From positions 1,302,001-1,366,000 of the forward strand of contig NZ_CP011036.1 of NCBI RefSeq assembly GCF_002221505.1: DNA of 64,000 nucleotides, written 5' to 3'. Below the pieces are notes generated by a model that saw nothing but the letters and a program-made list of their open reading frames with translations, did not search any database and was not told the DNA's origin. The number at the start of each line of letters is the position of its first letter. Position 1 is the stretch's first letter. The translations under genes and the position numbers were made by a program. This document shows positions 1 to 64,000 of the stretch, piece after piece. The stretch comes from Pseudoalteromonas nigrifaciens (GTDB lineage Bacteria > Pseudomonadota > Gammaproteobacteria > Enterobacterales > Alteromonadaceae).

Positions 1-961
1 GCTAGGTATAGGTATTGGTGGTACGGCTGAAAAAGCGGCAGTAATGGCTAAAGAGTCGTTAATGGATCCGGTAGATATTCATGAATTAATGGAACGCGGT
101 GCAGAAACCACAGAAGAAAAGCTACGTTTAGAAATATTTGAACGTGCTAATAAATTAGGTATTGGCGCACAAGGCTTAGGCGGTTTAACAACGGTTGTTG
201 ATGTTAAAATTAAAACAGCACCAACGCATGCAGCGTCAAAACCGGTCGTGATGATCCCTAACTGTGCGGCTACTCGCCACGTACACTTTACCCTTGATGG
301 TTCAGGCCCAGCAAACCTAAAAGCACCTAAGTTAGAAGATTGGCCACAAGTAACCTTTGAAGTGGGCGAAGGCACACGTCGTGTTGATTTAAATACCTTG
401 ACCAAAAAAGATGTGCAAGAGTGGAAAATGGGTGAAACTGTTTTACTTTCGGGTACTATTTTAACGGGTCGAGATGCCGCGCATAAGCGTTTGCAAGACA
501 TGATCAACTCAGGCGAAGGTTTACCTAAAGGCGTAGATTTTGATAATAAATTTATTTATTACGTAGGCCCAGTAGATGCTGTACGTGACGAAGCAGTTGG
601 CCCAGCGGGTCCGACAACGGCTACGCGTATGGATAAATTTACCGATATGATGCTAGAAAAAACCGGTATTGTAGGCATGATAGGTAAAGCAGAGCGTGGC
701 CCTGCTACGGTTGAGTCTATTAAGCAGCATAAGTCAGTGTACTTAATGGCAGTTGGCGGCGCGGCGTATTTAGTATCTAAAGCAATTAAAAAAGCACGTG
801 TTGTTGCTTTCGAAGATTTAGGTATGGAAGCCATCTACGAGTTTGAAGTAGAAGATATGCCGGTAACAGTCGCTGTTGATAGCGAAGGTGCTAATGCGCA
901 TACGCAAGGCCCTGCAATTTGGAAAGCTAAAATTGAAGAGCTAGATAGCAAGCTAAAGTAA
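1..961 (+). CDS. Class I fumarate hydratase, C-terminal part (5' end outside window)
   Basis: Iron-sulfur class I fumarase, converting fumarate and malate in the TCA cycle in the cytoplasm. The frame is open from base 2, so about 319 C-terminal residues of a protein usually near 510-550 are present; internal ATGs such as that at 44 are not the real start. Family hallmarks seen are the N-terminal LGIGIGGTAEKA stretch, IPNCAATRHVHF with a cysteine of the type that ligates the 4Fe-4S cluster, the FTLDGSGPA loop, and the C-terminal tartrate-dehydratase beta-like domain with VGPAGPTTATRMD and AVGGAAYL. It resembles the FumA/FumB type rather than FumC. An intrinsic terminator follows 20 bases after the stop. 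Whether it is the only fumarase of this genome cannot be judged here. Confidence 0.95.
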   Translation, partial: LGIGIGGTAEKAAVMAKESLMDPVDIHELMERGAETTEEKLRLEIFERANKLGIGAQGLGGLTTVVDVKIKTAPTHAASKPVVMIPNCAATRHVHFTLDGSGPANLKAPKLEDWPQVTFEVGEGTRRVDLNTLTKKDVQEWKMGETVLLSGTILTGRDAAHKRLQDMINSGEGLPKGVDFDNKFIYYVGPVDAVRDEAVGPAGPTTATRMDKFTDMMLEKTGIVGMIGKAERGPATVESIKQHKSVYLMAVGGAAYLVSKAIKKARVVAFEDLGMEAIYEFEVEDMPVTVAVDSEGANAHTQGPAIWKAKIEELDSKLK

Positions 962-980
962 TCTAACTTACTAATATACA

Positions 981-1005
981 AAGCGAGCCCTGTGCTCGCT
1001 TTTTG
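981..1005 (+). terminator. Rho-independent terminator after the fumarase gene
   Basis: AAGCGAGC and GCTCGCTT form an 8-bp perfect stem (981-988 and 994-1001) with a short loop, followed by TTTTG. Confidence 0.9.
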
Positions 1006-1021
1006 TTTAACTTAAACTAAG

Positions 1022-1212
1022 TAACCTGATCTCTGGATAATAAAGCTATCTCAAGCAGCTATTTTCAGCGCTAACTGCGTTGAATTCACTTGCAATAGGC
1101 CAGCTATTGACGCGTGAATTCGTCTTGTTTTCACTGAAAATCTCTGGCTAGAGAAAATAAAGATAACTATGATTCAATACGTTAGTAAATCTCTTAACCA
1201 GAGTTCAGGTTA
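1022..1212. mobile_element. MITE-like inverted-repeat element, full copy
   Basis: The ends are near-perfect terminal inverted repeats: TAACCTGATCTCTGG at 1022-1036 and CCAGAGTTCAGGTTA at 1198-1212, with one mismatch. The interior is also largely self-complementary (ATTTTCAG against CTGAAAAT, GAATTCAC against GTGAATTC), so the 191-bp element could fold into a long hairpin. It has no coding capacity. A shorter derivative in the opposite orientation lies at 37,711-37,781 and shares a 36-base block with one mismatch. No clear target-site duplication was found. The mobilising transposase is not in the window. Confidence 0.7.
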
Positions 1213-1373
1213 AATAACCTGTTCTACTCCCCGTAATTTAATTTGCTTAGCAAAAGAGTGAACAGCTCTGACCAGTTCTCTTAAACCACCCCCTTTATAA
1301 GGCAAACCTATGTAGCATAAGCGTTTGCATATTATGCTTGCGTGTAATTTAAACTTTACAGTTATTAGTTGCG

Positions 1374-1387
1374 TTACGTTCACGTAA
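1374..1387. promoter_or_regulatory. LiuR-type operator upstream of leucine dehydrogenase
   Basis: TTACGTTCACGTAA is palindromic except for its two central bases. It matches what I recall as the binding site of LiuR, the MerR-family regulator of branched-chain amino acid degradation in Alteromonadales. It lies about 230 bases before the leucine dehydrogenase start, which fits a long leader or a promoter near 1,390. The assignment to LiuR is from memory of the motif and from the function of the downstream gene. Confidence 0.55.
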
Positions 1388-1613
1388 GCGTAAACCTTGC
1401 GGTGTTTGTTATTTTTAGCTTTTAATACTTGATTGCTTTACCTTTGTGGAATTTTTATGTGCACTTACCATTAAAGCTGGCTATTTAATTCAATGCTGTT
1501 TTGCGCTTGGGTTTATCCTCTCGTGGTATAGCGAAGCGTTATCCGAAGTGATAAAGTCTCGGCAATTTCATGCATGCATACCCTTTAGGGTTAACTATTT
1601 CGGAGTATTTAAA

Positions 1614-2654
1614 GTGGTTGTGTTTAATCAAGTTGAATTTGATAACCATGAACAAGTGGTTTTTTGTACTGATAAAGAGTCGGGTTTAAAAGCAATAATT
1701 GCGGTACATAATACTAACCTAGGTCCGGCAGTGGGCGGATGTAGAATGTGGGATTATGCAAATGATGAAGATGCAGTTTACGACGTGCTGCGTTTATCCA
1801 AAGGCATGACCTATAAAAATGCAGTTGCGCGCTTGCCATTTGGTGGCGGTAAATCTGTGATTATTGGTAATGCTAAAGAAATTAAATCTGAGCAATTATT
1901 CCGTGCTTTTGGTCGTCAATTAGAGCGATTAAACGGCAGCTACTATTCTGCTGAAGATGTAAATATCAACTGCGACGATGTTGCAATGATGAACAAAGAA
2001 ACCAGTTATGTACTTGGCCTTGAAGGCAAAAGTGGTAACCCATCACCATTTACAGCATACGGTACGTTTTTAGGTATAAAAGCGGCATTAAACCATCAGC
2101 GTGGTCATCAAAACTTTGCTGGTATTAAAGTAGCAGTACAAGGGTTAGGGACTGTTGCTTATACTTTATGTAAGCATTTGTCAGAGGCGGGCGCTGAGCT
2201 ATATGTTACTGATATTAACCAAGCAGCAATTGACCGTGTTGTTAATGAGTTTGGTGCTACAGCCGTTGGCATTGACGAAATTTACGATTTAGACGTAGAC
2301 GTGTACGCACCTTGTGCACTAGGTGCAACTATAAACGATGCAACTATACCGCGCCTTAAAGCTACTATAATTGCAGGCTGTGCCAATAACCAGTTGGCAC
2401 AATCGCGCCATGGTGAAATTATTCGTGAGAAAGGTATTTTATATGCACCAGATTACGTAATTAACGCCGGTGGTATTATTAATGTTTATTATGAAACGCT
2501 ACCAGAAGGGTACAGTGCTGCTGCGTCAAATAAACATGTTGAAGGTATTTTTGATACCCTAACTGAAATTTTTGCGCGTAGTGAAAAAGAGCAAAAATCT
2601 ACGCATTTAATTGCTGATGAGCTTGCACAAGAGATCCTTAAAAACGGTCTTTAA
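1614..2654 (+). CDS. Leucine dehydrogenase (Glu/Leu/Phe/Val dehydrogenase family)
   Basis: NAD-dependent oxidative deamination of leucine and other branched-chain amino acids to the 2-oxo acids, the first step of their degradation. The N-terminal dimerisation and catalytic domain has NLGPAVGGCRMW and the substrate-binding lysine motif PFGGGKSVI. The Rossmann domain has VQGLGTVAYTL, followed by APCALGATIN and GCANNQL. The frame is open upstream to 1446, but a GGAG ribosome site at 1602-1605 sits 8 bases before the GTG at 1614. Starting there gives 346 residues, the usual family length, and removes a leader with no family similarity. It is followed by a strong terminator and preceded by a LiuR-like operator, so it is probably a single-gene unit induced by branched-chain amino acids. 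Confidence 0.93.
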   Translation: MVVFNQVEFDNHEQVVFCTDKESGLKAIIAVHNTNLGPAVGGCRMWDYANDEDAVYDVLRLSKGMTYKNAVARLPFGGGKSVIIGNAKEIKSEQLFRAFGRQLERLNGSYYSAEDVNINCDDVAMMNKETSYVLGLEGKSGNPSPFTAYGTFLGIKAALNHQRGHQNFAGIKVAVQGLGTVAYTLCKHLSEAGAELYVTDINQAAIDRVVNEFGATAVGIDEIYDLDVDVYAPCALGATINDATIPRLKATIIAGCANNQLAQSRHGEIIREKGILYAPDYVINAGGIINVYYETLPEGYSAAASNKHVEGIFDTLTEIFARSEKEQKSTHLIADELAQEILKNGL

Positions 2655-2683
2655 TCGGCTAAATAAGTTAACCGTAAATATTA

Positions 2684-2710
2684 GGGCGTGCAATTGCACG
2701 CCTTTTTTTT
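2684..2710 (+). terminator. Rho-independent terminator after leucine dehydrogenase
   Basis: A perfect palindrome GGCGTGCAATTGCACGCC at 2685-2702 is followed by eight T. Confidence 0.93.
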
Positions 2711-2756
2711 GTTTATACGTTAAACTTAATTTTTTATTTTATGTGTTTATTTATCT

Positions 2757-3416
2757 ATGTCTTCTTCGCCTGTTTCTATGCAGCCTATTGATTTTGATAG
2801 CTGGCCCCGTAAACAACATTTTGAGTTGTTTAAACACTTTTCTCAACCTTACTTTAATGTGTGTGTACAGCTAAACGCGAAGGCCTTATATAATTACTGT
2901 AAAGCGCATCAGCTGTCTTTTTTTCAGGCCTATACTTATGCCACACTTAAAGCGTGCCATGCGTACCCGCCAATTATGCTGCGTATTATTAATGATAAGC
3001 CATGGCTACTAAGTAACACCCGCGCTAGTGTGGTTGAGCTGGCAGCAGATGACTCGTTCAGGTTTAGTTACTTTAGTGATAAGGCCAACTTTACTGAGTT
3101 TGCCGTGCATGCCAGCGCAGTTAGTTTTAATGCTAAATCGCAGCCTTTATTTTCTGACGCCTTTGCACAAACCGAAGGGCAGGCCGACTTAATTCATATT
3201 TCGGTATTACCTTGGCTAAATTTTAGTGCTTTTTCGCATGCGTTTAGTGAAGGGAAATGTTTAGGGATCCCTAAATTTGTATTTGGTCAGCTTAATAAAC
3301 AGCAGCAAACTATGCCCTTAGCTATTGATGTACATCACTCTTTAATGGATGGTTTACACGTAGCAAAGTTTATAAACATTTTACAAGATACATTTGATAA
3401 CTTTTGTAAAGATTAG
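2757..3416 (+). CDS. Chloramphenicol acetyltransferase-like (CAT-fold) protein
   Basis: 219 residues, the length of classical CAT enzymes. Near residue 190 it has IDVHHSLMDGLHVAKF, which corresponds to the CAT catalytic motif HHxxxDGxH, where the second His is the general base. Other family features are the early FDxxxWPRKxHFELF stretch and FSQPYFNVCVQL. It should transfer an acetyl or other acyl group from CoA in the cytoplasm, and it would form a trimer if it follows the family. Chromosomal homologues are common in marine gammaproteobacteria and many do not give chloramphenicol resistance, so the substrate is unknown. No strong ribosome site precedes the ATG at 2757; the ATG at 2778 is an alternative start. 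Confidence 0.75.
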   Translation: MSSSPVSMQPIDFDSWPRKQHFELFKHFSQPYFNVCVQLNAKALYNYCKAHQLSFFQAYTYATLKACHAYPPIMLRIINDKPWLLSNTRASVVELAADDSFRFSYFSDKANFTEFAVHASAVSFNAKSQPLFSDAFAQTEGQADLIHISVLPWLNFSAFSHAFSEGKCLGIPKFVFGQLNKQQQTMPLAIDVHHSLMDGLHVAKFINILQDTFDNFCKD

Positions 3417-3552
3417 TTAATGAAATGCTACTGCAGGCTGTGGTAGTATTTTCTTAGTTTAGCTGGTTTTGGTTGGTTTTTAATCACTTAGGATTGCGTT
3501 AAATTTAGTGGGTAATACTAATTAATCAATAATAATTATAAAGGTCGCAGTG

Positions 3553-6441
3553 ATGAAGCATTTAGGGATTTTATGTGTATTTTTCGTCATGTTCACGTGT
3601 CAGGTGCAGTCACAAACTCGTTTACCTTTAAGTGATTATTTTTTTGAAACATGGAATACCCGCTCAGGCCTGCCTCACAATAGTATTAATAGCTTAGCGC
3701 AAACTCAAGACGGTTATTTATGGATAGCAACATGGGAGGGTTTAGCGCGCTTTAATGGCCAAGAATTTAAACTATTTACTCGCGCTGAAATAAATAATCT
3801 TCCCGACTCAGGGCTTCGTGCACTTACTCCTACCGATGACGGCGGCTTATTAATAGCCGGTTCAAGAGGTGGTATCAGCTTATATCAATATAGACAGTGG
3901 AATACTCAGCCGAGTGCCTCAGCTATGGTTAATCACATAATTAAAAGTAACGATGACGGGTTTTGGCTGGCATTAGAAAACGATGGCGTATTTTACCGCG
4001 GGGCTAATAGTAAACACGATCAGGCCATTGTTCATAATGTTAGCGCCTATCGTGTGCTCGAGGATGCCAATGGCGTTATTTGGGCTGCTACTAGCGATGG
4101 TTTATATAAAATTGTTGATCAGCAAGCAAGCTTAATAACAGCCGATGATGGGCTACCCAATGCAGCAGTTTATACTCTACTACTTACTCGCCAAGGGAAA
4201 TTAATTATTGGCAGTGAGCGCGGCGCTTATATTCTCAAAGACGCAGTATTTACTGCCATCCATCCACAGCTTAGTGTCGAGTCTATTTCTAGTTTATTAG
4301 AAGATAACCACGGTGATTTATGGTTTGGCACTATTAATAAAGGTATTTTTCGACTCAGTGTGGCTGGGCTTGAGCAATTAGATGCGAAAGGCGGACTCCC
4401 TGCTAATAGAATATTGTCTTTATTACAAGATAGAGAAAACAGTATTTGGGTGGGCACTAATGCCGGGCTGTTTAGATTAAGGGAGGCGCCATTTACCGCC
4501 TGGACTACTAAGCGGGGTTTAGCTGGGGATTACGTGCGAACGGTATTATCGCACTCCGATGGTAGCTTATGGGTAGGGAGTAGTGCCGGCCTTAACAAAA
4601 TTAAAAATAATAATGTAACTCAAATAGAAGGTGCTAAAGAAGGTTCTCCCTATTCGGTATTGAGTTTACTGGAGGGCGAGGATGGCGATGTATGGATAGG
4701 CACTTATACATCGGGTGTATTAAAGGTCAGTAATAATAAAATAACGCCTTATTTAAATCGTAGTAATGGCCTTGGGAGTAACGAAGTAAGAGGGCTATTA
4801 CTCGATTCCAAACAGCGATTATGGATCGGCTCTGCTATGGGGTTAACGCGAGTTGAAAAAGATGGCTCATTAGTGCAATTTACCAATGAAAAAGAGCTGC
4901 CTAGCGGTTTTATTTTAGCACTCAGTGAAGATAACAAAGGCAATGTTTGGATTGGCACCGGCAATGGGGTTGTGGTGTTTAATATACTAACTGAGCAATT
5001 TAGTGCTATAAGCTTTCCAGCGCAATTTGCTGCCGAGTATGGATTTGGTTTTTATTTTGATGACGACTACACATGGATGACGACAGATCGTGGATTAATG
5101 CGCTATGAGCACAGTGCAGGCAAAATGGCTATTTTAGGGCGGGAGCAAGGGCTGCCAGTCGATAAGTTATTTCAAATTGTGGCTCATAAAGATTCATTTT
5201 GGTTATCGAGTAACCGCGGGGTTATTCAGGTTGATCGCCAGCACGTTAATCATGTTCTTGATGAAAAACAAAAAAATATAAATATTCCACTCGTATTTCA
5301 ACTTTATGACGAGGGCGATGGCATGCTCAGTGCACAAGTTAATGGCGGCTCGACCCCATCAGCAACAGTGCATAAAGATGGCACCATTTGGTTTGCTACT
5401 GCAAAAGGAGTAAGCGCGCTAAAACCTGAGTTATTGCAAGCATCAAGCAAAGTAGATTTGCCTACTATGATTGAGAGCTTTAGCGTTAACGGCAGAGCAA
5501 CAGCGCTCCCATTAGATGGTGAAACAGTATTATTGCCGCCTAATGTTTCAAGATTATCTTTTCAGTATGCGGGTTTGAGTTTTATTATGCCGCAGCGTTT
5601 AAGTTTTCAAACACAGTTAGAAGGTTTTAATAAAGAGTGGGTAAACCGCCAGCACATGACAGGTGCAGAATACACCAACTTACCTGCAGGTAAGTATACG
5701 TTTAAGGTGCGCGCCGGTTATCCAAATACACAATGGCAGCAAAATGAGCAAGAAATTCGCTTTGTAATTCAAGCACATTACTGGCAAAAGTTGAGCTTTA
5801 AATTAATGCTGTTTTTTACTTTTTTAGTCACTATATATGCTATTTATAAGTACCGCTTATATCATTATAAAAAAGTAGAGGCAGAGCTAACTAAACGAGT
5901 AGAAAAGCAAACACAGGACCTTCAAGAACAGGCAAACGCCTTTGCTTATCAAGCCACTCACGACCAACTTACTGATATGCCAAACCGGCGCGCTTTCGAT
6001 AGTTGGTTAGCAGCAAATTTTGCCACTTATAAGCAGCAAAATAAAATATTAGCTATTGCTATCATGGATATAGATCACTTTAAGCGGGTGAACGATGGCT
6101 GGTCACATATTGTTGGCGATAAAGTTATTTGTGAAATAGCCAAAATACTCAAATCGCATTGCGAAGGTGAGCAGCAAGTAGCTCGCTGGGGCGGGGAGGA
6201 ATTTACCTTAGTGTTTCCTAACAAAACTGCAGCAGAAGCAAAACTCATGTGTGAACTATTACGGGAAGAAATTGCAAATAACGATTTTTCAGTAATTGCT
6301 GCTGGGCTGCATCAAGTAACCGCGAGTTTTGGTGTTTCTGATTCTAATAATATAGACGATTACGACCGACTTTTATCAGGAGCCGATCAGGCATTATACA
6401 AAGCCAAAAACGGTGGCCGTAATCGCACCGAAATCATGTAA
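3553..6441 (+). CDS. Membrane sensor diguanylate cyclase with two-component-regulator propeller
   Basis: Makes cyclic di-GMP in response to a periplasmic signal. Order: signal peptide (about 1-22); a long series of 40-residue Reg_prop blades with LWIGT or VWIGT motifs (about 25-630) forming one or two beta-propellers; a Y_Y_Y domain (about 655-745, with AGKYTFKVRAG); one membrane segment (about 750-772); a short coiled coil; and a GGDEF domain with an intact GGEEF catalytic loop near residue 880. No RxxD inhibitory site precedes GGEEF, so simple product inhibition at the I-site is unlikely. GTG at 3550 and ATG at 3553 are both possible starts; AAAGG 8 bases upstream favours the ATG. The architecture is that of sensors of extracellular sugars or degradation products; the ligand is unknown. 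Confidence 0.92.
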   Translation: MKHLGILCVFFVMFTCQVQSQTRLPLSDYFFETWNTRSGLPHNSINSLAQTQDGYLWIATWEGLARFNGQEFKLFTRAEINNLPDSGLRALTPTDDGGLLIAGSRGGISLYQYRQWNTQPSASAMVNHIIKSNDDGFWLALENDGVFYRGANSKHDQAIVHNVSAYRVLEDANGVIWAATSDGLYKIVDQQASLITADDGLPNAAVYTLLLTRQGKLIIGSERGAYILKDAVFTAIHPQLSVESISSLLEDNHGDLWFGTINKGIFRLSVAGLEQLDAKGGLPANRILSLLQDRENSIWVGTNAGLFRLREAPFTAWTTKRGLAGDYVRTVLSHSDGSLWVGSSAGLNKIKNNNVTQIEGAKEGSPYSVLSLLEGEDGDVWIGTYTSGVLKVSNNKITPYLNRSNGLGSNEVRGLLLDSKQRLWIGSAMGLTRVEKDGSLVQFTNEKELPSGFILALSEDNKGNVWIGTGNGVVVFNILTEQFSAISFPAQFAAEYGFGFYFDDDYTWMTTDRGLMRYEHSAGKMAILGREQGLPVDKLFQIVAHKDSFWLSSNRGVIQVDRQHVNHVLDEKQKNINIPLVFQLYDEGDGMLSAQVNGGSTPSATVHKDGTIWFATAKGVSALKPELLQASSKVDLPTMIESFSVNGRATALPLDGETVLLPPNVSRLSFQYAGLSFIMPQRLSFQTQLEGFNKEWVNRQHMTGAEYTNLPAGKYTFKVRAGYPNTQWQQNEQEIRFVIQAHYWQKLSFKLMLFFTFLVTIYAIYKYRLYHYKKVEAELTKRVEKQTQDLQEQANAFAYQATHDQLTDMPNRRAFDSWLAANFATYKQQNKILAIAIMDIDHFKRVNDGWSHIVGDKVICEIAKILKSHCEGEQQVARWGGEEFTLVFPNKTAAEAKLMCELLREEIANNDFSVIAAGLHQVTASFGVSDSNNIDDYDRLLSGADQALYKAKNGGRNRTEIM

Positions 6442-6499
6442 TTGAAAAGTGCCTCAGTCGCACACATATAGAGAGTATACATTGAGCGAAGGCATCAGC

Positions 6500-7324
6500 A
6501 TGATAAATGGATTGTTAATTGTTATCTTAATTATTTTTGTGGTTATTTTTTGGCGTTGGCCAGCTATTCAAAATAGATTATGGCAACGTAAATATAAAAC
6601 TCTTGAGCTTAATTCGCAGCAAAAAGATATTTTACTGCGTTGTATGCCTATTTATAAAAAAATGACCGATGCTGATAGAGCAAAGTTAGAGCGTCATATT
6701 ATGTGGTTTTTAAGTGAAAAGCGCTTTGTAGGGTGCGATGGCTTAAAACTAACAGGTGCAATGAAGCTAATTGTAGCAGCCGATGCCTGCTTGCTTGTGC
6801 TCAATAAACCTTGGCCACTTTACAAAAATGTAAAAGAAATACTCCTCTATCCAAGTGCTTATTATGCGCCGCAGTTAACGCGTGATAGCGCTGGCTTAGT
6901 TAGCTATCATAATGCAATTAGGCTAGGTGAGTCGTGGCCAGGTGGTACATTAGTACTCAGTTGGCACGACGTTCTTGAGGGAAATAGATTACCCAGTGAT
7001 GGCCATAATTTAGTGTTTCATGAATTTGCGCATCAGCTAGATCAAGAAACCGGCAAAACAACCGGTACGCCGTTACTTAAAACAGCAGCCGAGTATAAAG
7101 AATGGGGGCGTGTATTTAGTCGTGCCTTTAACCAGTTAAAAAGTCATGTTGCTTATAGTATGGAGCATGTTATTCATAGTTATGGCGCGACTAATGAGGC
7201 TGAGTTTTTTGCGGTGATCACCGAAACCTTTTTAGAGAAGCCGGCAGAACTGCGCCGATATGACCCTGAAATTTATCGCTTGCTGGTGGACTATTATCAA
7301 TTTGACCCTATAGTCTGGCATTAA
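6500..7324 (+). CDS. mtfA: MtfA-type zinc peptidase (M90 family)
   Basis: The zinc-binding motif HEFAH lies in the context VFHEFAHQLDQETG, with the downstream family segment TNEAEFFAVITETFLEKP that contributes the third ligand and the Glu. 274 residues, close to E. coli MtfA (265), which links to the glucose phosphotransferase system by binding Mlc and has aminopeptidase activity. The N-terminus is a hydrophobic segment (LLIVILIIFVVIFW), so this protein is probably membrane-anchored. GAAGG 7 bases before the ATG at 6500 supports this start over one at 6449. It begins 58 bases after the diguanylate cyclase stop and may be cotranscribed with it. Confidence 0.88.
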   Translation: MINGLLIVILIIFVVIFWRWPAIQNRLWQRKYKTLELNSQQKDILLRCMPIYKKMTDADRAKLERHIMWFLSEKRFVGCDGLKLTGAMKLIVAADACLLVLNKPWPLYKNVKEILLYPSAYYAPQLTRDSAGLVSYHNAIRLGESWPGGTLVLSWHDVLEGNRLPSDGHNLVFHEFAHQLDQETGKTTGTPLLKTAAEYKEWGRVFSRAFNQLKSHVAYSMEHVIHSYGATNEAEFFAVITETFLEKPAELRRYDPEIYRLLVDYYQFDPIVWH

Positions 7325-7423
7325 TTTACGGCATTTCATCTTATAACGCTGGCAACTTGTCGGCGTTTTTGTTGCAATCATGTAAGAGAGTTACATAGAG
7401 CAACAATAATAAGTGAGAATTGC

Positions 7424-10400
7424 ATGAAAAAAATGCTGCAAACGGTGCTAGCTTTATCTGTGTCATTGGCACTAGGCAACGCACAAGCCCAACAAGACGA
7501 TGAGCCAAAATGGCAAGTAGATTCACCCAAAGGGCAATTTGTAGATGCCACCATTAGTGTTGATCAAGGCACATGGATGAACCTAGATATTAGCCCTGAT
7601 GGTAAAACACTGGTGTTTGATTTGCTTGGCGATATTTATACTATGCCAATAAGTGGTGGCAGTGCCACACAACTTACCTCAGATATTGCATGGCAAATGC
7701 AACCGCGCTTTAGCCCAAATGGTAAACACATTGCTTTTACCTCAGATCAAGGTGGCGGCGATAATATTTGGATTATGGATTTAAACGGCGAAAACCAAAG
7801 TGCAGTAACCGACGAAACCTTTCGCTTATTAAACAGCCCTGCATGGAGTCCTGATGGCGACTACCTAGTTGCACGTAAACACTTTACCGCAAGTCGCTCA
7901 TTAGGGGCAGGCGAAGTATGGCTTTATCATAAAGCGGGTGGTAAAGGAGTACAGCTTACCAAGCGAGCTGACGATCAAAAAGATTTGGGTGAGCCGATGT
8001 TTTCGCCCGATGGTCGTTATGTGTACTTTTCGCATGATGCAACACCAGGTAAAACCTTTCACTATTCAAAAGACTCTGTAGCGGGAATTTATAAAATAAA
8101 ACGTTACGACCGTGAAACCGGCGAAATTGAAACGGTGATTAGTGGCATGGGGGGCGCAATAAGACCAACCCCCTCACCCGATGGTAAAAAGCTTGCTTAT
8201 ATAAAGCGTGACGACTTTCAAACTAGCCTGTATTTATACGACTTAACTAGCGGTGAGCACACTAAACTGTACGATAAGTTAGAGCGTGATATGCAAGAAA
8301 CTTGGGCTATTCATGGTGTTTACCCCACGATTGCTTGGACGCCAGATAATCAACAACTGGTATTTTGGGCTGGTGGCACAATACATAAACTCGATGTTAG
8401 CGATAAATCGGTAGAAACCATTGCTTTTAAAGTACAAACCACTAAAAAAATTCAAAAAGCAGTGCGTTTTACTCAAAACCTCGATACTGATGAGTTTGAT
8501 GTAAAAATGCTGCGTAACGTACAAATTAGCCCCGATGGTGAAACGGCTATTTTTGAAGCGTTAGGACACATTTATAAACGTGATTTAGAATCAGGTAAAA
8601 TTAAGCGTTTAACCAAACAAACCGATCATTACGAGTTATTTGCGCAGTACTCGCGCGATGGCAAAAAAATAGTGTACACCACGTGGGACGATAACGAGCA
8701 AGGTCAAGTACGTGTGGTTTCTGCGAGCAGTGGCCGTGGTGACACCATAACTGAGCAACCGGGTAAGTACGTTGAGCCTACCTTTAGCCCAGACGGTAAA
8801 ACAGTGGTTTATCGCAAAGCCACCGGTGGCAGTATTTTAAACCCTAAGTGGTCACTAAACCCAGGAGTTTACAGCGTAAGTACTAAAGGCGGCAAAAGTG
8901 AGTTAATTTCAAAAAATGGCTATCAGCCACAGTTTGGCGCAGCTAACGATCGAGTGTACATCATGAGCCCGTGGCCAAAACCAACGCTGAGTGTAGTAGA
9001 GCTTGATACTAAAAAAGTGCGTAAGCTTTACGAATCTGAGCATGCCACCGAATTTAGAGTATCGCCAGATGGCCAATATCTTGCGTTTGCTGAGCGCTTT
9101 AAAGTATTTGTAACACCGTTTGTAGAAAACGGTAAAACGCTTAATATTAGCCCTACAGACAACCAATTTCCTATTGAGCAGTTATCTGTTCGTGCGGGAG
9201 AAAATATTAGCTGGAGCGCTAATAGCAATAAACTGTATTGGACTTTAGGTCCTGAGCTTTATCATGCCAGCCTTGAGGGTATGTTTGCTATTAATAAAGC
9301 TGACGATAAAGACTTTAAAGTAAAAAGTGGCGATAACATTAGTTTTAGTAAAAAAATGGCTGAGCCAAAGGGCATGATAGCTCTAACGGGCGCTAAAATT
9401 ATTACTATGGATGGCGAAAAAGTTATTGAAAATGGTGTGATTATCACCGATGGTAAGCATATAAAAGCCATTGGTACAGCCGCTGAAGTAAGCATTCCCA
9501 AAGGTGCTAAAGTAGTTGATGTAACGGGCAAAACGATTATGCCGGGGATAGTCGACGCCCACGCACATGGCTCGCAAGCAAGTGATGAAATTATTCCACA
9601 ACAAAACTGGAAAAACTTTGCAGGGCTTGCATTAGGTGTAACTACAATTCACGACCCATCAAACGACACCTCTGAAATATTCACCGCCAGTGAAATGCAA
9701 AAAGCAGGCATGATAGTTGGCCCACGTATATTCTCTACCGGTACTATTTTGTATGGCGCCAATATGCCAGGGTATACCTCGCATATTGACTCGTTAGATG
9801 ATGCTAAATTTCATTTAGAGCGTTTAAAAAAGGTTGGCGCGTTTAGTGTTAAATCGTACAACCAACCACGTCGCGAGCAACGCCAGCAAGTAATAGAAGC
9901 GGGGCGTGAACTGCAAATGATGGTAGTACCCGAAGGTGGCTCATTACTACAACATAACCTAAGTATGATAGTAGATGGGCATACAGGCATTGAGCATTCA
10001 ATTCCGGTAGAGCATATTTACGACGATATAAAACAGCTGTGGTCACAAAGTGATGTAGGTTATACACCAACGCTTGTTGTAGCCTATGGCGGTATTTGGG
10101 GCGAAAATTACTGGTACGATAAAACGGATGTGTGGAATCACCCACGGTTAAGTAAATTTGTGCCTAAAAACCAATTATTACCGCGCTCAATGCGCCGCGT
10201 TAAAGCACCCGAGCATCACTATAACCATTTTAACAATGCCCGCGTAGCTGCTGAGCTGCAAGACCTAGGTGTACTAGTTAACTTAGGAGCGCATGGCCAA
10301 CGTGAAGGTTTAGGTGCGCACTGGGAAATGTGGATGTTTGCCCAAGGTGGCATGACCCCACTTGAAGCAATTAGAGCCTCTACACTCGATCCAGCTAAGT

Positions 10401-10606
10401 ACTTAGGGCTAGATAAAAACGTCGGATCGCTAGAAGTAGGTAAACTTGCTGATTTAATGGTAATTGATGGCGATCCGCTAAGTAATATCCGCGACTCAGA
10501 CAAAATTGACTACACCATGATCAACGGCCGCTTATTTAATGCCGCAACTATGGTTGAGGTGGGTAAAAAACAGCGTAAACCACTTTATTTTGAAAACAAC
10601 AAATAA
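7424..10606 (+). CDS. Secreted TolB-like propeller / amidohydrolase fusion protein
   Basis: 1060 residues. A cleavable signal peptide (about 1-22, ending AQAQ) is followed by TolB/PD40 propeller repeats with recurring SPDGK and SPDGR motifs (about 50-600). The C-terminal part is an amidohydrolase-superfamily metal-dependent hydrolase (about 645-1050) with the metal motif DAHAHG and a terminal LEVGKLADLMVIDGDPL. The combination resembles large periplasmic amidohydrolases of Alteromonadales and Bacteroidetes, sometimes called Tol biopolymer transporter periplasmic protein-like, and could act on peptides or cyclic amides. The second residue of the HxH pair is present. The substrate cannot be deduced. 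It is probably monocistronic, since a terminator follows at 10,644. Confidence 0.88.
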   Translation: MKKMLQTVLALSVSLALGNAQAQQDDEPKWQVDSPKGQFVDATISVDQGTWMNLDISPDGKTLVFDLLGDIYTMPISGGSATQLTSDIAWQMQPRFSPNGKHIAFTSDQGGGDNIWIMDLNGENQSAVTDETFRLLNSPAWSPDGDYLVARKHFTASRSLGAGEVWLYHKAGGKGVQLTKRADDQKDLGEPMFSPDGRYVYFSHDATPGKTFHYSKDSVAGIYKIKRYDRETGEIETVISGMGGAIRPTPSPDGKKLAYIKRDDFQTSLYLYDLTSGEHTKLYDKLERDMQETWAIHGVYPTIAWTPDNQQLVFWAGGTIHKLDVSDKSVETIAFKVQTTKKIQKAVRFTQNLDTDEFDVKMLRNVQISPDGETAIFEALGHIYKRDLESGKIKRLTKQTDHYELFAQYSRDGKKIVYTTWDDNEQGQVRVVSASSGRGDTITEQPGKYVEPTFSPDGKTVVYRKATGGSILNPKWSLNPGVYSVSTKGGKSELISKNGYQPQFGAANDRVYIMSPWPKPTLSVVELDTKKVRKLYESEHATEFRVSPDGQYLAFAERFKVFVTPFVENGKTLNISPTDNQFPIEQLSVRAGENISWSANSNKLYWTLGPELYHASLEGMFAINKADDKDFKVKSGDNISFSKKMAEPKGMIALTGAKIITMDGEKVIENGVIITDGKHIKAIGTAAEVSIPKGAKVVDVTGKTIMPGIVDAHAHGSQASDEIIPQQNWKNFAGLALGVTTIHDPSNDTSEIFTASEMQKAGMIVGPRIFSTGTILYGANMPGYTSHIDSLDDAKFHLERLKKVGAFSVKSYNQPRREQRQQVIEAGRELQMMVVPEGGSLLQHNLSMIVDGHTGIEHSIPVEHIYDDIKQLWSQSDVGYTPTLVVAYGGIWGENYWYDKTDVWNHPRLSKFVPKNQLLPRSMRRVKAPEHHYNHFNNARVAAELQDLGVLVNLGAHGQREGLGAHWEMWMFAQGGMTPLEAIRASTLDPAKYLGLDKNVGSLEVGKLADLMVIDGDPLSNIRDSDKIDYTMINGRLFNAATMVEVGKKQRKPLYFENNK

Positions 10607-10643
10607 CATTTAAAGTTAGAGTTTAAATAACGTTAACGCATTT

Positions 10644-10682
10644 AAAAGCGGCTAACTTAGTGTTAAGTTAGCCGCTTTTATT
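10644..10682 (+). terminator. Terminator after the amidohydrolase gene
   Basis: A long stem pairs AAAGCGGCTAACTTA with TAAGTTAGCCGCTTT around a short loop and is followed by TTA. It has A-runs on the left side, so it may work in both directions. Confidence 0.85.
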
Positions 10683-10687
10683 AGGCA

Positions 10688-10712
10688 TAAAAAAACCGCT
10701 TAACGCGGTTTA
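10688..10712 (-). terminator. Terminator for the leftward gene at 10,734-11,075
   Basis: AACCGC (10,694-10,699) pairs with GCGGTT (10,705-10,710). On the minus strand the stem is followed by a run of seven T. Confidence 0.8.
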
Positions 10713-10733
10713 TTTTAAAATCACATTAGGATG

Positions 10734-11075
10734 TTAAACAACACCGCGCGGTAAACGGCAATCGTGCTCTTTACGCGCTAATTCTACAATCCAAAACTCT
10801 TCAGCTGTATAACCGTCTTCATTTTCGGTAACAACAGTAAATGGTGCTTTTTTCTGTGCTTTAGCAGGCGCAGCCACTTTAGTTTTTTTCGTTTTAGCAG
10901 TTTTGCCAGAAGTTAACTTTTTAGTTAACTCTGCTACATCAGCTAGGCGTAAATTTTTGCCGCCATCGATGCTGTACCAGCCTGGTTTTGTAGTGATTTC
11001 AGGTTTTTTACCGTTGGCAGCTTCATACGCTGATTCAAAGGCAGATAACACTGCTGTTTTGTCTAGTTTGCTCAT
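10734..11075 (-). CDS. Conserved hypothetical basic protein
   Basis: 113 residues, not recognised. The N-terminal half (about 1-55, ending in LADVAELTKKL) looks like a small folded domain. A lysine/alanine-rich linker (about 55-78, TAKTKKTKVAAPAKAQKK) follows, then a short C-terminal segment with TAEEFWIVELARKEHDCRLPRG. The linker resembles those of nucleic-acid-binding proteins, but no DNA-binding motif is certain. It sits alone on the minus strand between a pair of terminators and the divergent NIF3-family gene. Confidence 0.7.
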   Translation of the reverse strand: MSKLDKTAVLSAFESAYEAANGKKPEITTKPGWYSIDGGKNLRLADVAELTKKLTSGKTAKTKKTKVAAPAKAQKKAPFTVVTENEDGYTAEEFWIVELARKEHDCRLPRGVV

Positions 11076-11225
11076 TAGAGACCCTATACGTTGTTAACAC
11101 AGATAAAGAAGTCCTATTTATACCTATTTTAAAAGTGTTTTTCAATTTTTTGCGATTTTCCTTCCATTTTAGCTCATAAACAGCCAAAATTTGCACAAAA
11201 TTCAGTGTTAAGTAAGGTAGCTTGT

Positions 11226-11978
11226 ATGCAACGTCGAGAATTTAACCAGCTGTTAAATGACATTTTAAAACCCCACACAATTAATGATTTTTGCCCAAAT
11301 GGCCTACAAATTGAAGGCAAAAATGAAATTAAAACCATAATTACTGGTGTTACTGCAAGCCAAGCACTGATTGATGCTGCAATAGAAAAAAATGCTGATG
11401 CAATATTAGTGCACCATGGTTATTTTTGGAAAGGCGAATCGCAACCAATTACAGGTATGAAAAAACGCCGCATTGGTGCGTTATTAGCAAATGACATTAA
11501 CTTATTTGCTTATCATTTACCGCTCGATATACATCCGGTACTTGGTAATAACGCACAATTAGCACTGTTGCTAGATATTGAAATTGAAGCGGGTTTAGAG
11601 CCTGTTGCAAACAGCGTAGCAATGAAAGGGCGTTTAAAAACACCGTTAACGGGTGAAGAGTTTGCCAATAAAATAGCTCAAGTGTTAAACAGAACACCAC
11701 TGAGCAGTTTAGTACGAACCGATAAAATAGAGACAATTGGGTTATGCACCGGTGGCGGGCAAGGTTACATTGACCTAGCTGCAGAGCAAGGCCTTGACGC
11801 CTACTTAACTGGCGAAGCCTCGGAGCAAACTATTCATAGCTCGCGCGAGCAAAATATTGATTTTTTTGCCGCAGGGCACCACGCCACAGAGCGCTACGGC
11901 ATTAAAGCATTAGGTGAGCTACTCGCTCAAGAGCATGGTTTTGACGTCACATTTATTGACATAGATAACCCAGTATAA
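11226..11978 (+). CDS. NIF3/YbgI family dinuclear-metal-centre protein
   Basis: NIF3-like hexameric protein with a two-metal site, in the family of E. coli YbgI. Matching segments are FCPNGLQIEG near the N-terminus, ADAILVHHGYFWKGE with the metal-binding HHG, FAYHLPLDIHPVLGNN with the HLPLD motif, and near the end FFAAGHHATERYGIKALGELL. The biochemical role of the family is unsettled; GTP cyclohydrolase-like activity has been suggested for some members. TAAGG at 11,213-11,217 lies 8 bases before the ATG at 11,226, so this start is chosen over 11,205, giving 250 residues against 247 for YbgI. Confidence 0.92.
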   Translation: MQRREFNQLLNDILKPHTINDFCPNGLQIEGKNEIKTIITGVTASQALIDAAIEKNADAILVHHGYFWKGESQPITGMKKRRIGALLANDINLFAYHLPLDIHPVLGNNAQLALLLDIEIEAGLEPVANSVAMKGRLKTPLTGEEFANKIAQVLNRTPLSSLVRTDKIETIGLCTGGGQGYIDLAAEQGLDAYLTGEASEQTIHSSREQNIDFFAAGHHATERYGIKALGELLAQEHGFDVTFIDIDNPV

Positions 11979-12278
11979 ATAGTTAAAAATGCAATAAATA
12001 TAAAATCATCATTAGCTCTCATGGCTTTGGTAAACAATACAAAAAACCATATTAATACATGTGTTAGTGAAGGTTGCGGCTGGGTGGTTTTTACTAAATA
12101 CAAAGTGACAGGTAAAGCTTAAGCTATAAATCTTAAGCTACTAACCTATGCGGCTATTTTATATTTATGAGCTGCTTTAGATTTAAGTCGTGATCGCGTT
12201 TTTGAGGAATGCTTGAAGCCGTTTTTCTATAACTAGAAACTTTAGAGCCTCGAATATAAGTAATGAGAGGAGTCACTT
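11979..12278. other. Intergenic region without an intact gene
   Basis: 300 bases. No open frame of useful length. The part around 12,170-12,230 reads as short coding-like fragments interrupted by stops, so it may be debris of a gene. GAGAGGAG at 12,265-12,272 is the ribosome site of the next gene. Confidence 0.5.
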
Positions 12279-12611
12279 TTGAGCGAAATGAAAATATTTG
12301 GTCTTTTTTTAATTACGGCTTTGGCAGAAATTATTGGCTGTTATTTACCATACCTTTGGTTGCGTGAGGGGAAATCGGTTTGGTTACTGGTTCCTGCAGC
12401 CCTAAGCTTGGCTATATTTGCTTGGTTATTGTCGTTGCATCCAGCCGCTGCAGGTAGGGTTTATGCTGCTTATGGTGGCGTGTATATTTTCATGGCTATT
12501 TTGTGGTTGTGGGCTGTTGATGGTATTCGTCCAACTACATGGGATCTTGTGGGGTCTGGTGTAGCACTTGTAGGTATGGCTATAATAATGTTTGCTCCAC
12601 GTAGCGTATAA
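12279..12611 (+). CDS. YnfA/UPF0060 family small membrane protein
   Basis: 110 residues with four predicted membrane helices. Family motifs are [23 protein letters not shown] at the start (the AEI.GCY block) and [11 protein letters not shown] in the middle. The family is distantly related to small multidrug resistance transporters and an efflux role has been suggested, without an established substrate. The start is a TTG: GAGAGGAG ends 6 bases before it, whereas the ATG at 12,288 is 15 bases away. The gene is flanked by decayed sequence on both sides. Confidence 0.88.
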
Positions 12612-12718
12612 CAATAGTATCAGAGGTGGTAGTTTCCATCACGGAAAATAAAAAACACCTATTTTAAGGTTTGTAATTGCAGCGTAGTTAGTAAAGCTGC
12701 ACATATCCGGAAATTACC

Positions 12719-13122
12719 ATGTCTAAATCAGTTCAACCGCACATTAAAAATGTAGCTCTAATCGTTAAAAGCTACGATGGTGCTATCGCGTTGTATACTA
12801 AAAAACTTCAATTTACACTCCTCGAAGATACTGATTTAGGTGGCGGGAAGCGCTGAGTTTAGGTTTATCTTCCCTATTCTAATGGTACGAATTTACTAGG
12901 AGCACAAACGAGCAGACACAAGCTGTTGGTAACCAAACCGGTGGACGTGTTTTCTTATTTTTACAGACCAACGATTTCTGGCGAGACTATGAGCTAATGA
13001 AAGCAAATGATGTTGTATTTAATGAAGAGCCATGAGTTGAAGAGTATGGCGCAGTAGTGTTTTTTCAAGACCTATATAGTAATAAATGGGATTTACTGCA
13101 ACTCAACAGCACAACCAAATAG
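12719..13122 (+). pseudogene. Decayed VOC (glyoxalase/bleomycin-resistance fold) gene
   Basis: Reads MSKSVQPHIKNVALIVKSYD, then ALYTKKLQFTLLEDTDLGGGKR and stops. The remainder is recognisable in other frames as NGTNLL, then VGNQTGGRVFLFLQTNDFWRDYELMKANDVVFNEEP, then VEEYGAVVFFQDLYSNKWDLLQLN. This is a small VOC-family dioxygenase/lyase. At least two in-frame stops (TGA in AAGCGCTGAGTT and in GAGCCATGAGTT) and frameshifts near 12,850-12,930 inactivate it. The original start and stop codons (12,719 and 13,120-13,122) both survive, so the decay seems recent. Confidence 0.85.
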
Positions 13123-13228
13123 TATGCACTTAACAATAGACTATAGGAACAACAGCTGTTTTCACCATATACTTAATCTGGCAGCATCTAAGCCAATAAA
13201 TTTAAAAAATTAAGAACCGATAAAAATT

Positions 13229-14410
13229 ATGAGCACTGAAAATATTTCTCAAAAAACCGCTAGCTTATTCCCATGGCTGATTATGATCTTGATGTCGTCA
13301 GTGACCTTTGTAGGGATATTATCGGAGCTGATGCCCTCAGGTGTTATGCCTTTAATGATGGCCGATCTCAATATTAGTGAGATGCAAACAGGTAATTTGG
13401 TGGGCTACTACGCCATTGCTTCAGCGATATTTGCAATTCCGCTCATTTCAATGACGATGCAATTTAATCGCAAGCACTTACTGCTGATTTTGTTGAGTGG
13501 CTTTGCCGTTTCAAACATTGTGGTTGGGCTGATTGATAATTATAACGTTATTATTTTTCTTAGAATTATCGGAGGCATTTGTGCAGGTGTGATGTGGCCA
13601 ATGATTGCAGCTTACGGTATGCGACTGGTAGATGAGGAACATCATGGCAAGTCTATTGCGGTTATTATGGCAGGCACCACGCTCGGAATTAGTCTTGGTA
13701 TGCCCATAATGACCACTATTGGCAATGAATATGGCTGGCGAAGTGAGTTTATTGGCTTTGGGCTGGTTATTATTGCTATTGCAGTTATTAGCTTTTTTGC
13801 TTTGCCTTCTACGCCCGGTGAAAAGCTGAGCAAAAGCTCCTCACCTTTTGCGGTATTAACAAATCCAGCTGTACTAGTTATTCTTGTGCTTACCTTGCTT
13901 GGTGTAACCGCACATTATGGTGCCTATGTTTACATTACAAGCCTGGTTGAGGAAATTGGTTTAGCTGGTGGGATTGAAAGTGCTTTATTGTTTTTTGGTA
14001 TAGGTTCGATGATTTCTGTTTTTTTAGCTATAAAACTTATCGATAAATACCTGCGGCTATTAACAATAACCATGTTTGCATTACTTATTGTTTCTATGCT
14101 CACATTACTAATGTTTGGCAAAGTAAAAGGTGTAGGGCATTTTGCTTTTTTTATCTGGGGTCTTTCATTTGGTCCCTTAGTCACTTTAATGCAGGCCGCC
14201 GTTAGCAGGCAGGTAAAAAATGCTAAAGATGTTGCTACTTCAGTTCAGTCCTCGGTATTTAATTTATCCGTTATGATCGCATCTTCTGTTGCTGGGCTGC
14301 TGCTGGGGATTTATTCACCTATGAGCTTGGTGTACTTTGCCGTTGCTTTATCTATTCCGGGTATTATTATCTCATTTTTTGCGAAAAAAACTTTAAGTAA
14401 AGTGTTTTAG
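13229..14410 (+). CDS. MFS transporter (sugar-efflux/AraJ-like, DHA1 type)
   Basis: 393 residues with about 12 hydrophobic segments. The start has MSSVTFVGILSELMPSGVMPLMMADLNIS and GYYAIASAIFAIP, as in the arabinose-efflux permease group. The loop between helices 2 and 3 has MQFNRKHLLL, a weak form of the MFS signature. The central loop lies near residue 200 (STPGEKLSKSSS). It probably exports a small molecule by proton antiport; the substrate is unknown. It stands alone, after the broken VOC gene. Confidence 0.88.
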   Translation: MSTENISQKTASLFPWLIMILMSSVTFVGILSELMPSGVMPLMMADLNISEMQTGNLVGYYAIASAIFAIPLISMTMQFNRKHLLLILLSGFAVSNIVVGLIDNYNVIIFLRIIGGICAGVMWPMIAAYGMRLVDEEHHGKSIAVIMAGTTLGISLGMPIMTTIGNEYGWRSEFIGFGLVIIAIAVISFFALPSTPGEKLSKSSSPFAVLTNPAVLVILVLTLLGVTAHYGAYVYITSLVEEIGLAGGIESALLFFGIGSMISVFLAIKLIDKYLRLLTITMFALLIVSMLTLLMFGKVKGVGHFAFFIWGLSFGPLVTLMQAAVSRQVKNAKDVATSVQSSVFNLSVMIASSVAGLLLGIYSPMSLVYFAVALSIPGIIISFFAKKTLSKVF

Positions 14411-14794
14411 AAAAACTTATTGATACTAAGAAAATAAAATCTATACAGTTAAAGTGAAGTGGCCAATTGAAAGGTAGTGTAACTAATATTACTCCCTCTA
14501 GTGCCGGATGATGATGGTTATAGTTATAGCTTGTTCATGCAGCAAAATGGCCTAAAGTGAGCTCCCTATGTATCTGCTTTAGCATTTGGAATTTGACTCT
14601 AAGCGCGATGGAAAGTCACTGCTTGTTGCTTAACAAAGTAATCAAAGCTGTCTTTGGTAAGTGCACTAACACGTGTAACTTTGTGGGATGTTATGTGGCG
14701 CATTGGCAAAAGTGTTATAAATTAACAAAACCGGACACCTATTTAAGTAATCCGGTTTAATACACTATTTGTAATTTACTGTGTTGAACTTACG
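14411..14794. other. Intergenic region with a hairpin for the leftward gene
   Basis: 384 bases with no convincing gene; stop-interrupted coding-like stretches around 14,510-14,720 suggest remnants that I cannot assign. AAACCGGA (14,728-14,734 region) pairs with TCCGGTTT (14,751-14,758). Read leftward it is followed by TTTTGTT and may terminate the ElyC/YdcF gene. Confidence 0.5.
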
Positions 14795-15559
14795 TTAAAG
14801 TGCTTCTGGGTCTATCCAACGGCGCATGCTGATCCACGCTTTACCCACTACCTCATGGCTGTATTGTGTTACTACATGCAAAGCTTGGGCATTTGGTACG
14901 AGTTGTTTGTGCCAAGGTAATACAGCAAAGTTATGATAATCAGTTGCCGCTGTTATTACCTCAACACCTTGGGCGTTAAATAAATCTTTTGCGCGCGGCA
15001 TATGTAAAACTGAAGTAACCAATGCCACTTTGTAGTCAACTAATGTGGGGGCTAATAATCTTGCTTCGGCTGGGGTATCCATAGCCGCTGGATTTTGCAC
15101 TAAGCGATTTTTATTAATGCCTAAATTTATTGCTGTGTTATACATTAAGCTACTATTAGTGACTTTTTGGTATCCGCCGCCCGATACAATAAGTTGTGCA
15201 TTTGGGTAGAGTTTGGCTAGCTTTATGCCTTCGACTAAACGAGTAAGTGCGCAGTTGCCAAGTTGGTTATTAGCACTTAAAGCCGTGTTGGGGTTAATGT
15301 CGCAACCGAGTACGACTATTTTGTCAATTTTTGGCTGTTTTAATGAATTAAATGCCAGTGCGGGTGACTCGTTATTTTTTATAATTAGGTTAGCAACCAG
15401 CGGTGTGCTGACTAAAAGCAGCGCCGCTAAGCTTATAAAAGATAAAAATAAAGCAGATCTTTTACCTCTAAATGCCAAAAGTAGCATAATAAGGGCAAAT
15501 AGACCCAATAAAGGCAGTGGCATTAATAAACCACCCAATAATTTTTTAATGGCAAACAT
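14795..15559 (-). CDS. ElyC/SanA/YdcF family (DUF218) membrane protein
   Basis: 254 residues. Two N-terminal membrane helices (about 5-30 and 35-58) precede a DUF218 domain with DKIVVLGCDINP, a conserved ALTRLVEGIKLAKLYP helix, LIVSGGG, NPAAMDTPAEARL and ALVTSVLHMPRAKDLF. Length and topology match E. coli ElyC (about 259 residues), which affects envelope integrity and lipid-carrier metabolism at low temperature. The exact role here is inferred from family only. It runs convergent with the MFS gene and lies downstream of metR, with 53 bases between them. Confidence 0.85.
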   Translation of the reverse strand: MFAIKKLLGGLLMPLPLLGLFALIMLLLAFRGKRSALFLSFISLAALLLVSTPLVANLIIKNNESPALAFNSLKQPKIDKIVVLGCDINPNTALSANNQLGNCALTRLVEGIKLAKLYPNAQLIVSGGGYQKVTNSSLMYNTAINLGINKNRLVQNPAAMDTPAEARLLAPTLVDYKVALVTSVLHMPRAKDLFNAQGVEVITAATDYHNFAVLPWHKQLVPNAQALHVVTQYSHEVVGKAWISMRRWIDPEAL

Positions 15560-15612
15560 AATGAGTAATATAAAAAGCTAAGTTAGCTTTATATTACTCA
15601 TGTGTAAGATGT

Positions 15613-16500
15613 TTATCGACCGTTATTTAACTTACAGGTATTTAAAAAGTGACGATAAACAGGGTTGTCTTTCATTTCTTTTTTCATCGCTAAATACATA
15701 GGGCGAGTTAAGCCTAATGCTCCTAGCGGAATTGACTTAATTAATCCTTGGCTTTCGTAAGGTGTAACCAGCCAGTCGGGTAATGCAGCCACGCCCATGC
15801 CCGCACTAACGAGTTGAAAAATAAGTAATCCCTGGTCAACTGTTTTAAGTGTGCCATCAAAACGGGCATTTTGAATAAAGTGTTTAAAAATATCTTGGCG
15901 TTCGCGCGGAATAGGGTAGGAAATAATAGTTTCGTTTTTTAAATCAAGCGCAGTTACATAGGCTTTTTTAGCAAGATCATGGTCGGGGGCAACAATGAGC
16001 TTTAATTTAAAGTCGAATAAATGGGCGTATTCTAGCTGGTCGGGTTCGCGTATATCTGAGGTGAGCACTAGGTCAAGTTCATCACTTAATAAATCAGGGA
16101 TGGCGTCGTAGCTAAAACCGCGTTCGTAATCAATTTTTATATCGGGCCAAAAGTTATTAAATTCTTTAATTGTTGGCAATAACCAATGAAAGCACGCATG
16201 GCACTCAACACTTAAGCGCATTTGTGAAATAGGCTGGTTTAAACTTTCTTTTAAGCGGCACTTGGTTGCTTCTACTTTTGGTAATATTTCGTGGGCTAAT
16301 TCAAGTAATAGCATACCTTGGGGGGTAAATCGTACTGGTTGGGTTTTTCTCTCGAACAATTGGCAGTCTAATTTGTTCTCTAAATCTTTGATTTGATGTG
16401 ATAAAGCCGATTGCGTTAAAAATAACTCACGTGCGGTATTAACCAAAGATCCCGTTTCTTTTAAGGTAGCAATGGTTTTTAAGTGTTTAAGACCAATCAT
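15613..16500 (-). CDS. metR: MetR-type LysR regulator of methionine genes
   Basis: 295 residues. The N-terminal winged helix-turn-helix has MIGLKHLKTIATLKETGSL and FLTQSALSHQIKDLENKL, and QPVRFTPQG matches E. coli MetR closely. The effector domain keeps VECHACFHWLLP, DELDLVLTSDI, APDHDLAKKAYVT, SYPIPRERQDIFKHF and GMGVAALPDWLV, all with MetR counterparts. MetR binds TGAA-N5-TTCA sites and uses homocysteine as co-inducer. Two such boxes lie upstream at 16,525 and 16,680, and the divergent gene they would control is a decayed MetE-type synthase, so this regulator has lost its neighbouring target but may act on metE, metF or others elsewhere. Confidence 0.92.
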   Translation of the reverse strand: MIGLKHLKTIATLKETGSLVNTARELFLTQSALSHQIKDLENKLDCQLFERKTQPVRFTPQGMLLLELAHEILPKVEATKCRLKESLNQPISQMRLSVECHACFHWLLPTIKEFNNFWPDIKIDYERGFSYDAIPDLLSDELDLVLTSDIREPDQLEYAHLFDFKLKLIVAPDHDLAKKAYVTALDLKNETIISYPIPRERQDIFKHFIQNARFDGTLKTVDQGLLIFQLVSAGMGVAALPDWLVTPYESQGLIKSIPLGALGLTRPMYLAMKKEMKDNPVYRHFLNTCKLNNGR

Positions 16501-16524
16501 CTTTAAAAATTCTCATGAAAAAGG

Positions 16525-16537
16525 TGAGTTTAACTCA
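16525..16537. promoter_or_regulatory. MetR-like box 1
   Basis: TGAGTTTAACTCA, a palindrome of the TGAA-N5-TTCA type, 25 bases upstream of the metR start. It is suited to autoregulation of metR. Confidence 0.6.
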
Positions 16538-16679
16538 GAGTAAGCACATATTACGCTTTTACAAAAAACGTTTCAACGTCTAGAAGGCTGTTAATTGTGT
16601 TTTATTAGTAACCTCTATGCTTAACATTAAGTTTTTTAATCATGAAAGTCATTTTAAAATAGATTTGATGGGTTTTGCA

Positions 16680-16692
16680 TGAGTTTAGCTCA
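16680..16692. promoter_or_regulatory. MetR-like box 2
   Basis: TGAGTTTAGCTCA, extended to ATGAGTTTAGCTCAT, differs from box 1 at one base. It lies just before the surviving part of the metE-type pseudogene. Confidence 0.6.
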
Positions 16693-16734
16693 TGTTGGGT
16701 TTTGGTGTGATTACTAAAAATATTGTGGGCGAGC

Positions 16735-16993
16735 ATGGATTTATTACAAAGGTTTGAAATGTTGATTACCCGAATGACACTGACCAAGTGTATTAGGATA
16801 TTAATACAGCTAAGATGCCCAGTATTGCATGGATAAAAAGCAATTATTCACAAAGCAGCTAAAGCACCGGTTGCGCGTTTGTGGATAAATCCAGATTGTG
16901 GTTTAAAACCAGATCATGGGACAAGCACTTACCAACATGGTTAAAACAACCAAAGAGCTGCGTGAAGAGCTAAAGGTTAGATCTACACCTTAA
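16735..16993 (+). pseudogene. Remnant of a cobalamin-independent methionine synthase (MetE C-terminal type)
   Basis: Joined across frameshifts, the sequence reads MDLLQRFEM, YPNDTDQVYDINTAKMPSIAWIK, KAIIHKAAKAPVARLWINPDCGLK and then ALTNMVKTTKELREELK. These are the last roughly 90 residues of MetE-type enzymes, including the zinc-ligand segment INPDCGLK. At least two frameshifts break it and most of the gene is gone. A terminator at 17,041 still follows. With metR divergent and MetR boxes in front, this was a classical metR-metE pair. Confidence 0.8.
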
Positions 16994-17040
16994 AAATGTA
17001 GCTTACGTATATTACTTATATAAAAATAATCGTAAAAATA

Positions 17041-17067
17041 AGCCAGCAATAATTAGCTGGCTTTTTT
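17041..17067. terminator. Bidirectional terminator between the metE remnant and the GGDEF-EAL gene
   Basis: AGCCAGC (17,041-17,047) pairs with GCTGGCT (17,056-17,062). It is followed by T6 on the plus strand and a T-rich run (TTATTTTTA) on the minus strand. Confidence 0.85.
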
Positions 17068-17068
17068 A

Positions 17069-19438
17069 TTATAGTGGGGCGCCGATTAGTAAAATAGCTT
17101 CTTGGGCTGTTACCGGTTTTGATTTTAAATAGCCTTGCCCGTAATTGCACTGCGTAGTTTGTAAAATAGCGAGTTGCTCAGCAGTTTCAATCCCCTCAGC
17201 AACCACTGCAAGATTAAGTGATATTGCTAGCGACAAAATAGCATCAACGAGTGGGTTGGCTGAGTCATGTAAGTGATCAATAAAGCTCTTATCTATTTTT
17301 AAAATATGAATAGGTAGCTGATGTAAGTAACCAAGCGCTGAGTAACCTGTACCAAAGTCATCAAGGCAAAGCTTTACTTTTAATGGCGATAAGCCTTCAA
17401 TTATTTGCGTAGCTAAGTCTAAATTTTCGATTAACCCCGATTCAGTAATTTCTAAACACAAAGATCCCAGTGGGAGCTGATATTTATTATAAATAGCGTG
17501 AATTTGTGCCACAAAATCTAAACTGGCAAAGTGACGAGACGATACATTAACGGTGACTTTTAAAAACCGGTGTCCTTGTTGATGCCAAGTGCTAATTTGT
17601 TGTGCGGCTAAATCTAATAAATGTAAGTCTAAATTAATTATTTGCCCGGTTTTTTCAGCAATTGGGATAAAGTCATTTGGCGGTACAAACCCTTTACTGG
17701 GATGATGCCAACGAACAAGTGCTTCAAAACCGATTACTTCACATGTTGCAATGGTAAATATAGGCTGAAAATACAGCTCAAACTCATTGTGCTCTATACC
17801 GTGTTGTAAGTCGTTTTCAATATCGGCATGTGTTTTAAGCTTTTTGCGCATAATATTATTAAATAGCTTAACTTGTCCGCGTCCTGTCGATTTAGCTTCG
17901 TACATAGCTGCATCAGCTTGTTGCAATAAAATATAGGCTTTGTCGTTTTCGTTATCACTTAATGCTACGCCAATACTTGTAGATGCTTGTAATAGGTGGC
18001 CGTCAATATTAATTGGCTTTGAAAGGGCAAGTTGTATGCGTTTGAGCGCATCCGTTACCTGATTGCGGTGAGTGATGTTTTCCATAAAAATAGCAAACTC
18101 ATCGCCACCTAAACGTGAAAATGTGTCGGTATTGCGCACCGTGCCTTTAATTAATTGGCATATTTTTATTAAAAAGTGATCACCAACTTCATGACCAAGT
18201 GAATCATTAATACTTTTAAAACGATCAAAATCTAAATAGAGTAAGGCGTGGCTAGTGCCTTTTTTTGCTCTTGCAAGGCGTAAAATAGCATGCTTAATTC
18301 GCTCAATAAGTAATGAGCGATTAGCTAGGCCAGTGAGGTCATCGTGCAGGGCGCGGTGCTCTAGTTCTTGGCGAGCTAATTGGCGATCAATCGCCATACT
18401 TATTTGTCGGCTAACATAGGTCAGCAGCGCATTATCGTGTTGACTGTAATGTAGCGCTTTATCGTAACTTTGCACTACTATAACACCGCTATGGCGATCG
18501 TTTACCCTAAATGGGACACCTAACCAAGATTCTGCGCGCCTACCCACCATTTTAAAATGCTGTTGTTCTACATGGTGTAAAAACTCACTATTAGTGAGCA
18601 GTAAAGATTGCTCCGTAACTAATAAATAATACGAGGCAGTATCTTTTAATTGCTCTTTTGAAATTTTTTGATGGCTGTTGGTTTTAATGCCTTCTTCAAC
18701 AATATAAACAATATCTAACACGTCAATTTGTTTATCGTATAGCGCTATAAAAAAGTTATCGGCAGGGAGTAAACTATTAATAATTAAATGCAGCGATTCA
18801 AAAAAAACGTCTAAATTTTTAGCTTTATAAGTTAAGTTTGCAATTTGCAGCAGGCTATTTTCTAACTTTTGGGCATTATTTAATTGTAAAACCGTTGTTT
18901 GTAAGCTGTTTACCGTATTAACTTGGTTTATTTTGGCACTTAATAAGTGAGCAACCGTAGTGAGTATTTCGAGGTGCGAGTTAGTAAAGTAATTTTTAAT
19001 TGGGTGCTCACAATCTATTACCCCTAAAACATGATCTTTGTATATAAGTGGAACACATATTTCAGATTGAGCAGGGCGCTCATCAGCAATGTAGCGGCTA
19101 TCTTTGGTTACATCGCCAATCATGATTGCTTTAGCTGTGGTTGCTACATAGCCGGTGATACCTTCATCAAAGCGGATCACTTTTCTCTGTGCTTGATATT
19201 CTTTGCGCTCACTGGCAACGCCCATAGAAGCGGCTTGAATAAGCGTTAAATTGGCAGTATCAGCAAGATAAATAACACAATCAACAAAGCCAAGCCTATT
19301 AATCACTTGGGTAGTTACATATTCAAATAGCTCATCAAGCGTATCTAATTGCAGCAAGCTTGAGGAGAACTGATTAATTATACTCAGCTGATCGGTTTTA
19401 ACTTCGAGCGCTGTAGTGATATCTACTTTGTTAGGCAT
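17069..19438 (-). CDS. GAF-GAF-GGDEF-EAL cyclic di-GMP protein
   Basis: 789 residues, no membrane segment, so cytoplasmic. The first GAF domain (about 15-160) has DECVIYLADTANLTL-like and ICVPLIYKDHVLGVIDCEHP segments. A second GAF (about 200-350) has WLGVPFRVNDRHSGVIVVQS. The GGDEF domain (about 365-525) has an intact RLGGDEF preceded at the right spacing by RNTD, an RxxD inhibitory site. The EAL domain (about 540-785) has GFEALVRW, NVSSRHF, LEITESG, DDFGTGYSALGYL, LKIDKSF and VAEGIET, so all metal and catalytic positions appear intact. It could both make and hydrolyse c-di-GMP; the GAF ligands decide, and they are unknown. Single gene. Confidence 0.92.
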   Translation of the reverse strand: MPNKVDITTALEVKTDQLSIINQFSSSLLQLDTLDELFEYVTTQVINRLGFVDCVIYLADTANLTLIQAASMGVASERKEYQAQRKVIRFDEGITGYVATTAKAIMIGDVTKDSRYIADERPAQSEICVPLIYKDHVLGVIDCEHPIKNYFTNSHLEILTTVAHLLSAKINQVNTVNSLQTTVLQLNNAQKLENSLLQIANLTYKAKNLDVFFESLHLIINSLLPADNFFIALYDKQIDVLDIVYIVEEGIKTNSHQKISKEQLKDTASYYLLVTEQSLLLTNSEFLHHVEQQHFKMVGRRAESWLGVPFRVNDRHSGVIVVQSYDKALHYSQHDNALLTYVSRQISMAIDRQLARQELEHRALHDDLTGLANRSLLIERIKHAILRLARAKKGTSHALLYLDFDRFKSINDSLGHEVGDHFLIKICQLIKGTVRNTDTFSRLGGDEFAIFMENITHRNQVTDALKRIQLALSKPINIDGHLLQASTSIGVALSDNENDKAYILLQQADAAMYEAKSTGRGQVKLFNNIMRKKLKTHADIENDLQHGIEHNEFELYFQPIFTIATCEVIGFEALVRWHHPSKGFVPPNDFIPIAEKTGQIINLDLHLLDLAAQQISTWHQQGHRFLKVTVNVSSRHFASLDFVAQIHAIYNKYQLPLGSLCLEITESGLIENLDLATQIIEGLSPLKVKLCLDDFGTGYSALGYLHQLPIHILKIDKSFIDHLHDSANPLVDAILSLAISLNLAVVAEGIETAEQLAILQTTQCNYGQGYLKSKPVTAQEAILLIGAPL

Positions 19439-19644
19439 AGCAAATAATGTAGTTCTTAGTTAAGTATAAATACGGGTACTAATTTAACATGGTATTAACT
19501 TTCCTACAAAACAAAATGACAATTGCTTTATGTAAACTGTAAAGTTTAATTGCAGCGCTACAAAGGTTGATTATTTATAATAAGATCTTTACTCGAAAAC
19601 GTCCTATGCCTATGATCGGATAAATTTAGCTTAGGGACCAACTC

Positions 19645-20697
19645 ATGACCGTTAAAAATACAGACTCTGCAGCAACACTCACTATTACCAGGCCAGATGA
19701 TTGGCATGTACACTTACGTGATGGTGATCAATTAAAAGACACGGTTCGTGATATTAGCCGTTATATGGGTCGAGCAATTATTATGCCTAATTTAATGCCG
19801 CCAGCAACTTGTACAGATACGGCATTAGCATACAGAGAACGTATAATGGCTGCAGGCCCACAAGGCAATTTTGAGCCTTTAATGGTGCTATACCTTACAG
19901 ATAAAACAACCCCAGATGAAATAATAAAAGCCAAAGCAACTGGCAAAATAGTTGCAGCAAAACTATATCCGGCAGGTGCAACAACAAATTCAGACTCAGG
20001 TGTTACCTCAATTAAAAATATTTACCCTGTTTTAGCTGCAATGCAAGACGTAGGCATGCTGCTTTTAATACACGGTGAGGTGACAGATTCGTCTATTGAT
20101 ATTTTTGACCGTGAAAAAATATTTATCGAAACGATTTTAGGTGATGTAGTAACTGACTTTCCTGAGCTAAAAATAGTACTTGAGCATATTACAACCAAAG
20201 ATGCGGTAGAGTTTGTAACTAATGCGCCGGATAATGTTGCAGCAACAATTACTGCTCATCACTTACTGTACAATCGCAACCATATGCTGGCAGGGGGCAT
20301 TCGCCCACATTATTACTGTTTACCTATTTTAAAACGTAATATTCACCAACATGCTTTAATGGCTGCTGCAGTAAGTGGTAATAAAAAATTCTTTTTAGGT
20401 ACTGACTCAGCGCCTCATTATAAAGATAAAAAAGAAGCTGCGTGTGGTTGTGCAGGAGCTTATACCGCACATGCTGCTATTGAGTTATACGCAGAGGCAT
20501 TTGAAGGCGCTGGTAAACTAGACAAACTGGAAGGCTTTGCAAGCTTTTTTGGACCAGACTTTTATGGCCTTGCACGTAATAAAGATACCATTACTTTAGA
20601 AAGAAGCCCGTGGCAAGTGCCTGCAAGTTATACGCTTGGCGACTCACAAGTAGTACCTATAAAGGCAGAGGATACAATTGACTGGCAAGTTAAGTAG
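19645..20697 (+). CDS. pyrC: Dihydroorotase
   Basis: Class II PyrC, which closes carbamoyl-aspartate to dihydroorotate in pyrimidine synthesis. 350 residues against 347 in E. coli. Zinc-site motifs HVHLRDG, the carboxylated lysine in [42 protein letters not shown] and GTDSAPH are all present, as is the flexible loop region around [16 protein letters not shown]. The start at 19,645 has TTAGGGACC upstream. A strong terminator follows, so it is monocistronic. Confidence 0.97.
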
Positions 20698-20726
20698 CCT
20701 GGTTGCTCACAATACCTAAAATTTTT

Positions 20727-20757
20727 AAAGCCGTTTAGCTTAGCTAAGCGGCTTTTT
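20727..20757 (+). terminator. Rho-independent terminator after pyrC
   Basis: AAAGCCG at 20,727-20,733 pairs with CGGCTTT at 20,749-20,755 around an AGCT-rich loop; T5 follows. Confidence 0.88.
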
Positions 20758-21190
20758 CATTTTTTAAACGGAGTTTAAAGTTTAGGTAGAATCAGCTGGT
20801 AATTTTAGAAAAGCGCTTTAGATTTATTGTTAGATGATTATAGAAAATACTAAAGCGTTTAATAGTATTGCCAGCAAGGTGACAATTACAGGGTAAAATC
20901 TATATTTATTTGCTTTTAAATTAACCGTTTAAGAAAAAAAATCAGAAACAACGCATTATTGATAAATATTTTCTAATTAATAGAGCGAAATAAAATTTAA
21001 TGTGCTAATCTTAACTTGCTTTGAGTTTTTGCCTAATGAATTTACGGATGTTGTGCTGCGTTTAAGGTTACCGGTTTGGTTATTACTTCTTCCTGTACTG
21101 TACCTCCATATTTTTGAGCATTGATTCAAGGAGGATATTGCCATAATAATATGGCTGAATTTTAATTATTGACTTACAGGAAAATTTAGT
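20758..21190. other. AT-rich region and long leader of the cold-shock gene
   Basis: 433 bases with no gene. The stretch before the csp start is probably the long 5' untranslated leader typical of cspA-type genes. GGAGGAT at about 21,130 and the weaker AGGAAA at 21,178-21,183 are purine-rich; the latter is at ribosome-site distance from the ATG. Confidence 0.5.
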
Positions 21191-21394
21191 ATGTCGGTTA
21201 CTGGTAAAGTAAAGTTTTTCAACGAAGCTAAAGGCTTTGGTTTCATTGAACAAGAAAATGGTCCTGACGTGTTTGTACATTTCAGCGCAATCACTGGTTC
21301 TGGTTTTCGCACTCTTAGCGAAGGTCAAGCAGTGACATTCAGCATCAAGCAAGGTCAAAAAGGCCCTGAAGCTGAGAACGTAGAAGCAGCATAA
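21191..21394 (+). CDS. Cold-shock domain protein (CspA family)
   Basis: 67 residues forming one cold-shock domain with both RNA-binding motifs: [16 protein letters not shown] (RNP1 KGFGFI) and DVFVHFSAI (RNP2 VFVHF). Acts as an RNA chaperone in the cytoplasm. A long AT-rich leader and a following terminator fit a single, post-transcriptionally controlled gene. The paralogue it corresponds to (CspA, C, D or E) cannot be decided. Confidence 0.95.
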
Positions 21395-21420
21395 TTTATT
21401 ATGTGAACCTTCGTTCAACG

Positions 21421-21461
21421 TGGTGAAACAGGCTACTGTTTCACCATAATTTTCTTTTTAA
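21421..21461 (+). terminator. Terminator after the cold-shock gene
   Basis: TGGTGAAACAG pairs with CTGTTTCACCA around a 4-base loop; TAATTTTCTTTTT follows. Confidence 0.88.
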
Positions 21462-22716
21462 ATAATTCACATTCTCGCAAATAAAATCCAAATTTTTACC
21501 TCCAAATATTAACCTCCAAATATTAACCTCTAAATATTTTAATTATCACTTATCAACTTAAACACTCTGTTGTTGTGCGTCATTTTAATAATTACAATTT
21601 TTAAAAATTCCATTACTCAATAAATAAAATCATTCTTTATGTATTTGCTATTTGTAGTTTAAATAACCACAAACACAGCAAATCATGGGTTATAAAGTTT
21701 AATGGTAATATTATTAAAAAAGATTAAATAGCTTCTTCACTGTGTTGAAAGTAACTTAAAAAGAGTAACTAATTTTTGTTTGTGCGCAGTTAATTTAAAT
21801 CCCCCTTCGTTATTTACTCCCACTGAATTTAAAGCAGTTTTAATAAGCTGATACAAGGTCGTCAAAGTTATTAAAAGTAACTTGTGTACGCATGTAAGTT
21901 GCGTATGTAAGTGCTGCGAGCGTACAAAGGCGCTACAACAGGGTATTAAACTACCAGCCTCATAGTTTAAGGGGTAAGCACTCCTTAGCTTTAATGCTGT
22001 GTTAATCAATCCACATCACTTTAAATTAATAAAAAATGATCAGGCTATAGAATTAAATCATCACTAGCTGCGTTAAAAGTAATTTTTAGTCACCACACGA
22101 GCGTACTAAGTGAAAGTGATGGCAAAGTAATGATTCAGAACAACGAAATATAAAGCCTTGATTAAGAACAAGAGGCTTGCTCGTCATTAAAATAACCCTT
22201 TAAATTAAGCATATTAATATTATTGCCTTAGGGGATGTAGTAATTATCAACTACTCTCAAATAAGCCTGCAGATACCGCTTTAGTAGCAAACATTAAAAA
22301 TAAACATTGTGCTAATAGGGTGGTAATGATTTATATTATTTTTGCATTTTAAAAAATGGATAAGCCATATTTATTGTTTGAATTCTACCTTTATGGTTAG
22401 TTTTTTATAATGTAATACACAATAGTTATTATGAAGTGGGTTGTAGATTATCTATGGTACAAATGAGTTTTCGTCTATAAAACGCTCAAAAGTTGTTAAA
22501 GATAAAATAATAGAAGGTTATTTATATTTTTTTTTTAGTCTCTAAATAGTTAACGTGAAATGTTATAATAATGTTTATTTTTAAGTTGTTAATTATGAAT
22601 GTTGTTATTGCAAAAGGGTTTCATGAAAGTATTTGCGGTAAAGTGGTTGCAATAATGTTAATGTTATCGGGTTGGTATATTAAATAACTAGTTCATATGC
22701 ATATTTATTTATAGGT
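21462..22716. other. Large AT-rich non-coding region
   Basis: 1.25 kb without a convincing gene on either strand. The open frame at 21,737-22,009 on the minus strand lacks a ribosome site and a recognisable domain and is not accepted. It contains a 14-bp triplicate at 21,497-21,538. The region may hold small RNAs or regulatory DNA of the TonB2 operon, but I see nothing definite. Confidence 0.55.
21497..21538. repeat. Three tandem copies of a 14-bp unit
   Basis: Consensus AACCTCCAAATATT at 21,497, 21,511 and 21,525; the first copy begins with T and the third has CTCTAA for CTCCAA. Confidence 0.85.
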
Positions 22717-22790
22717 AATGCTAAACATCAAGTTGACATGACTTACTGCATTTAGCATTATTGAAAGGTTGATATCTATTAAAAGATATC
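22717..22790. promoter_or_regulatory. Two inverted repeats upstream of the TonB2 operon
   Basis: AATGCTAAA (22,717-22,725) and TTTAGCATT (22,751-22,759) form a 9-bp inverted repeat spaced by 25 bases. GATATCT (22,771-22,777) and AGATATC (22,784-22,790) form a second, tight one. They lie 70-140 bases before the first gene of the operon, where an operator or leader structure is expected. Neither resembles a Fur box, so iron control is not obvious from these sites. Confidence 0.45.
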
Positions 22791-22859
22791 AGGGTTGTCT
22801 TCCTCTTGTAGGTTGATAATTAAATTATAAAAGTAACATTACTTAATTGGTTGGGAACT

Positions 22860-23630
22860 ATGTCTGTTAAAATCAGAAAGAGTCTTGTAGCAACTGCGTT
22901 GGTTGGCGCATTTGCATTTGCAAGCAGCAATGTGATTGCAGATCCTTTGAATGACGTGCAACAAGCAGGTCAGCAAATTCAAAAGGCTGCAGTTAAGTCT
23001 CAAACTAAAATTGACAATGTATATGGTCAAACTCAAGAGCTAATAGCTGAGTACCGTAGCATCGTTGATGAGACTGAACTTATGAAAGTGTACAACGATC
23101 ACGTAGCACGTTTGGTTGATGACCAAAACGCGTCTATTGAATCGTTTGACCGTCAAATAGCAACTATTGATAACACTAAACAAAACGTTGTGCCTCTGAT
23201 GTATCGCATGATCGATACGCTTGAGCAATTCATCAAAGCGGACGTTCCATTTAATCTTGAAACGCGCTTAGGTCGTGTTGAAAGATTACGTGAAATCATG
23301 TCTTCTTCTTCTGTAACAACGTCTGAGAAATTCCGTCAAGTACTTGAAGCTTACACAGTAGAAACATCATACAGCTCAGCTGTAAATGCTTCACAAGGTA
23401 CGCTTGATGTTGATGGCCGTAGCATTAACGTTGATATCGGTCGTTTAGGTCGTATTACTTATGTTGCGCAGTCTTTTGACTTAAAACATGCTTGGGTTTG
23501 GGATAACAACACTAAACAGTGGAAAGAATTAGGTGAAGAATACCTAAAATCTGTTAAAGAAGTGATCCGTATGGCACGTAAGCAAGCGACACTAGAACTT
23601 GTTAAACTACCAATTTTTGGCGCGGAGTAA
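22860..23630 (+). CDS. DUF3450 protein, first gene of the TonB2/TtpC operon
   Basis: 256 residues: signal peptide (about 1-30, ending NVIADP), then a long helical, coiled-coil-rich region (QQAGQQIQKAAVKSQTKID) and a compact C-terminal part with RITYVAQSFDLKHAWVWDNNTKQWKEL. Proteins of this family precede TtpC-ExbB2-ExbD2-TonB2 in Vibrio and Alteromonadales and are thought to be periplasmic partners of that energy-transduction system; no activity is established. The ATG at 22,860 is chosen although its GGGA is close; an upstream TTG at 22,851 is in frame. 6 bases separate it from ttpC. Confidence 0.85.
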   Translation: MSVKIRKSLVATALVGAFAFASSNVIADPLNDVQQAGQQIQKAAVKSQTKIDNVYGQTQELIAEYRSIVDETELMKVYNDHVARLVDDQNASIESFDRQIATIDNTKQNVVPLMYRMIDTLEQFIKADVPFNLETRLGRVERLREIMSSSSVTTSEKFRQVLEAYTVETSYSSAVNASQGTLDVDGRSINVDIGRLGRITYVAQSFDLKHAWVWDNNTKQWKELGEEYLKSVKEVIRMARKQATLELVKLPIFGAE

Positions 23631-23636
23631 TCAATA

Positions 23637-25001
23637 ATGAAGAAACTATTTAAAGGTTTTGCTGTTGCAGCAGTACTAACTGTTTCTGCAGGTACCGCGC
23701 TTAATGCACACGCAAATACGAATGCATTAGATAAAATTCTTGAGCAAGTAAAGCAAGAGCGTATCTCTGAAGGTAAAATCAATAAGCAACGTGAGCAAGA
23801 GTTCTTATCAGAACGTGCTGACAAGCAATCATTACTTAATAAAGCGAAAAGCCAATTAGCTGCTGAAAAGTCACGTGGCGATCGTTTAACTAAAGAATAT
23901 GCACAAAACGAAAACACGCTAGCTGAGAAAGAGCAAGCACTACAAAATGCTCAAGGTACACTTGGTGAAATGTTTGGTGTTGTACGTCGTGCAGCTCAAG
24001 ATGCTATCGGTTCTATCGAAGCGTCATTAGTAAGTGCTGAAAAGCCAGGTCGTGCTGAAGTATTACGTTCATTAGCTGCGGCTAAAGAGCTTCCTACAGT
24101 TCGTGAGTTAGAAGAGCTTTGGATTTCACTTCAAACTGAAATGACAGAGTCTGCTAAAGTTTCTACTTTTGAAACTGAAGTTGCTGGTCTTGACGGTAAC
24201 CCGTCAATGAAAAAAGTAACACGTATTGGTAACTTTAACTTAGTTACAGATGACGGTTACTTAATTTATTCACCAGAAACAAAGTCGATTCAACCACTTG
24301 GTAAGCAGCCTGATAGCTACATTTTAGACGGTATTGCAGACCTTGAAAAAACATCACCTGACAACTATGCTGGTGTATATGTGGATCCAACACGTGGCGC
24401 GATTTTGCGTATTAACACTCAAAAAGCAACACTTATGGAATACTTCCATCAAGGTGGCGTAGTAGGTTACATAATTACTGCGTTGTTAGCTTTAGGTATG
24501 TTAATTACTCTAATTCGTTTTGTTGACCTTACGCTTACTACAAGCAAAATTAAGAGCCAACTTAAAAATGTTGCTACACCGAATACAAATAACCCATTGG
24601 GTCGTATTCTTAAAGTGTACCATGACAACAAGAATCAAGATGTTGAAAACCTTGAGCTTAAACTTGATGAAGCGATTCTTCGTGAAACGCCACGCATCGA
24701 AGCTGGTATCAACATTATCAAGATCCTTGCTGCAATCGCACCATTACTTGGTCTACTAGGTACAGTAATCGGTATGATATTAACGTTCCAAACAATCACA
24801 TTGTTCGGTACGGGCGATCCGAAGATCATGGCTGGTAATATCTCTCTAGCACTTGTAACTACAGCGCTAGGTCTAATTGCTGCACTACCACTAATTCTAC
24901 TTCACGCACTTGTAGCTGGTCGTAGTAAGTCGGTATTACACATCCTAGATGAGCAAAGCGCAGGTATCGTTGCGACTCACGCGGAGAAGGAGAAAGCCTA
25001 A
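23637..25001 (+). CDS. ttpC: TtpC: ExbB-like proton-channel protein with periplasmic extension
   Basis: 454 residues. Signal peptide (about 1-26), a periplasmic coiled-coil and globular region (about 30-260), then a MotA/TolQ/ExbB domain (about 275-450) with three membrane helices and IAPLLGLLGTVIGMILTF, the conserved channel motif. Vibrio TtpC has the same architecture and length and is required, with ExbB2-ExbD2-TonB2, for TonB-dependent uptake such as siderophore import. The stop overlaps the next start by one base (TAATG). Confidence 0.9.
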   Translation: MKKLFKGFAVAAVLTVSAGTALNAHANTNALDKILEQVKQERISEGKINKQREQEFLSERADKQSLLNKAKSQLAAEKSRGDRLTKEYAQNENTLAEKEQALQNAQGTLGEMFGVVRRAAQDAIGSIEASLVSAEKPGRAEVLRSLAAAKELPTVRELEELWISLQTEMTESAKVSTFETEVAGLDGNPSMKKVTRIGNFNLVTDDGYLIYSPETKSIQPLGKQPDSYILDGIADLEKTSPDNYAGVYVDPTRGAILRINTQKATLMEYFHQGGVVGYIITALLALGMLITLIRFVDLTLTTSKIKSQLKNVATPNTNNPLGRILKVYHDNKNQDVENLELKLDEAILRETPRIEAGINIIKILAAIAPLLGLLGTVIGMILTFQTITLFGTGDPKIMAGNISLALVTTALGLIAALPLILLHALVAGRSKSVLHILDEQSAGIVATHAEKEKA

Positions 25002-25525
25002 TGCTAGTCCTGATGGAGATATGGGAATCTATCAGGGATTTTGTTGGCACAGGCGGCCAGGTTTTATACGTGGTCGCGATAGCACTCTTTCTGATGTGGG
25101 TTTTAATGATTGAGCGCTATTGGTTCTTACTTGCAGAGTTTCCGCGTTTATCGCAAGAAATTATTGCAAAGTGGGATGCCCGCCAAGACACTACGTCTTG
25201 GTACGCACACAGAATCCGTGAAGCATGGATTTCTGAAGCGTCTGAAAAATTAGATCAGCGTATGTTGTTGATTAAAACATTAGTAGCTGTTTGTCCTTTA
25301 ATAGGTTTGTTAGGTACTGTTACGGGTATGATTTCGGTTTTCGAAACCATGGCTAGTCAAGGTACTGGTAATGCACGATTAATGGCATCAGGTATTTCAA
25401 TGGCAACAATCCCAACAATGGCTGGAATGGTTGCGGCACTATCTGGAGTGTTTTTTAGCTCACGTCTTGAGACAAAAGCTAAAATGGTGAAAGCCAAACT
25501 TGTAGATAACATGCCTCATCACTAG
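25001..25525 (+). CDS. exbB2: ExbB2, MotA/TolQ/ExbB proton channel
   Basis: 174 residues with three membrane segments (about 18-38, 90-112, 128-150). The conserved VCPLIGLLGTVTGMISVF motif follows helix 2 entry, and MATIPTMAGMVAALSGVFF is helix 3. It forms the inner-membrane pentamer that couples proton flow to TonB2. Short relative to classical ExbB (about 240), as is usual for the TonB2 systems. TAATG overlap with ttpC indicates translational coupling. Confidence 0.92.
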   Translation: MLVLMEIWESIRDFVGTGGQVLYVVAIALFLMWVLMIERYWFLLAEFPRLSQEIIAKWDARQDTTSWYAHRIREAWISEASEKLDQRMLLIKTLVAVCPLIGLLGTVTGMISVFETMASQGTGNARLMASGISMATIPTMAGMVAALSGVFFSSRLETKAKMVKAKLVDNMPHH

Positions 25526-25539
25526 AGAGAGAATTAAAT

Positions 25540-25944
25540 ATGGCACGTAAACAACGTTTTCGTGAAGAAGAAGAAGCAGCGGTCGATATGACGCCGATGC
25601 TTGACATCGTATTTATCATGCTTATTTTCTTTATCGTAACTACATCGTTCGTTAAAGAGGCTGGTATCGAGGTCAATAAACCAAAAGCTGCCCAAGCTAC
25701 TAAGCAAAAAAATGCTAACATTTTTATTGCTATACGTAGTAACGGCGAAATCTGGGTTGATAAACAACAAATTGATGTTGAACGTATTTCAGCAAAAATT
25801 GAAAGTTTATTAGCAGAGCAACCTACCGAAGTTGTGATTATACAAGCTGATAAAGAAGCTAAGCACGGCACGGTAGTTAAAGTGATGGACCAGATTAAAG
25901 CGACGGGTGATAACCTAAGAATTTCAATCGCTGGAGATCAGTAA
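25540..25944 (+). CDS. exbD2: ExbD2 biopolymer transport protein
   Basis: 134 residues. Single N-terminal membrane helix with the proton-carrying aspartate in VDMTPMLDIVFIMLIFF, followed by a periplasmic domain with VIIQADKEAKHGTVVKVMDQ. Partner of ExbB2 in the TonB2 motor. The stop overlaps the tonB2 start (TAATG). Confidence 0.95.
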   Translation: MARKQRFREEEEAAVDMTPMLDIVFIMLIFFIVTTSFVKEAGIEVNKPKAAQATKQKNANIFIAIRSNGEIWVDKQQIDVERISAKIESLLAEQPTEVVIIQADKEAKHGTVVKVMDQIKATGDNLRISIAGDQ

Positions 25945-26561
25945 TGATTCGTTTTCTGTTTTCACTGATTGCAGGTGGGGCAGTTACTTTCGGCTTGTTC
26001 TACTTCATGGCATTCCTCATCTCTGGTGGGGCTGACCGTAATACTGAACAAAAAGAGCAGATCATAGTCGAAATAATGACGAATCCGCCTGAATCTAAGG
26101 TGCAGGAAAGAAGGCGTGTTCCGCCTCCTCCTCCTCCACCGCCTAAGCAGCCGCCTAAACCGCAGCCGCCACAGCCGGAAAATAACAACCCTAATCCTGG
26201 TGGATTGTCATTTAATATGCCAAGCATCGATGTGGGAAGCACGGCAGGTGGACTAAGTGGTCCGGGTGCATTTGGACGAGATGGTGATGCGACACCTATC
26301 GTTCGTATTGAACCAAAATATCCAACGCAAGCAGCACGTGATGGTAGAGAAGGTTGGGTTCAACTTTCGTTCACTATCGATGAGTTAGGTGGCGTGGTTG
26401 ACGTTGATGTAATTGACGCTGACCCGAAACGTATCTTTGACCGTGAAGCTAAACGTGCATTGCGCAAGTGGAAGTACCGTCCTAAAATTATTGACGGTAA
26501 ACCACAAAGACAAGTTGGTTTACAAGTTCAATTAGACTTTAAACTTAACCAAGGCAACTAA
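25944..26561 (+). CDS. tonB2: TonB2 energy transducer
   Basis: 205 residues. N-terminal membrane anchor (about 5-28), a proline-rich spacer (about 55-80, with runs of PP and KQPPKP), and the C-terminal TonB domain with EPKYPTQAARDGREGWVQLS and ALRKWKYRP. It spans the periplasm to power outer-membrane TonB-dependent receptors. The spacer is short compared with E. coli TonB (239 residues), as in Vibrio TonB2. Confidence 0.95.
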   Translation: MIRFLFSLIAGGAVTFGLFYFMAFLISGGADRNTEQKEQIIVEIMTNPPESKVQERRRVPPPPPPPPKQPPKPQPPQPENNNPNPGGLSFNMPSIDVGSTAGGLSGPGAFGRDGDATPIVRIEPKYPTQAARDGREGWVQLSFTIDELGGVVDVDVIDADPKRIFDREAKRALRKWKYRPKIIDGKPQRQVGLQVQLDFKLNQGN

Positions 26562-26572
26562 GGAGGCGAGTA

Positions 26573-27832
26573 ATGAGAAATTTATCTAAAGTAACTGCTC
26601 TTGCAATTCTTATGTCTGTATCGGGTGCAGCTTTGACTGCACCTGTTTTAGCGGCGCCAAATTACGCAAAAATTGAAGAGCGTAAAAAAGCAAAAACTAA
26701 AATCATGGGCGAGCGTACTGGTAAAAAGGTAATTAAAGCGTTTGACTTGTATAATGAAGATGATGTTGATGGTGCACTTGCTTTACTTAAAGAGTTAGAT
26801 CCGTCTAACGATTTTGACAAAGCAACTGTAAATCGTTACTTAGGTAGTATGTATGCTCAAAAAGAGCAATACAAAACAGCCATTAAGTATATGAAAGCAG
26901 CGATTGCACCAGATGTATTAAACTTTGCCGATCAAGCACAGGGTTTAAAAACCTTAGGTGATATGTATGCAGGTACTGAGCAATATAGTGCTGCAAAAAA
27001 AGCCTACGCTGATTGGATGGACTTTACAGGTGAAGAAGATCCGAAAGTTTATACTCGTATTGCGCAAGCAAGTTACGAACTTAAACAGTTTAAGGATGTT
27101 ATAGAACCTGCAGATAAAGCGATTAAGCTTGAAAAAGAGCCAACAAAAGCTCCTTATCAACTTAAGCTAGCTTCATATTTTGAACAAAAGCAGTATCAAA
27201 ATATGGTTCAAGTTGCAGAAGAAATCGTTCGTGTATGGCCAGATGATAAAAAATCTTGGGTAGGCTTAGGTAAGTATTACTTACAAACTGAAGACTACAA
27301 AAAAGGCCTAGCAACTATGGAAGTTGCATACAAAAACGGTTACTTTGAGAACGAAGTTGAATACAAAGTACTAGCTAACTTTTATTCTTTAAACGAAATA
27401 CCTTATAAAGCAGCATTAACGCTTGAAAAAGGTGTTAAAGAAGAAAAAGTACAACGCACTAAGCAAAATATCAGTGCAATTGCTAGTAACTACCATCGTT
27501 CAAAAGATATTGAAAAAGCCGCTAAGTATTACGAAGAAGCTGCAAAATTTGATAACGATGCTGAGCTTTATCGCAAAGCCGGTTCGTTACTTTTACAATC
27601 TGAAAACTTTAGCGCTGCAGTTGTTCGTTTGAACAAAGCACTAGAGTTAGGCTCTGATAAAAAGGGCACTATTTATTCAGATTTAGCTGAAGCGTACTAC
27701 TACCAAGCTAAGTATAAGCAAGCACATGCTGCAATTACTAAAGCTATGGATGACCCTCGCACGCGTAAGTTTGCAAAAGGTTGGGCTACATATATTAAAG
27801 ATAAAGCCGCTCGCAACGGTGTTAAAATTTAA
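26573..27832 (+). CDS. Secreted TPR protein of the TonB2 operon
   Basis: 419 residues, signal peptide (about 1-27, ending VLAAPN) and then about nine tetratricopeptide-like helical pairs, for example NRYLGSMYAQKEQYKTAIKYM and YSDLAEAYYYQAKYKQAHAAI. The strong AAGGAGG ribosome site precedes the ATG. It is the last gene of the operon; a TPR protein in this position is a constant companion of TtpC-TonB2 clusters and may organise the periplasmic parts of the complex. Direct function unknown. Confidence 0.88.
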   Translation: MRNLSKVTALAILMSVSGAALTAPVLAAPNYAKIEERKKAKTKIMGERTGKKVIKAFDLYNEDDVDGALALLKELDPSNDFDKATVNRYLGSMYAQKEQYKTAIKYMKAAIAPDVLNFADQAQGLKTLGDMYAGTEQYSAAKKAYADWMDFTGEEDPKVYTRIAQASYELKQFKDVIEPADKAIKLEKEPTKAPYQLKLASYFEQKQYQNMVQVAEEIVRVWPDDKKSWVGLGKYYLQTEDYKKGLATMEVAYKNGYFENEVEYKVLANFYSLNEIPYKAALTLEKGVKEEKVQRTKQNISAIASNYHRSKDIEKAAKYYEEAAKFDNDAELYRKAGSLLLQSENFSAAVVRLNKALELGSDKKGTIYSDLAEAYYYQAKYKQAHAAITKAMDDPRTRKFAKGWATYIKDKAARNGVKI

Positions 27833-27856
27833 TTTTTAATGTATATTAGCAATTTT

Positions 27857-27883
27857 TAAAAAGCCCCATTGGGGCTTTTTTTA
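27857..27883 (+). terminator. Rho-independent terminator ending the TonB2 operon
   Basis: AAAAAGCCCC pairs with GGGGCTTTTT around ATT; T7 follows. Confidence 0.93.
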
Positions 27884-27888
27884 TTGGG

Positions 27889-28938
27889 ATGAACATGAAC
27901 AAAACGCTTATTTTTTCATTTTTACTTTGTCTATTTTTGGCCTCTTGCTCTAAGCAACCACAGCAGTACACATCGTTTGATGAAGCGCAGCACGCATTAA
28001 AATCGCTTAACTTAGCTTTATATCAGCCAAAAAATAGTAAACACACAGGGCTGCGTAGTGAGCAATTGCCTTTTACAGATGCGTATTTAAAAAAACGCCA
28101 CGCTATTTATCAAAGCTTAATGCAAATGCAACTAACCAAGCAGCAAACTGAGCAGGTTAACTATCTTGTTATTGCAGAGCGTTTTCCTGAACGTTACTTT
28201 GCCTGGCCAGCACATACAAATGTTTTAGTTAATTTACTTAACTTAGCAAGTTCAGAGAGTGACTATCAAAATATAAGTAATTGGCTTGAATTTGTGCAGC
28301 GACAACTAGAAAGTGCGCAATTAAGCAATTTAAAGTTGAATAAAATTGAACACAATTTAATAAAAAATTATGTGCTTAGTGCACTAAGCGATAAAAACAT
28401 ACCCAATAGCTTATTAGCTCAACTTAATATTTTAAAAGATTATTTAGTGCAATATAGCCCCAGAGGAAGTGTCGGGCTATATGGTTTAGCTAATGGCAGT
28501 GAGTGGTATCAAAGTAAGCTAAACTATTTTAGTGGTACAGTGCACTCTCCGCTAGAGTGGCTTACTATTATAAATGAGCAGTTAAAAGAGGAAAGTACAC
28601 AACCAGCCAATCAGGAGGTTAGCCAAATTTATCCACAGTCATTTTTGGTGCAATTTACTAATGGGGATAAAGAGGTACCAGGTTTAGATTGGTTGTCGGG
28701 GTTTAGAAACTTACCCGCTATAGCTGAAAACAAATCACTTTTAGCGCAGCAAAAAACGCTAATGTTAGCAATGATGGAAACTGATGTTGGATTGCATATT
28801 CATGCGTGGACCTTGCCACAGGCAAAGGTTAACTTAATAAAGCGTTTAAACATTAGCGAAATAGATGCAACAAGATTAGTTAAAAATATAGTGCTTTACC
28901 CTGGGCAGGCATTTAGCTTTGCTCAGCAATTACTTTAA
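27889..28938 (+). CDS. Lipoprotein resembling a C-terminal DUF885 fragment
   Basis: 349 residues with a lipoprotein signal (lipobox LASC, Cys near residue 20). The C-terminal 60 residues, MMETDVGLHIHAWTLPQAKV through NIVLYPGQAFSFAQQLL, match the end of DUF885 proteins (M32-like metallopeptidases; usual VDTGLH...W and PGQA motifs). The protein is only about half the family length, and I find no HExxH, so it is probably not an active peptidase. The start follows the previous terminator by only a few bases, so its promoter must overlap the end of the TonB2 operon or it depends on readthrough. Confidence 0.65.
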   Translation: MNMNKTLIFSFLLCLFLASCSKQPQQYTSFDEAQHALKSLNLALYQPKNSKHTGLRSEQLPFTDAYLKKRHAIYQSLMQMQLTKQQTEQVNYLVIAERFPERYFAWPAHTNVLVNLLNLASSESDYQNISNWLEFVQRQLESAQLSNLKLNKIEHNLIKNYVLSALSDKNIPNSLLAQLNILKDYLVQYSPRGSVGLYGLANGSEWYQSKLNYFSGTVHSPLEWLTIINEQLKEESTQPANQEVSQIYPQSFLVQFTNGDKEVPGLDWLSGFRNLPAIAENKSLLAQQKTLMLAMMETDVGLHIHAWTLPQAKVNLIKRLNISEIDATRLVKNIVLYPGQAFSFAQQLL

Positions 28939-28973
28939 CTGCTCCAGCGACTTAACGTTGCTCAATGTGCGCT

Positions 28974-29300
28974 TTATTTAGCGCACTGTTCACAACGTTG
29001 TGTAGCTGGATCTAATTCGAGTAATGCTGTGGTTATAGGCTCTTCACAATCACAGCAATAACCGTACTGACCTATCTCAATTTGACTCACAGCAGCCTCT
29101 AAAGTGGTCATTCGTTGAATATATTCACCGTATTCGGGACCTAGTTTTTGCGCCGCCAAATCGAGCCACTCTGCATTGACTGTTTGCGTTAATAAAGATA
29201 ATAAATGCTGATGAGATAGATGCGCTGATTGAGAAAGTAAGTTTAATATAGTTAATTTTACTTCCTCTATTTCATTAATTAACCTTTGCTGATGTTGCAT
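28974..29300 (-). CDS. DksA/TraR-type zinc-finger protein
   Basis: 108 residues. A helical N-terminal part is followed by a C4 zinc finger CCDCEEPI...RCEQC near the C-terminus, as in TraR/DksA relatives. The coiled-coil tip acidic residues of DksA are not clear, so control of RNA polymerase through the secondary channel is only a possibility. The ATG at 29,300 has AAAGGGG about 10 bases upstream and is preferred over the start at 29,327. Confidence 0.8.
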   Translation of the reverse strand: MQHQQRLINEIEEVKLTILNLLSQSAHLSHQHLLSLLTQTVNAEWLDLAAQKLGPEYGEYIQRMTTLEAAVSQIEIGQYGYCCDCEEPITTALLELDPATQRCEQCAK

Positions 29301-29360
29301 CGTGTATAACCCCTTTATAATTAGCATTGAGCAATAGGGGTATTATCTAGGTAGATTTAC

Positions 29361-30341
29361 TTACGCGTTATGATTTGCATCAAACTGTGGCGCTTTGGCA
29401 TACTTACTTAGTACCTCTGCGACATCTTCTTTGGCCTTTAACCGGCGGATCTCGTCAAATAATGTTATTGCCTGTGGGTACTGACGCTTTAAGTAGCCTA
29501 ACCACTGCTTAGTACGCGATGCAAAGTACTTTTCATCTTTAGCCGGGTCGTGATGAATAGCAGAATTTATTAAATGATAAAGAATATGCTCCCACTCGAG
29601 CCCTACATAATCTTCATTATTTATATTCGCTTTAATCTTTTTTGCTAAATCGGGATGAGATAACGCACCACGACCAAGCATTAAGTCGGTACAACCACTG
29701 CGTTTTTGGCACAACATAGCATCAGCTACTTGCCATATTTCGCCATTGGCCACAACCGCAATATCTTTATCTTTAATTAAAGGTGGGATCTTTTCCCAAT
29801 AAGCAGGTGGGTTATAGCCATCACGTTTAGTGCGAGCATGAATTGCAATACTACTTGCACCAGCGCTGACAACAGCATCTACTATTTCTTGGCTGTTACT
29901 GTCATCATCAAAACCAAGACGAATTTTTGCACTCACTTGATGCTTGCTATCAACGGCGTCTCTTACCGCTTTAATTATTTCATACATGTGCTCGGGATCT
30001 TTAAGCAGTACAGCTCCGCCTTTACTTTTATTAACAGTTTTTGCAGGGCAGCCAAAATTTAGGTCTATGCCATGGGAGCCCAAACTAATTGCTTTAACTG
30101 CATTTTCTGCAAGCGCACCTGCAACTTGACCTAATAACTGAATGCGTACCGGTGTACCAGCACTAGTGAGGCCATTATTGCTAAGTTCAGGACAGTAACG
30201 ATAAAAAACTTTATCAGGTAAGCAAGCATCAACAACACGCACAAACTCAGTCACACATAAGTCAAAACCACCTATATTGGTAAGAAGTTGGCGCATTTTG
30301 AAGTCAACAACACCTTCCATCGGTGCTAAAACAAGTTTCAT
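29361..30341 (-). CDS. dusC: tRNA-dihydrouridine(16) synthase
   Basis: FMN-dependent reduction of uridine 16 in tRNA. 326 residues, similar to E. coli DusC (315). It begins MKLVLAPMEGVVDFKMRQLL, then CVTEFVRVVD, VRIQLLGQ, LNFGCPAKTVNKSKGGA (catalytic Cys in GCP), HARTKRDGY, VVANGEIW and LMLGRGALS, all DusC/Dus signatures. The VVD after TEFVR and PEL motifs favour DusC over DusA and DusB. It is followed leftward by the zinc-finger gene 34 bases away (29,327) or 60 bases from its chosen start. Confidence 0.93.
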   Translation of the reverse strand: MKLVLAPMEGVVDFKMRQLLTNIGGFDLCVTEFVRVVDACLPDKVFYRYCPELSNNGLTSAGTPVRIQLLGQVAGALAENAVKAISLGSHGIDLNFGCPAKTVNKSKGGAVLLKDPEHMYEIIKAVRDAVDSKHQVSAKIRLGFDDDSNSQEIVDAVVSAGASSIAIHARTKRDGYNPPAYWEKIPPLIKDKDIAVVANGEIWQVADAMLCQKRSGCTDLMLGRGALSHPDLAKKIKANINNEDYVGLEWEHILYHLINSAIHHDPAKDEKYFASRTKQWLGYLKRQYPQAITLFDEIRRLKAKEDVAEVLSKYAKAPQFDANHNA

Positions 30342-30558
30342 AGAAAGATTAATTATGGCTAAATAAAGGGATGTGTAGTGTAACCGTTAATCATAAATTG
30401 ATAAATCCGTAATTACCGCGCATAGTTACTTTAGCCAAAAAGTTTACAATTAATTAAACTAAAATGAAATTTTTTATTTTTATACAGGTCTACTTAAATA
30501 CATACTCGTATTTTCCAATTCTTTGGTTATACAATCTTATTAAAAAGAGAGTCATATA

Positions 30559-31401
30559 ATGAATACAATCAAAAAAAGTTCAATCGCGTTAACACTAGGT
30601 GCAGTTGTTGTTGGCTCTGCAAGCTTTGTATCTGTGGATGTGCAAGCCAATCCTTTTGAGTTTCAACAAATGGTTACCGGCTATCAAATAGATGCTACCG
30701 AAGGTAAGTGTGGCGAAGGTAAATGTGGCGGCGAAGCAAAAGCTAAAAAAGAAGGCAAATGTGGCGAAGCTAAATGCGGCGCAGATGCAAAAGCTAAAAA
30801 AGAAGGCAAATGTGGCGAAGCTAAATGCGGCGCAGACGCAAAAGCTAAAAAAGAAGGCAAATGTGGCGAAGCTAAATGTGGCGCAGATGCAAAAGCTAAA
30901 AAAGAAGGCAAATGTGGCGAAGCTAAATGCGGCGCAGATGCAAAAGCTAAAAAAGAAGGCAAATGTGGCGAAGCTAAATGCGGCGCAGATGCAAAAGCTA
31001 AAAAAGAAGGCAAATGTGGCGAAGCTAAATGCGGCGCAGATGCAAAAGCTAAAAAAGAAGGCAAATGTGGCGAAGCTAAATGCGGCGCAGATGCAAAAGC
31101 TAAAAAAGAAGGCAAATGTGGCGAAGCTAAATGCGGCGCAGATGCAAAAGCTAAAAAAGAAGGCAAATGTGGCGAAGCTAAATGCGGCGCAGATGCAAAA
31201 GCTAAAAAAGAAGGCAAATGTGGCGAAGCTAAATGCGGCGCAGATGCAAAAGCTAAAAAAGAAGGCAAATGTGGCGAAGCTAAATGCGGCGCAGATGCAA
31301 AAGCTAAAAAAGAAGGCAAATGTGGCGAAGCTAAAAGTGACGTAGATGCAAAAGCCAAAAAAGAAGGCAAGTGTGGTGAAGGTAAGTGTGGCGGTCATTA
31401 A
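30559..31401 (+). CDS. hvfA: HvfA/bufferin-type RiPP precursor with expanded KCG repeat array
   Basis: 280 residues. A signal-peptide-like leader (about 1-31, ending VQANP) and a short conserved spacer (FEFQQMVTGYQIDAT) precede a core made of 17-residue repeats: one variant unit, 11 identical units EGKCGEAKCGADAKAKK, one degenerate unit (EAKSDVDAK) and a final EGKCGEGKCGGH. I count 27 cysteines, all in KCG: 16 as EGKCG and 11 as EAKCG; the leader has none. EGKCG is the motif that DUF692 enzymes with a DUF2063 partner convert to oxazolone/thioamide or thiooxazole groups that bind copper. The next two genes are those enzymes. Secretion to the periplasm and copper buffering are inferred from that family. 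The array is far longer than in precursors I recall. Confidence 0.88.
   Translation: MNTIKKSSIALTLGAVVVGSASFVSVDVQANPFEFQQMVTGYQIDATEGKCGEGKCGGEAKAKKEGKCGEAKCGADAKAKKEGKCGEAKCGADAKAKKEGKCGEAKCGADAKAKKEGKCGEAKCGADAKAKKEGKCGEAKCGADAKAKKEGKCGEAKCGADAKAKKEGKCGEAKCGADAKAKKEGKCGEAKCGADAKAKKEGKCGEAKCGADAKAKKEGKCGEAKCGADAKAKKEGKCGEAKCGADAKAKKEGKCGEAKSDVDAKAKKEGKCGEGKCGGH
30700..31398. repeat. 51-bp tandem repeat array inside hvfA
   Basis: Eleven in-frame 51-bp units occupy 30,751-31,311, with diverged units at each end (30,700-30,750 and 31,312-31,398). The units are almost identical at DNA level; I see only GAC for GAT in one unit and TGT for TGC in another. Such homogeneity implies recent expansion or gene conversion. 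Because the unit has no stop in several frames, long antisense frames appear here and are artefacts. Confidence 0.95.
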
Positions 31402-31459
31402 AATTTATTAAAGTAGAATAACTTTACTTCAGGTTAAATACTTTAATACCATATAGAAT

Positions 31460-31482
31460 AAAGGGCCGGTTGGCCCTTTTTG
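31460..31482 (+). terminator. Terminator/attenuator between hvfA and hvfB
   Basis: AAAGGGCC pairs with GGCCCTTT around GGTT, followed by a T run, ending only a few bases before the GGGAG ribosome site of hvfB. Partial termination here would give more precursor than enzyme. Confidence 0.8.
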
Positions 31483-31494
31483 TTGGGAGTGGTT

Positions 31495-32352
31495 ATGACA
31501 CAAATTATAAATACTGACTTAGGTATGGTTGGTTTAGGCTTACGCAGAGAAATGCTTGACGAGTTACTAATGCATGTACCTAAACAAGTCGATTTTATGG
31601 AAGTTGCTCCAGAAAATTGGCTGAAATTAGGTGGGCGTTTTAAAAAACAATTTAAAGCATTAACCAGTGCTAATAGTTTTGCTTGTCATGGCTTATCGCT
31701 CTCAATTGGCTCAACTGCGCCAATTGATATTGAATTTGTAAAATCACTTAAAAAGTTTTTTGATGAACATGATGTAAAAATTTACAGCGAGCACTTAAGT
31801 TACTGCTCTGGCACTGGGCATATGTACGATTTAATGCCTATTCCGTTTACTTTAGAAGCGATTGCTCATGTAGTGCCGCGTATCAAACAAGTACAAGATA
31901 TATTAGGGCGCCAAATTGCTATAGAAAATGTGTCTTATTACGCAGCCCCAGGGCAGAAAATGTCAGAGCTGGCGTTTACTAATGCTATTTTAGAGCAAGC
32001 TGATTGTAAGCTGTTACTCGATGTGAATAATATTTATGTGAACTCAGTAAACCATGGTTATGACGCCGAAGCCTTTTTAACCGGATTACCTACACAGCGC
32101 ATTGCTTACGGCCATGTAGCTGGGCATTACAATGAAGCAGATGATCTAATTGTAGATACTCATGGTGCAGATGTAATTGACCCAGTTTGGCAGTTACTCG
32201 ATAAAGCGTACCAAACTCACGGTGTATTTTCGACGTTGCTCGAGCGAGATTTTAATATACCGACCATTAATGTATTAACCAAAGAGCTAGATATTATTCA
32301 TAACCTGCAAGCAAAATACCTTGATAAATCATTAATCAAACAGCGAGCTTAA
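31495..32352 (+). CDS. hvfB: HvfB: DUF692 iron-dependent RiPP-modifying enzyme
   Basis: 285 residues with a TIM-barrel DUF692 fold. Metal-binding and family segments: GLGLRREMLDELL, MEVAPENWL, CHGLSLSIGS, IYSEHLSYCSG, IAIENVSYYA, LLLDVNNIYVNSVNHG and YGHVAGHY, with the late VDTHGADVIDPVW. Homologues (MbnB, TglH, HvfB) use two or three iron atoms and oxygen to modify peptidyl cysteines. The ATG at 31,495 has GGGAG 5 bases upstream and is preferred over an earlier in-frame codon. The partner HvfC follows after 45 bases. Confidence 0.93.
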   Translation: MTQIINTDLGMVGLGLRREMLDELLMHVPKQVDFMEVAPENWLKLGGRFKKQFKALTSANSFACHGLSLSIGSTAPIDIEFVKSLKKFFDEHDVKIYSEHLSYCSGTGHMYDLMPIPFTLEAIAHVVPRIKQVQDILGRQIAIENVSYYAAPGQKMSELAFTNAILEQADCKLLLDVNNIYVNSVNHGYDAEAFLTGLPTQRIAYGHVAGHYNEADDLIVDTHGADVIDPVWQLLDKAYQTHGVFSTLLERDFNIPTINVLTKELDIIHNLQAKYLDKSLIKQRA

Positions 32353-32397
32353 TAAGCATGTCTGAACCTAGAGTGCCTGCAAAAGGAGTATTTAGTT

Positions 32398-33150
32398 ATG
32401 AGCTTTATTGAAATACAAAACGAATTTATGGCGCATATTCGCAAACCCAGCCAAAATAAAAAGCCGCAAGGAATTGAAGATAGACGCATGGCGATTTACC
32501 GCGATTTATTTTTTAATAATATTGTTGGGTTTATTTCGTCAGGTTTTCCGGTGTTAAAAACCTTATACAGCGATAAACAATGGCAAATGCTTATTCGCCG
32601 ATTTTTTAGTGAATATGATTGTCACTCACCGTATTTTTTAGATATAGCAGGGGAGTTCATTAATTATTTATCAAGTAATTATGAGATGCAAAAATATGAT
32701 CCGCCATTTATGCTCGAGCTTGCCCATTATGAATGGATTGAATTAGATGTAGCTATTACACAGCAGGCTGAAAATGAGCAACTCATAGCGTCTGATCAGG
32801 TTGCTTCTGCGCGTTTGTACTTATCAAGTACTGCACGTAATTTAAGTTACCAATTTGCGGTGCAAACAATAAGTACACAGTTTCAGCCGCAACAACCATC
32901 AGCACAGCCAAATTATTTTGTTGTATATCGCGATGGCGATGATGAAGTTCAATTTTTAACAACTAATGCTATGACAGCCTTGTTATTATCGATTATAAGT
33001 GAGCATGATGGTTTGATACTCGATACTATTTGCGAGCAAGTAACCCGCCATGCTGTGCAGTTTAGCGCTGCACAAATTGCCCAAGGCGCACTTGTTACTT
33101 TACGTGCCATGGCTGAGCTTGGGATTATAGTGACAAAAAATCAAGCTTAA
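32398..33150 (+). CDS. hvfC: HvfC: DUF2063 partner protein of HvfB
   Basis: 250 residues. The N-terminal DUF2063 domain has FIEIQNEFMAHIRKP, RRMAIYRDLFFNNIVGFISSGFPVLKTL and WQMLIRRFFSEYDCHSPYFLDIAGEF. The C-terminal winged-helix-like part has ALLLSIISEHDGL and LVTLRAMAELGII. DUF2063 proteins form a heterodimer with DUF692 enzymes and recognise the precursor leader. A spacing of 45 bases and a purine-rich site (AAAGGAG, 32,381-32,387) fit cotranscription. Confidence 0.92.
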   Translation: MSFIEIQNEFMAHIRKPSQNKKPQGIEDRRMAIYRDLFFNNIVGFISSGFPVLKTLYSDKQWQMLIRRFFSEYDCHSPYFLDIAGEFINYLSSNYEMQKYDPPFMLELAHYEWIELDVAITQQAENEQLIASDQVASARLYLSSTARNLSYQFAVQTISTQFQPQQPSAQPNYFVVYRDGDDEVQFLTTNAMTALLLSIISEHDGLILDTICEQVTRHAVQFSAAQIAQGALVTLRAMAELGIIVTKNQA

Positions 33151-33222
33151 GCTCTTTATAGATTATTTTACATCGTTTATTATGACGCCCTTATGTGTCG
33201 TGCTTAATAAAAGGTTGTAAAA

Positions 33223-33345
33223 ATGTCAGATGATAAAGAATTTAAAGATCCGTTCAATGCAGCGTACTTTTTTGGCTTCGTAGCTATATTTGTAGGTATT
33301 GGTTGCTTAAATGCAATTGTTGGCTGGTTTGCTGTGTTATCTTAA
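33223..33345 (+). CDS. Small single-span membrane protein downstream of hvfC
   Basis: 40 residues: a polar N-terminus (MSDDKEFKDPFNAAYFFGF) and one membrane helix (VAIFVGIGCLNAIVGWFAVL). AAAAGG lies about 9 bases before the ATG. It follows hvfC by 72 bases and a terminator follows it, so it may be the last gene of the RiPP operon, in the place where other loci have the DoxX-like HvfD. Not otherwise recognised. Confidence 0.65.
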   Translation: MSDDKEFKDPFNAAYFFGFVAIFVGIGCLNAIVGWFAVLS

Positions 33346-33356
33346 TTATTTATCTC

Positions 33357-33386
33357 AAGGCTGTTGTTACCAACAGCCTTATTTAT
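33357..33386 (+). terminator. Terminator after the hvf cluster
   Basis: A 10-bp perfect stem AAGGCTGTTG / CAACAGCCTT with a TTAC loop is followed by ATTTAT. Confidence 0.75.
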
Positions 33387-33508
33387 AAAACTTCCCCTCG
33401 ACTGAAACGGTTAAAACACCTTTTATAATAACGTCAAACTCGCAATCAAAGGTCACTTAAGGTTATAATCAGCTGCTTTGTAATATAAACCATTGAGCAG
33501 TTAAAATT

Positions 33509-34054
33509 ATGACTCAAGTAACACCAGCAATTATCAAAAACAGCATAACTACTATTGCTGATTACCCTAAAGCGGGCATTATGTTTCGCGATGTAACTAC
33601 ACTAATGGCAAACCCAGATGCATTTAAAGCGACTATCGATGCTTTTATTGCTGCATATAAAGATCAGGGCTTTACCAAAATTATTGGTACTGAATCACGA
33701 GGTTTTATTTTTGGTGCACCCTTGTCTTATGCTTTGGGTATTCCATTTATTCCAGTGCGTAAGCCTGGCAAACTGCCGCGTGAAGTTGTTCGTCAAGACT
33801 ACCTACTTGAATATGGCGAAGACACATTAGAACTGCATGTAGATGCTATCGTTCCAGGTGACAAAGTATTGCTTGTGGATGACTTACTAGCAACCGGTGG
33901 TACTATTGAAGCAACCATTAAATTAGTGCAAAAATTAGGTGGCGAAGCCACTGATGCAGCATTTGTTGTTTCATTACCAGAGCTTGGTGGTGAAAAGCGT
34001 ATCGCAAAAATGGGTATTAAAATCCTAAAATTGGTTGAATTCGAAGGCGAGTAA
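33509..34054 (+). CDS. apt: Adenine phosphoribosyltransferase
   Basis: 181 residues (E. coli 183). Salvages adenine to AMP with PRPP. The PRPP loop [13 protein letters not shown] and the upstream [15 protein letters not shown] and [12 protein letters not shown] motifs are intact. It ends three bases before dnaX, the same order as E. coli apt-dnaX-ybaB-recR. Confidence 0.97.
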
Positions 34055-34057
34055 TCG

Positions 34058-36592
34058 ATGAGTTATCAGGTTCTAGCGAGAAAATGGCGTCCACAAACCT
34101 TTCATGAATTGGTTGGACAGTCTCATGTTAAACAAGCGCTGGTTAATGCGCTAACGCAAAATAGACTGCACCACGCTTATTTATTCACTGGAACCCGAGG
34201 TGTGGGTAAAACCACAATAGCGCGTATTTTTGCTAAAAGCTTAAATTGTGATGAAGGCATTTCGGCAAATCCGTGTGGTCAATGTAGTAGCTGTAAAGAT
34301 ATAGAAGCAGGACGTTACATTGACCTACTCGAAATAGATGCAGCTTCGCGCACTAAAGTAGAAGATACTCGCGAAATACTCGATAACGTACAATACGCGC
34401 CTACACGGGGCCGTTATAAAGTATACCTAATCGATGAAGTTCACATGCTTTCTAAGCACAGCTTTAATGCGCTACTAAAAACGTTGGAAGAGCCGCCTGA
34501 GCACGTGAAGTTTTTACTTGCGACTACCGATCCACAAAAGCTACCTGTCACTATATTATCTCGTTGCTTACAATTTAACTTAAATGCGTTATCGCAAAGT
34601 GAAATAAAAACTCAGCTTGAACACGTACTGACGTATGAAAAACTGAACTTTGACGACGATGCTTTGCGCATTATTGCCAAATCCGCAGACGGTAGTATGC
34701 GAGATGCACTTAGCTTAACCGATCAAGCTATAGCGCAAACTAATGGTGATATTAATAACCAAGCTGTACAAACTATGCTTGGTTTAATGGACACCCATTA
34801 TAGCCAAAGTTTACTAGCCGCGTTACTTGCCCAAGATGGCGCAGCGCTAATGAAAGAAGTAGCTAATGTTGCTAGCAGAAATCCTAATTATGTGGCCTTA
34901 CTAGATGATTTAATTGCATTAACGCATTTGACACAGTTAAGCCAATTAGTGCCTGAAGCTGCCGCCCTTGATGAAACAAATGCCGATTACATCACGCATG
35001 TTGCTCAAAATACAAATCCACAGCAAATTCAAATTTACTATCAGCTCCTGTTAAACGGTAAAAAAGATCTACAATGGGCGCCAGAGCCTCGTTTAGGCTT
35101 TGAAATGATTATGCTGAGGCTGTTAGCGTTTCAGCCAATTGATACACAAAGTCAGCAACCAGTAGCTGTAAATACACAGCCGGTGCAAAGTAATACGACA
35201 AAGGCCAGTGCCTTACGTGATATTTTAAATAAAAGTAAACCGCTACCAAGCACAGCTCAAATTAATGATACAACGCAACCACAAATTATTGAGCCAAAAC
35301 CAGCTGAGGTCGCTAAGCTATCAGAGCCGCAAAACGTAGCGCCCGATCCACTTAATAATAACTCTAGTACAACGCAGCAGGTTTCAACTGCGGTACCAGC
35401 AGTTGATCAAGCAGTAGAGCCAACAATTGTGTCGGCTGTGCCAAATGAAGCGGCGAGTGAGCAATTAGTAACTCAGCAACATCAGCATACAAATGACGTT
35501 ACTGACGAGCAAGCCCAGCGTCAAAGCGAAGATGAAGCCTACTTACAGCAAAGTAATTTAGAGCACTCATTAGCTGCACAGTTTGATGATGTTATTAGTA
35601 GTGCGGTTGATCAAGGGTTTAACCCTGCAACAAATACGGCAGCGCAAGCTCAGCAAAGCCAAGCAACAGACACCTCAATTAGCGAACAAGAAGCGCGAGC
35701 GCAATCTGCTATTGCACGTATTTTAAGAGATAGAAATATATCGGGTGCGGGTAAGCTCTCAAATGCAAAAGAGACGGAGCAGCAAAATACAGCAAATTTA
35801 AGCTCTGCTAACACTCGCCCGAGTCGTTTTACAGCTAATAGCAGTAACAGCAATGAGCAAAATGTTACAACAAATAGCGATGCAATTGATCACAGTAGAG
35901 CTAACAATAATGCGCAGCAAACACACGCAGATAATCCGCCGCCGTGGCCTAATGATTTCGCAGGTGAGAGCGAAAAAAAGCCACAGCTCCCACTAGCGGG
36001 GAGCCAAAACAAGGCAGCAAGCCAAGCTCAGTTTGAGTCAAAGCCTGAGCGAAAAATAGACTTTAAAGCAAAGCACCAAACAATTACCGAAAATTTAGCC
36101 CCTGAGTTACTTGAGCAAATTAACCCGCAAAAAGTACCCGAAGTTGTTGTAGCGCAGCCTAGCATTCCAGCGCCTGATGATTTTCAAAGCCCAATAAGCG
36201 AAATTCGCTTTGCGCATCAGCAAGACGAGTGGGCATATTTAATTAAACGCATGGGATTAGGCGGGCGTATGCGCCAGTTTGCGTTGCACTCTATTTTTAC
36301 TAAGCAAGGCAATAATTTGCATATAGATGTTGATGAATCACAAAAACATTTAGATACGCCCATGCTACGCCAAAGACTTGATGCGGTGTTATCCAGTATT
36401 TATGAGCACAATGTAACACTGAGTATTAATTTTGCTAAAGGGGTGATTGATTCGCCTTACTTAATTCAGCAAAAAATTGATGCAGGTCGTCATCAGCAAG
36501 CAATAGATGTGATCACCTCAGACGATAATATAGTACAATTTCAGCAGCTATTTAGCGCCGAAATTGACGAAAACAGCATTCAGGCATTGTAA
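34058..36592 (+). CDS. dnaX: DNA polymerase III tau (and gamma) subunit
   Basis: 844 residues. Clamp-loader ATPase domains I-III (about 1-370) have GTRGVGKTT (Walker A), the zinc module CGQCSSCKD, LIDEVHML (Walker B) and LSRC (sensor region). A long glutamine/asparagine-rich linker (about 370-690) precedes the C-terminal polymerase-binding domain V (about 715-844). The linker is longer than in E. coli (643 residues in total). Inside it, at codons 639-641, lies an E. coli-type -1 frameshift signal (see 35,974-36,004), so a shorter gamma form of 659 residues is likely also made. Confidence 0.96.
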   Translation: MSYQVLARKWRPQTFHELVGQSHVKQALVNALTQNRLHHAYLFTGTRGVGKTTIARIFAKSLNCDEGISANPCGQCSSCKDIEAGRYIDLLEIDAASRTKVEDTREILDNVQYAPTRGRYKVYLIDEVHMLSKHSFNALLKTLEEPPEHVKFLLATTDPQKLPVTILSRCLQFNLNALSQSEIKTQLEHVLTYEKLNFDDDALRIIAKSADGSMRDALSLTDQAIAQTNGDINNQAVQTMLGLMDTHYSQSLLAALLAQDGAALMKEVANVASRNPNYVALLDDLIALTHLTQLSQLVPEAAALDETNADYITHVAQNTNPQQIQIYYQLLLNGKKDLQWAPEPRLGFEMIMLRLLAFQPIDTQSQQPVAVNTQPVQSNTTKASALRDILNKSKPLPSTAQINDTTQPQIIEPKPAEVAKLSEPQNVAPDPLNNNSSTTQQVSTAVPAVDQAVEPTIVSAVPNEAASEQLVTQQHQHTNDVTDEQAQRQSEDEAYLQQSNLEHSLAAQFDDVISSAVDQGFNPATNTAAQAQQSQATDTSISEQEARAQSAIARILRDRNISGAGKLSNAKETEQQNTANLSSANTRPSRFTANSSNSNEQNVTTNSDAIDHSRANNNAQQTHADNPPPWPNDFAGESEKKPQLPLAGSQNKAASQAQFESKPERKIDFKAKHQTITENLAPELLEQINPQKVPEVVVAQPSIPAPDDFQSPISEIRFAHQQDEWAYLIKRMGLGGRMRQFALHSIFTKQGNNLHIDVDESQKHLDTPMLRQRLDAVLSSIYEHNVTLSINFAKGVIDSPYLIQQKIDAGRHQQAIDVITSDDNIVQFQQLFSAEIDENSIQAL
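35974..36004 (+). promoter_or_regulatory. Programmed -1 ribosomal frameshift signal in dnaX
   Basis: The slippery heptamer A AAA AAG (35,974-35,980) is in the right phase. Five bases later begins a stem GCTCCC (35,986-35,991) with GGGAGC (35,999-36,004). An internal Shine-Dalgarno-like AGGTGAG lies at 35,962-35,968. The -1 frame adds 18 codons and stops at TGA ending 36,036. This is the E. coli dnaX arrangement: same heptamer, spacer and upstream stimulator. Confidence 0.85.
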
Positions 36593-36655
36593 TTTATTAC
36601 AACAGCCCTTATTTAGTAACCTAGTTAATGTATTAAAAAAGAAAGAGAGAAAGTT

Positions 36656-36982
36656 ATGTTTAAAGGTGGAATGGGTAACATGATGAAGCAGGCGCAGCAA
36701 ATGCAAGATCGCATGCAAAAAGCCCAAGACGAAATTGCAACATTAGAAGTTGTAGGCGAAGCCGGTGCCGGTTTAGTTAAAGTAACTATGCTAGGTAATC
36801 ACAACGTTCGTCGCGTAGAGCTTGATGAGAGCTTAATGCAAGACGACAAAGACATGATTGAAGACTTACTTGCAGCTGCATGTAACGATGCTGTACGCCG
36901 TGTAGCAGACGAAACACAAGAGCGTATGGGTAAAGTAACTGGCGGTATGCAATTACCACCAGGTATGAAAATGCCGTTTTAA
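36656..36982 (+). CDS. ybaB: YbaB/EbfC nucleoid-associated protein
   Basis: 108 residues (E. coli 109). [20 protein letters not shown] helix, [18 protein letters not shown] and the LPPGMKMPF end are typical. Forms a dimer with pincer-like helices that binds DNA; it lies between dnaX and recR as in E. coli. Confidence 0.95.
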
Positions 36983-36988
36983 GCCTAT

Positions 36989-37597
36989 ATGCAACTTTCA
37001 GCTAGTTTAACTCAGCTTATAGAAGCATTGCGTTGTCAGCCGGGCATTGGCCCTAAGTCAGCGCAACGAATTGCTTTTCACTTGCTAGAGCGCGACCGTA
37101 AAGGGGGCACTCAACTTGGCAATGCACTGACAAAAGCTATGACGGCGGTTGGTCATTGTGAGTCATGTCGCACTTTTTGCGAGCAGTCGCAGTGCGATAT
37201 TTGTTTAAGTACTAAACGCCAAGACAGCGGCATATTATGTGTTGTTGAATCGCCAAGCGACGTACTTGCTATAGAGCAAACGGGTCAATATTTAGGGTTG
37301 TACTTTGTATTAATGGGGCATTTATCGCCTATTGATGGTATTGGCCCTAAAGAAATTGGCCTAGATGTTTTAGAGACAAAGCTGGCTCAAAGCGGTATAA
37401 GTGAGGTGATTTTAGCAACCAACCCTACGGTTGAAGGCGAAACCACCGCACATTATATTGCCCAGCTTTGTCATAAATACAAAGTAGGTGCCTCGCGTAT
37501 TGCCCATGGCATACCGGTAGGTGGTGAGCTTGACTTAGTCGACGGGACAACGTTAATGCATGCCTTTAGTGGCAGACGAGCGGTAACACAAGACTGA
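36989..37597 (+). CDS. recR: Recombination mediator protein RecR
   Basis: 202 residues (E. coli 201). Helix-hairpin-helix [15 protein letters not shown], the C4 zinc finger [16 protein letters not shown], and the Toprim domain with [12 protein letters not shown] and [12 protein letters not shown]. Works with RecO and RecF to load RecA. It starts six bases after ybaB and ends the operon with a terminator. Confidence 0.97.
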
Positions 37598-37622
37598 ACT
37601 AGCACGGCTATTTGAATAACTA

Positions 37623-37662
37623 AATCAGCCCACATAACTTATGTTGTGTCGGCTGATTAATT
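37623..37662 (+). terminator. Terminator after recR
   Basis: AATCAGCC (37,623-37,630) pairs with GGCTGATT (37,651-37,658); the stem continues with ACATAAC/GTTGTGT. AATTTT follows. Confidence 0.82.
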
Positions 37663-37710
37663 TTCGCTTTAATTAATAGCATTATAACCGCGTAAGACGC
37701 TTAGGATAAA

Positions 37711-37781
37711 TTTTGGTTAAGAGATTTACTCACGTATTGAATCATAGTTATATTTAAGTTTATTATCCGGAGCTCAGGTTA
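37711..37781. mobile_element. MITE-like element, shorter derivative copy
   Basis: On the minus strand it matches the element at 1,022-1,212: 36 bases (about 37,715-37,750) agree with one mismatch (GTGAGT for GTTAGT), and the other end reads TTTATTATCCGGAGCTCAGGTTA against TTTATTATCCAGAGATCAGGTTA. The central two thirds of the full element is missing and the left terminal repeat is degraded. Confidence 0.7.
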
Positions 37782-37791
37782 CATAGGCTGA

Positions 37792-38196
37792 CTAAGCAAC
37801 CGCTGAGATTGGACTATAACTAGAGTGACGAACTATACGTTTAATAACTCTCTCTGTTAATAGCAGTGTATCGGTTAACGCGTAATGGTGACGACTTTTC
37901 ACTTGGGCAATCTGCAAACCTTTAGCAGCAATCATTGCCTCATTAATCTTAGTAAACCCATCAGATTTACCCTGTATATCGCTTGTACGATATACATCGT
38001 AACCAAGTAAACTTGTTCCTGCTGCAATACGATCTGCATTTTTATCGATTACTTAACGAGAAAACCCTGTGATCTTTAGCCGCTGGGTAGTTCACTCCAT
38101 ATCCATATCCATATCCATATGCGCTGCTCGCATTAGCCGTGGCTGAAACTAACGCCACAACGATTGCTGCACTTAATAAGCTATCGTTTTTATCAT
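37792..38196 (-). pseudogene. Decayed gene for a small exported protein
   Basis: On the minus strand it begins MIKTIA, then a single-base frameshift leads to LLSAAIVVALVSATANASSAYG, a signal peptide, followed by a YGYGYGYG run and PAAKDHRVFSLSNR with a stop. A later frame continues NADRIAAGTSLLGYDVYRTS, FTKINEAMIAAKGLQIAQVK and HYALTDTLLLTERVIKRIV. So at least one frameshift and one stop break it. Family not recognised. Confidence 0.65.
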
Positions 38197-38577
38197 TTTA
38201 TACCTTAAGGCTCTATTAGGAGTGCTCAGTGTTTAATGCTTTATTGGTAGGTGCTATCTGGGATGTCATTCGCTTTTACTAGCTGAAAACCTCGAGTAAT
38301 TTACTGTTTGAGTAAGAACTATACGCACAATGGCATTACGTTCTCGTGAGTAGAGTGTAACAGGCTATTTTTTATAATATTGATCTTTTTAATAATCACT
38401 TATAATTTCAGCTGTGTTTGCAAAAAAATTAGTGTAAACAACACCGATACCGTAAATAGCTTGGCTGGAATAAATTAATATCCGTTTAGCTACACAATAA
38501 AGATAACCAATTATTGTGGTTCTTTAGGTTTAACTGATGAGCTAGCTTAGCTAGTCGTCGCGTGCGGAGAAAGTTAA
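38197..38577. other. Intergenic region, nothing identified
   Basis: About 380 bases of AT-rich sequence between the pseudogene and the outer-membrane protein gene. No open frame or clear structure beyond presumed promoters of both flanking genes. Confidence 0.5.
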
Positions 38578-39747
38578 ATGACTCGATATGGTTTGTCTTT
38601 ACTATTACTTTTACTTAGTAGTTGTGTTTTGGCTGAGGTTGCCGTTGAAGGACGTATTAAGTTTCAACACATTGAAAATAATGAGCTCTCCGATACTGAT
38701 TTATCAACCAACTTCGCTCGACTGCTACTTAAGGCAGATTTGCCACTTAGTAATAATAGCTTATTTTATCTCGAAACGATTGCTGCGTATGATTCCTCTT
38801 TTGCACAAGGAAAATATTCATTTGAGCATAATGAATTTGATCTGCATCAAGGCTATCTGAGTGTTACAAGCCCTAATCATGCTATTAAATTAGGTCGACA
38901 AGTTTGGTCAGTTGCAGACCAAAGGTTGTTAGGTAAGCGCGAAGGTACCAACGTAAGAAGACGCTTCGATGGCGTGATGTATCAAAATAACGTCCTTAAC
39001 CAGCTGCAAATTAATGCATACCATGGCTATGCTGTGGTTAGCAAAGCAGGCGTGTTTGATGATAAACATTTATCTTCTGAAAGAATAACAGGTGTGTACT
39101 TGAGCACAGCTGAATTACTGCTGCACAGCATGTGGTACCGCGATACCACGGCAGAAAATAACGAAAGCAGACACACTATTGAAGCCCAATATCGTAAAAA
39201 ATCAGGCCGTTTTAGTAGCACTTTTCACGTGGCTCATCAAACCAGCATAGTAAAGAGTGAGCATACTAAAGCATGGTTTGCACAGTTTTCTGGGCTGTAT
39301 TCTTTCGCAAACTTAAAGTTTGGCCCTACTTTAAGTTATGCAACGGGCGGTGAGGCAGGGCATGAAGATGGATATTTTCGATCTTTATATGCAAAAGCGC
39401 CGTATTATTCTGAGGCAGGTATATTTTCTACCACAAATATCAAACATATAGGCGCAAAATTGCAAGCTCAACTTACTGATAAATTTGATATTAGTTTGGA
39501 TATGCGTCGATTATTTAGAGTGAACGAACAGGGCGATATTTTTGGTCCTGGCAGGAGTCTATTTATTGCTAATGAGCAATTAAAAGGCGCTAAAATTGCC
39601 GATACTTATAGCTTAACAACACAGTATTTGTATACAAAAAAAATCTCTTTTGAACTGATTACCAGCTATATAAATATGAGTAACAGAGCGAATTTAGAAA
39701 AAGATCAAAGCTTTTTTGTTGAAGCGATGCTGCATTTTGCCTATTAA
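38578..39747 (+). CDS. Outer-membrane beta-barrel protein of the alginate-export type
   Basis: 389 residues with a signal peptide (about 1-19, LLLLLLSSCVLAEV). The rest alternates hydrophobic residues as in a beta-barrel and ends in an aromatic residue (HFAY), the usual barrel end. The segment IKLGRQVWSVADQRLLGKREGTNVRRRFDGVMY resembles the RQ...G.R.W.GTN.R.FDG pattern of AlgE/alginate_exp proteins. It should allow export or uptake of a sugar-like solute; the substrate is unknown. GGAGAAAG 6-12 bases before the ATG supports the start. Confidence 0.75.
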   Translation: MTRYGLSLLLLLLSSCVLAEVAVEGRIKFQHIENNELSDTDLSTNFARLLLKADLPLSNNSLFYLETIAAYDSSFAQGKYSFEHNEFDLHQGYLSVTSPNHAIKLGRQVWSVADQRLLGKREGTNVRRRFDGVMYQNNVLNQLQINAYHGYAVVSKAGVFDDKHLSSERITGVYLSTAELLLHSMWYRDTTAENNESRHTIEAQYRKKSGRFSSTFHVAHQTSIVKSEHTKAWFAQFSGLYSFANLKFGPTLSYATGGEAGHEDGYFRSLYAKAPYYSEAGIFSTTNIKHIGAKLQAQLTDKFDISLDMRRLFRVNEQGDIFGPGRSLFIANEQLKGAKIADTYSLTTQYLYTKKISFELITSYINMSNRANLEKDQSFFVEAMLHFAY

Positions 39748-39902
39748 GTCACACTGATTAACCAATTCATGGGTTATTTTACAGCGGCAAATGTTACTAT
39801 CTGCTTTTAATAAATGGCCCTGTATCAAGTGTTATCCCTAGCAGAGCAGCTAATCAGCGCTCAGCTTTACCGGTGTAATTTACTCACTTTACTTTGAACC
39901 AG

Positions 39903-39931
39903 ACACATGCCGCCTAGGTGGCGCTATGTGT
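39903..39931 (+). other. Hairpin just upstream of rluA
   Basis: ACACAT...CCGCC pairs with TGGCG...ATGTGT around TAGG. TATT follows, so it may be a weak terminator for the barrel gene or a leader structure of rluA. Confidence 0.5.
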
Positions 39932-39944
39932 TATTAGGAAGACT

Positions 39945-40658
39945 ATGTCTGAATTTCATCACTTAACCCCCTGCGCTATTGATAACTTTGTCGCGCCGCA
40001 GTGTGATCAGAGCGTGCAGATTGTTTATCACGATGAAGACATTTTACTGATCAACAAACCCAGTGGTTTGTTGAGTTTGTCGGGTAAAAATCCGCTCAAT
40101 TGGGATTCTGTGCATTATCGTTTGGTAAATGGGCAAACAGGTATTACGGCTGCGTACCCTGAGGCTAAGTTACCGCATAGGTTAGACTTAGGTACATCAG
40201 GCATTATGATTGTGGGATTAAACGCGGCGGCTTCTAAGCACCTAAATAAACAGTTTCAGGCGCGTACAATTAAAAAGCGCTATGTAGCCATGTTACACGG
40301 ATGGTTAATTGACGACGAAGGGCAAATTAGTGCGTCGATAGCAAAAGATAAACTGCTTTTTCCGCGGGTTAAAATCTGCGAAACCACAGGTAAAACAGCC
40401 GTAAGTGAATATAAAGTGCTGCAGCGCCTAACGCAACCACAGCGAACCTTAGTGCAATTTACACCCATTACAGGGCGTACGCACCAATTGCGTATTCACA
40501 GCCAGTTTATAGGGCATCCTATTTTAGGGTGCGATTTATATAACAATGCACAAAGCGAGCATATGGCAGCGCGCTTACAGCTTCATGCAAGTGATTTGTA
40601 TTTTCAGCACCCGGTAAGCAATGAACAAATTCATATGCAATGCGCTGGTACGTTTTAG
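39945..40658 (+). CDS. rluA: RluA-family pseudouridine synthase
   Basis: 237 residues. The catalytic aspartate motif is LPHRLDLGTSGIMI. Other family blocks are VYHDEDILLINKPSGLLS and FTPITGRTHQLRIHSQFIGHPILGC. Length and lack of an S4 domain fit RluA (E. coli 219), the dual-specificity enzyme for tRNA U32 and 23S rRNA U746. The ATG at 39,945 has AGGAA 5 bases upstream, so it is preferred over 39,918. It lies just before htpG. Confidence 0.87.
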   Translation: MSEFHHLTPCAIDNFVAPQCDQSVQIVYHDEDILLINKPSGLLSLSGKNPLNWDSVHYRLVNGQTGITAAYPEAKLPHRLDLGTSGIMIVGLNAAASKHLNKQFQARTIKKRYVAMLHGWLIDDEGQISASIAKDKLLFPRVKICETTGKTAVSEYKVLQRLTQPQRTLVQFTPITGRTHQLRIHSQFIGHPILGCDLYNNAQSEHMAARLQLHASDLYFQHPVSNEQIHMQCAGTF

Positions 40659-40698
40659 TTTTAAGACAATATTGGTTAGGACTTTTTTTATTTTTTCC

Positions 40699-40726
40699 CT
40701 TGAAGTTCTAGCAGCTCCCCCCATAT
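40699..40726 (+). promoter_or_regulatory. Sigma-32 heat-shock promoter of htpG
   Basis: CTTGAA (40,699-40,704), 14 bases, then CCCCATAT (40,719-40,726) is a near-ideal sigma-32 promoter. It lies about 43 bases before the htpG start. Because htpG is interrupted after 24 codons, the promoter now reads into prophage DNA and the integrase gene. Confidence 0.88.
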
Positions 40727-40768
40727 TAAGTGCATAACGCAGACACTTTGCAAATTGGAGATATATAA

Positions 40769-40849
40769 ATGACTGCAGCACAAAAAGAAACATTAGGCTT
40801 TCAAACAGAAGTAAAACAATTATTAAACTTAATGATTCATTGTATTTAA
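40769..40849 (+). pseudogene. htpG: htpG 5' fragment (HSP90 chaperone), interrupted by the prophage
   Basis: The reading frame begins MTAAQKETLGFQTEVKQLLN and continues LMIHCI before a stop. Residues 1-24 match the HtpG N-terminus (E. coli: GFQSEVKQLLHLMIHS). After MIH the sequence changes to phage DNA and stops. GGAG at 40,757-40,760 is the ribosome site. Gene order dnaX-ybaB-recR-htpG is conserved in gammaproteobacteria, which supports the identity. The rest of htpG must lie beyond the prophage's right end, outside the window. Confidence 0.85.
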
Positions 40850-40980
40850 ACATTCCACGCTATTTATTTTTATCTCCCTTTTAGTCCTGTTATCCACGTA
40901 AAAACAACAACTTAAACCGCTACTAACCACTCCTATCTACTGTTAACTATCTTTATATATTGCTGTTATTGGTGACAATT

Positions 40981-41039
40981 GTGTACCAAGGTGTGTACCA
41001 TTTTATTATTGGCCTCAAATTTGGTCACATTTGGTACAC
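40981..41039. repeat. Repeated GTGTACCA sites before int (possible integrase arm sites)
   Basis: GTGTACCAA (40,981-40,989), GTGTACCAT (40,993-41,001) and inverted TTGGTACAC (41,031-41,039), with a partial TTTGGTCAC between. Clustered short repeats next to int and near the attachment junction are typical of integrase or excisionase arm-binding sites. Confidence 0.5.
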
Positions 41040-41054
41040 AGAGTCGGAGCATCA

Positions 41055-42254
41055 ATGAACATAACAGCAGCTAAGCTAAAGAGTTTGAACGGTAAAGAGT
41101 ATGCCGGCAAACCTGAGCTAACGGATGGCGATAGCTTGTCCATAAGGATCTCCCCAAAGGGAAAGATCACCTTTCAAATACGCTATAGGATAAACGGGAA
41201 GCAGGCGAGATATAAAATTGGCACTTACCCTACAATGACACTTGCACAAGCTAGAGAAAATTGCGCGGAGCAAATGAAGTTTGTTTCACAGGGTTTAGAC
41301 CCTCGAAAAATGGAAGCTGTAAAATCTGTTTTAGTTGATCATATAGATAACCCAACTATTAATGACTGCATTGAATACTGGTTTAAAAATTACTGCTTAC
41401 CCAGGCGAGACAAGCCGGCTGAAATAAAGTTGCGCATTACTTCATGCTTAAGAACTCTATGGGCAAAGCAATACGTTTCAATCATGGACAAAACGCACTT
41501 TTCAGCAATGTTTAAAGCCATGAATGACAAGTCGATTGAAAAGGGGCGAGGCAAGGGGTTTTCGTTTAACGCGATAATAGAGATCAGATCGGCGCTTAGG
41601 TTTTGCGTTCGCCAAGGGTTTATTGATAATACCCAATTTGAAGCGTTGCGCCCTGGTGATTTTGCGAGTGATTACGATGTTCGTGAGCATTATTTATCAA
41701 TACAAGAGTGCAAGTTAATTTGGGCCCACGTTGATGAATTAAATATAACTGATAGAAATAAGATTATTTTGCGTTGCGCTATGGTGTTTGGCTGTCGCAT
41801 AAGTGAGCTATGTAGCGCGAAAAAAACAGACTTTGATTTAAAGGCAATGCTATTCACTACGCAAAGAGAAAATACAAAAGGCGCATTGCACTCTATTATT
41901 AGACCTATACCGAATGATTTACTTGCTGATCTGCAGTATATGAAAGAGCAATCGCCCTCATTTAAGCATATGTTCCCTAACCGTGATGGCGATTACCCCG
42001 CTAATAGCTCAAGCGTTAGCCAAATATCTAAAGCGTGCCATCAAGAAATAGAGGGTGTTGCGCCTTTTAGAATGCATGATTTAAGGCGGACAATATCAAC
42101 GCATTTAACCGATGCCGGATGCCCTTTGCAATTTACTGAAAAATTACTAGGGCATAAAATGAAAGGGGTGTTGGCGATATATAATAAATCGCCAATGCTC
42201 GATGGCTTAACCGAATGGGTTAACCGGTGGGTGATCATGCTGAAAGGCGAATAG
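41055..42254 (+). CDS. int: Tyrosine integrase (DUF4102/P4-type N-terminus)
   Basis: 399 residues. N-terminal DUF4102-like arm-binding domain with ITAAKLKSLNGKEYAGKPELTDGDSLSIRIS and FQIRYRINGKQARYKIGTYP. The catalytic domain has the Arg in FGCRISEL, the R in MHDLRRTISTHL, and the nucleophile Tyr in VLAIYNK. GGAG 5 bases before the ATG at 41,055 fixes the start; the frame is open upstream to 41,031. It reads away from the htpG remnant. Its 3' end overlaps the convergent AlpA-like gene by 20 bases. Confidence 0.93.
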   Translation: MNITAAKLKSLNGKEYAGKPELTDGDSLSIRISPKGKITFQIRYRINGKQARYKIGTYPTMTLAQARENCAEQMKFVSQGLDPRKMEAVKSVLVDHIDNPTINDCIEYWFKNYCLPRRDKPAEIKLRITSCLRTLWAKQYVSIMDKTHFSAMFKAMNDKSIEKGRGKGFSFNAIIEIRSALRFCVRQGFIDNTQFEALRPGDFASDYDVREHYLSIQECKLIWAHVDELNITDRNKIILRCAMVFGCRISELCSAKKTDFDLKAMLFTTQRENTKGALHSIIRPIPNDLLADLQYMKEQSPSFKHMFPNRDGDYPANSSSVSQISKACHQEIEGVAPFRMHDLRRTISTHLTDAGCPLQFTEKLLGHKMKGVLAIYNKSPMLDGLTEWVNRWVIMLKGE

Positions 42255-42438
42255 ATTGACCCCTTAACGCTTTGCAATGATCATCGACAACTTTAGCGTC
42301 CCAGCGCTTAGGCTTGCCGATAATTGTTGCCCTTGGAAACTTGCCGTCCTTTTCCCATTCCAAAATGGTATTTGGTTTTACACCAAACAGGGCGGCTACA
42401 TCTTTTGTTACTAAGTATTTACTCGATGGTAAGCTCAT
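42235..42438 (-). CDS. AlpA/excisionase-like DNA-binding protein
   Basis: 67 residues with a MerR-like winged helix: YLVTKDVAALFGVKPNTILEW followed by KFPRATIIGKPKRWDAKVVDDHC, as in AlpA and excisionase proteins. Beside int and at the end of the leftward early operon, it is the best candidate for the excisionase. It overlaps the end of int by 20 bases on the opposite strand. AGGTGA 4 bases before ATG. Confidence 0.75.
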   Translation of the reverse strand: MSLPSSKYLVTKDVAALFGVKPNTILEWEKDGKFPRATIIGKPKRWDAKVVDDHCKALRGQSIRLSA

Positions 42439-42716
42439 AAATCACCTGTTAATTTTTCATAGCAATCTGTGCATAAAAGCTTGTTGCCTTCACCTTTAAA
42501 GCAAACAATGTTCATCACTTCACCATTGCCACCATCTCCCACTTGAAAGGGCCAATCACAAGTAAAGCAGCGATTAAACTTTTCTTTAAAACGTGAGCGC
42601 CCGCGCTTAAACTCATTTGTCATTCTTGCAAACTCAGCTTTGTGCCAATCAACCCCTAGCGCTTTAGTTGTGGTAATAACCACTTTGCCTGGCTCTGTTA
42701 TTTCAACGCTTCTCAT
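42435..42716 (-). CDS. Phage zinc-ribbon-like hypothetical protein
   Basis: 93 residues. Four cysteines in RCFTC ... LCTDC spacing suggest a treble-clef or zinc-ribbon fold; the N-terminal 50 residues (KAEFARMTNEFKRGRSRFKEK) are basic. Stop overlaps the next start (4 bases), so translation is coupled. Function not recognised. Confidence 0.65.
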   Translation of the reverse strand: MRSVEITEPGKVVITTTKALGVDWHKAEFARMTNEFKRGRSRFKEKFNRCFTCDWPFQVGDGGNGEVMNIVCFKGEGNKLLCTDCYEKLTGDL

Positions 42717-42723
42717 AAATCAC

Positions 42724-43140
42724 CTATGCTAATTTTTTATCAAAGTCAGGGTTCATAGCGCGGTAGCATGCTGACTTCATGCAGCCTTTCGCGTTGTTAA
42801 GTGCGCTGTTCAATTCCTCGCGCGTGTCGGGTACGCGGCATTCAAAATTGCTACGCTCAACACCGTTGAAAAAGTCCCACTGAAAACGTGGTTCATCTGC
42901 GCTTACATCATTAGCGTAAATAGTCACTCGATAACCTACGCTTTTTTCAGGCACGCAGTTGGCTGCATCTTTTAGTAAATCGGCTAAGTATTGCTTATGA
43001 GACACGTTAGGCTTGCCGCTTTGAAGCAAGGCCCAGGCGAATGAATAAACATATTCGTTTAGGTCCATTTCACCGCCTTTTTGCTCTTTTAATTTAAAGC
43101 CATGCTTTAGAGCCAGGGCTTTGATTTTTGCATTGTTCAT
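42724..43140 (-). CDS. Phage hypothetical protein
   Basis: 138 residues, not recognised. It starts like a short helical DNA-binding segment (IKALALKHGFKLKEQKGG) and has a middle part with VYSFAWALLQSGKPNVSHKQYLADLLKD. Seven bases separate it from the next gene. In Alteromonadales prophages similar small proteins fill the leftward early operon. Confidence 0.6.
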   Translation of the reverse strand: MNNAKIKALALKHGFKLKEQKGGEMDLNEYVYSFAWALLQSGKPNVSHKQYLADLLKDAANCVPEKSVGYRVTIYANDVSADEPRFQWDFFNGVERSNFECRVPDTREELNSALNNAKGCMKSACYRAMNPDFDKKLA

Positions 43141-43142
43141 AT

Positions 43143-43514
43143 TTAAGCCCTCTTGCTTTGCAATAGCTTTGGTACAGGGAATAGTAAGAATCTGTTATCC
43201 AGCGGGCTTGCCTCTTTCTTTTCGCCAATAGATAAAACTTTTACGCGAATTGGATCTCTTTTAACCTCGGTTTCATAGCGATCGCCTCGACGTATTGATA
43301 ATAAGCATTGTGCGGCGCGCACTTTTGAGCATTTAAACTTTTTAACAATGTCGTCAGTTGAGAAAAAACAACCTGCCGCAAGCATTTTTTTAGCTGCAAG
43401 GGCAGTTGTTAGTTCAACTCCTTTTTTGATTTTAATTTTTGCTGACATATCATTTACCTCTGTCTGATTTAGCGCATACCAGTTATGCGCTCTGCGTTTA
43501 ACTTGTGGTTTCAT
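43143..43514 (-). CDS. Phage winged-helix-like hypothetical protein
   Basis: Up to 123 residues. FFSTDDIVKKFKCSKVRAAQCLLSI looks like a helix-turn-helix, and the rest is basic. The start at 43,514 overlaps the previous stop by one base. A second start at 43,448 (MSAKIKIKK) has a good AGAGG 9 bases upstream and could be the true one, giving 101 residues. Confidence 0.6.
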   Translation of the reverse strand: MKPQVKRRAHNWYALNQTEVNDMSAKIKIKKGVELTTALAAKKMLAAGCFFSTDDIVKKFKCSKVRAAQCLLSIRRGDRYETEVKRDPIRVKVLSIGEKKEASPLDNRFLLFPVPKLLQSKRA

Positions 43515-43714
43515 TAGGCTGCTAACTCTGCATCAGGTTCTTGCTTGTAGTTACTGCAAACCTCAACCGCGTACACACCTTTATTTAATTTTGAACAGCT
43601 ACCGTATTTAGCTTTCTTGCTATCACTGTTGATAGCAAAGCCTTTACAGGTGAAGTTCTGACAGCTAATACACGCTTTAGGCATACCTACTTTTGATATT
43701 TTCATGTTATGCAC
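43514..43714 (-). CDS. Phage small cysteine-rich protein
   Basis: 66 residues with five cysteines (CISCQNFTCKGF ... CSKL ... VCSNY), probably a small zinc-binding domain. The first ATG (43,714) overlaps the previous gene by 8 bases; the ATG at 43,705 (MKISKVG) is an alternative. Function unknown. Confidence 0.6.
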   Translation of the reverse strand: MHNMKISKVGMPKACISCQNFTCKGFAINSDSKKAKYGSCSKLNKGVYAVEVCSNYKQEPDAELAA

Positions 43715-44153
43715 TCGCTTTTAGTTGGCTTGCTGTAAGTCGCTCATATTTTTTCTGCGTTATGCCATGGGCTTTAATTGCTTCACTCGAATTTATACCG
43801 CTATCTATTTTCTCTTTAATAGCGACAAGCAATAAATGCTGGTTATTGCGCTGTATATTGCGAATGTCAGGCTTCTTTATATTTTGCTTCTCTAGCTGGT
43901 AGTAAATTGCGCCAACTGATACGCCTATTTCTTTGGCTATAACTGTCACGGTTTTAGTCTTTAGCTGCTCAGGGACGTTAGCATTTTTTATTTTTAATGC
44001 TGGAACGTTACCCTTAAAAGCCACTTTATTTTTTTCCATGTGGTAACGGATTGTTTCAGGGTAAACCTCGAACTTGTCAGCTACTTCCTTAATTGGCAGG
44101 GTTTTGACAAGCTCTAAAATTAGACTTATATCTTGCTCGCTTAATTTTTTCAT
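43707..44153 (-). CDS. Phage multi-HTH regulatory-like protein
   Basis: 148 residues with at least two helix-turn-helix-like units: IKEVADKFEVYPETIRYHMEKNK (about 20-45) and VIAKEIGVSVGAIYYQLEKQNIKK (about 72-95), and possibly a third near SEAIKAHGITQKKYERL. It may be a transcription factor or a DNA-packaging-type recognition protein. Starts 4 bases inside the preceding methyltransferase stop (ATGA). Confidence 0.65.
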   Translation of the reverse strand: MKKLSEQDISLILELVKTLPIKEVADKFEVYPETIRYHMEKNKVAFKGNVPALKIKNANVPEQLKTKTVTVIAKEIGVSVGAIYYQLEKQNIKKPDIRNIQRNNQHLLLVAIKEKIDSGINSSEAIKAHGITQKKYERLTASQLKASA

Positions 44154-44779
44154 GCTGCTTTCCTTTTATTTAATTTGCCCACTTCATCACCCCAAACAGA
44201 CCAACCCTTTACGCGCTTGCGAGAGAAAAGCTCGATGCGCGGTACATCACCGGCCAATTCAACACACGCTTCTCTAAACTCATCTGGCTTTTCACTGTGC
44301 TGGCGTACTGGCAATGCTCCGGCGTACACGCCAAGCCCTAGCACTTCATCAAGGCTTTTTGAGTCATAGTTACCAACGGCGCGTACTGAGCGGCCTGAAA
44401 CTTTTGGCTTGCCTTTAACAGCTATAATTGCTGATTCACTGCCTGCGCGGGTCCAAAACCCCATGCCAAAAACAGGGTTGTTGTGAACGGTTAATTTATT
44501 CCAATTAAAGCCATTCATATTTTTAAGCGTAAAGCCCCATGCTTTAACAACGTCCAGGGCTTCTTGCGGCATTGCGCCCACGTACCACATAACTAATATG
44601 CAATCGTCTGCGGCTATATCATCAATAGGCATCGCTTTTAGCTCGTCTACGCTCATTGTTGACTTGTATTGGTGCGCCGCGCCGCTTGTCATGCTTCCGC
44701 CTGTTTTTTTATTGCCAAACTGCCAAGCAGGGTCGCAGTAAATAAGGTTGAATTTTTGGCCGTTAAATTGTTCAAACAT
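44150..44779 (-). CDS. MT-A70 family adenine-N6 DNA methyltransferase
   Basis: 209 residues. The catalytic motif is DPAW in NLIYCDPAWQFGNKK (a DPPW variant). Other MT-A70 features are SVDELKAMPIDDIAADDCILVMWYV, GFWTRAGSESAI, and HSEKPDEFREACVEL with RIELFSRKRVKGWSVWGDE. There is no restriction enzyme nearby, so it is an orphan methyltransferase, probably protecting phage DNA from host restriction or timing its gene expression. The recognition sequence is unknown. Confidence 0.88.
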   Translation of the reverse strand: MFEQFNGQKFNLIYCDPAWQFGNKKTGGSMTSGAAHQYKSTMSVDELKAMPIDDIAADDCILVMWYVGAMPQEALDVVKAWGFTLKNMNGFNWNKLTVHNNPVFGMGFWTRAGSESAIIAVKGKPKVSGRSVRAVGNYDSKSLDEVLGLGVYAGALPVRQHSEKPDEFREACVELAGDVPRIELFSRKRVKGWSVWGDEVGKLNKRKAA

Positions 44780-44789
44780 GGGGCGCTCC

Positions 44790-45503
44790 TTACATGCACA
44801 TTAAGAGTGCTGGGTATTGCAAGCCAATTGGCGCGAACGGAATATCGTCGTCGTAAAAGTCATTACCTGGACCCATTGGGTTACCTGCTGTTCCTTGCTG
44901 TTGTCCGCCGTTCATGTATTGGCTGTTTGATACGCCTTGCTGCGCTTGACCTCCTTGCTGTTGGCCTTGGCTATTTTGGCGCTGAGCTTGTCCGTTACCT
45001 TGGCGCTGCGCTTGGCTATTGCCTTGGTAATTATTATTACTATTGCCGTGAGAATTATTACCCTGCGCTTGGCCTTGGTTATTGCCTTGTGCGTGGTTGT
45101 TTTGTTGGCCTTGGTAATTATTATTACCTTGGTTGCCCTGAGTTTGCCCGCCTTGTCGAGCGCCTAGCATTTGCATTTGGCCGGTAAAACCATCAACTAC
45201 AACCTCAGTTGTGTACTTTTCTTGGCCTTGTTGGTCGGTCCATTTACGCGTTTGCAATTTACCTTCAACGTAAATTTGTGAGCCTTTGCGCACGTACTCG
45301 CCTGTAATTTCTGCAAGCTTGCCAAACAGCACAACTCGGTGCCATTCGGTTTTTTCAACTGCTTGGCCTGTGTTTTTATCTTTGTAGTTTTCACTTGTAG
45401 CAAGTGTTACGTTGGCTACTGCGTTACCATTAGGCATGTAACGTACTTCTGGATCTTGTCCGCAATTGCCTACTAAAATTACTTTGTTCACTCCGCGTGC
45501 CAT
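44790..45503 (-). CDS. ssb: Phage single-stranded-DNA-binding protein
   Basis: 237 residues. N-terminal OB fold (about 1-110) with [38 protein letters not shown] and [20 protein letters not shown]. The long linker (about 120-205) is rich in G, Q and N (for example [11 protein letters not shown]). The acidic tip DDDIPF, normally the extreme C-terminus that binds partner proteins, is followed here by 14 extra residues. It works with the Rad52-type annealase in the same operon. Confidence 0.92.
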
Positions 45504-45526
45504 GATCGGCTCCTTACTTTGTTTGA

Positions 45527-46681
45527 TTAAAAAGGTATAACTGTGCGCTCGCCGTTATGACCTGGCGCAGTGACAATGTGGTTAGCTTCAAGCTGCTCGA
45601 CTAAGCGGGCTGCTCGGTTGTAACCAATTCTAAATTTGCGCTGAATGCGCGAGACTGATGCGCTCTCCGTTTCTTGAACAAACGCTTTGGCTTCTTCATA
45701 GAATGCGTCATTGCCGTTGCTGTCTTGATACTTGGCGTTGTGTTCGGCAATCAGCGACTCGTTACCATCGTCTTGCTCGCTACTATCCAAACCGCTATCA
45801 ATAAGCTCGGTAACCAGCTGGACGATTTCACAAGCAACCAAGCAAAAGTCAGCATCAAGCTTGATAGGCATATCGTCTTTAGGTATGTCGGCATTTTCTT
45901 CTTTGAGAGCGTCCGAATAATTAACTTGCTTAATCGCGCCGTCGCTTTGGAGATTAAACTTAATGCGATCACTCCAGTTCAGCGCCAGCTTAGTTACTCG
46001 CTTGCCGCTTAACTCTAAGTGCGCTTTAACTTCATCACCATCAAGTTCATGGCCTTTAAGCTTTACGCTTGCGCCGCTATCATCTGCCTCTTGCATTTCT
46101 GCGTCAGAGCCAATAGCAAAGCCTTGAGGTGTATTAAAGTTTGTTAGCCAGTCAGTTAAAAAAACATCTAAATCATACTGTCCAAACGCAGGGACAATTG
46201 GCAATGTTCCAAGTGACTTGCGAAGTAGGGCGGTAAGCTCTTCTGCTTTATTAAAGCTTGAGCTGTTAACCACTAATAAACCGCTATCCATATCAATGAA
46301 CGCGTACTGCATGCTTGATTTAGTGAATGCTTGCGGTAGTAGTGTGTGCAATACATTTTCTTTTAGCTCGTTGCGTTCTTTCATTCTTACCAAGCGGTTT
46401 TCTTCAAGCTCTATTTGATCTACTTTTTCAGCTACCATTTCGTTGATAACAGAAGCCGGCAGGATCTTTTCTTCACGCTTTGCGCAAACTAAAATTCTAC
46501 GGTCAGAGAAATGCGCTAGTGACTCGCCATATTTACCAAATGCTTTAGCCCAACCAAATGTTGATAGCTCTTGCTGTCCGCAATGGCGAAAAGCATCTTG
46601 CTCAAGCGCTGCGTTGAAATCATCGCTTTTAAACTCAGCATCTTGCTTGAATTTGTAAACTACTAAATTAGTGAAAAACAT
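45527..46681 (-). CDS. rdgC: RdgC recombination-associated protein fused to an FtsK-gamma-like domain
   Basis: 384 residues. Residues about 1-310 match RdgC ([46 protein letters not shown]), a ring-shaped DNA-binding protein that restrains RecA. The last 60 residues (about 324-384) instead match the winged-helix gamma domain of Fts[21 protein letters not shown] and then [14 protein letters not shown]. coli FtsK-gamma has the near-identical [20 protein letters not shown] and HNGNREV. In FtsK this domain reads KOPS sequences and contacts XerD. A fusion of the two functions is notable. Confidence 0.87.
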
Positions 46682-46689
46682 ATATACCC

Positions 46690-46833
46690 CTACTTAACTG
46701 TTAATAAAATTACTGTGGCTACTAAAAGTATTCTTAATACTGAGGTAGTAACCATCTTTAAAAAATCTCTGCGCTTTTGCTTTTCCAGTGCGCTTGAGCT
46801 GTTTCCGGTTATTGCCATGTAGTCGTGCATCAT
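46690..46833 (-). CDS. Phage small membrane protein
   Basis: 47 residues: MMHDYMAITGNSSSALEKQK, a short basic region, then one C-terminal membrane helix (VLRILLVATVILLTV). The start overlaps the stop of the preceding gene by one base (TAATG), so it is translationally coupled. It was found by reading the 150-base gap. Role unknown. Confidence 0.6.
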   Translation of the reverse strand: MMHDYMAITGNSSSALEKQKRRDFLKMVTTSVLRILLVATVILLTVK

Positions 46834-47072
46834 TAGGCTGCTCGCTTAGCTTTTGCTACTAATGGAATGCCGCCTGCGGCTTCAATCATGTTGTGCATCT
46901 TTTTACACACGTTATAAGCCTCAATTCTATTTCGAGTGAAAACGCAACCCGGTAACGTCCAGCCTTCTGAGCCCTGGGACTTAGATGCTTTAACAATGGC
47001 CAGGCCAAACTGAATATCATCACAGCGCAAATGCTCGACCATTCTTAATTGTGGAACTCTTAAATCTTTCAT
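46833..47072 (-). CDS. Phage hypothetical protein
   Basis: 79 residues, not recognised. Contains VEHLRCDDIQFGLAIVKASKSQG and a C-terminal alanine/lysine tail. Its stop overlaps the start of the 47-residue membrane protein. Confidence 0.55.
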   Translation of the reverse strand: MKDLRVPQLRMVEHLRCDDIQFGLAIVKASKSQGSEGWTLPGCVFTRNRIEAYNVCKKMHNMIEAAGGIPLVAKAKRAA

Positions 47073-47128
47073 ATGAACCTCGGTTAAAAGAGCTGCGCCC
47101 GTAGGCGCTGGCTCGGTCGGAGTTAAAA

Positions 47129-48334
47129 TTAAGCGGCTAATGCTTTATTTAAGCGCTGCTCTAGCAGTTCGATATAGCTTTCAGCGTGCATTAGCTGGTT
47201 GCATATGCGATCTAGCTCGTCGTTATCTGCGCGGTCACGGTCGCTAGGCCATAAATCAAGCGGGTCGTAACCTAGCTTTTCGCCATTTTCAAAAACAGGC
47301 GACTTAAAGTTATTGCCTAAAAGTGGTTCGTTTTGGTCAAGCATGCGGTTAACGTCGGTTAGCGCTTGGTGCTGTTCTTCGCTCTCTGTGGCTGCGTCTT
47401 GCTCTGCTGCCCTAGTAACGTCGGCTTGTAGCTGTTCTACTTGCTGGGATTCAACCTGGCTCGTTACTTGCTGCGCTTGCTCAACTTGTAGCTGCTGCGT
47501 GTGCATCATGGTCAATTGCTGAATAACTTGTGCTAGCACTTGGCTAACTTCGTTAGTGCGATTGCCAAACTTATCTTCGCTTGGTGTAAAGTTTTCAAGC
47601 TGTTGAATGCGAGCCATAACCTCTTGGCTCGATTTGCCAAAGTAGTTCATAGGATCATTGCGCAGATTATTAATGCGCTGTTCGATTTCTTGCGCTTGTT
47701 TTTGTAGACGTTCTTGCTGTGCAATGGCTTCTTGCTGAATGCGTAATTGTTCGCGCTCTGCTTCTACTGCTTCTGCTGCTTTAGCGGCTTGATACATACC
47801 GCTAAGCGTTTCAAGCACTTCTTTTTTGGTGTCGATAGCGTCGTGTATAATTTCCTTGTCGAAAATATCGGTTTCAATTAAATCAACTGACTCTATGGTG
47901 TCTGCTATAAACTTGGCTGGCTGGCCTTTGCATTGCTCAATAAAATAGCGAATGTCGGCTATTTCTTGGCGCTGTTTGTTTAAAAACGCTTCACGCTCTG
48001 CGGCCTTGCGCGCTGCTTCTTCTTTGCGAAAGGTATCTTCATCTTCAAACGCAACAACAATAGGTTTAAAAATGTCGTTAACCTTGGCGCTTAAATCATC
48101 TGCGTAGGTTTTCACTTCGGCAGTAAAGTCCAGGCGGCGACGCTTAATTGATTCAACAAGCTTGTTGCGCTCAGTGCGGATTTTGCGACCTTCTTTAAAG
48201 TCGTCGTCGTCTTTCATATCGAGCGTTAGCTTTTTAGGGTATTTTTTACGTAAATCAGCAAGACCTTGTTTTGTTAGATCTTCTTGAAAAACGATTTCAA
48301 CTAAATTAGTTGCAGTGGTTGATTGCTCACTCAT
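47129..48334 (-). CDS. Phage coiled-coil protein next to the Rad52-like annealase
   Basis: 401 residues, highly charged. EIVFQEDLTKQGLADLRKKYPKKLTL begins a DUF1351-like pattern; long coiled coils follow (about 90-240, AEREAFLNKQRQEIADI, AEREQLRIQQEAIAQQERLQKQAQEI) and glutamine-rich helices (about 285-330). It ends 4 bases from the annealase gene upstream. Proteins of this kind sit beside Sak/Rad52-type annealases in many phages and may help load the annealase; not demonstrated. Confidence 0.7.
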   Translation of the reverse strand: MSEQSTTATNLVEIVFQEDLTKQGLADLRKKYPKKLTLDMKDDDDFKEGRKIRTERNKLVESIKRRRLDFTAEVKTYADDLSAKVNDIFKPIVVAFEDEDTFRKEEAARKAAEREAFLNKQRQEIADIRYFIEQCKGQPAKFIADTIESVDLIETDIFDKEIIHDAIDTKKEVLETLSGMYQAAKAAEAVEAEREQLRIQQEAIAQQERLQKQAQEIEQRINNLRNDPMNYFGKSSQEVMARIQQLENFTPSEDKFGNRTNEVSQVLAQVIQQLTMMHTQQLQVEQAQQVTSQVESQQVEQLQADVTRAAEQDAATESEEQHQALTDVNRMLDQNEPLLGNNFKSPVFENGEKLGYDPLDLWPSDRDRADNDELDRICNQLMHAESYIELLEQRLNKALAA

Positions 48335-48338
48335 GGCT

Positions 48339-49277
48339 CTATACTCCGTGGTTTAGTTTATTTAGCGCGTCTGTATGCGCTTGGTTAACGCGAGCAACAT
48401 AATCGCTGCTATCTACGTTGGCTGATTTACAGTGACCTTTAAGCTCTTGCAGTAAGTGCTTATGGTTCAGGGTTAATACTGATTCGTTTTCTGCTGTGGC
48501 TATGCGGTCAAAAATAGACGTGTTAAGCCAGGTGATGAACTTTTTGTTAGCAGCTAGGTTGTTCTCTTGCGCTTTTGCTTCAAGCTCAGCTTTTTTGCGG
48601 TCTTTTATTTCAATGGCTTTGTTGCGTATATCAATGCGGTTAAGCGCCGCTGCAAACTTGTAGGCTTGGTTGTAATGCTCGCGCATTGTTTCCATGCTTG
48701 TAGCTTGCTCGATAGCATCAAGGTACTTATCAAATTTGGCCGATGGCATTGCCCAATCGGGCAGGGCAGGTGGAAACCACTCTGCATCCATTCTAGGTCC
48801 GCCCTTATTGCCTTTGCTGAGCGGTATGCGGATATACTCGCCGTTACACTCAAAGCGATTTTGAACCGGTGCGCACGTTGCAAACTCGGTATCAAGTGAG
48901 TAAAGGTAACGGCCAATGCCGAACTGAACCGCGCAGCGTTTCATAGCGCCAGACAAAGCACCCTTTAGCGCTTCAATTTGCGTGTACTCTGAGCCATCCC
49001 ATTTCGTGATCCATTTATCGCCAAAGCGAACTTTTAAGCCGCACAAGTAGCCTTTTCCGGCTGCCGCTTCTTGATAAATGTTTTCCCAGGCATCAATACC
49101 TACAACATCATCAAGTCGCTGCTGAATAGCGCGGTTAGTGATGTAAGGAATAACCATTACCCATGGCTTTTGCTTTGCTGTTACGCCACTTTGTTGAACG
49201 CGCCACTCAATGTCGTGCTCTTCAAACGGATCAGCTAGTAAGCGCTGAATCTCTGCTGGTGTTTTATTGTTGCTCAT
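48339..49277 (-). CDS. Rad52/Rad22-family single-strand annealing protein
   Basis: 312 residues. The annealase core (about 1-170) has MVIPYITNRAIQQRLDDVVGIDAWENIY, GYLCGLKVRFGDKWITKWDG, EALKGALSGAMKRCAVQFGIGRYLYSL, all matching the Rad52/22 family. The rest is helical and probably binds SSB. It promotes phage recombination like lambda Redβ; I do not see a matching exonuclease in the operon. Confidence 0.88.
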   Translation of the reverse strand: MSNNKTPAEIQRLLADPFEEHDIEWRVQQSGVTAKQKPWVMVIPYITNRAIQQRLDDVVGIDAWENIYQEAAAGKGYLCGLKVRFGDKWITKWDGSEYTQIEALKGALSGAMKRCAVQFGIGRYLYSLDTEFATCAPVQNRFECNGEYIRIPLSKGNKGGPRMDAEWFPPALPDWAMPSAKFDKYLDAIEQATSMETMREHYNQAYKFAAALNRIDIRNKAIEIKDRKKAELEAKAQENNLAANKKFITWLNTSIFDRIATAENESVLTLNHKHLLQELKGHCKSANVDSSDYVARVNQAHTDALNKLNHGV

Positions 49278-49281
49278 TGGC

Positions 49282-49578
49282 TTAGCTCGCTAACTTGATT
49301 AGTGGTGCAAACGACTTGTCTTGCTTTTTGTATGCACGAACTTGGTTAAATACATGCTCAAGCTGGGCTACTGCGTCAGCGTCGGTTAGCGTGATCATGA
49401 ATGACTTAGCCGATACGCCATTAACGTAAATAAACACGTTAATAAACGGCGTCTGTGCGTTGGTAACTACATTTACATGCACGTTTTCACGAAAGTTGAA
49501 TGATTCAACTGCAAGCGCTGCAATTAGCGATTTCGCTTCAAGTGATAAAGCAGGGAATATTTGGGTTTTATGACTCAT
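49282..49578 (-). CDS. Phage hypothetical protein, first of the leftward operon
   Basis: 98 residues, not recognised. Compact alpha/beta sequence (ALAVESFNFRENVHVNVVTNAQTPFINVFIYVNGVSAKSFMITLTDAD). First gene after the leftward early promoter at 49,621-49,648; it ends 4 bases before the annealase gene. Confidence 0.65.
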   Translation of the reverse strand: MSHKTQIFPALSLEAKSLIAALAVESFNFRENVHVNVVTNAQTPFINVFIYVNGVSAKSFMITLTDADAVAQLEHVFNQVRAYKKQDKSFAPLIKLAS

Positions 49579-49620
49579 GTTGACCGCCTGTTTTGTATAA
49601 CTCGTTAAACAATGATTGAA

Positions 49621-49671
49621 AGTATATTGATTTATACAGTTCAGTCAAGCTGTTTGTTTAATTAATTATAC
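49621..49671 (-). promoter_or_regulatory. Leftward early promoter (pL-like) with two repressor operators
   Basis: On the minus strand a -35 TTGACT (49,648-49,643), 16-base spacer and -10 TATACT (49,626-49,621) form a strong sigma-70 promoter for the operon starting at 49,578. Operator 1, GTATA-N6-TATAC, is at 49,622-49,637 inside the promoter; operator 2, GTTTA-N6-TATAC, is at 49,656-49,671, just upstream. The same 16-base pattern occurs at the rightward promoter. Confidence 0.8.
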
Positions 49672-49683
49672 ATGCGGGGTAAT

Positions 49684-49709
49684 AAAAAACACCTAAGTAG
49701 GTGCTTTTT
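49684..49709. terminator. Bidirectional terminator between pL and the repressor operon
   Basis: CACCTA (49,690-49,695) pairs with TAGGTG (49,698-49,703) and is flanked by A-runs and T-runs on both sides. It should end the leftward repressor operon. Confidence 0.75.
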
Positions 49710-49732
49710 ATTGTTGAGCAGGTTTGCTGAGG

Positions 49733-50035
49733 TTATTTATTTTTACATTTATACGCATCAGCTGAAACGCTTGGGGCGTAACCTCCGTTAATTGAGTGCC
49801 ACACTAAATGCGTGCCCCCCAGGTCTATGGCTTGCTGCTTGGCCTGCTCTTTAGCATTATTTATACCCGTTGTGGCCGCCAACCCTCCCCAGCCAGACGT
49901 TCCTGTTACGTTGGTAATGAATTGGCATCCGGTAACTTCACTTAGTACAGTTTCTTTGATTTCACCGATAGCCTGTTGAGAAGCACAGCCAGCAATAGCG
50001 GCCGATATAATTGCAATTGTTATTCTTCCATTCAT
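49733..50035 (-). CDS. Phage-encoded lipoprotein (DUF4156-like)
   Basis: 100 residues. Signal peptide with lipobox IAGC (Cys 17). The mature part (GCQFITNVTGTSGWG, GINNAKEQAKQQAIDLGGTHLVW, SADAYKC) resembles DUF4156 small lipoproteins. Probably on the inner face of the outer membrane; a candidate for lysogenic conversion or exclusion of other phages. Last gene of the repressor operon. Confidence 0.72.
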   Translation of the reverse strand: MNGRITIAIISAAIAGCASQQAIGEIKETVLSEVTGCQFITNVTGTSGWGGLAATTGINNAKEQAKQQAIDLGGTHLVWHSINGGYAPSVSADAYKCKNK

Positions 50036-50052
50036 TCTAACATCCTGAACAT

Positions 50053-50244
50053 TTATTTTTTATTGAATATATTTCTGCAGGACATAGCTACAAGCTTTGC
50101 AGCCGTGTCTGATTTTGCGTTTCCTATATTGCTAAGAACGCACTCATCAGCGTTTGCAGGGGTTAAATAGGCTTGTATAGCTGCAAAGGCTATTAAGGCG
50201 GCAATCACACTAGCTACCACTGTATTTCTAGTCTTTTGATTCAT
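50053..50244 (-). CDS. Phage small exported protein
   Basis: 63 residues: an N-terminal membrane segment or signal (NTVVASVIAALIAFAAIQAYL) and a short exported part with DECVLSNIGNAKSDTAAKLV and a second cysteine in AMSCRNIF. Similar short proteins with this C..L..N..GA.SD.AA pattern are common in prophages; role unknown. It may be cotranscribed with its neighbours from the repressor promoter. Confidence 0.65.
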   Translation of the reverse strand: MNQKTRNTVVASVIAALIAFAAIQAYLTPANADECVLSNIGNAKSDTAAKLVAMSCRNIFNKK

Positions 50245-50271
50245 TAATAACCTCTTTACCAGTAACCGGGT

Positions 50272-50391
50272 TTAAAAATCCTGAATAACCTGTTTTGCTA
50301 CGCCGATTATCGTGCAGTTTCCGTTGATGGGCATGGTTGGGTGGCTGTTATTAAAGGGCTTTAAATATTTGGCCCCGTCATCTATCACTAA
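50272..50391 (-). pseudogene. Broken second copy of the repressor 3' end
   Basis: Reads LVIDDGAKYLKPFNNSHPTM and on to VIQDF and a stop. It matches the last 39 residues of the intact CI-like repressor (51,394-52,038) except for a few substitutions. No upstream part is present. It abuts the stop of the Rap1a-like gene. This looks like a scar of recombination between two related prophage repressor genes, with cargo genes between. Confidence 0.85.
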
Positions 50392-50404
50392 CAAAAGTCT
50401 TTGC

Positions 50405-50755
50405 TTAGTCTTTATCTTCACTTGGGCAAGAAAAGGATTCAAATAATGAGCTTTGAATTAATGTTCTTGCTGGCAAGTGCCAATCTTCGGGGTTGCTGTT
50501 AAGGTACTTTGCAATCATAGCTAGTATTTGATTTCTGTTAACCTTGCTTGGAGTGCATAAGAAGGGAGCTGTTGAGTCATATACCCCTATCGCGTAGCCC
50601 GCATACTCAAAGGCTTTTAAGTAATCTGTATCCTTATCGTTTGCCTCTGCTTTTAAATATTGTCGCATCGGCTCACGGAGATCGTTACCTGAATAAAAAT
50701 AAGCGTTAGTCGAGAAGGCTGTAAAAAGAAGTAGTGCCGAGATAATACTTTGCAT
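50405..50755 (-). CDS. Exported Rap1a/Tai-type immunity-like protein
   Basis: 116 residues with a signal peptide (about 1-18, SIISALLLFTAFSTNAYF). The mature C-terminus APFLCTPSKVNRNQILAMIA then LNSNPEDWHLPARTL...SFSCP matches the Rap1a immunity fold, which neutralises type VI secretion amidase effectors in Serratia. Two cysteines (CT and CP) fit its disulfide. No effector gene is nearby. The frame is open upstream to 50,914, but ATG at 50,755 begins a clear signal peptide and has AGGATT upstream. Confidence 0.72.
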   Translation of the reverse strand: MQSIISALLLFTAFSTNAYFYSGNDLREPMRQYLKAEANDKDTDYLKAFEYAGYAIGVYDSTAPFLCTPSKVNRNQILAMIAKYLNSNPEDWHLPARTLIQSSLFESFSCPSEDKD

Positions 50756-50786
50756 GATCAATCCTAATTCCGCAATTATTGGATGG

Positions 50787-51089
50787 TTAAAGGTACTTAA
50801 TGGCTGCGACAACCAACCCAGCGCTGCTGAAAATAGAGACAAGCACCCACACTTTAAAGCTAGAAAGGCTAAGTTTAAGTTCAAAAATTTCAGTACGCAG
50901 GCTCTTAAACTCACCGCTGTGAACTTTTAACTCGCCCTTGATCTCGCTAATGTCGCGCTTAATATAGTCAACGTCTGATTCGAGTTTTGCTATTCTGGTT
51001 TCCATGTCGCCACCACCGCCATTGCCTGATTTTTTACTGTTTTTATTATCACCCATAAAATCAATATCTACAATGTTACTCTTGCTCAT
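50787..51089 (-). CDS. Phage coiled-coil protein with C-terminal membrane anchor
   Basis: 100 residues. A polar start with a glycine run (GNGGGGD), a coiled coil (about 30-78, LESDVDYIKRDISEIKGELK) and one membrane helix at the end (VLVSIFSSAGLVVAAIKYL). The layout is like XhlA-type or exclusion-type membrane proteins. It overlaps the previous gene by 14 bases. Confidence 0.65.
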   Translation of the reverse strand: MSKSNIVDIDFMGDNKNSKKSGNGGGGDMETRIAKLESDVDYIKRDISEIKGELKVHSGEFKSLRTEIFELKLSLSSFKVWVLVSIFSSAGLVVAAIKYL

Positions 51090-51381
51090 CAGTTTTTTCC
51101 TTCTCTAATGCCGCCATGATTATTTTAGTATTTAGCGTTTGTTGAGTACTGCATGTGGTGCAAATTAATGTAAAAGTCGGAAAGGTAACTTCGTCTATTT
51201 TTCCTTCAGGCGTTACGAAGTTAGAGGTTTGTTTGGTTACGGCTAAGGTATCATCTTCAGTGGCTAAAAAGCTGAGTTCGCCAGTTTTACAGATAGGGCA
51301 AGGTGCGTTATTGGTGAGCTTGTTGTAAATCTTATTCACCTCGTCAACATTTACATTTGCATAAAACTCTAAATCTTCCAT
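51076..51381 (-). CDS. Phage zinc-ribbon protein
   Basis: 101 residues. Two CxxC knuckles: CPICKTGELSFLA (about 30-42) and LICTTCSTQQ (about 75-84) form a zinc ribbon. The N- and C-terminal parts are acidic and helical. Directly follows the repressor gene (12 bases). Confidence 0.7.
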   Translation of the reverse strand: MEDLEFYANVNVDEVNKIYNKLTNNAPCPICKTGELSFLATEDDTLAVTKQTSNFVTPEGKIDEVTFPTFTLICTTCSTQQTLNTKIIMAALEKEKTDEQE

Positions 51382-51393
51382 CTTAAACTCCTT

Positions 51394-52038
51394 TTAAAAG
51401 TCTTGGATCACTTGCTTTACTACACCGATTATTGTGCAGTTGCCATTAATAGGCATGGTTGGGTAGCTGTTATTAAAGGGCTTTAAATATTTTGCCCCGC
51501 CATCTATCACTAACTGCTTTAGAGTGGCTTCTTCACTGTCGTTTAACATCGCTACTACAACTTTGCCATGCTCAGCACCAATGCAAGGGTCCACGATAAT
51601 TACCGAGCCTTCGGGAATTGATTTGCCGCCAGTAAAGCTGGTCATGCTATCGCCCTTAACGCGCAGAGCAAATGCCTCTCCGCTTACGTTGGCGGTGTGC
51701 TGATAAAAAATAGTATCACTAGTTTGTTGTAGCACTTCCATGTCGATCTCTTTCCATTTACCTGCTTGCACCCATGATATCAAAGGCGCTTTACCCCTTA
51801 AGTCTGGTCCAAGCTCTAATTCTACATTGCCTTCTGGCACTCCTGCGCCTGACGCCAGCCATCTGGCATTGCATCTAAGTGCTTTAGATAGCTTTAATAA
51901 ATTTTCACTTGATGGGATCACTTGGCCTGTCCGCCAGTGACTAACAGAAGCTCGACCAGTCCCTAGCTGTCTAGCAAGCTCACTACCTTTTATTCCAAGT
52001 TGGTTCATTCGTGAAATCAAGCGTTCTGAAAAGCTCAT
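51394..52038 (-). CDS. cI: CI-like phage repressor (HTH + S24 peptidase)
   Basis: 214 residues. N-terminal HTH_XRE (about 5-60, LGIKGSELARQLGTGRASVSHWRTG). C-terminal LexA/S24 domain (about 95-210) with the catalytic serine in VKGDSMTS and the lysine in GKVVVAMLNDSEEATLKQL. RecA-stimulated self-cleavage would induce the phage. The cleavage site lies in the loop around residues 80-95. Promoter -10 TATAAT at 52,077-52,072 overlaps an operator, fitting self-regulation. Confidence 0.93.
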   Translation of the reverse strand: MSFSERLISRMNQLGIKGSELARQLGTGRASVSHWRTGQVIPSSENLLKLSKALRCNARWLASGAGVPEGNVELELGPDLRGKAPLISWVQAGKWKEIDMEVLQQTSDTIFYQHTANVSGEAFALRVKGDSMTSFTGGKSIPEGSVIIVDPCIGAEHGKVVVAMLNDSEEATLKQLVIDGGAKYLKPFNNSYPTMPINGNCTIIGVVKQVIQDF

Positions 52039-52055
52039 GATGCCTCGCGCATAAA

Positions 52056-52129
52056 GTTTAGTTATCTATACATTATATTTAAAATATGTATCTTTGTGTT
52101 GAACAATGCTTTCGTATAATCTACTATAC
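52056..52129. promoter_or_regulatory. Immunity region: divergent promoters with two operators
   Basis: Operator 1 GTTTA-N6-TATAC at 52,056-52,071 lies just downstream of the leftward -10 (ATTATA, 52,072-52,077, i.e. TATAAT on the minus strand) of the repressor. Operator 2 GTATA-N6-TATAC at 52,114-52,129 covers the rightward -10 TATAAT (52,115-52,120) for the Cro-like gene. Both match the pair at 49,622 and 49,656. A looser inverted repeat, ATACAT/ATGTAT, lies at 52,068-52,091. Confidence 0.75.
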
Positions 52130-52154
52130 AAACATTACAAACCAAGGAGCGCTC

Positions 52155-52367
52155 ATGAAAACTCAAGACGCAATTGATTACTTTAAAACTAAGGCGGCAT
52201 TAGCCAAAGCATTTACACCGCCCTTAACGCGAGGCGCTATAACGCACTGGGCCGATGATGGCCGCGTTCCTCGTGGTCGCGCTTTTGAGCTTCAGTTAAT
52301 TACTAAAGGGAAGCTAAAAGTTGACATTTCGGTTTACGAGACCGATCACCCCAAAACCGCAGCATAG
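52155..52367 (+). CDS. Cro-like DNA-binding protein
   Basis: 70 residues. A helix-turn-helix: FKTKAALAKAFTPPLTRGAITHWADDGRVPRGRAFELQ, similar to YdaS/Cro. Divergent from the repressor and first in the rightward operon. ATG at 52,155 follows AAGGAGCGCTC; an upstream frame start at 52,086 lies inside the promoter and is rejected. Confidence 0.85.
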   Translation: MKTQDAIDYFKTKAALAKAFTPPLTRGAITHWADDGRVPRGRAFELQLITKGKLKVDISVYETDHPKTAA

Positions 52368-52379
52368 GAGATACTTTAA

Positions 52380-52904
52380 ATGTTTTTATCTAAAAAGAGT
52401 ACGAGAAATGCCAAACCTAGCGCTCGATGCGCACTTGAAGCAGCGGCAAGTATTGCGAGTGATTTTAATGTGTCTGAAATTGCGCGCGTTATGGCTAAGT
52501 CGCCAACAACGCTTAGCAATAAGCTGAATACAAATATTGATTCGCATGTATTAACGCTGCAAGAAGCTATCGCCATTCAGAATATAACTAATGACAGTCG
52601 AATTTTAAACGCCTGGGCTTATAGCGAAGGGAAAACGGTTATTGATTTGCCAGACGTTGGGCTATCTGACGAAGAGTTGGCAGATCAGGTTTTGCATTTG
52701 CAAGAAGCGAGCGGCGATTTTGCCAAGTCTGTGCGTTTGTCGCGTGCGGATGGCGTTATTACGGCGAGTGACTTTGATGTTATTCAAAAGCGTTCTTTGG
52801 CCGCTATTACAGCAATTTTACATGTAACGGCTGAGCTTGAGCAGATGGTTAGGCCGGATCCTAGTGAGCCAGCAGCTAAAGCAACAACGTTGAAGGTGGC
52901 GTAA
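52380..52904 (+). CDS. CII-family phage regulator (Phage_CP76/YmfL type)
   Basis: 174 residues. SDFNVSEIARVMAKSPTTLSNKLN is the helix-turn-helix, followed by HVLTLQEAIAIQNITND and LSDEELADQVLHLQEASGDFAKSV, as in Phage_CP76 (CII) proteins. It probably activates the repressor and integrase promoters after infection. TAATG overlap with the next gene. Confidence 0.85.
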   Translation: MFLSKKSTRNAKPSARCALEAAASIASDFNVSEIARVMAKSPTTLSNKLNTNIDSHVLTLQEAIAIQNITNDSRILNAWAYSEGKTVIDLPDVGLSDEELADQVLHLQEASGDFAKSVRLSRADGVITASDFDVIQKRSLAAITAILHVTAELEQMVRPDPSEPAAKATTLKVA

Positions 52905-53119
52905 TGAGTGATAAGAGTAAAGCTAATGATGAAGTTCGCTTATCAGCTGAGCAAAAAAGAGATAGCTACCTCAAGTATGACGACGCAGCAAAGGACTTAG
53001 GCGAGCTGATAGGTCAAAAGGCAGATGAGTTAGGTTTTTATGGTCGCGCACGCGATGGATTTGTTCTTGATGTTGCGAATTATGTGGAAGGCCTACAAAA
53101 AGGATTCGTAAGCCGGTAA
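52904..53119 (+). CDS. Phage hypothetical protein
   Basis: 71 residues, not recognised: acidic/basic helical protein (YLKYDDAAKDLGELIGQKADELGFYG). Translationally coupled to the CII gene. Confidence 0.6.
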   Translation: MSDKSKANDEVRLSAEQKRDSYLKYDDAAKDLGELIGQKADELGFYGRARDGFVLDVANYVEGLQKGFVSR

Positions 53120-53131
53120 ATGGGTGGGGAG

Positions 53132-53461
53132 TTAGCAGCCTGTTTTGCCATCGTTATAGATAGATGTGGAAAGTGAATTTTTAAACTCTGTTTCAAAACT
53201 GAGGTTAAGTAGGGCTAAGCCTTTCTCGGTTAGGTGGCAGTCAATTACTACCCCTTCTGCTTTTTGAGACTTAGTGGATAGATAGTTATTTTGAACTAGA
53301 AAGTGAAGCGTTGCTTTTAATAGTAGTGGTTCGGCTGAGAGATCCGAATCAAGTATTTCATATCTTCTTGTATTGATTTGAAGTGGTAAAGGAAATTGCT
53401 CCGCAAGCTTGTTTAAAAGTGGCGTAGCAATCTCGCTAAAAGAAGAAATATCGAATTTCAT
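53132..53461 (-). CDS. Phage winged-helix-like protein
   Basis: 109 residues on the opposite strand to its neighbours. The end half looks like a winged helix (LLLKATLHFLVQNNYLSTKSQKAEGVVIDCHLTEKGLALLN). An isolated, oppositely oriented small gene inside the rightward operon is a common moron arrangement; function unknown. Confidence 0.6.
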   Translation of the reverse strand: MKFDISSFSEIATPLLNKLAEQFPLPLQINTRRYEILDSDLSAEPLLLKATLHFLVQNNYLSTKSQKAEGVVIDCHLTEKGLALLNLSFETEFKNSLSTSIYNDGKTGC

Positions 53462-53557
53462 GTTGTTGTCCTTTTGTTTGTTGGTTTAGTAATTCGCACT
53501 TGCATGCTAGCAGACAAAAGGGCGCTTTTTAATCAGTTTTAATTTTAGGTTTTATTT

Positions 53558-53773
53558 ATGGATTTAGCAGATAGCGCACAGCAGGAAATGGAGCATCACG
53601 AAGCGCTCCAGATTGCGAACTTAAAGCGCCCAGACGTAGTGCCAACAGATGAATGCGTTGAGTGTGGCAATGAGATAAGCGAGGGCCGCAAAAAGGCCAT
53701 TAAAACCAATTTATGTATTGGTTGTGCAGAAATGCGCGAGTTACGTAGCAGAAACTACGCAACTCGCAGGTAA
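53558..53773 (+). CDS. TraR/DksA-type zinc-finger protein
   Basis: 71 residues. C4 finger CVECGNEISEGRKKAIKTNL then CIGCAEMRE, as in phage TraR proteins, which bind RNA polymerase in the secondary channel and mimic DksA with ppGpp. The N-terminal helix (DLADSAQQEMEHHEALQIANLK) fits. Followed by a terminator-like hairpin. Confidence 0.8.
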   Translation: MDLADSAQQEMEHHEALQIANLKRPDVVPTDECVECGNEISEGRKKAIKTNLCIGCAEMRELRSRNYATRR

Positions 53774-53777
53774 AACA

Positions 53778-53817
53778 AAACCCGCATCAGCTTAGGAGGC
53801 ACGATTGCGGGTTTCAA
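53778..53817 (+). terminator. Possible early terminator (tR-like) before the O gene
   Basis: AAACCCGCA (53,778-53,786) pairs with TGCGGGTTT (53,806-53,814), followed by CAATTTA. The 19-base loop includes AGGAGG. A candidate conditional terminator between early regulatory and replication genes. Confidence 0.6.
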
Positions 53818-53832
53818 TTTAGCGAGATAATT

Positions 53833-54741
53833 ATGAACAATTTAGCAGAAGTTTACAAGTTTCCTGAGCGATTGGAGGCAAATGTTAAGCAACATGACGC
53901 AGGTGGTTATGTGAAAGCAGATATTGAGCAAGGTTATGACAGGCTAGCCCAAAAGCTAACTGACACGCTTGCAAACCCACCGGTAAAGCTAAGTGCGCGC
54001 GAGTATCAAATTGTATTTGCTGTGATCAGTAAAACGTATCGTTGGCAGAAAAAAAATGACTGGATGACGAATACGCAAATTAGCAGCTTGACCGGAATTG
54101 ATAGCACGAACATCGGGAAAATTATTAAAGGTTTGATAGCTAAAAAAGTGTTATTTCGTGATGGTAAAAACACTGGAATTAACCCTGTTGTTAGTGAATG
54201 GCAAGAAATAGCGATTAGTCAAAATCAACTAAAAACTAGTCAAAAACGACTAGTTAAAAGCCCCCCTAAAACTAGTCAAAAACGACTAGCTAACTCGTCA
54301 AAAACGACTAAAAAACTAGTCGAAAATGACTGCCACATAAGAAAAGAAACTAATACAAAAGATAATAATAAAAAAATAAACAAAAAAAGTTTGCTTGAAT
54401 CTTTAGATTTTTCTACTTGGCCAGCCATGCCTAGCAATCAAATTTTTGATGATTGGATTGCTATGCGTAAATCCAAAAAAGCGAGCGTTAGTCAAACCGT
54501 GATTAACAACTTTGGGGCTCAGTTTCAAATTGCTTTTCAAAACGGGCTCAGTGTCGATGAATGTTTATCCGAGTGCATAACGCGAAACTGGCAGGGATTT
54601 AAATATTCTTGGATCGCCAATTCAAATCAAAACTTATCGCAGAGCTTTGGCAGTCAATCTAGGTTCGTTGGCGATCAACTGGCAGCTTTGCAGCATTCTG
54701 TGGCCCATATTCCAACTCCGCACGATGATGAGGTGCTTTGA
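53833..54741 (+). CDS. O: Phage replication initiator O
   Basis: 302 residues. The N-terminal winged-helix domain matches lambda-type O: KLSAREYQIVFAVISKTYRWQKKNDWMTNTQISSLTGID, then NIGKIIKGLIAKKVL. A low-complexity middle (TSQKRLVKSPPKTSQKRL) is encoded by the iterons at 54,215-54,332, the origin to which O itself would bind, as in lambda. The C-terminal part (about 200-302) should contact P/DnaB. It overlaps the P start (TGATG). Confidence 0.87.
   Translation: MNNLAEVYKFPERLEANVKQHDAGGYVKADIEQGYDRLAQKLTDTLANPPVKLSAREYQIVFAVISKTYRWQKKNDWMTNTQISSLTGIDSTNIGKIIKGLIAKKVLFRDGKNTGINPVVSEWQEIAISQNQLKTSQKRLVKSPPKTSQKRLANSSKTTKKLVENDCHIRKETNTKDNNKKINKKSLLESLDFSTWPAMPSNQIFDDWIAMRKSKKASVSQTVINNFGAQFQIAFQNGLSVDECLSECITRNWQGFKYSWIANSNQNLSQSFGSQSRFVGDQLAALQHSVAHIPTPHDDEVL
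54215..54332. repeat. Iteron cluster inside O: predicted phage replication origin
   Basis: Four strong copies of a dyad CTAGTC-N6-GACTAG or close variants begin at 54,236, 54,272, 54,294 and 54,316, with a weaker copy (TTAGTCAAAATCAACTA) at 54,215. Spacings are 21, 36, 22 and 22 bases, close to whole helical turns for most. An A-rich tract of about 70 bases follows (54,339-54,400), like the unwinding element of lambda ori, which also lies within O. Confidence 0.88.
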
Positions 54742-55319
54742 TGAATACTCAAGTTTCAACAATCCACAGCGCAGACAAGCGGCAGACTAACGATGTGCTG
54801 GTTAAGCTGATCAGCGATGAGGTGTTGCCATCACTAAAAGCGTACTACCCAAACAGTGATTTTAACTGGCGCGGCAACCTTGTTTTATTTGCAAATGAAT
54901 ATGCTGGGCAGCTTTACGGTATGGGGATCATCGCTAAGCACGTAAGAGCTGCGTTAGATATGGCCCGGTTACTTTCAACAAGCGAGAGACACGCGCCAAA
55001 CCCAATTGAATTTAAAATTTTATGCCTACAGGCGAAGGGTATGCCAACGCTCGATAGCTGCATGAGCGAGATAAACGAGCAGCGCATTAAAAATTACGGA
55101 AAAGACAAGGATTGGTCAGAGCCTTTAGTTTATTGGCTTAACCAGCAAATAGCTGCAGCGCGTGCAACGTTGACTGATAGCGCCTGGAAGAAGATGGCTA
55201 AAAACCGTTACACGGAATTGGCTGATAAGTATGGCAAAGGCGAGCTAGGCCCAATACCACTGAAAATTGAATATAACGCACCGCCGGCCTATTTGAGATA
55301 TGCGGGAGTGGGACGATGA
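54741..55319 (+). CDS. P: Phage replication protein P-like helicase loader
   Basis: 192 residues. NWRGNLVLFANEYAGQLYGMGI, KHVRAALDMARLL and APNPIEFKILCLQ match lambda P-like DnaB-loading proteins. The ATG at 54,741 overlaps the O stop by one base. It would deliver the host DnaB helicase to O at ori. Confidence 0.78.
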   Translation: MNTQVSTIHSADKRQTNDVLVKLISDEVLPSLKAYYPNSDFNWRGNLVLFANEYAGQLYGMGIIAKHVRAALDMARLLSTSERHAPNPIEFKILCLQAKGMPTLDSCMSEINEQRIKNYGKDKDWSEPLVYWLNQQIAAARATLTDSAWKKMAKNRYTELADKYGKGELGPIPLKIEYNAPPAYLRYAGVGR

Positions 55320-55729
55320 AGTCATACGAGCAAGATCAAAAAGAATTCATTAGAGCGCTAAAAGAAATTTTAGGTGTTCACTATCAATCGGCCCTGGCAG
55401 ATGCGAAGCAAGCAAAGTTATCAGCTTTACAGGGGATTAAAAACCCAACACCAAAGCAGCTTGGTTTTGCTACTGCCGAAGCTAACAGGGCAATGGCTCG
55501 CGCAGCTAAGGCGTGTGGCGTTGATAGCGTGCCGCAGTATATCAAGGATAAAAAAGAGCAAGGCAAAAACCACTACGCCTCACAAGCAAGAACAAAGCAA
55601 GTAGCCAGGCAAAGCAATATTAAAGCGAACCCTGGTAATTTTACATCAAGCAAGGTGCCAGCCAATCAAGGCTATTCGCTTAATGCTGAATTAGAAAAAA
55701 CATTTAACAACGCAAGAAAAATCGCTTAG
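55316..55729 (+). CDS. Phage hypothetical basic protein
   Basis: 137 residues, not recognised. Basic and alanine-rich, helical; includes HYQSALADAKQAKLSALQGIKNPT and a C-terminus rich in polar residues. Start overlaps the P stop (ATGA). Confidence 0.6.
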   Translation: MKSYEQDQKEFIRALKEILGVHYQSALADAKQAKLSALQGIKNPTPKQLGFATAEANRAMARAAKACGVDSVPQYIKDKKEQGKNHYASQARTKQVARQSNIKANPGNFTSSKVPANQGYSLNAELEKTFNNARKIA

Positions 55730-55738
55730 GAGCAAATT

Positions 55739-56053
55739 ATGACGACAATTAAAAAAAGCACTTTTACTCAGTTATCAGCCGCCGGTGAGATTTTTTGCGA
55801 CGGCTTTATTTCTAACTCAAAGGCACAGGCTGCAAAAGCTATTCAAGATGGTGCACAGGCAAATCATGATGCAGCGTTTGGCAATCTAACCAAGGCCGTA
55901 GCAGTGCTGGCAGATAAAAACCAGCTAGATAGGCAGATGCGAGATGTACTTCTCACTATTGGCGCACATATTTTGGTGCAAGCACAAAAAGAAGCGGTAG
56001 CGGCTCAAGGCGCAAAGGCCGAGCCAGCTAAAAAAGCAGATAAGGCCGCGTAA
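55739..56053 (+). CDS. Phage hypothetical alanine-rich protein
   Basis: 104 residues, not recognised. Helical, with an alanine/lysine tail (AEPAKKADKAA). It lies between P-region genes and NinB; stop and start overlap (TAATG). Confidence 0.6.
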   Translation: MTTIKKSTFTQLSAAGEIFCDGFISNSKAQAAKAIQDGAQANHDAAFGNLTKAVAVLADKNQLDRQMRDVLLTIGAHILVQAQKEAVAAQGAKAEPAKKADKAA

Positions 56054-56505
56054 TGGCAAAGAAAGTAGTAACCACTACTAACGCCCAATACTTCATGCCC
56101 CAAATAGGGCAGGCGGTAAGGGCGCTTTTAAAACAGGGCAAAAATGTTGTTATTGAGTTTAAAGAGCACAAAGCAAAACGCTCTTTAGCTCAAAACAGAT
56201 TGTTGTGGGTATGGAACCAGGAGATAGCTAATCACTTTCGTGAACATTTTGGGCAAGAAAATAGCTCTGAGGACGTGCACGAAGTATTTGTGCGTAAAAA
56301 GTTTGGCGTAAAAGTTATTCAAGCCGGTAACGAGGAGCCCATTATTGTTCGCAAGCGCACGCGCAAGCTAAACACCAAAGAGTTTTGCGAGTATTTAAAC
56401 TGGATGGAGCAGTATTGCGCTGAATATTTAGAGTTAATGCTACCGCAGCCGGACGATTTATATCACTTGGCTATGTACGGGGAGACAAATAATGTCAGTC
56501 ATTAG
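56053..56505 (+). CDS. ninB: NinB-family recombination protein
   Basis: 150 residues. EFKEHKAKRSLAQNRLLWVWNQEIANHF matches the NinB signature RSLxQNRLLW, followed by DVHEVFVRKKFGVKV and LNTKEFCEYLNWMEQYCAE. Lambda NinB (Orf) substitutes for RecFOR with SSB in phage recombination. It is the first of a nin-like region. Confidence 0.87.
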   Translation: MAKKVVTTTNAQYFMPQIGQAVRALLKQGKNVVIEFKEHKAKRSLAQNRLLWVWNQEIANHFREHFGQENSSEDVHEVFVRKKFGVKVIQAGNEEPIIVRKRTRKLNTKEFCEYLNWMEQYCAEYLELMLPQPDDLYHLAMYGETNNVSH

Positions 56506-56794
56506 TAAAAAAATACGCAACAGCGCACGCGGGCAAGAGTGCCAAGTGCGCATACCAGGCGTATGCAATGGCAATAATGAAACAGTAATACTTGCTCATG
56601 TTGGTAAGGGCTCAGGTATGGGGCAGAAGTGTGATGATATTCACGCAACTTATGCATGTTCAGCGTGTCACGATGTAATTGATGGCAGAGTGAGAATAGG
56701 CGACCCAAGAATAAATCGCCTTTATGCGTATGACGCCATGGTTAGAACTCAAAAGCTTTTACTAGAGCAAGAATTGATAAAGGTGGCTAAATGA
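56492..56794 (+). CDS. DUF1364 family nuclease-like protein
   Basis: 100 residues. KKIRNSARGQECQVRIPGVCNGNNETVILAHVG and CSACHDVIDGR are typical of DUF1364 proteins of nin regions, which have an HNH-like zinc fold. Probably a small nuclease or recombination factor. Overlaps NinB by 14 bases and RusA by 4 bases. Confidence 0.8.
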   Translation: MSVISKKIRNSARGQECQVRIPGVCNGNNETVILAHVGKGSGMGQKCDDIHATYACSACHDVIDGRVRIGDPRINRLYAYDAMVRTQKLLLEQELIKVAK

Positions 56795-57165
56795 TTAATT
56801 TAACTTTGCCCTACCCACCAACAGTTAATCATTATTGGAAATCATCAGTAAAGCGGGTAACCGGCAATAAAAGTCGAGTGATAACGCGCGTAAGCGATGA
56901 AGGCAAGGCATTTGCTGAACAGGTGTTTTGGTTAGTGCGCGAGCAAAAGGCTCATAAAAAGCTTAAAGCAGATTTAAAGCTAGTTATACACGTTTATGTG
57001 CCGGATAGACGTAGGCGTGACATTGATAACCTAAGCAAATCTTTGTTTGATGCAATGCAAAAAGCTGGTGTCTATGAAGATGATACGCAGATAAAAGACT
57101 TTCGCATGATCCATAGCGGGATAGTGAAGGGCGGCAAAGTCTTACTTAGCATCGAGGAAATATAA
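56791..57165 (+). CDS. rusA: RusA Holliday-junction resolvase
   Basis: 124 residues (E. coli RusA 120). LPYPPTVNHYWKSSVKR, then VYVPDRRRRDIDNLSKSLFDAMQKAGVYEDDTQI with the catalytic aspartates (D in DRRRRDID and the ED pair). Resolves recombination intermediates. In the nin-like block just before Q. Confidence 0.93.
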   Translation: MINLTLPYPPTVNHYWKSSVKRVTGNKSRVITRVSDEGKAFAEQVFWLVREQKAHKKLKADLKLVIHVYVPDRRRRDIDNLSKSLFDAMQKAGVYEDDTQIKDFRMIHSGIVKGGKVLLSIEEI

Positions 57166-57166
57166 T

Positions 57167-57727
57167 ATGCAGCCAATTAAGCTACTGTCTAAGTTAACAA
57201 CGAAAACACTAAACCTTACCGGCACTTTTGGCGGTAGTGGCCAAGACGTTATTGATTGGCGAACAGCAGCACATGCTTTAGCTGGTTTACCGCAATGCCA
57301 AACAAATTGGGCTTACTTTCGTTATGTAGGGGAAGAAACAAGGCTTAATCGTGTTATACGCTCACTTACAATGCACATAACGCTATTCATCAAGATAAAG
57401 CGCTATAAGGTTAAGTCTGAAACGTTAAACGGCATAGTTATGGCAGCGGTTTATGAATTTGTGCAGCCTGTATGTGGTGAATGTGACGGTAGTGGATTAG
57501 CTCCAGGCCAAATAGCAACGAACCTAGATGCTCTGATTTGCATTAAGTGCCATGGGCGAGGGCGAAAGCCAGTATCAACACGCAGTAGATGCAAGATTAT
57601 AGGCATCGGACATAAAAGCTATACTGACAGCCATGATGATATTACGAAAGAGCTACTGCGACTAATAGCCGGCTGGGAAAGCGATATATTTAAAAATATA
57701 CGGGTAAAGATGGGTGAGGTGGCCTAG
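57167..57727 (+). CDS. Q-like late-gene antiterminator
   Basis: 186 residues. A zinc-binding segment CGECDGSGLAPG ... LICIKCHGRGRKP and the position after the nin genes and before lysis are those of lambda-type Q. N-terminal part DWRTAAHALAGLPQCQTNW also fits. It would load on RNA polymerase at the late promoter (62,081-62,107) and read through the terminators at 62,124-62,212. Confidence 0.75.
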   Translation: MQPIKLLSKLTTKTLNLTGTFGGSGQDVIDWRTAAHALAGLPQCQTNWAYFRYVGEETRLNRVIRSLTMHITLFIKIKRYKVKSETLNGIVMAAVYEFVQPVCGECDGSGLAPGQIATNLDALICIKCHGRGRKPVSTRSRCKIIGIGHKSYTDSHDDITKELLRLIAGWESDIFKNIRVKMGEVA

Positions 57728-57879
57728 AATTAACTCATATAGTTTACAAACAGAAATAATTGTGGGATGTTTAGTTTATAGGAAGCATCCTTCATAGTTA
57801 GACTAAGGATAGTATTAAGCGTATAATCTTCGACCGCCTCTGGTATAGAAGGTTACTTTTCAACGCACTAAGGAATTCA

Positions 57880-58632
57880 ATGACTCAACAACCTTTACCT
57901 GAATCTAAAGCCAACATTCTTTTAGAGCAGATCTTTAATCATCTGAAATTTAATCGCGAGGTTGATGGATTTTCTAAACTTCGTTTTCTGAAGGAAGTTG
58001 ATGATATTAGTGATTTAGAGCCTAAATTAGTGATAAAAGGCATGTTATTTCATGCTTTAGGTGAGTTTGATGAAGGTGAAAGTTATTTCAACAGGGCCTC
58101 AAATATGTTTGGCCCAACTCCATTTGTAGTGATAAATCATATAGGAGCTTTAACATCACTTGGGTGTTATAGGCTAATAAAAGATTATTATGTTAAATAT
58201 CGTCAATCTACATCGACTACAGTCTTAGTTGAGGCGTTGGAAGATGCATGCAAGTATAGCCAGTTAGATGTAATTATTTTAATTCTTAATGCCTTAGAAC
58301 CTATGGAGGTTGGCTTGGAAGAATTTAAAGCTCAGCTAGAAGATGCCAAGTATAAGCGGGAGTTATTGTCTAATGTTTATGAAAATTATGGTCTAGACCA
58401 GTCTACTGTAGACCAGCATGTGGATGCGGCTTTAAAAGTTCTTGAAGAAAGAAAGGTAAAATATAAATCATGCGGGATGAATCTTTATGACTCAGAAGGT
58501 ATAGATATATATTTTCAAATAGAAGCCTCTACTCAAGAGTTGCTGGAACTTAATGAAGAACTAGTAGATGTTGTCATAGAAGACGATATTATGCATTCAT
58601 GTGTGACAACTCGATTTAGGCCCTACAGCTAA
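57880..58632 (+). CDS. Phage accessory helical-repeat protein
   Basis: 250 residues, not recognised. The middle is TPR-like (LVIKGMLFHALGEFDEGESYFNRASNMFG, FVVINHIGALTSLGCYRLIKDYY, LVEALEDACKYSQLDVIILILN). The C-terminus is an acidic alpha/beta segment. The next gene is a HEPN-like protein 16 bases downstream with GGAGG before its start, so they form a pair. Lower GC than neighbours and position between Q and lysis genes suggest cargo. Confidence 0.65.
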   Translation: MTQQPLPESKANILLEQIFNHLKFNREVDGFSKLRFLKEVDDISDLEPKLVIKGMLFHALGEFDEGESYFNRASNMFGPTPFVVINHIGALTSLGCYRLIKDYYVKYRQSTSTTVLVEALEDACKYSQLDVIILILNALEPMEVGLEEFKAQLEDAKYKRELLSNVYENYGLDQSTVDQHVDAALKVLEERKVKYKSCGMNLYDSEGIDIYFQIEASTQELLELNEELVDVVIEDDIMHSCVTTRFRPYS

Positions 58633-58648
58633 TTACATTGGAGGTAAT

Positions 58649-59050
58649 ATGGCAGTCTGTTCCGCGGATTTTTATTCACAAGCTGAAAGTGCTCTAGCAA
58701 ACTCTATAGGTGAGATTTCATCAAGGTGTTGCGTTAAAAACTCTTACTATGCAGCTTTTCATAAAGTAAATGAAATATTAACTTCTGAGCCAGCTAAATA
58801 TTGTGGTACAGGTGTTCATCAAAGCTTCATTGATTACTTGCTAACTGAGGCTTTTAGGCATGAGCCGAACATAGAGAAGAATAAACTTAAAAGGCTTGCT
58901 CTAATGTTAAAAGAAATGAGAAATGCTAGAGCTCAGGCAGATTACATTCTTGATGATACTGTCACTGAAAGTGATGCAAATTTGCAATTGGCGACATCAA
59001 AAAAACTCTTTACATTGTGTGATGAAATTGAAGCAACAAAAGTTGCATAA
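58649..59050 (+). CDS. HEPN-like phage accessory protein
   Basis: 133 residues. The pattern ISSRCCVKNSYYAAFHKVNE (helix with NSYYAAFH) followed by LKEMRNARAQADYI resembles the HEPN fold (R..YYAafHa ... R..ADY). The HEPN RNase motif Rx4-6H is not obvious; RNARAQADY lacks a His, so it might be a binding rather than a nuclease version. With the helical-repeat protein upstream it might form a toxin-antitoxin or anti-phage pair. That is inference. Confidence 0.6.
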   Translation: MAVCSADFYSQAESALANSIGEISSRCCVKNSYYAAFHKVNEILTSEPAKYCGTGVHQSFIDYLLTEAFRHEPNIEKNKLKRLALMLKEMRNARAQADYILDDTVTESDANLQLATSKKLFTLCDEIEATKVA

Positions 59051-59124
59051 TATATGGTATGTGCTGTAACCGGTTCATCACAGCAACAAGTCAAAGCATC
59101 AGGCGTAGCTATCAGGTATCAATA

Positions 59125-59268
59125 AGTGCGCATAGTGCGCATAGTGCGCAGTATTAAGTTATTGATATAAATAGTTAAGTTTAAATCGAGCAAGTATCAT
59201 CTGCGCAAATTTGCGATTAAATACGTTTAGGTAAAGATACTGCGCATATTACTGCGCAGTATCTTTAC
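59125..59268. repeat. Cluster of TGCGCA palindromes with a perfect 16-bp hairpin
   Basis: Three tandem AGTGCGCAT units (59,125-59,151), another TGCGCA at 59,202-59,207, and a perfect 16-bp inverted repeat, GTAAAGATACTGCGCA (59,231-59,246) with TGCGCAGTATCTTTAC (59,253-59,268) around 6 bases. In total six TGCGCA in 140 bp. No T-tract follows, so it is not a simple terminator. Confidence 0.85.
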
Positions 59269-59318
59269 TGAATTAGCTAATAAAGGTAAATAAGAAAGTA
59301 TTATGAGCCTCTTATTAA

Positions 59319-59525
59319 TTAAGTTGCTTGTTTCCTCGCAATACTAGCCGCTTTTAACAATAGCTCTGCCGATACTTCTAATGTATCTGCTGTCATTTCA
59401 AAGCAATTTAATTTATGGCAGTCATTAGCAATTGCAATATTGGACAGTGACAACGATTTTATTATTAACTCGTAAGCCTCTTCGCTAAAGTTATTTTCAT
59501 AATCTACTTTTTCTAATTTATTCAT
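59319..59525 (-). CDS. Phage small acidic protein
   Basis: 68 residues: helical, with DYENNFSEEAYELIIKSLSLS and ELLLKAASIARKQAT. Leftward, like the next gene, against the general direction of the region. No strong ribosome site. Not recognised. Confidence 0.5.
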   Translation of the reverse strand: MNKLEKVDYENNFSEEAYELIIKSLSLSNIAIANDCHKLNCFEMTADTLEVSAELLLKAASIARKQAT

Positions 59526-59574
59526 GGTTCACCATTTAAATCAATGAACACACTTTAAGGTGTGACACCTTTCA

Positions 59575-59865
59575 CTATGAAAGGTATCTGTAGCTATCAG
59601 CCAGAAAAATAGAAACGAAAATTGATACGATGTATTCACTCCAATGTGTTTTAACAATCATTGGCTCTGAAATTTTCTTCGCTATTATCGGGCGCAACTC
59701 ATAAAACTTTTTAGTGTCAGAGTTTTTGTTCCGTGAACAATGTAAATTGAGGAAACTTTTTAAATAGCGCTCGAAGTCGAGGCTTAGGCGAACTGGTGGT
59801 TTCTTTCGCTTGTAGATGGGAGGCGATATGCGTTCAATATCTTCAAATTTAAAGGTGAATGTCAT
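59575..59865 (-). CDS. Phage small hypothetical protein
   Basis: 96 residues, basic (RKKPPVRLSLDFERYLKSFLN), ending with a hydrophobic segment (HWSEYIVSIFVSIFLADSYRYLS), so perhaps membrane-associated. AAGAGA lies before its ATG. Forms a leftward pair with the 68-residue gene. Function unknown. Confidence 0.5.
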   Translation of the reverse strand: MTFTFKFEDIERISPPIYKRKKPPVRLSLDFERYLKSFLNLHCSRNKNSDTKKFYELRPIIAKKISEPMIVKTHWSEYIVSIFVSIFLADSYRYLS

Positions 59866-60040
59866 ATCTCTTATTGATTGTTTTTAATAATAAACTTACC
59901 TTTAGACTAACTTTTATTAAGTCGATGTCAATAAAATTTGTTTATTAAAGTAAACACAGCTAAGTTTATGATATAAAAGAATCGGGCAATAAAATTTCAA
60001 CAGGGCGCTATGCGCAACAGCATGAAATAAGGAGATAACC

Positions 60041-60226
60041 ATGCTAGATAAACTTACCAACTTAACAGTTATTCCCGTTGGATATGGCGAACACTGTAAC
60101 TTCACATTACGCATAGATACTGAGTCAGAGCATTTAGAAGCGTATTTTAATAAGAACGATACCAAAGCGACGATTGCTTACAAGCTTCGTACTTTGGCTA
60201 ATAAGGTGGAGGGAGGAGAGCAGTGA
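60041..60226 (+). CDS. Phage small hypothetical protein
   Basis: 61 residues, GGAG 7 bases upstream of the ATG. NLTVIPVGYGEHCNFTLRID and LEAYFNKNDTKATIAYKLRTL. The stop overlaps the start of the next gene by 4 bases (ATGA), so it is coupled with the membrane protein. Confidence 0.6.
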   Translation: MLDKLTNLTVIPVGYGEHCNFTLRIDTESEHLEAYFNKNDTKATIAYKLRTLANKVEGGEQ

Positions 60227-60963
60227 AGAAGTTAGGTTCTTGGGTTAAATTGATATCGTTGGTATACGTATTAATTCTTTTTTTACTTTTATTTTTGTAT
60301 GACGCTTTTGTTCCTAATGGTTCATGGGGGTCGTTTAGTGATATAGCCATTGCTGCTTTCACGTTTTTAATATCTTTAGCGACTTCTTTGCTATTCTTTG
60401 CGGCTTGGTTTGCAGGTAAATCATGGAAGGTTGAAAGGGAGTTTGATCAAGCTTCAGAAGTTATTGGAAAATTTGTTCACTTTTACTCCCATTGCTTAGA
60501 TGCAAGGGGTTTACAAGTTAAAACATTCATTTACCTAAATGAAATTAAAGATTCAACTCAAACAGAAGCTGAGTTATATGAAAAGCATAGTGGAAATAAT
60601 GTTGAGTTAAATAAAGCTGTTGATAATCTAAAATCTCAACTAGCAGCAAAATCGGAAGCAATGGCTAGGGCAGAGCAAGATCACGCAGAAGTCATTCTTA
60701 CAATAGATGCTTTAGAAAAAGACATTTTAATTATAAGTACACATTTTGAAGAATCTAAGGCCTTAATATTGCAAGAAGCACTTAATGAACTGAGAAAAGT
60801 AAAAGTCGACTTCCATGATAATTTTAATGAGAAGTTTGCACTTATATCCAGCTCACTCCTTGGCGCAGAAAGAAGTTTACCTAAATTGATTGAACCTGAA
60901 TCCTTTCAAGATTATAAAGAGTTTGATGACTTTTTAGATGTTTTATTTAATTCAGAAGATTAG
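60223..60963 (+). CDS. Two-span membrane protein with cytoplasmic coiled coil
   Basis: 246 residues. Two N-terminal membrane helices (about 8-30 and 42-66) then a long coiled coil (about 120-185, DNLKSQLAAKSEAMARAEQDHAEVI) and an acidic tail. This topology recurs in prophage exclusion and abortive-infection membrane proteins, but no family is recognised. Coupled to the preceding small gene and followed by an S24 peptidase gene after 9 bases. Confidence 0.65.
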   Translation: MKKLGSWVKLISLVYVLILFLLLFLYDAFVPNGSWGSFSDIAIAAFTFLISLATSLLFFAAWFAGKSWKVEREFDQASEVIGKFVHFYSHCLDARGLQVKTFIYLNEIKDSTQTEAELYEKHSGNNVELNKAVDNLKSQLAAKSEAMARAEQDHAEVILTIDALEKDILIISTHFEESKALILQEALNELRKVKVDFHDNFNEKFALISSSLLGAERSLPKLIEPESFQDYKEFDDFLDVLFNSED

Positions 60964-60972
60964 AAAGAAAGT

Positions 60973-61353
60973 ATGGCTCTAATAATTAGTAACTTTAATA
61001 AGCTCAATAACTATGCCGACTTGCCCAGCGGCGTATCAGGCTTAATCGAAAAGAATAAAGACGCAACTTTCTATGGCATTGCTAGCGGCCGCTCAATGGA
61101 AGGTGTTGGCATCTTTGATGGTGATTTACTCCTTATTGATAGAAGCGCAAGAGTAAGGCAGGGCGATGTTATTGTAGTTGTTTATAACGGGCAGTTTGTT
61201 TGCAAAATAGCTGACCTTAAAAACAACCAACTAGTATCAGCGAGTGATGATTACCCGCCAGTAAAAATTAAAGAGTCTGATGAATATAATTTAGAAGGTG
61301 TAGTGACGAGCTCCGTTCGTATGCATCGTGGAAGCGTTAAAGGAACGTTGTAA
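60973..61353 (+). CDS. Stand-alone UmuD/LexA-type S24 peptidase
   Basis: 126 residues. The catalytic serine is in IASGRSMEGVGIFDGDLLLIDR and the lysine in NGQFVCKIADL, as in UmuD. No umuC follows, no DNA-binding domain precedes, and the Ala/Cys-Gly cleavage site expected in UmuD is not obvious in the N-terminal 35 residues. It may cleave or sense in trans a phage or host regulator after DNA damage, or inhibit mutagenic repair. One base separates its stop from the next gene. Confidence 0.8.
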   Translation: MALIISNFNKLNNYADLPSGVSGLIEKNKDATFYGIASGRSMEGVGIFDGDLLLIDRSARVRQGDVIVVVYNGQFVCKIADLKNNQLVSASDDYPPVKIKESDEYNLEGVVTSSVRMHRGSVKGTL

Positions 61354-61354
61354 T

Positions 61355-62059
61355 ATGAGAATTAGCCAAAGTAGATTTTTAAAGTATTTCTCATCAGTTC
61401 ATCCATTAATTAATATCGCTTCAGCGTGCTCTTTATTTTTTTCTCTTTGTTATGAGTTCTGGCTTAATAGACTGCCTGAAACGTTTAGTTGGGGGGCAGA
61501 GCTAACACATATTTTAAGTCAAGTTTCTATAGCTATTTTTTCAAGCTATATATTCTATTTGATCGTTGTAAAAAAAAAGGAAGTGGATGATTGGGAAAAC
61601 ATAAAGCCAACTGTCGCTTTGTGGGTATTAAGAATAACATCAAAGCATAGGCGACAGTTAGAAGGCCTCGAGGAATCATCAGGACTTAATATTGATCAAC
61701 ATAGATTAGACAGTATTATGCAGGCGTTTAAACTTGTAAGCCCCAGAGAACAGTGCAAACTACGAATAAGCAGTAAAGATGGCTCTTATTTTAATTGGTA
61801 CACTTCCCTGATTTATGATCAAGATGAGCTGGAAGAAATTATTGATAAGTTATTTAACATAGCACCATTTTTGGATTCAGAGTTAATAGCAATACTTAAC
61901 TCTTTAGCAGGTTTAGAAGTAAAACTTCTTCTTAAATTATTGGACAACAATTTAAAGCAGGAAGATAACTTAACTTGTATTGCAGGGGCATTTTTCGGAT
62001 ATTCTAAGTCATGCGAGAAGCTGAATGACTATAGATTAAAACATTTAGATATCTTTTAG
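61355..62059 (+). CDS. Phage membrane protein of the accessory cluster
   Basis: 234 residues. Two N-terminal membrane helices (about 20-37 and 47-68, then KKKEVDDW) and a long charged soluble domain that contains SKHRRQLEGLEESSG and LIAILNSLAGLEVKLLLKLLD. Not recognised. AAGGA 11 bases before the ATG at 61,355, giving this start over an earlier one that overlaps the peptidase gene. Last of the accessory genes before the late promoter. Confidence 0.65.
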   Translation: MRISQSRFLKYFSSVHPLINIASACSLFFSLCYEFWLNRLPETFSWGAELTHILSQVSIAIFSSYIFYLIVVKKKEVDDWENIKPTVALWVLRITSKHRRQLEGLEESSGLNIDQHRLDSIMQAFKLVSPREQCKLRISSKDGSYFNWYTSLIYDQDELEEIIDKLFNIAPFLDSELIAILNSLAGLEVKLLLKLLDNNLKQEDNLTCIAGAFFGYSKSCEKLNDYRLKHLDIF

Positions 62060-62080
62060 TTTTGTCAGTTTACTGAAAAC

Positions 62081-62107
62081 TTGCAAACCCCCCAATCCTG
62101 ATATACT
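62081..62107 (+). promoter_or_regulatory. Late promoter (pR'-like)
   Basis: TTGCAA (62,081-62,086), a 15-base spacer, TATACT (62,102-62,107). It lies just before two terminators and the lysis genes, as lambda pR' lies before tR'. The Q protein would act here. Confidence 0.6.
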
Positions 62108-62123
62108 ATTTTCCATGTTGAAG

Positions 62124-62159
62124 AAATCCGCTTAGTTTATGACTGAGCGGATTTTTTTT
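62124..62159 (+). terminator. Late-region terminator 1 (tR'-like)
   Basis: AAATCCGCT pairs with AGCGGATTT and T8 follows. Confidence 0.9.
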
Positions 62160-62185
62160 GCTTATGCTACTTGCTATCCCAATTT

Positions 62186-62212
62186 GCCCGATCTTTATGG
62201 TCGGGCTTTTTT
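62186..62212 (+). terminator. Late-region terminator 2
   Basis: GCCCGA pairs with TCGGGC around a 9-base loop and T6 follows. In tandem with terminator 1, only 24 bases before the first lysis gene. Confidence 0.9.
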
Positions 62213-62235
62213 ATGCGTGAAACAAAAGGCCAATC

Positions 62236-62661
62236 ATGAAACTTTTACTTAAACGTTTTCCAACTCCCGCTGGTATCTTTGGCACATTTGGCGAACTGTA
62301 TGTTGATGGCGAACTGTTTTGTTACACCGTTGAGCGTGAGTGGAAGAATAATGAAGGTTACGTGTCGTGCGTTCCTGTCGGTATTTATGACTTCTTGCCG
62401 CATGAAAGTCCACGTTATGGCGACTGCTACGCACTTGAACAAGAAAAGCTAGGTGTTACTCGTTATGGTCCATCGCAAAGAACGCATGTGCTAATGCATG
62501 TTGCAAACAAAGCGAGCCAATTAGCTGGCTGTATTGCACCAGGTGATGGACTTGGCAGTGTGAGCGGTGAATGGGCTGTTACTAACAGCGAAAACACGTT
62601 TAATAAATTAATGGACCTGCTGAATGGTCAGTCTACAACGCTGGAGATAGTAAACGCATGA
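62236..62661 (+). CDS. DUF5675-family lysis-region protein
   Basis: 141 residues. KRFPTPAGIFGTFGELYVDGELFCYTVEREW, VPVGIYDF and VLMHVANKASQLAGCIAPGDG follow the DUF5675 pattern, with H..N...L.GCI.PG similar to the catalytic segment of L,D-transpeptidases. The position between the late promoter and the holins suggests a cell-wall enzyme for lysis. It overlaps the next gene by 4 bases. Confidence 0.8.
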   Translation: MKLLLKRFPTPAGIFGTFGELYVDGELFCYTVEREWKNNEGYVSCVPVGIYDFLPHESPRYGDCYALEQEKLGVTRYGPSQRTHVLMHVANKASQLAGCIAPGDGLGSVSGEWAVTNSENTFNKLMDLLNGQSTTLEIVNA

Positions 62662-63149
62662 GTAACATATTCACAAAGGCGATAGACTTTTTCAGCGGTG
62701 GCTTAGGATCATCAGTAGTTAATGCGGTTAAAGAGTATTACCCGCCTAGCATGAGCGAGCAGGAAAAAGCAGAGCTTGATTTTCGCATTCAAAACGCTGT
62801 AGACGAGAAAGCATTAAAGGGCCAAGAGCTAACGAACGAAGCGCAAGCAGAGTTTAATAATCGTATTGCAGAGCTGGAAGGCACAGCCAAAGACCTCAAA
62901 ACAATACCTGTTCTTGGCCCCTTAATGCTTTTTTTGCGTGGATGCCAAAGACCAATATGGGGTTATTCAACTCTATACATGGATTTTATGATATTCAGCG
63001 GTAAATGGAGTGGGTTATCTGACGCTCAAGAGAGCGCGCTTTGGATTATTAATTTGTTAGTGCTTGGCTTTCTGTTCGGCGAAAGAGCAATAAAAAACGT
63101 TACGCCGCTTATCGAGCGCATTGTCAAAGCTAAACTAGGAAAAGCCTAA
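62658..63149 (+). CDS. Holin-like membrane protein (3TM type)
   Basis: 163 residues. An N-terminal amphipathic helical region (about 1-75) is followed by three hydrophobic segments (about 80-95, 100-120 and 128-150; GPLMLFLRGCQRPIWGYSTLY, ALWIINLLVLGFLFGERAI). The pattern is that of GTA-like 3TM holins. It overlaps the genes on both sides. Confidence 0.75.
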   Translation: MSNIFTKAIDFFSGGLGSSVVNAVKEYYPPSMSEQEKAELDFRIQNAVDEKALKGQELTNEAQAEFNNRIAELEGTAKDLKTIPVLGPLMLFLRGCQRPIWGYSTLYMDFMIFSGKWSGLSDAQESALWIINLLVLGFLFGERAIKNVTPLIERIVKAKLGKA

Positions 63150-63490
63150 TGCCACAAGAGACAGGTCCAATCATCAAACATTTACTGGATCTAGGACTTG
63201 GTTATGTTTGGTTTGTTTTGCTAGCTGTATGGGGTGGCACTGTGAATTACATTAACCGCCGAAAAAACGACAAGCTACCTTTTAGTATTGTTGAACTAGT
63301 TGGTGAATGGGCTGTTAGCGGTTTTGCAGGAATTATTACCGTGTTGATATGCCAAGAATTAGGTATGTCTGTAACGATAACAGCAGCCACAGCGGGTATA
63401 GCCGGTCATATGGGTGGCCGTTCAATCTTTTTGCTAGAGCGTTACTTTCAGCATCGCATTGGCATTAAGGGCAGTAACGGTGATAAGTAG
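63149..63490 (+). CDS. Lambda/LydA-type phage holin
   Basis: 113 residues with two to three membrane helices (about 15-35, 55-75, 80-100). WGGTVNYINRRKNDKLPFSIVELVGEWAVSGFAGII and ATAGIAGHMGGRSIFLLERYF match LydA/lambda S-family holins. It probably makes the lesion that releases the endolysin, with the preceding protein. Its stop TAG overlaps the terminase start by one base. Confidence 0.82.
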   Translation: MPQETGPIIKHLLDLGLGYVWFVLLAVWGGTVNYINRRKNDKLPFSIVELVGEWAVSGFAGIITVLICQELGMSVTITAATAGIAGHMGGRSIFLLERYFQHRIGIKGSNGDK

Positions 63491-64000
63491 TGTCAAAATG
63501 GGACGATTTAAGCGCGCTATTTCTAAAAGAGCATGCTGAAACTGGTATAGGGCCGCGTGAATTTTGCGAAAGTAATAGTATCAACTACGCGACAGCCAGA
63601 AGATATATAAAACTCCCTCAAGCTAACTTAAAGAAACCACCAAAAGCGAAAGAACGTAAAACCAAGGAAGGAAAGCAAAAGCCCGGTGTAAAGCCTGGTA
63701 GTAGAAACCTGCATTTAGTTAAGCATGGCGGTTACACAAAATATTTTAATAATGATGTGAATGAGCTTGTTGAAGCAACAACACTGGAAGATGAATTAGA
63801 TCTTTGCAGAGCGCGTATTCATATGGTTATGGATGCTATTCATGGCATTCAAAAGCTATTAGATGATCCCGACACTGACAATGAGGCAAGAACACGACTT
63901 TATGAGTCAATGTTTAAAGCCGAGAATGCGCTTGATAGAAACGTCCAGCGTGTTGAGTCAATAATTAAAACATTATCAAATCTTGAAACAGATACGCTGG
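63490..64000 (+). CDS. Phage terminase small subunit-like protein, partial (3' end outside window)
   Basis: GTG start overlapping the holin stop by one base; 170 codons to the end of the window without a stop. The N-terminal helix-turn-helix is MSKWDDLSALFLKEHAETGI then GPREFCESNSINYATARRYIK, followed by a basic linker (KKPPKAKERKTKEGKQKPG) and a helical segment from about residue 75. Position after the lysis genes and the HTH plus helical design fit terminase small subunits that recognise the packaging site. Large subunit and structural genes must follow. Confidence 0.65.
   Translation, partial: MSKWDDLSALFLKEHAETGIGPREFCESNSINYATARRYIKLPQANLKKPPKAKERKTKEGKQKPGVKPGSRNLHLVKHGGYTKYFNNDVNELVEATTLEDELDLCRARIHMVMDAIHGIQKLLDDPDTDNEARTRLYESMFKAENALDRNVQRVESIIKTLSNLETDTL

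Follow-up and report, generated by a model that had tools for sequence, protein, structure and literature searches.

A long HvfA precursor array of variable repeat number in an HvfABC (captophorin) locus of Pseudoalteromonas nigrifaciens

The window, a 64,000-nucleotide stretch of the P. nigrifaciens genome, carries the genes for an HvfA precursor, the MNIO (DUF692) maturase HvfB, and the DUF2063 (PME1) partner protein HvfC (Table 1). These identities, proposed in the initial annotation, were borne out by the NCBIfam models, whose cut-offs were passed by all three products: HvfA scored 121.6 bits against NF050188 (cut-off 95) and 335.5 bits against NF050137 (cut-off 19.5), HvfB 434.6 bits against NF003818 (cut-off 360), and HvfC 299.6 bits against NF050145 (cut-off 142). 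HvfB also matched PF05114 (MNIO/DUF692; 347 bits) and PDB 3bww (E 1e-72), and HvfC matched PF09836 (DUF2063; 94.8 bits), PF22106, and PDB 3dee (E 1e-8). The score of HvfB lay under the cut-offs of the BufB, ApyH, MbnB, and ChrH family models, with 43.2 bits against a cut-off of 325 for TIGR04159, the model for the MbnB-type MNIO of methanobactin MbnABC. LRRE and ERDFN motifs are present in HvfB and, assigned by motif only, should hold the counterparts of FonB Arg15/Arg16 and Asp249/Phe250. A single MNIO and a single KCG array gene were found in the genome. No DoxX gene adjoins the locus, and the sole genomic DoxX match lies on another contig (C2:124766-125023); DoxX is frequent in captophorin clusters, not obligatory.

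Table 1. Features at the hvf locus (positions within the window; C1, contig coordinates)
Feature	Position	Strand	Basis or remark
ECF/sigma-E-like promoter-like element, TGAAA-N17-GGTCTA	30465..30492 (C1:1332465-1332492)	+	pattern match
hvfA, precursor, 280 aa, 27 KCG	30559..31401	+	NF050188 and NF050137
Putative Sec-type signal peptide, HvfA residues 1-30, cut inferred after VQA	30559..30648	+	by eye
HvfA core, EGKCGEGKCGGEAKAKK + 11 x EGKCGEAKCGADAKAKK + EGKCGEAKSDVDAKAKK + EGKCGEGKCGGH	30700..31398	+	
Stem-loop, AAAGGGCC-GGTT-GGCCCTTT then TTGTT	31460..31479	+	hvfA-hvfB gap
hvfB, MNIO (DUF692) maturase, 285 aa	31495..32352	+	ATG 31495; alternative TTG 31480
hvfC, DUF2063 partner protein, 250 aa	32398..33150	+	NF050145
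40-aa one-helix ORF, apt-linked, outside the hvf locus	33223..33345	+	

The interval originally drawn around the locus (30559..33345) holds for the hvf genes, but its end at 33345 takes in a 40-aa ORF that we considered as a new conserved hvf component and rejected. Among the matches listed, this ORF was found in 106 of 106 genus loci; apt adjoined it in every one of the 30 loci fetched, of which 19 had no hvfB or hvfC within ~1.5 kb. It was dropped from the locus because it is linked to apt and often stands without hvfB/hvfC.

A recount of the precursor agreed with the earlier description: its 27 Cys all lie within KCG, in 16 EGKCG and 11 EAKCG motifs, and residues 65-251 comprise 11 perfect 17-residue units (EGKCGEAKCGADAKAKK) flanked by variant units, with a degenerate 12th unit (EGKCGEAKSDVDAKAKK). 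Tandem Repeats Finder (TRF) returned a 51-bp period with 13.6 copies, 96% match, and a score of 1255; the DNA is identical in nine of the 11 perfect units, units 2 and 3 carrying one silent change each. This pattern is not due to chance. Cys is retained at 27 of 28 motif positions, the exception being the EAKCG Cys of the last unit, which is Ser both here and in the sister genome described below. Judged by eye, the N-terminus has KK, a hydrophobic stretch, and VQA followed by N.

We surveyed 107 loci of the genus and, after removal of nine arrays truncated at a contig end and one locus that stops short of any array, retained 97 with open arrays, defined by an in-frame upstream stop; three of these (3, 5, and 7 Cys) are possibly incomplete or contain unread letters. 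The 27 KCG of this HvfA rank third (median 14, maximum 58), behind arrays of 58 and 34 KCG in two other genomes, and a 58-Cys Pseudoalteromonas member is already in print (PMC12452194). The first supposition, that the array is exceptional in length, is thus not supported. Repeat counts do differ among related Pseudoalteromonas, as the initial annotation had expected. A sister genome (HvfB 98% identical) encodes an identical leader protein and has 3 units where this HvfA has 11, a deficit of exactly 8 x 51 bp. None of the seven pairs with at least 99% HvfB identity had equal KCG counts, and nine of 33 pairs at 97-99% did, with differences of up to 45. Within the species, the only variants found in the protein database were two shorter alleles, P0121 (110 aa) and P0140 (81 aa), whose leader matches that of this HvfA and whose longest contigs are ~15 kb; P0121 also has the EAKSDVD block seen here. 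Short-read collapse in assembly possibly explains both, so the firm claim on repeat change rests on the sister genome: HvfA repeat number changes fast.

Two noncoding features accompany the genes. Upstream, 66 nt separate the end of the promoter-like element from the start codon of hvfA. The TGAAA/GGTCTA pair (spacing 17-18) precedes hvfA in 59 of the 96 genus loci with a usable start (of 97), against an average of 0.03 in 200 shuffles, and in 20 of 47 loci from other genera, against 0.0; the latter set was drawn from 54 loci after leaving out three cut arrays, two loci without an array, and two with a spurious frame. The exact pattern was not enriched genome-wide, with 3 sites (3 forward, 0 reverse) compared with 6 (2 + 4) for the reversed control. 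Apart from the hvf site, one of the three lies within ahpC and is most likely there by chance. Another lies between an fxsA-like gene (identified by eye) and a cutA-like gene, is directed at cutA-dsbD, and is conserved in relatives; such a placement would fit metal and periplasmic thiol stress. We infer from these pattern matches a conserved ECF-type promoter common to hvfA and cutA-dsbD. The element is absent upstream of the four small sigma-70 genes examined, and a stricter pattern gave no match in the sigma factor search. A near match, ending TCTT, was seen just within a sigma gene.

Downstream of hvfA, a hairpin with a T-rich tail occurs at the same position in 59 of 105 genus loci (shuffles, 0.25) and in 37 of 47 loci of other genera (shuffles, 0.75), while stem sequences differ among loci; an earlier form of this test counted 122 of 180, with 5 in one shuffle each. 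Its fold of -13.1 kcal/mol corresponds to a z of only -1.33, and a consensus scan listed the hairpin on the minus strand only, with 3 sites in the region versus 2.8 expected by chance. The hairpin is probably a partial terminator or a stabiliser of the transcript end.

The initial annotation had singled out EAKCG as a puzzling second motif and had named thiooxazole or oxazolone/thioamide groups as the products in related systems. Two groups have since revised the oxazolone/thioamide assignment to 5-thiooxazole. EAKCG has precedent. In fontiphorin, natural FonA67-80 (SGEAKCGEGKCGEK) shows -4 H at each Lys-Cys, both Cys becoming 5-thiooxazole (PMC13097082). A two-repeat FonA-PE, whose core EAKCGEGKCG is read from its variant names, lost 8 Da with FonBC in vitro, a one-repeat FonA remained unmodified, and FonBC took all tested non-Pro changes at motif position 2 (PMC13097082). 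Shewanella baltica HvfA (P0181) carries EGKCGEAKCGAD four times, with four EGKCG alternating with four EAKCG. EAKCG is most likely an ordinary enzyme substrate, because fontiphorin converts it to 5-thiooxazole and the S. baltica array alternates the two motifs. In the published accounts available, 6 or 7 sites are modified, and to assume the same for 27 is to extrapolate.

Several known systems come close to this locus. The Pseudoalteromonas Buf_EGKCG/oxazolin precursors, from the same genus, likewise have 17-residue two-KCG repeats and adjoining MNIO and DUF2063 genes, together with a Sec signal that is putative in this HvfA (PMC12452194); their repeats are described as two EGKCG each and reach 58 Cys, whereas this HvfA has 27 and EAKCG as the second motif in 11 units. 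Fontiphorin FonABC of Fontimonas thermophila is likewise a precursor-MNIO-PME1 cluster without DoxX, with EAKCG and EGKCG side by side and both converted, but FonA has seven sites, is ordered EAKCG then EGKCG in FonA67-80, and is not described as a long homogeneous array (PMC13097082). The Haemophilus influenzae HvfABC/HvfX oxazolin system belongs to the same HvfA, HvfB, and HvfC family models; its precursor has six EGKCG sites and its operon includes DoxX, in contrast to 27 KCG and no adjoining DoxX here (PMC13419390, PMC7907618). Microbulbifer MmrABC, also from a marine gammaproteobacterium, has cassettes of two Cys spaced by Lys. Modification in E. coli reached every Cys of MmrA (six of six); precursors of this kind have 5-8 Cys versus 27 here, and the main text of that paper does not contain EAKCG (PMC12538549). 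S. baltica HvfA has the same EGKCGEAKCGAD in each unit, but its four units, each about 22 residues long, have diverged and hold eight KCG, unlike this long homogeneous array.

Our preferred reading, with a probability of about 0.87, is an HvfABC (captophorin/Buf_EGKCG) locus with the full modification-and-copper-buffering scheme. HvfA would be synthesised with a Sec signal and, by analogy with relatives, presented by HvfC to the iron enzyme HvfB, which would convert every E(G/A)KCG Cys by oxidation (-4 H) to 5-thiooxazole; both motifs would be substrates, position 2 accepting Gly or Ala. The modified peptide would then be exported to buffer periplasmic copper, and envelope-stress control is likewise suggested by relatives. 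Recombination or slippage would add and remove entire 51-bp units, with EAKCG common here presumably because the amplified unit carried it, and the hairpin after hvfA may leave precursor in excess over enzyme.

Other readings fit parts of these data. EAKCG could stay unmodified, as a spacer or free-thiol metal site, and the peptide would then alternate thiooxazole and thiol ligands. The motif is indeed scarce among the 97 open arrays of the genus, where it occurs in 4 and numbers 16 copies to the 1330 of EGKCG, and the Cys lost from the last unit is that of EAKCG; but the FonA precedent and the tolerance of FonBC at position 2 (PMC13097082) make this improbable, and P0121 has an EGKCG Cys replaced by Ser too, so Cys loss is not peculiar to EAKCG. 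Partial modification is unlikely, though less so than the other alternatives; here export would outpace a single HvfBC pair working through all 27 sites, and the surplus units would be neutral, arising from the instability of the repeats. Threading or a second enzyme may be required for long precursors, some of which have two MNIO genes (PMC12452194), compared with one here; KCG counts also vary widely at near-constant HvfB. Retention of Cys at nearly every position here and at all 58 positions of the longest array argues against it, although recent duplication would also account for that retention. An assembly artefact is very improbable: tandem repeats break assemblies, as the nine arrays reaching a contig end illustrate, but this 4.27-Mb genome is in 3 contigs, the silent changes of units 2 and 3 are private, the last unit is distinct, and longer arrays exist in two other genomes.

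Read as an HvfABC locus with copper-buffering function, the striking-looking array belongs to a regular HvfA/captophorin, an ordinary family member that is long, not record-long, and the EAKCG question is settled as far as relatives allow. Long arrays (58 Cys; PMC12452194) and EAKCG modification (PMC13097082) are already known; newly described here, from sequence comparison, are the conserved promoter-like element that hvfA shares with cutA-dsbD and the conserved hvfA-hvfB hairpin. We suggest, as speculation that is unlikely to hold, that array length is an evolvable dial: fast gain and loss of 51-bp units would give several-fold strain differences in copper sites per peptide, spreading E(G/A)KCG variants would set the affinity mix, and the number would be set by selection from copper or envelope thiol stress, via a sigma factor also driving cutA-dsbD, and not by drift alone. 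The sister genomes, with 3 versus 11 otherwise matching units, provide a natural experiment relating site number to copper capacity, the element shared with cutA-dsbD gives a testable handle on how the hvf operon is turned on, and the hairpin gives one on a possible excess of precursor over enzyme.

The locus is a real, ordinary HvfABC locus that carries a long array. The precursor exceeded the curated NCBIfam cut-offs for HvfA (NF050188 and NF050137), and its two enzymes exceeded those for HvfB (NF003818) and HvfC (NF050145), bearing out the initial annotation of a precursor followed by HvfB and HvfC genes; the MNIO scored below the cut-offs of BufB, ApyH, MbnB, and ChrH. Pfam agreed for the enzymes (PF05114 for the MNIO; PF09836 and PF22106 for HvfC) and matched no family to the precursor. 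Solved structures related to the enzymes are 3bww and 3dee. The genome yielded a single MNIO, a single KCG array gene, and one DoxX match, which lies on a different contig from hvf. Two database proteins, P0033 (444 aa) and P0071 (429 aa), join an HvfA match to an MNIO domain (PF05114) in one chain and are possibly precursor–maturase fusions or else missed stops.

Features of the hvf locus and of the related sites discussed in the text
Feature	Position	Description
hvfA ORF	30559-31401	280 residues, 27 Cys, each within KCG
Terminator-like hairpin	31460-31479	hvfA-hvfB gap; GC-rich stem, T-rich tail
40-aa ORF	33223-33345	one helix; no Pfam or NCBIfam match
Second TGAAA/GGTCTA site	L225 1170-1198 (G000:C1:292670-292698)	window genome; 5′ of cutA-like gene, then dsbD
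hvf remnant in G006	L221, G006:C101:105800-113000	hvfC remnant near 40-aa ORF and apt; hvfA, hvfB lost

The array is as first described, with 27 KCG motifs (16 EGKCG and 11 EAKCG counted in the ORF) and 11 perfect units. Its core runs from EGKCGEGKCGGEAKAKK through 11 perfect copies of EGKCGEAKCGADAKAKK to a degenerate EGKCGEAKSDVDAKAKK and a terminal EGKCGEGKCGGH. At the DNA level, it is a 51-bp tandem repeat (13.6 copies, 96% match) in which units 1 and 4–11 are identical and units 2 and 3 carry one silent change apiece. Its length, at first taken to be exceptional, is not. HvfB is present in 107 of 108 Pseudoalteromonas genomes; 97 of these loci have an array whose upstream frame is open, in 9 the contig ends within the array, and 1 shows no array. 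KCG counts in the 97 arrays have a median of 14 and are highest at 58, 34, 27 (the window), and 24, placing the window in the upper tail of the genus but inside the known range. The nine truncated arrays are L016, L017, L038, L052, L054, L058, L091, L099, and L102; draft genomes will undercount long arrays.

The expectation that unit number varies was supported across the genus. In the nearest genome, G101, HvfB is 98% identical, the leader protein is identical, and the flanks align closely (880/900 identical upstream; 1,886 of 1,952 columns downstream, with 50 mismatches and 16 gaps), yet it has 3 units to the window's 11, a gap of exactly 8 units or 136 residues. A silent T common to the three G101 units is absent from all 11 in the window, a pattern such as concerted evolution would give. 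KCG counts were equal in none of seven genus pairs with HvfB identity of at least 99% and in 9 of 33 pairs at 97–99%; array counts thus change while HvfB stays near-constant. Two database proteins, P0121 and P0140, are shorter alleles sharing the window's leader, and their shortness may instead reflect short-read collapse of the array. Cys-to-Ser losses occur in both EGKCG and EAKCG, as expected if individual sites are dispensable. That unit number tunes metal capacity we offer only as a hypothesis.

EAKCG is rare inside Pseudoalteromonas, where it occurs 16 times against 1,330 EGKCG and in 4 of 97 arrays (11 copies in the window, 3 in G101, and 1 in each of two others), but not elsewhere. We fetched 80 loci by HvfB, 54 of them from outside the genus; 7 of these 54 carried one to three copies (Paraferrimonas, Shewanella sp. 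HN-41, Lacimicrobium, Planctobacterium, two Rheinheimera, and one MAG). In two homologue searches (best 120 of 742 and best 120 of 4,409; 232 distinct proteins), EAKCG was found in 64 of the proteins among the matches listed. Many of these 64 are near-identical, with 143 residues and four copies each of EGKCG and EAKCG, and the named ones are mostly from Shewanella baltica; P0181 contains EGKCGEAKCGAD four times. EAKCG had seemed an odd second motif, but the published account of the Fontimonas thermophila precursor FonA describes 5-thiooxazole at both Lys-Cys motifs of native FonA67-80, SGEAKCGEGKCGEK, EAKCG included, and an 8 Da loss in vitro from a minimal two-repeat substrate (PMC13097082). 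By analogy with this deciding evidence, EAKCG in the window's HvfA is most likely a substrate, as EGKCG is. The oxazolone/thioamide product named in the initial annotation has been reassigned to 5-thiooxazole (PMC13097082, PMC13419390).

The gene order is a divergent dus, hvfA to hvfC, the 40-aa ORF, apt, and dnaX. Of 26 named Pseudoalteromonas loci, 25 have apt downstream; many loci of Shewanella and Alteromonadaceae show the same neighbors at different spacing. The 40-aa ORF belongs with the apt neighborhood, because it adjoins apt in 30 of 30 fetched loci, 19 of which show neither hvfB nor hvfC. With relatives in 55 of 394 genomes and 13 of 114 genera sampled from the order, it is probably an undescribed small membrane protein. 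G006 is the only one of the 108 genus genomes in which a search for HvfB found none. The stretch separating its dus gene from the 40-aa ORF holds only the C-terminal end of hvfC (55 residues, 49% identity) and ∼190 further bases, so hvfA is also gone from this place.

Of 105 Pseudoalteromonas loci, 59 have a GC-rich hairpin with a T-rich tail in the hvfA-hvfB gap, as do 37 of the 47 loci from elsewhere (means of 0.25 and 0.75, respectively, in 20 mononucleotide shuffles); stem sequences differ, and position is conserved. The window's own fold is not outstanding (−13.1 kcal/mol; z = −1.33), since 21 of 200 dinucleotide shuffles were equally good, and a consensus scan of the region stayed at chance level. 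The hairpin is likeliest a partial terminator that would hold precursor above enzyme.

Upstream of hvfA lies a TGAAA-N17/18-GGTCTA element that looks like an ECF/sigma-E promoter. We found it in 59 of the 96 Pseudoalteromonas loci and in 20 of the 47 from other genera (means of 0.03 and 0.0 in 200 mononucleotide shuffles); the loci are related, which makes these counts nonindependent. Genome-wide, the exact pattern was not enriched, with 3 sites in the window genome against 6 for the reversed control, and a search for a cognate sigma factor, covering the upstream regions of four small sigma-70 genes, did not find one. The second site precedes a cutA-like gene (NF041095, 104.7 bits, under the cut-off of 120) and dsbD (NF001419, 726 bits; cut-off 330). 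cutA matched in 103 of 108 genus genomes, and among the 30 closest relatives' loci, the exact element sat at the same place in 13 (0.02 in shuffles), which count as one conserved site because the 30 are alike through the whole upstream region; the other 17 keep TGAAA and GGTC with the final one or two bases altered. From these sites it is fair to infer that hvf and cutA-dsbD would share a regulon for metal and periplasmic thiol stress, a reading that fits the reported RpoE2 dependence of the Haemophilus influenzae hvf operon under hypochlorite (PMC7907618) and the sigma-F requirement of Caulobacter DUF2282-MNIO operons (PMC3511200).
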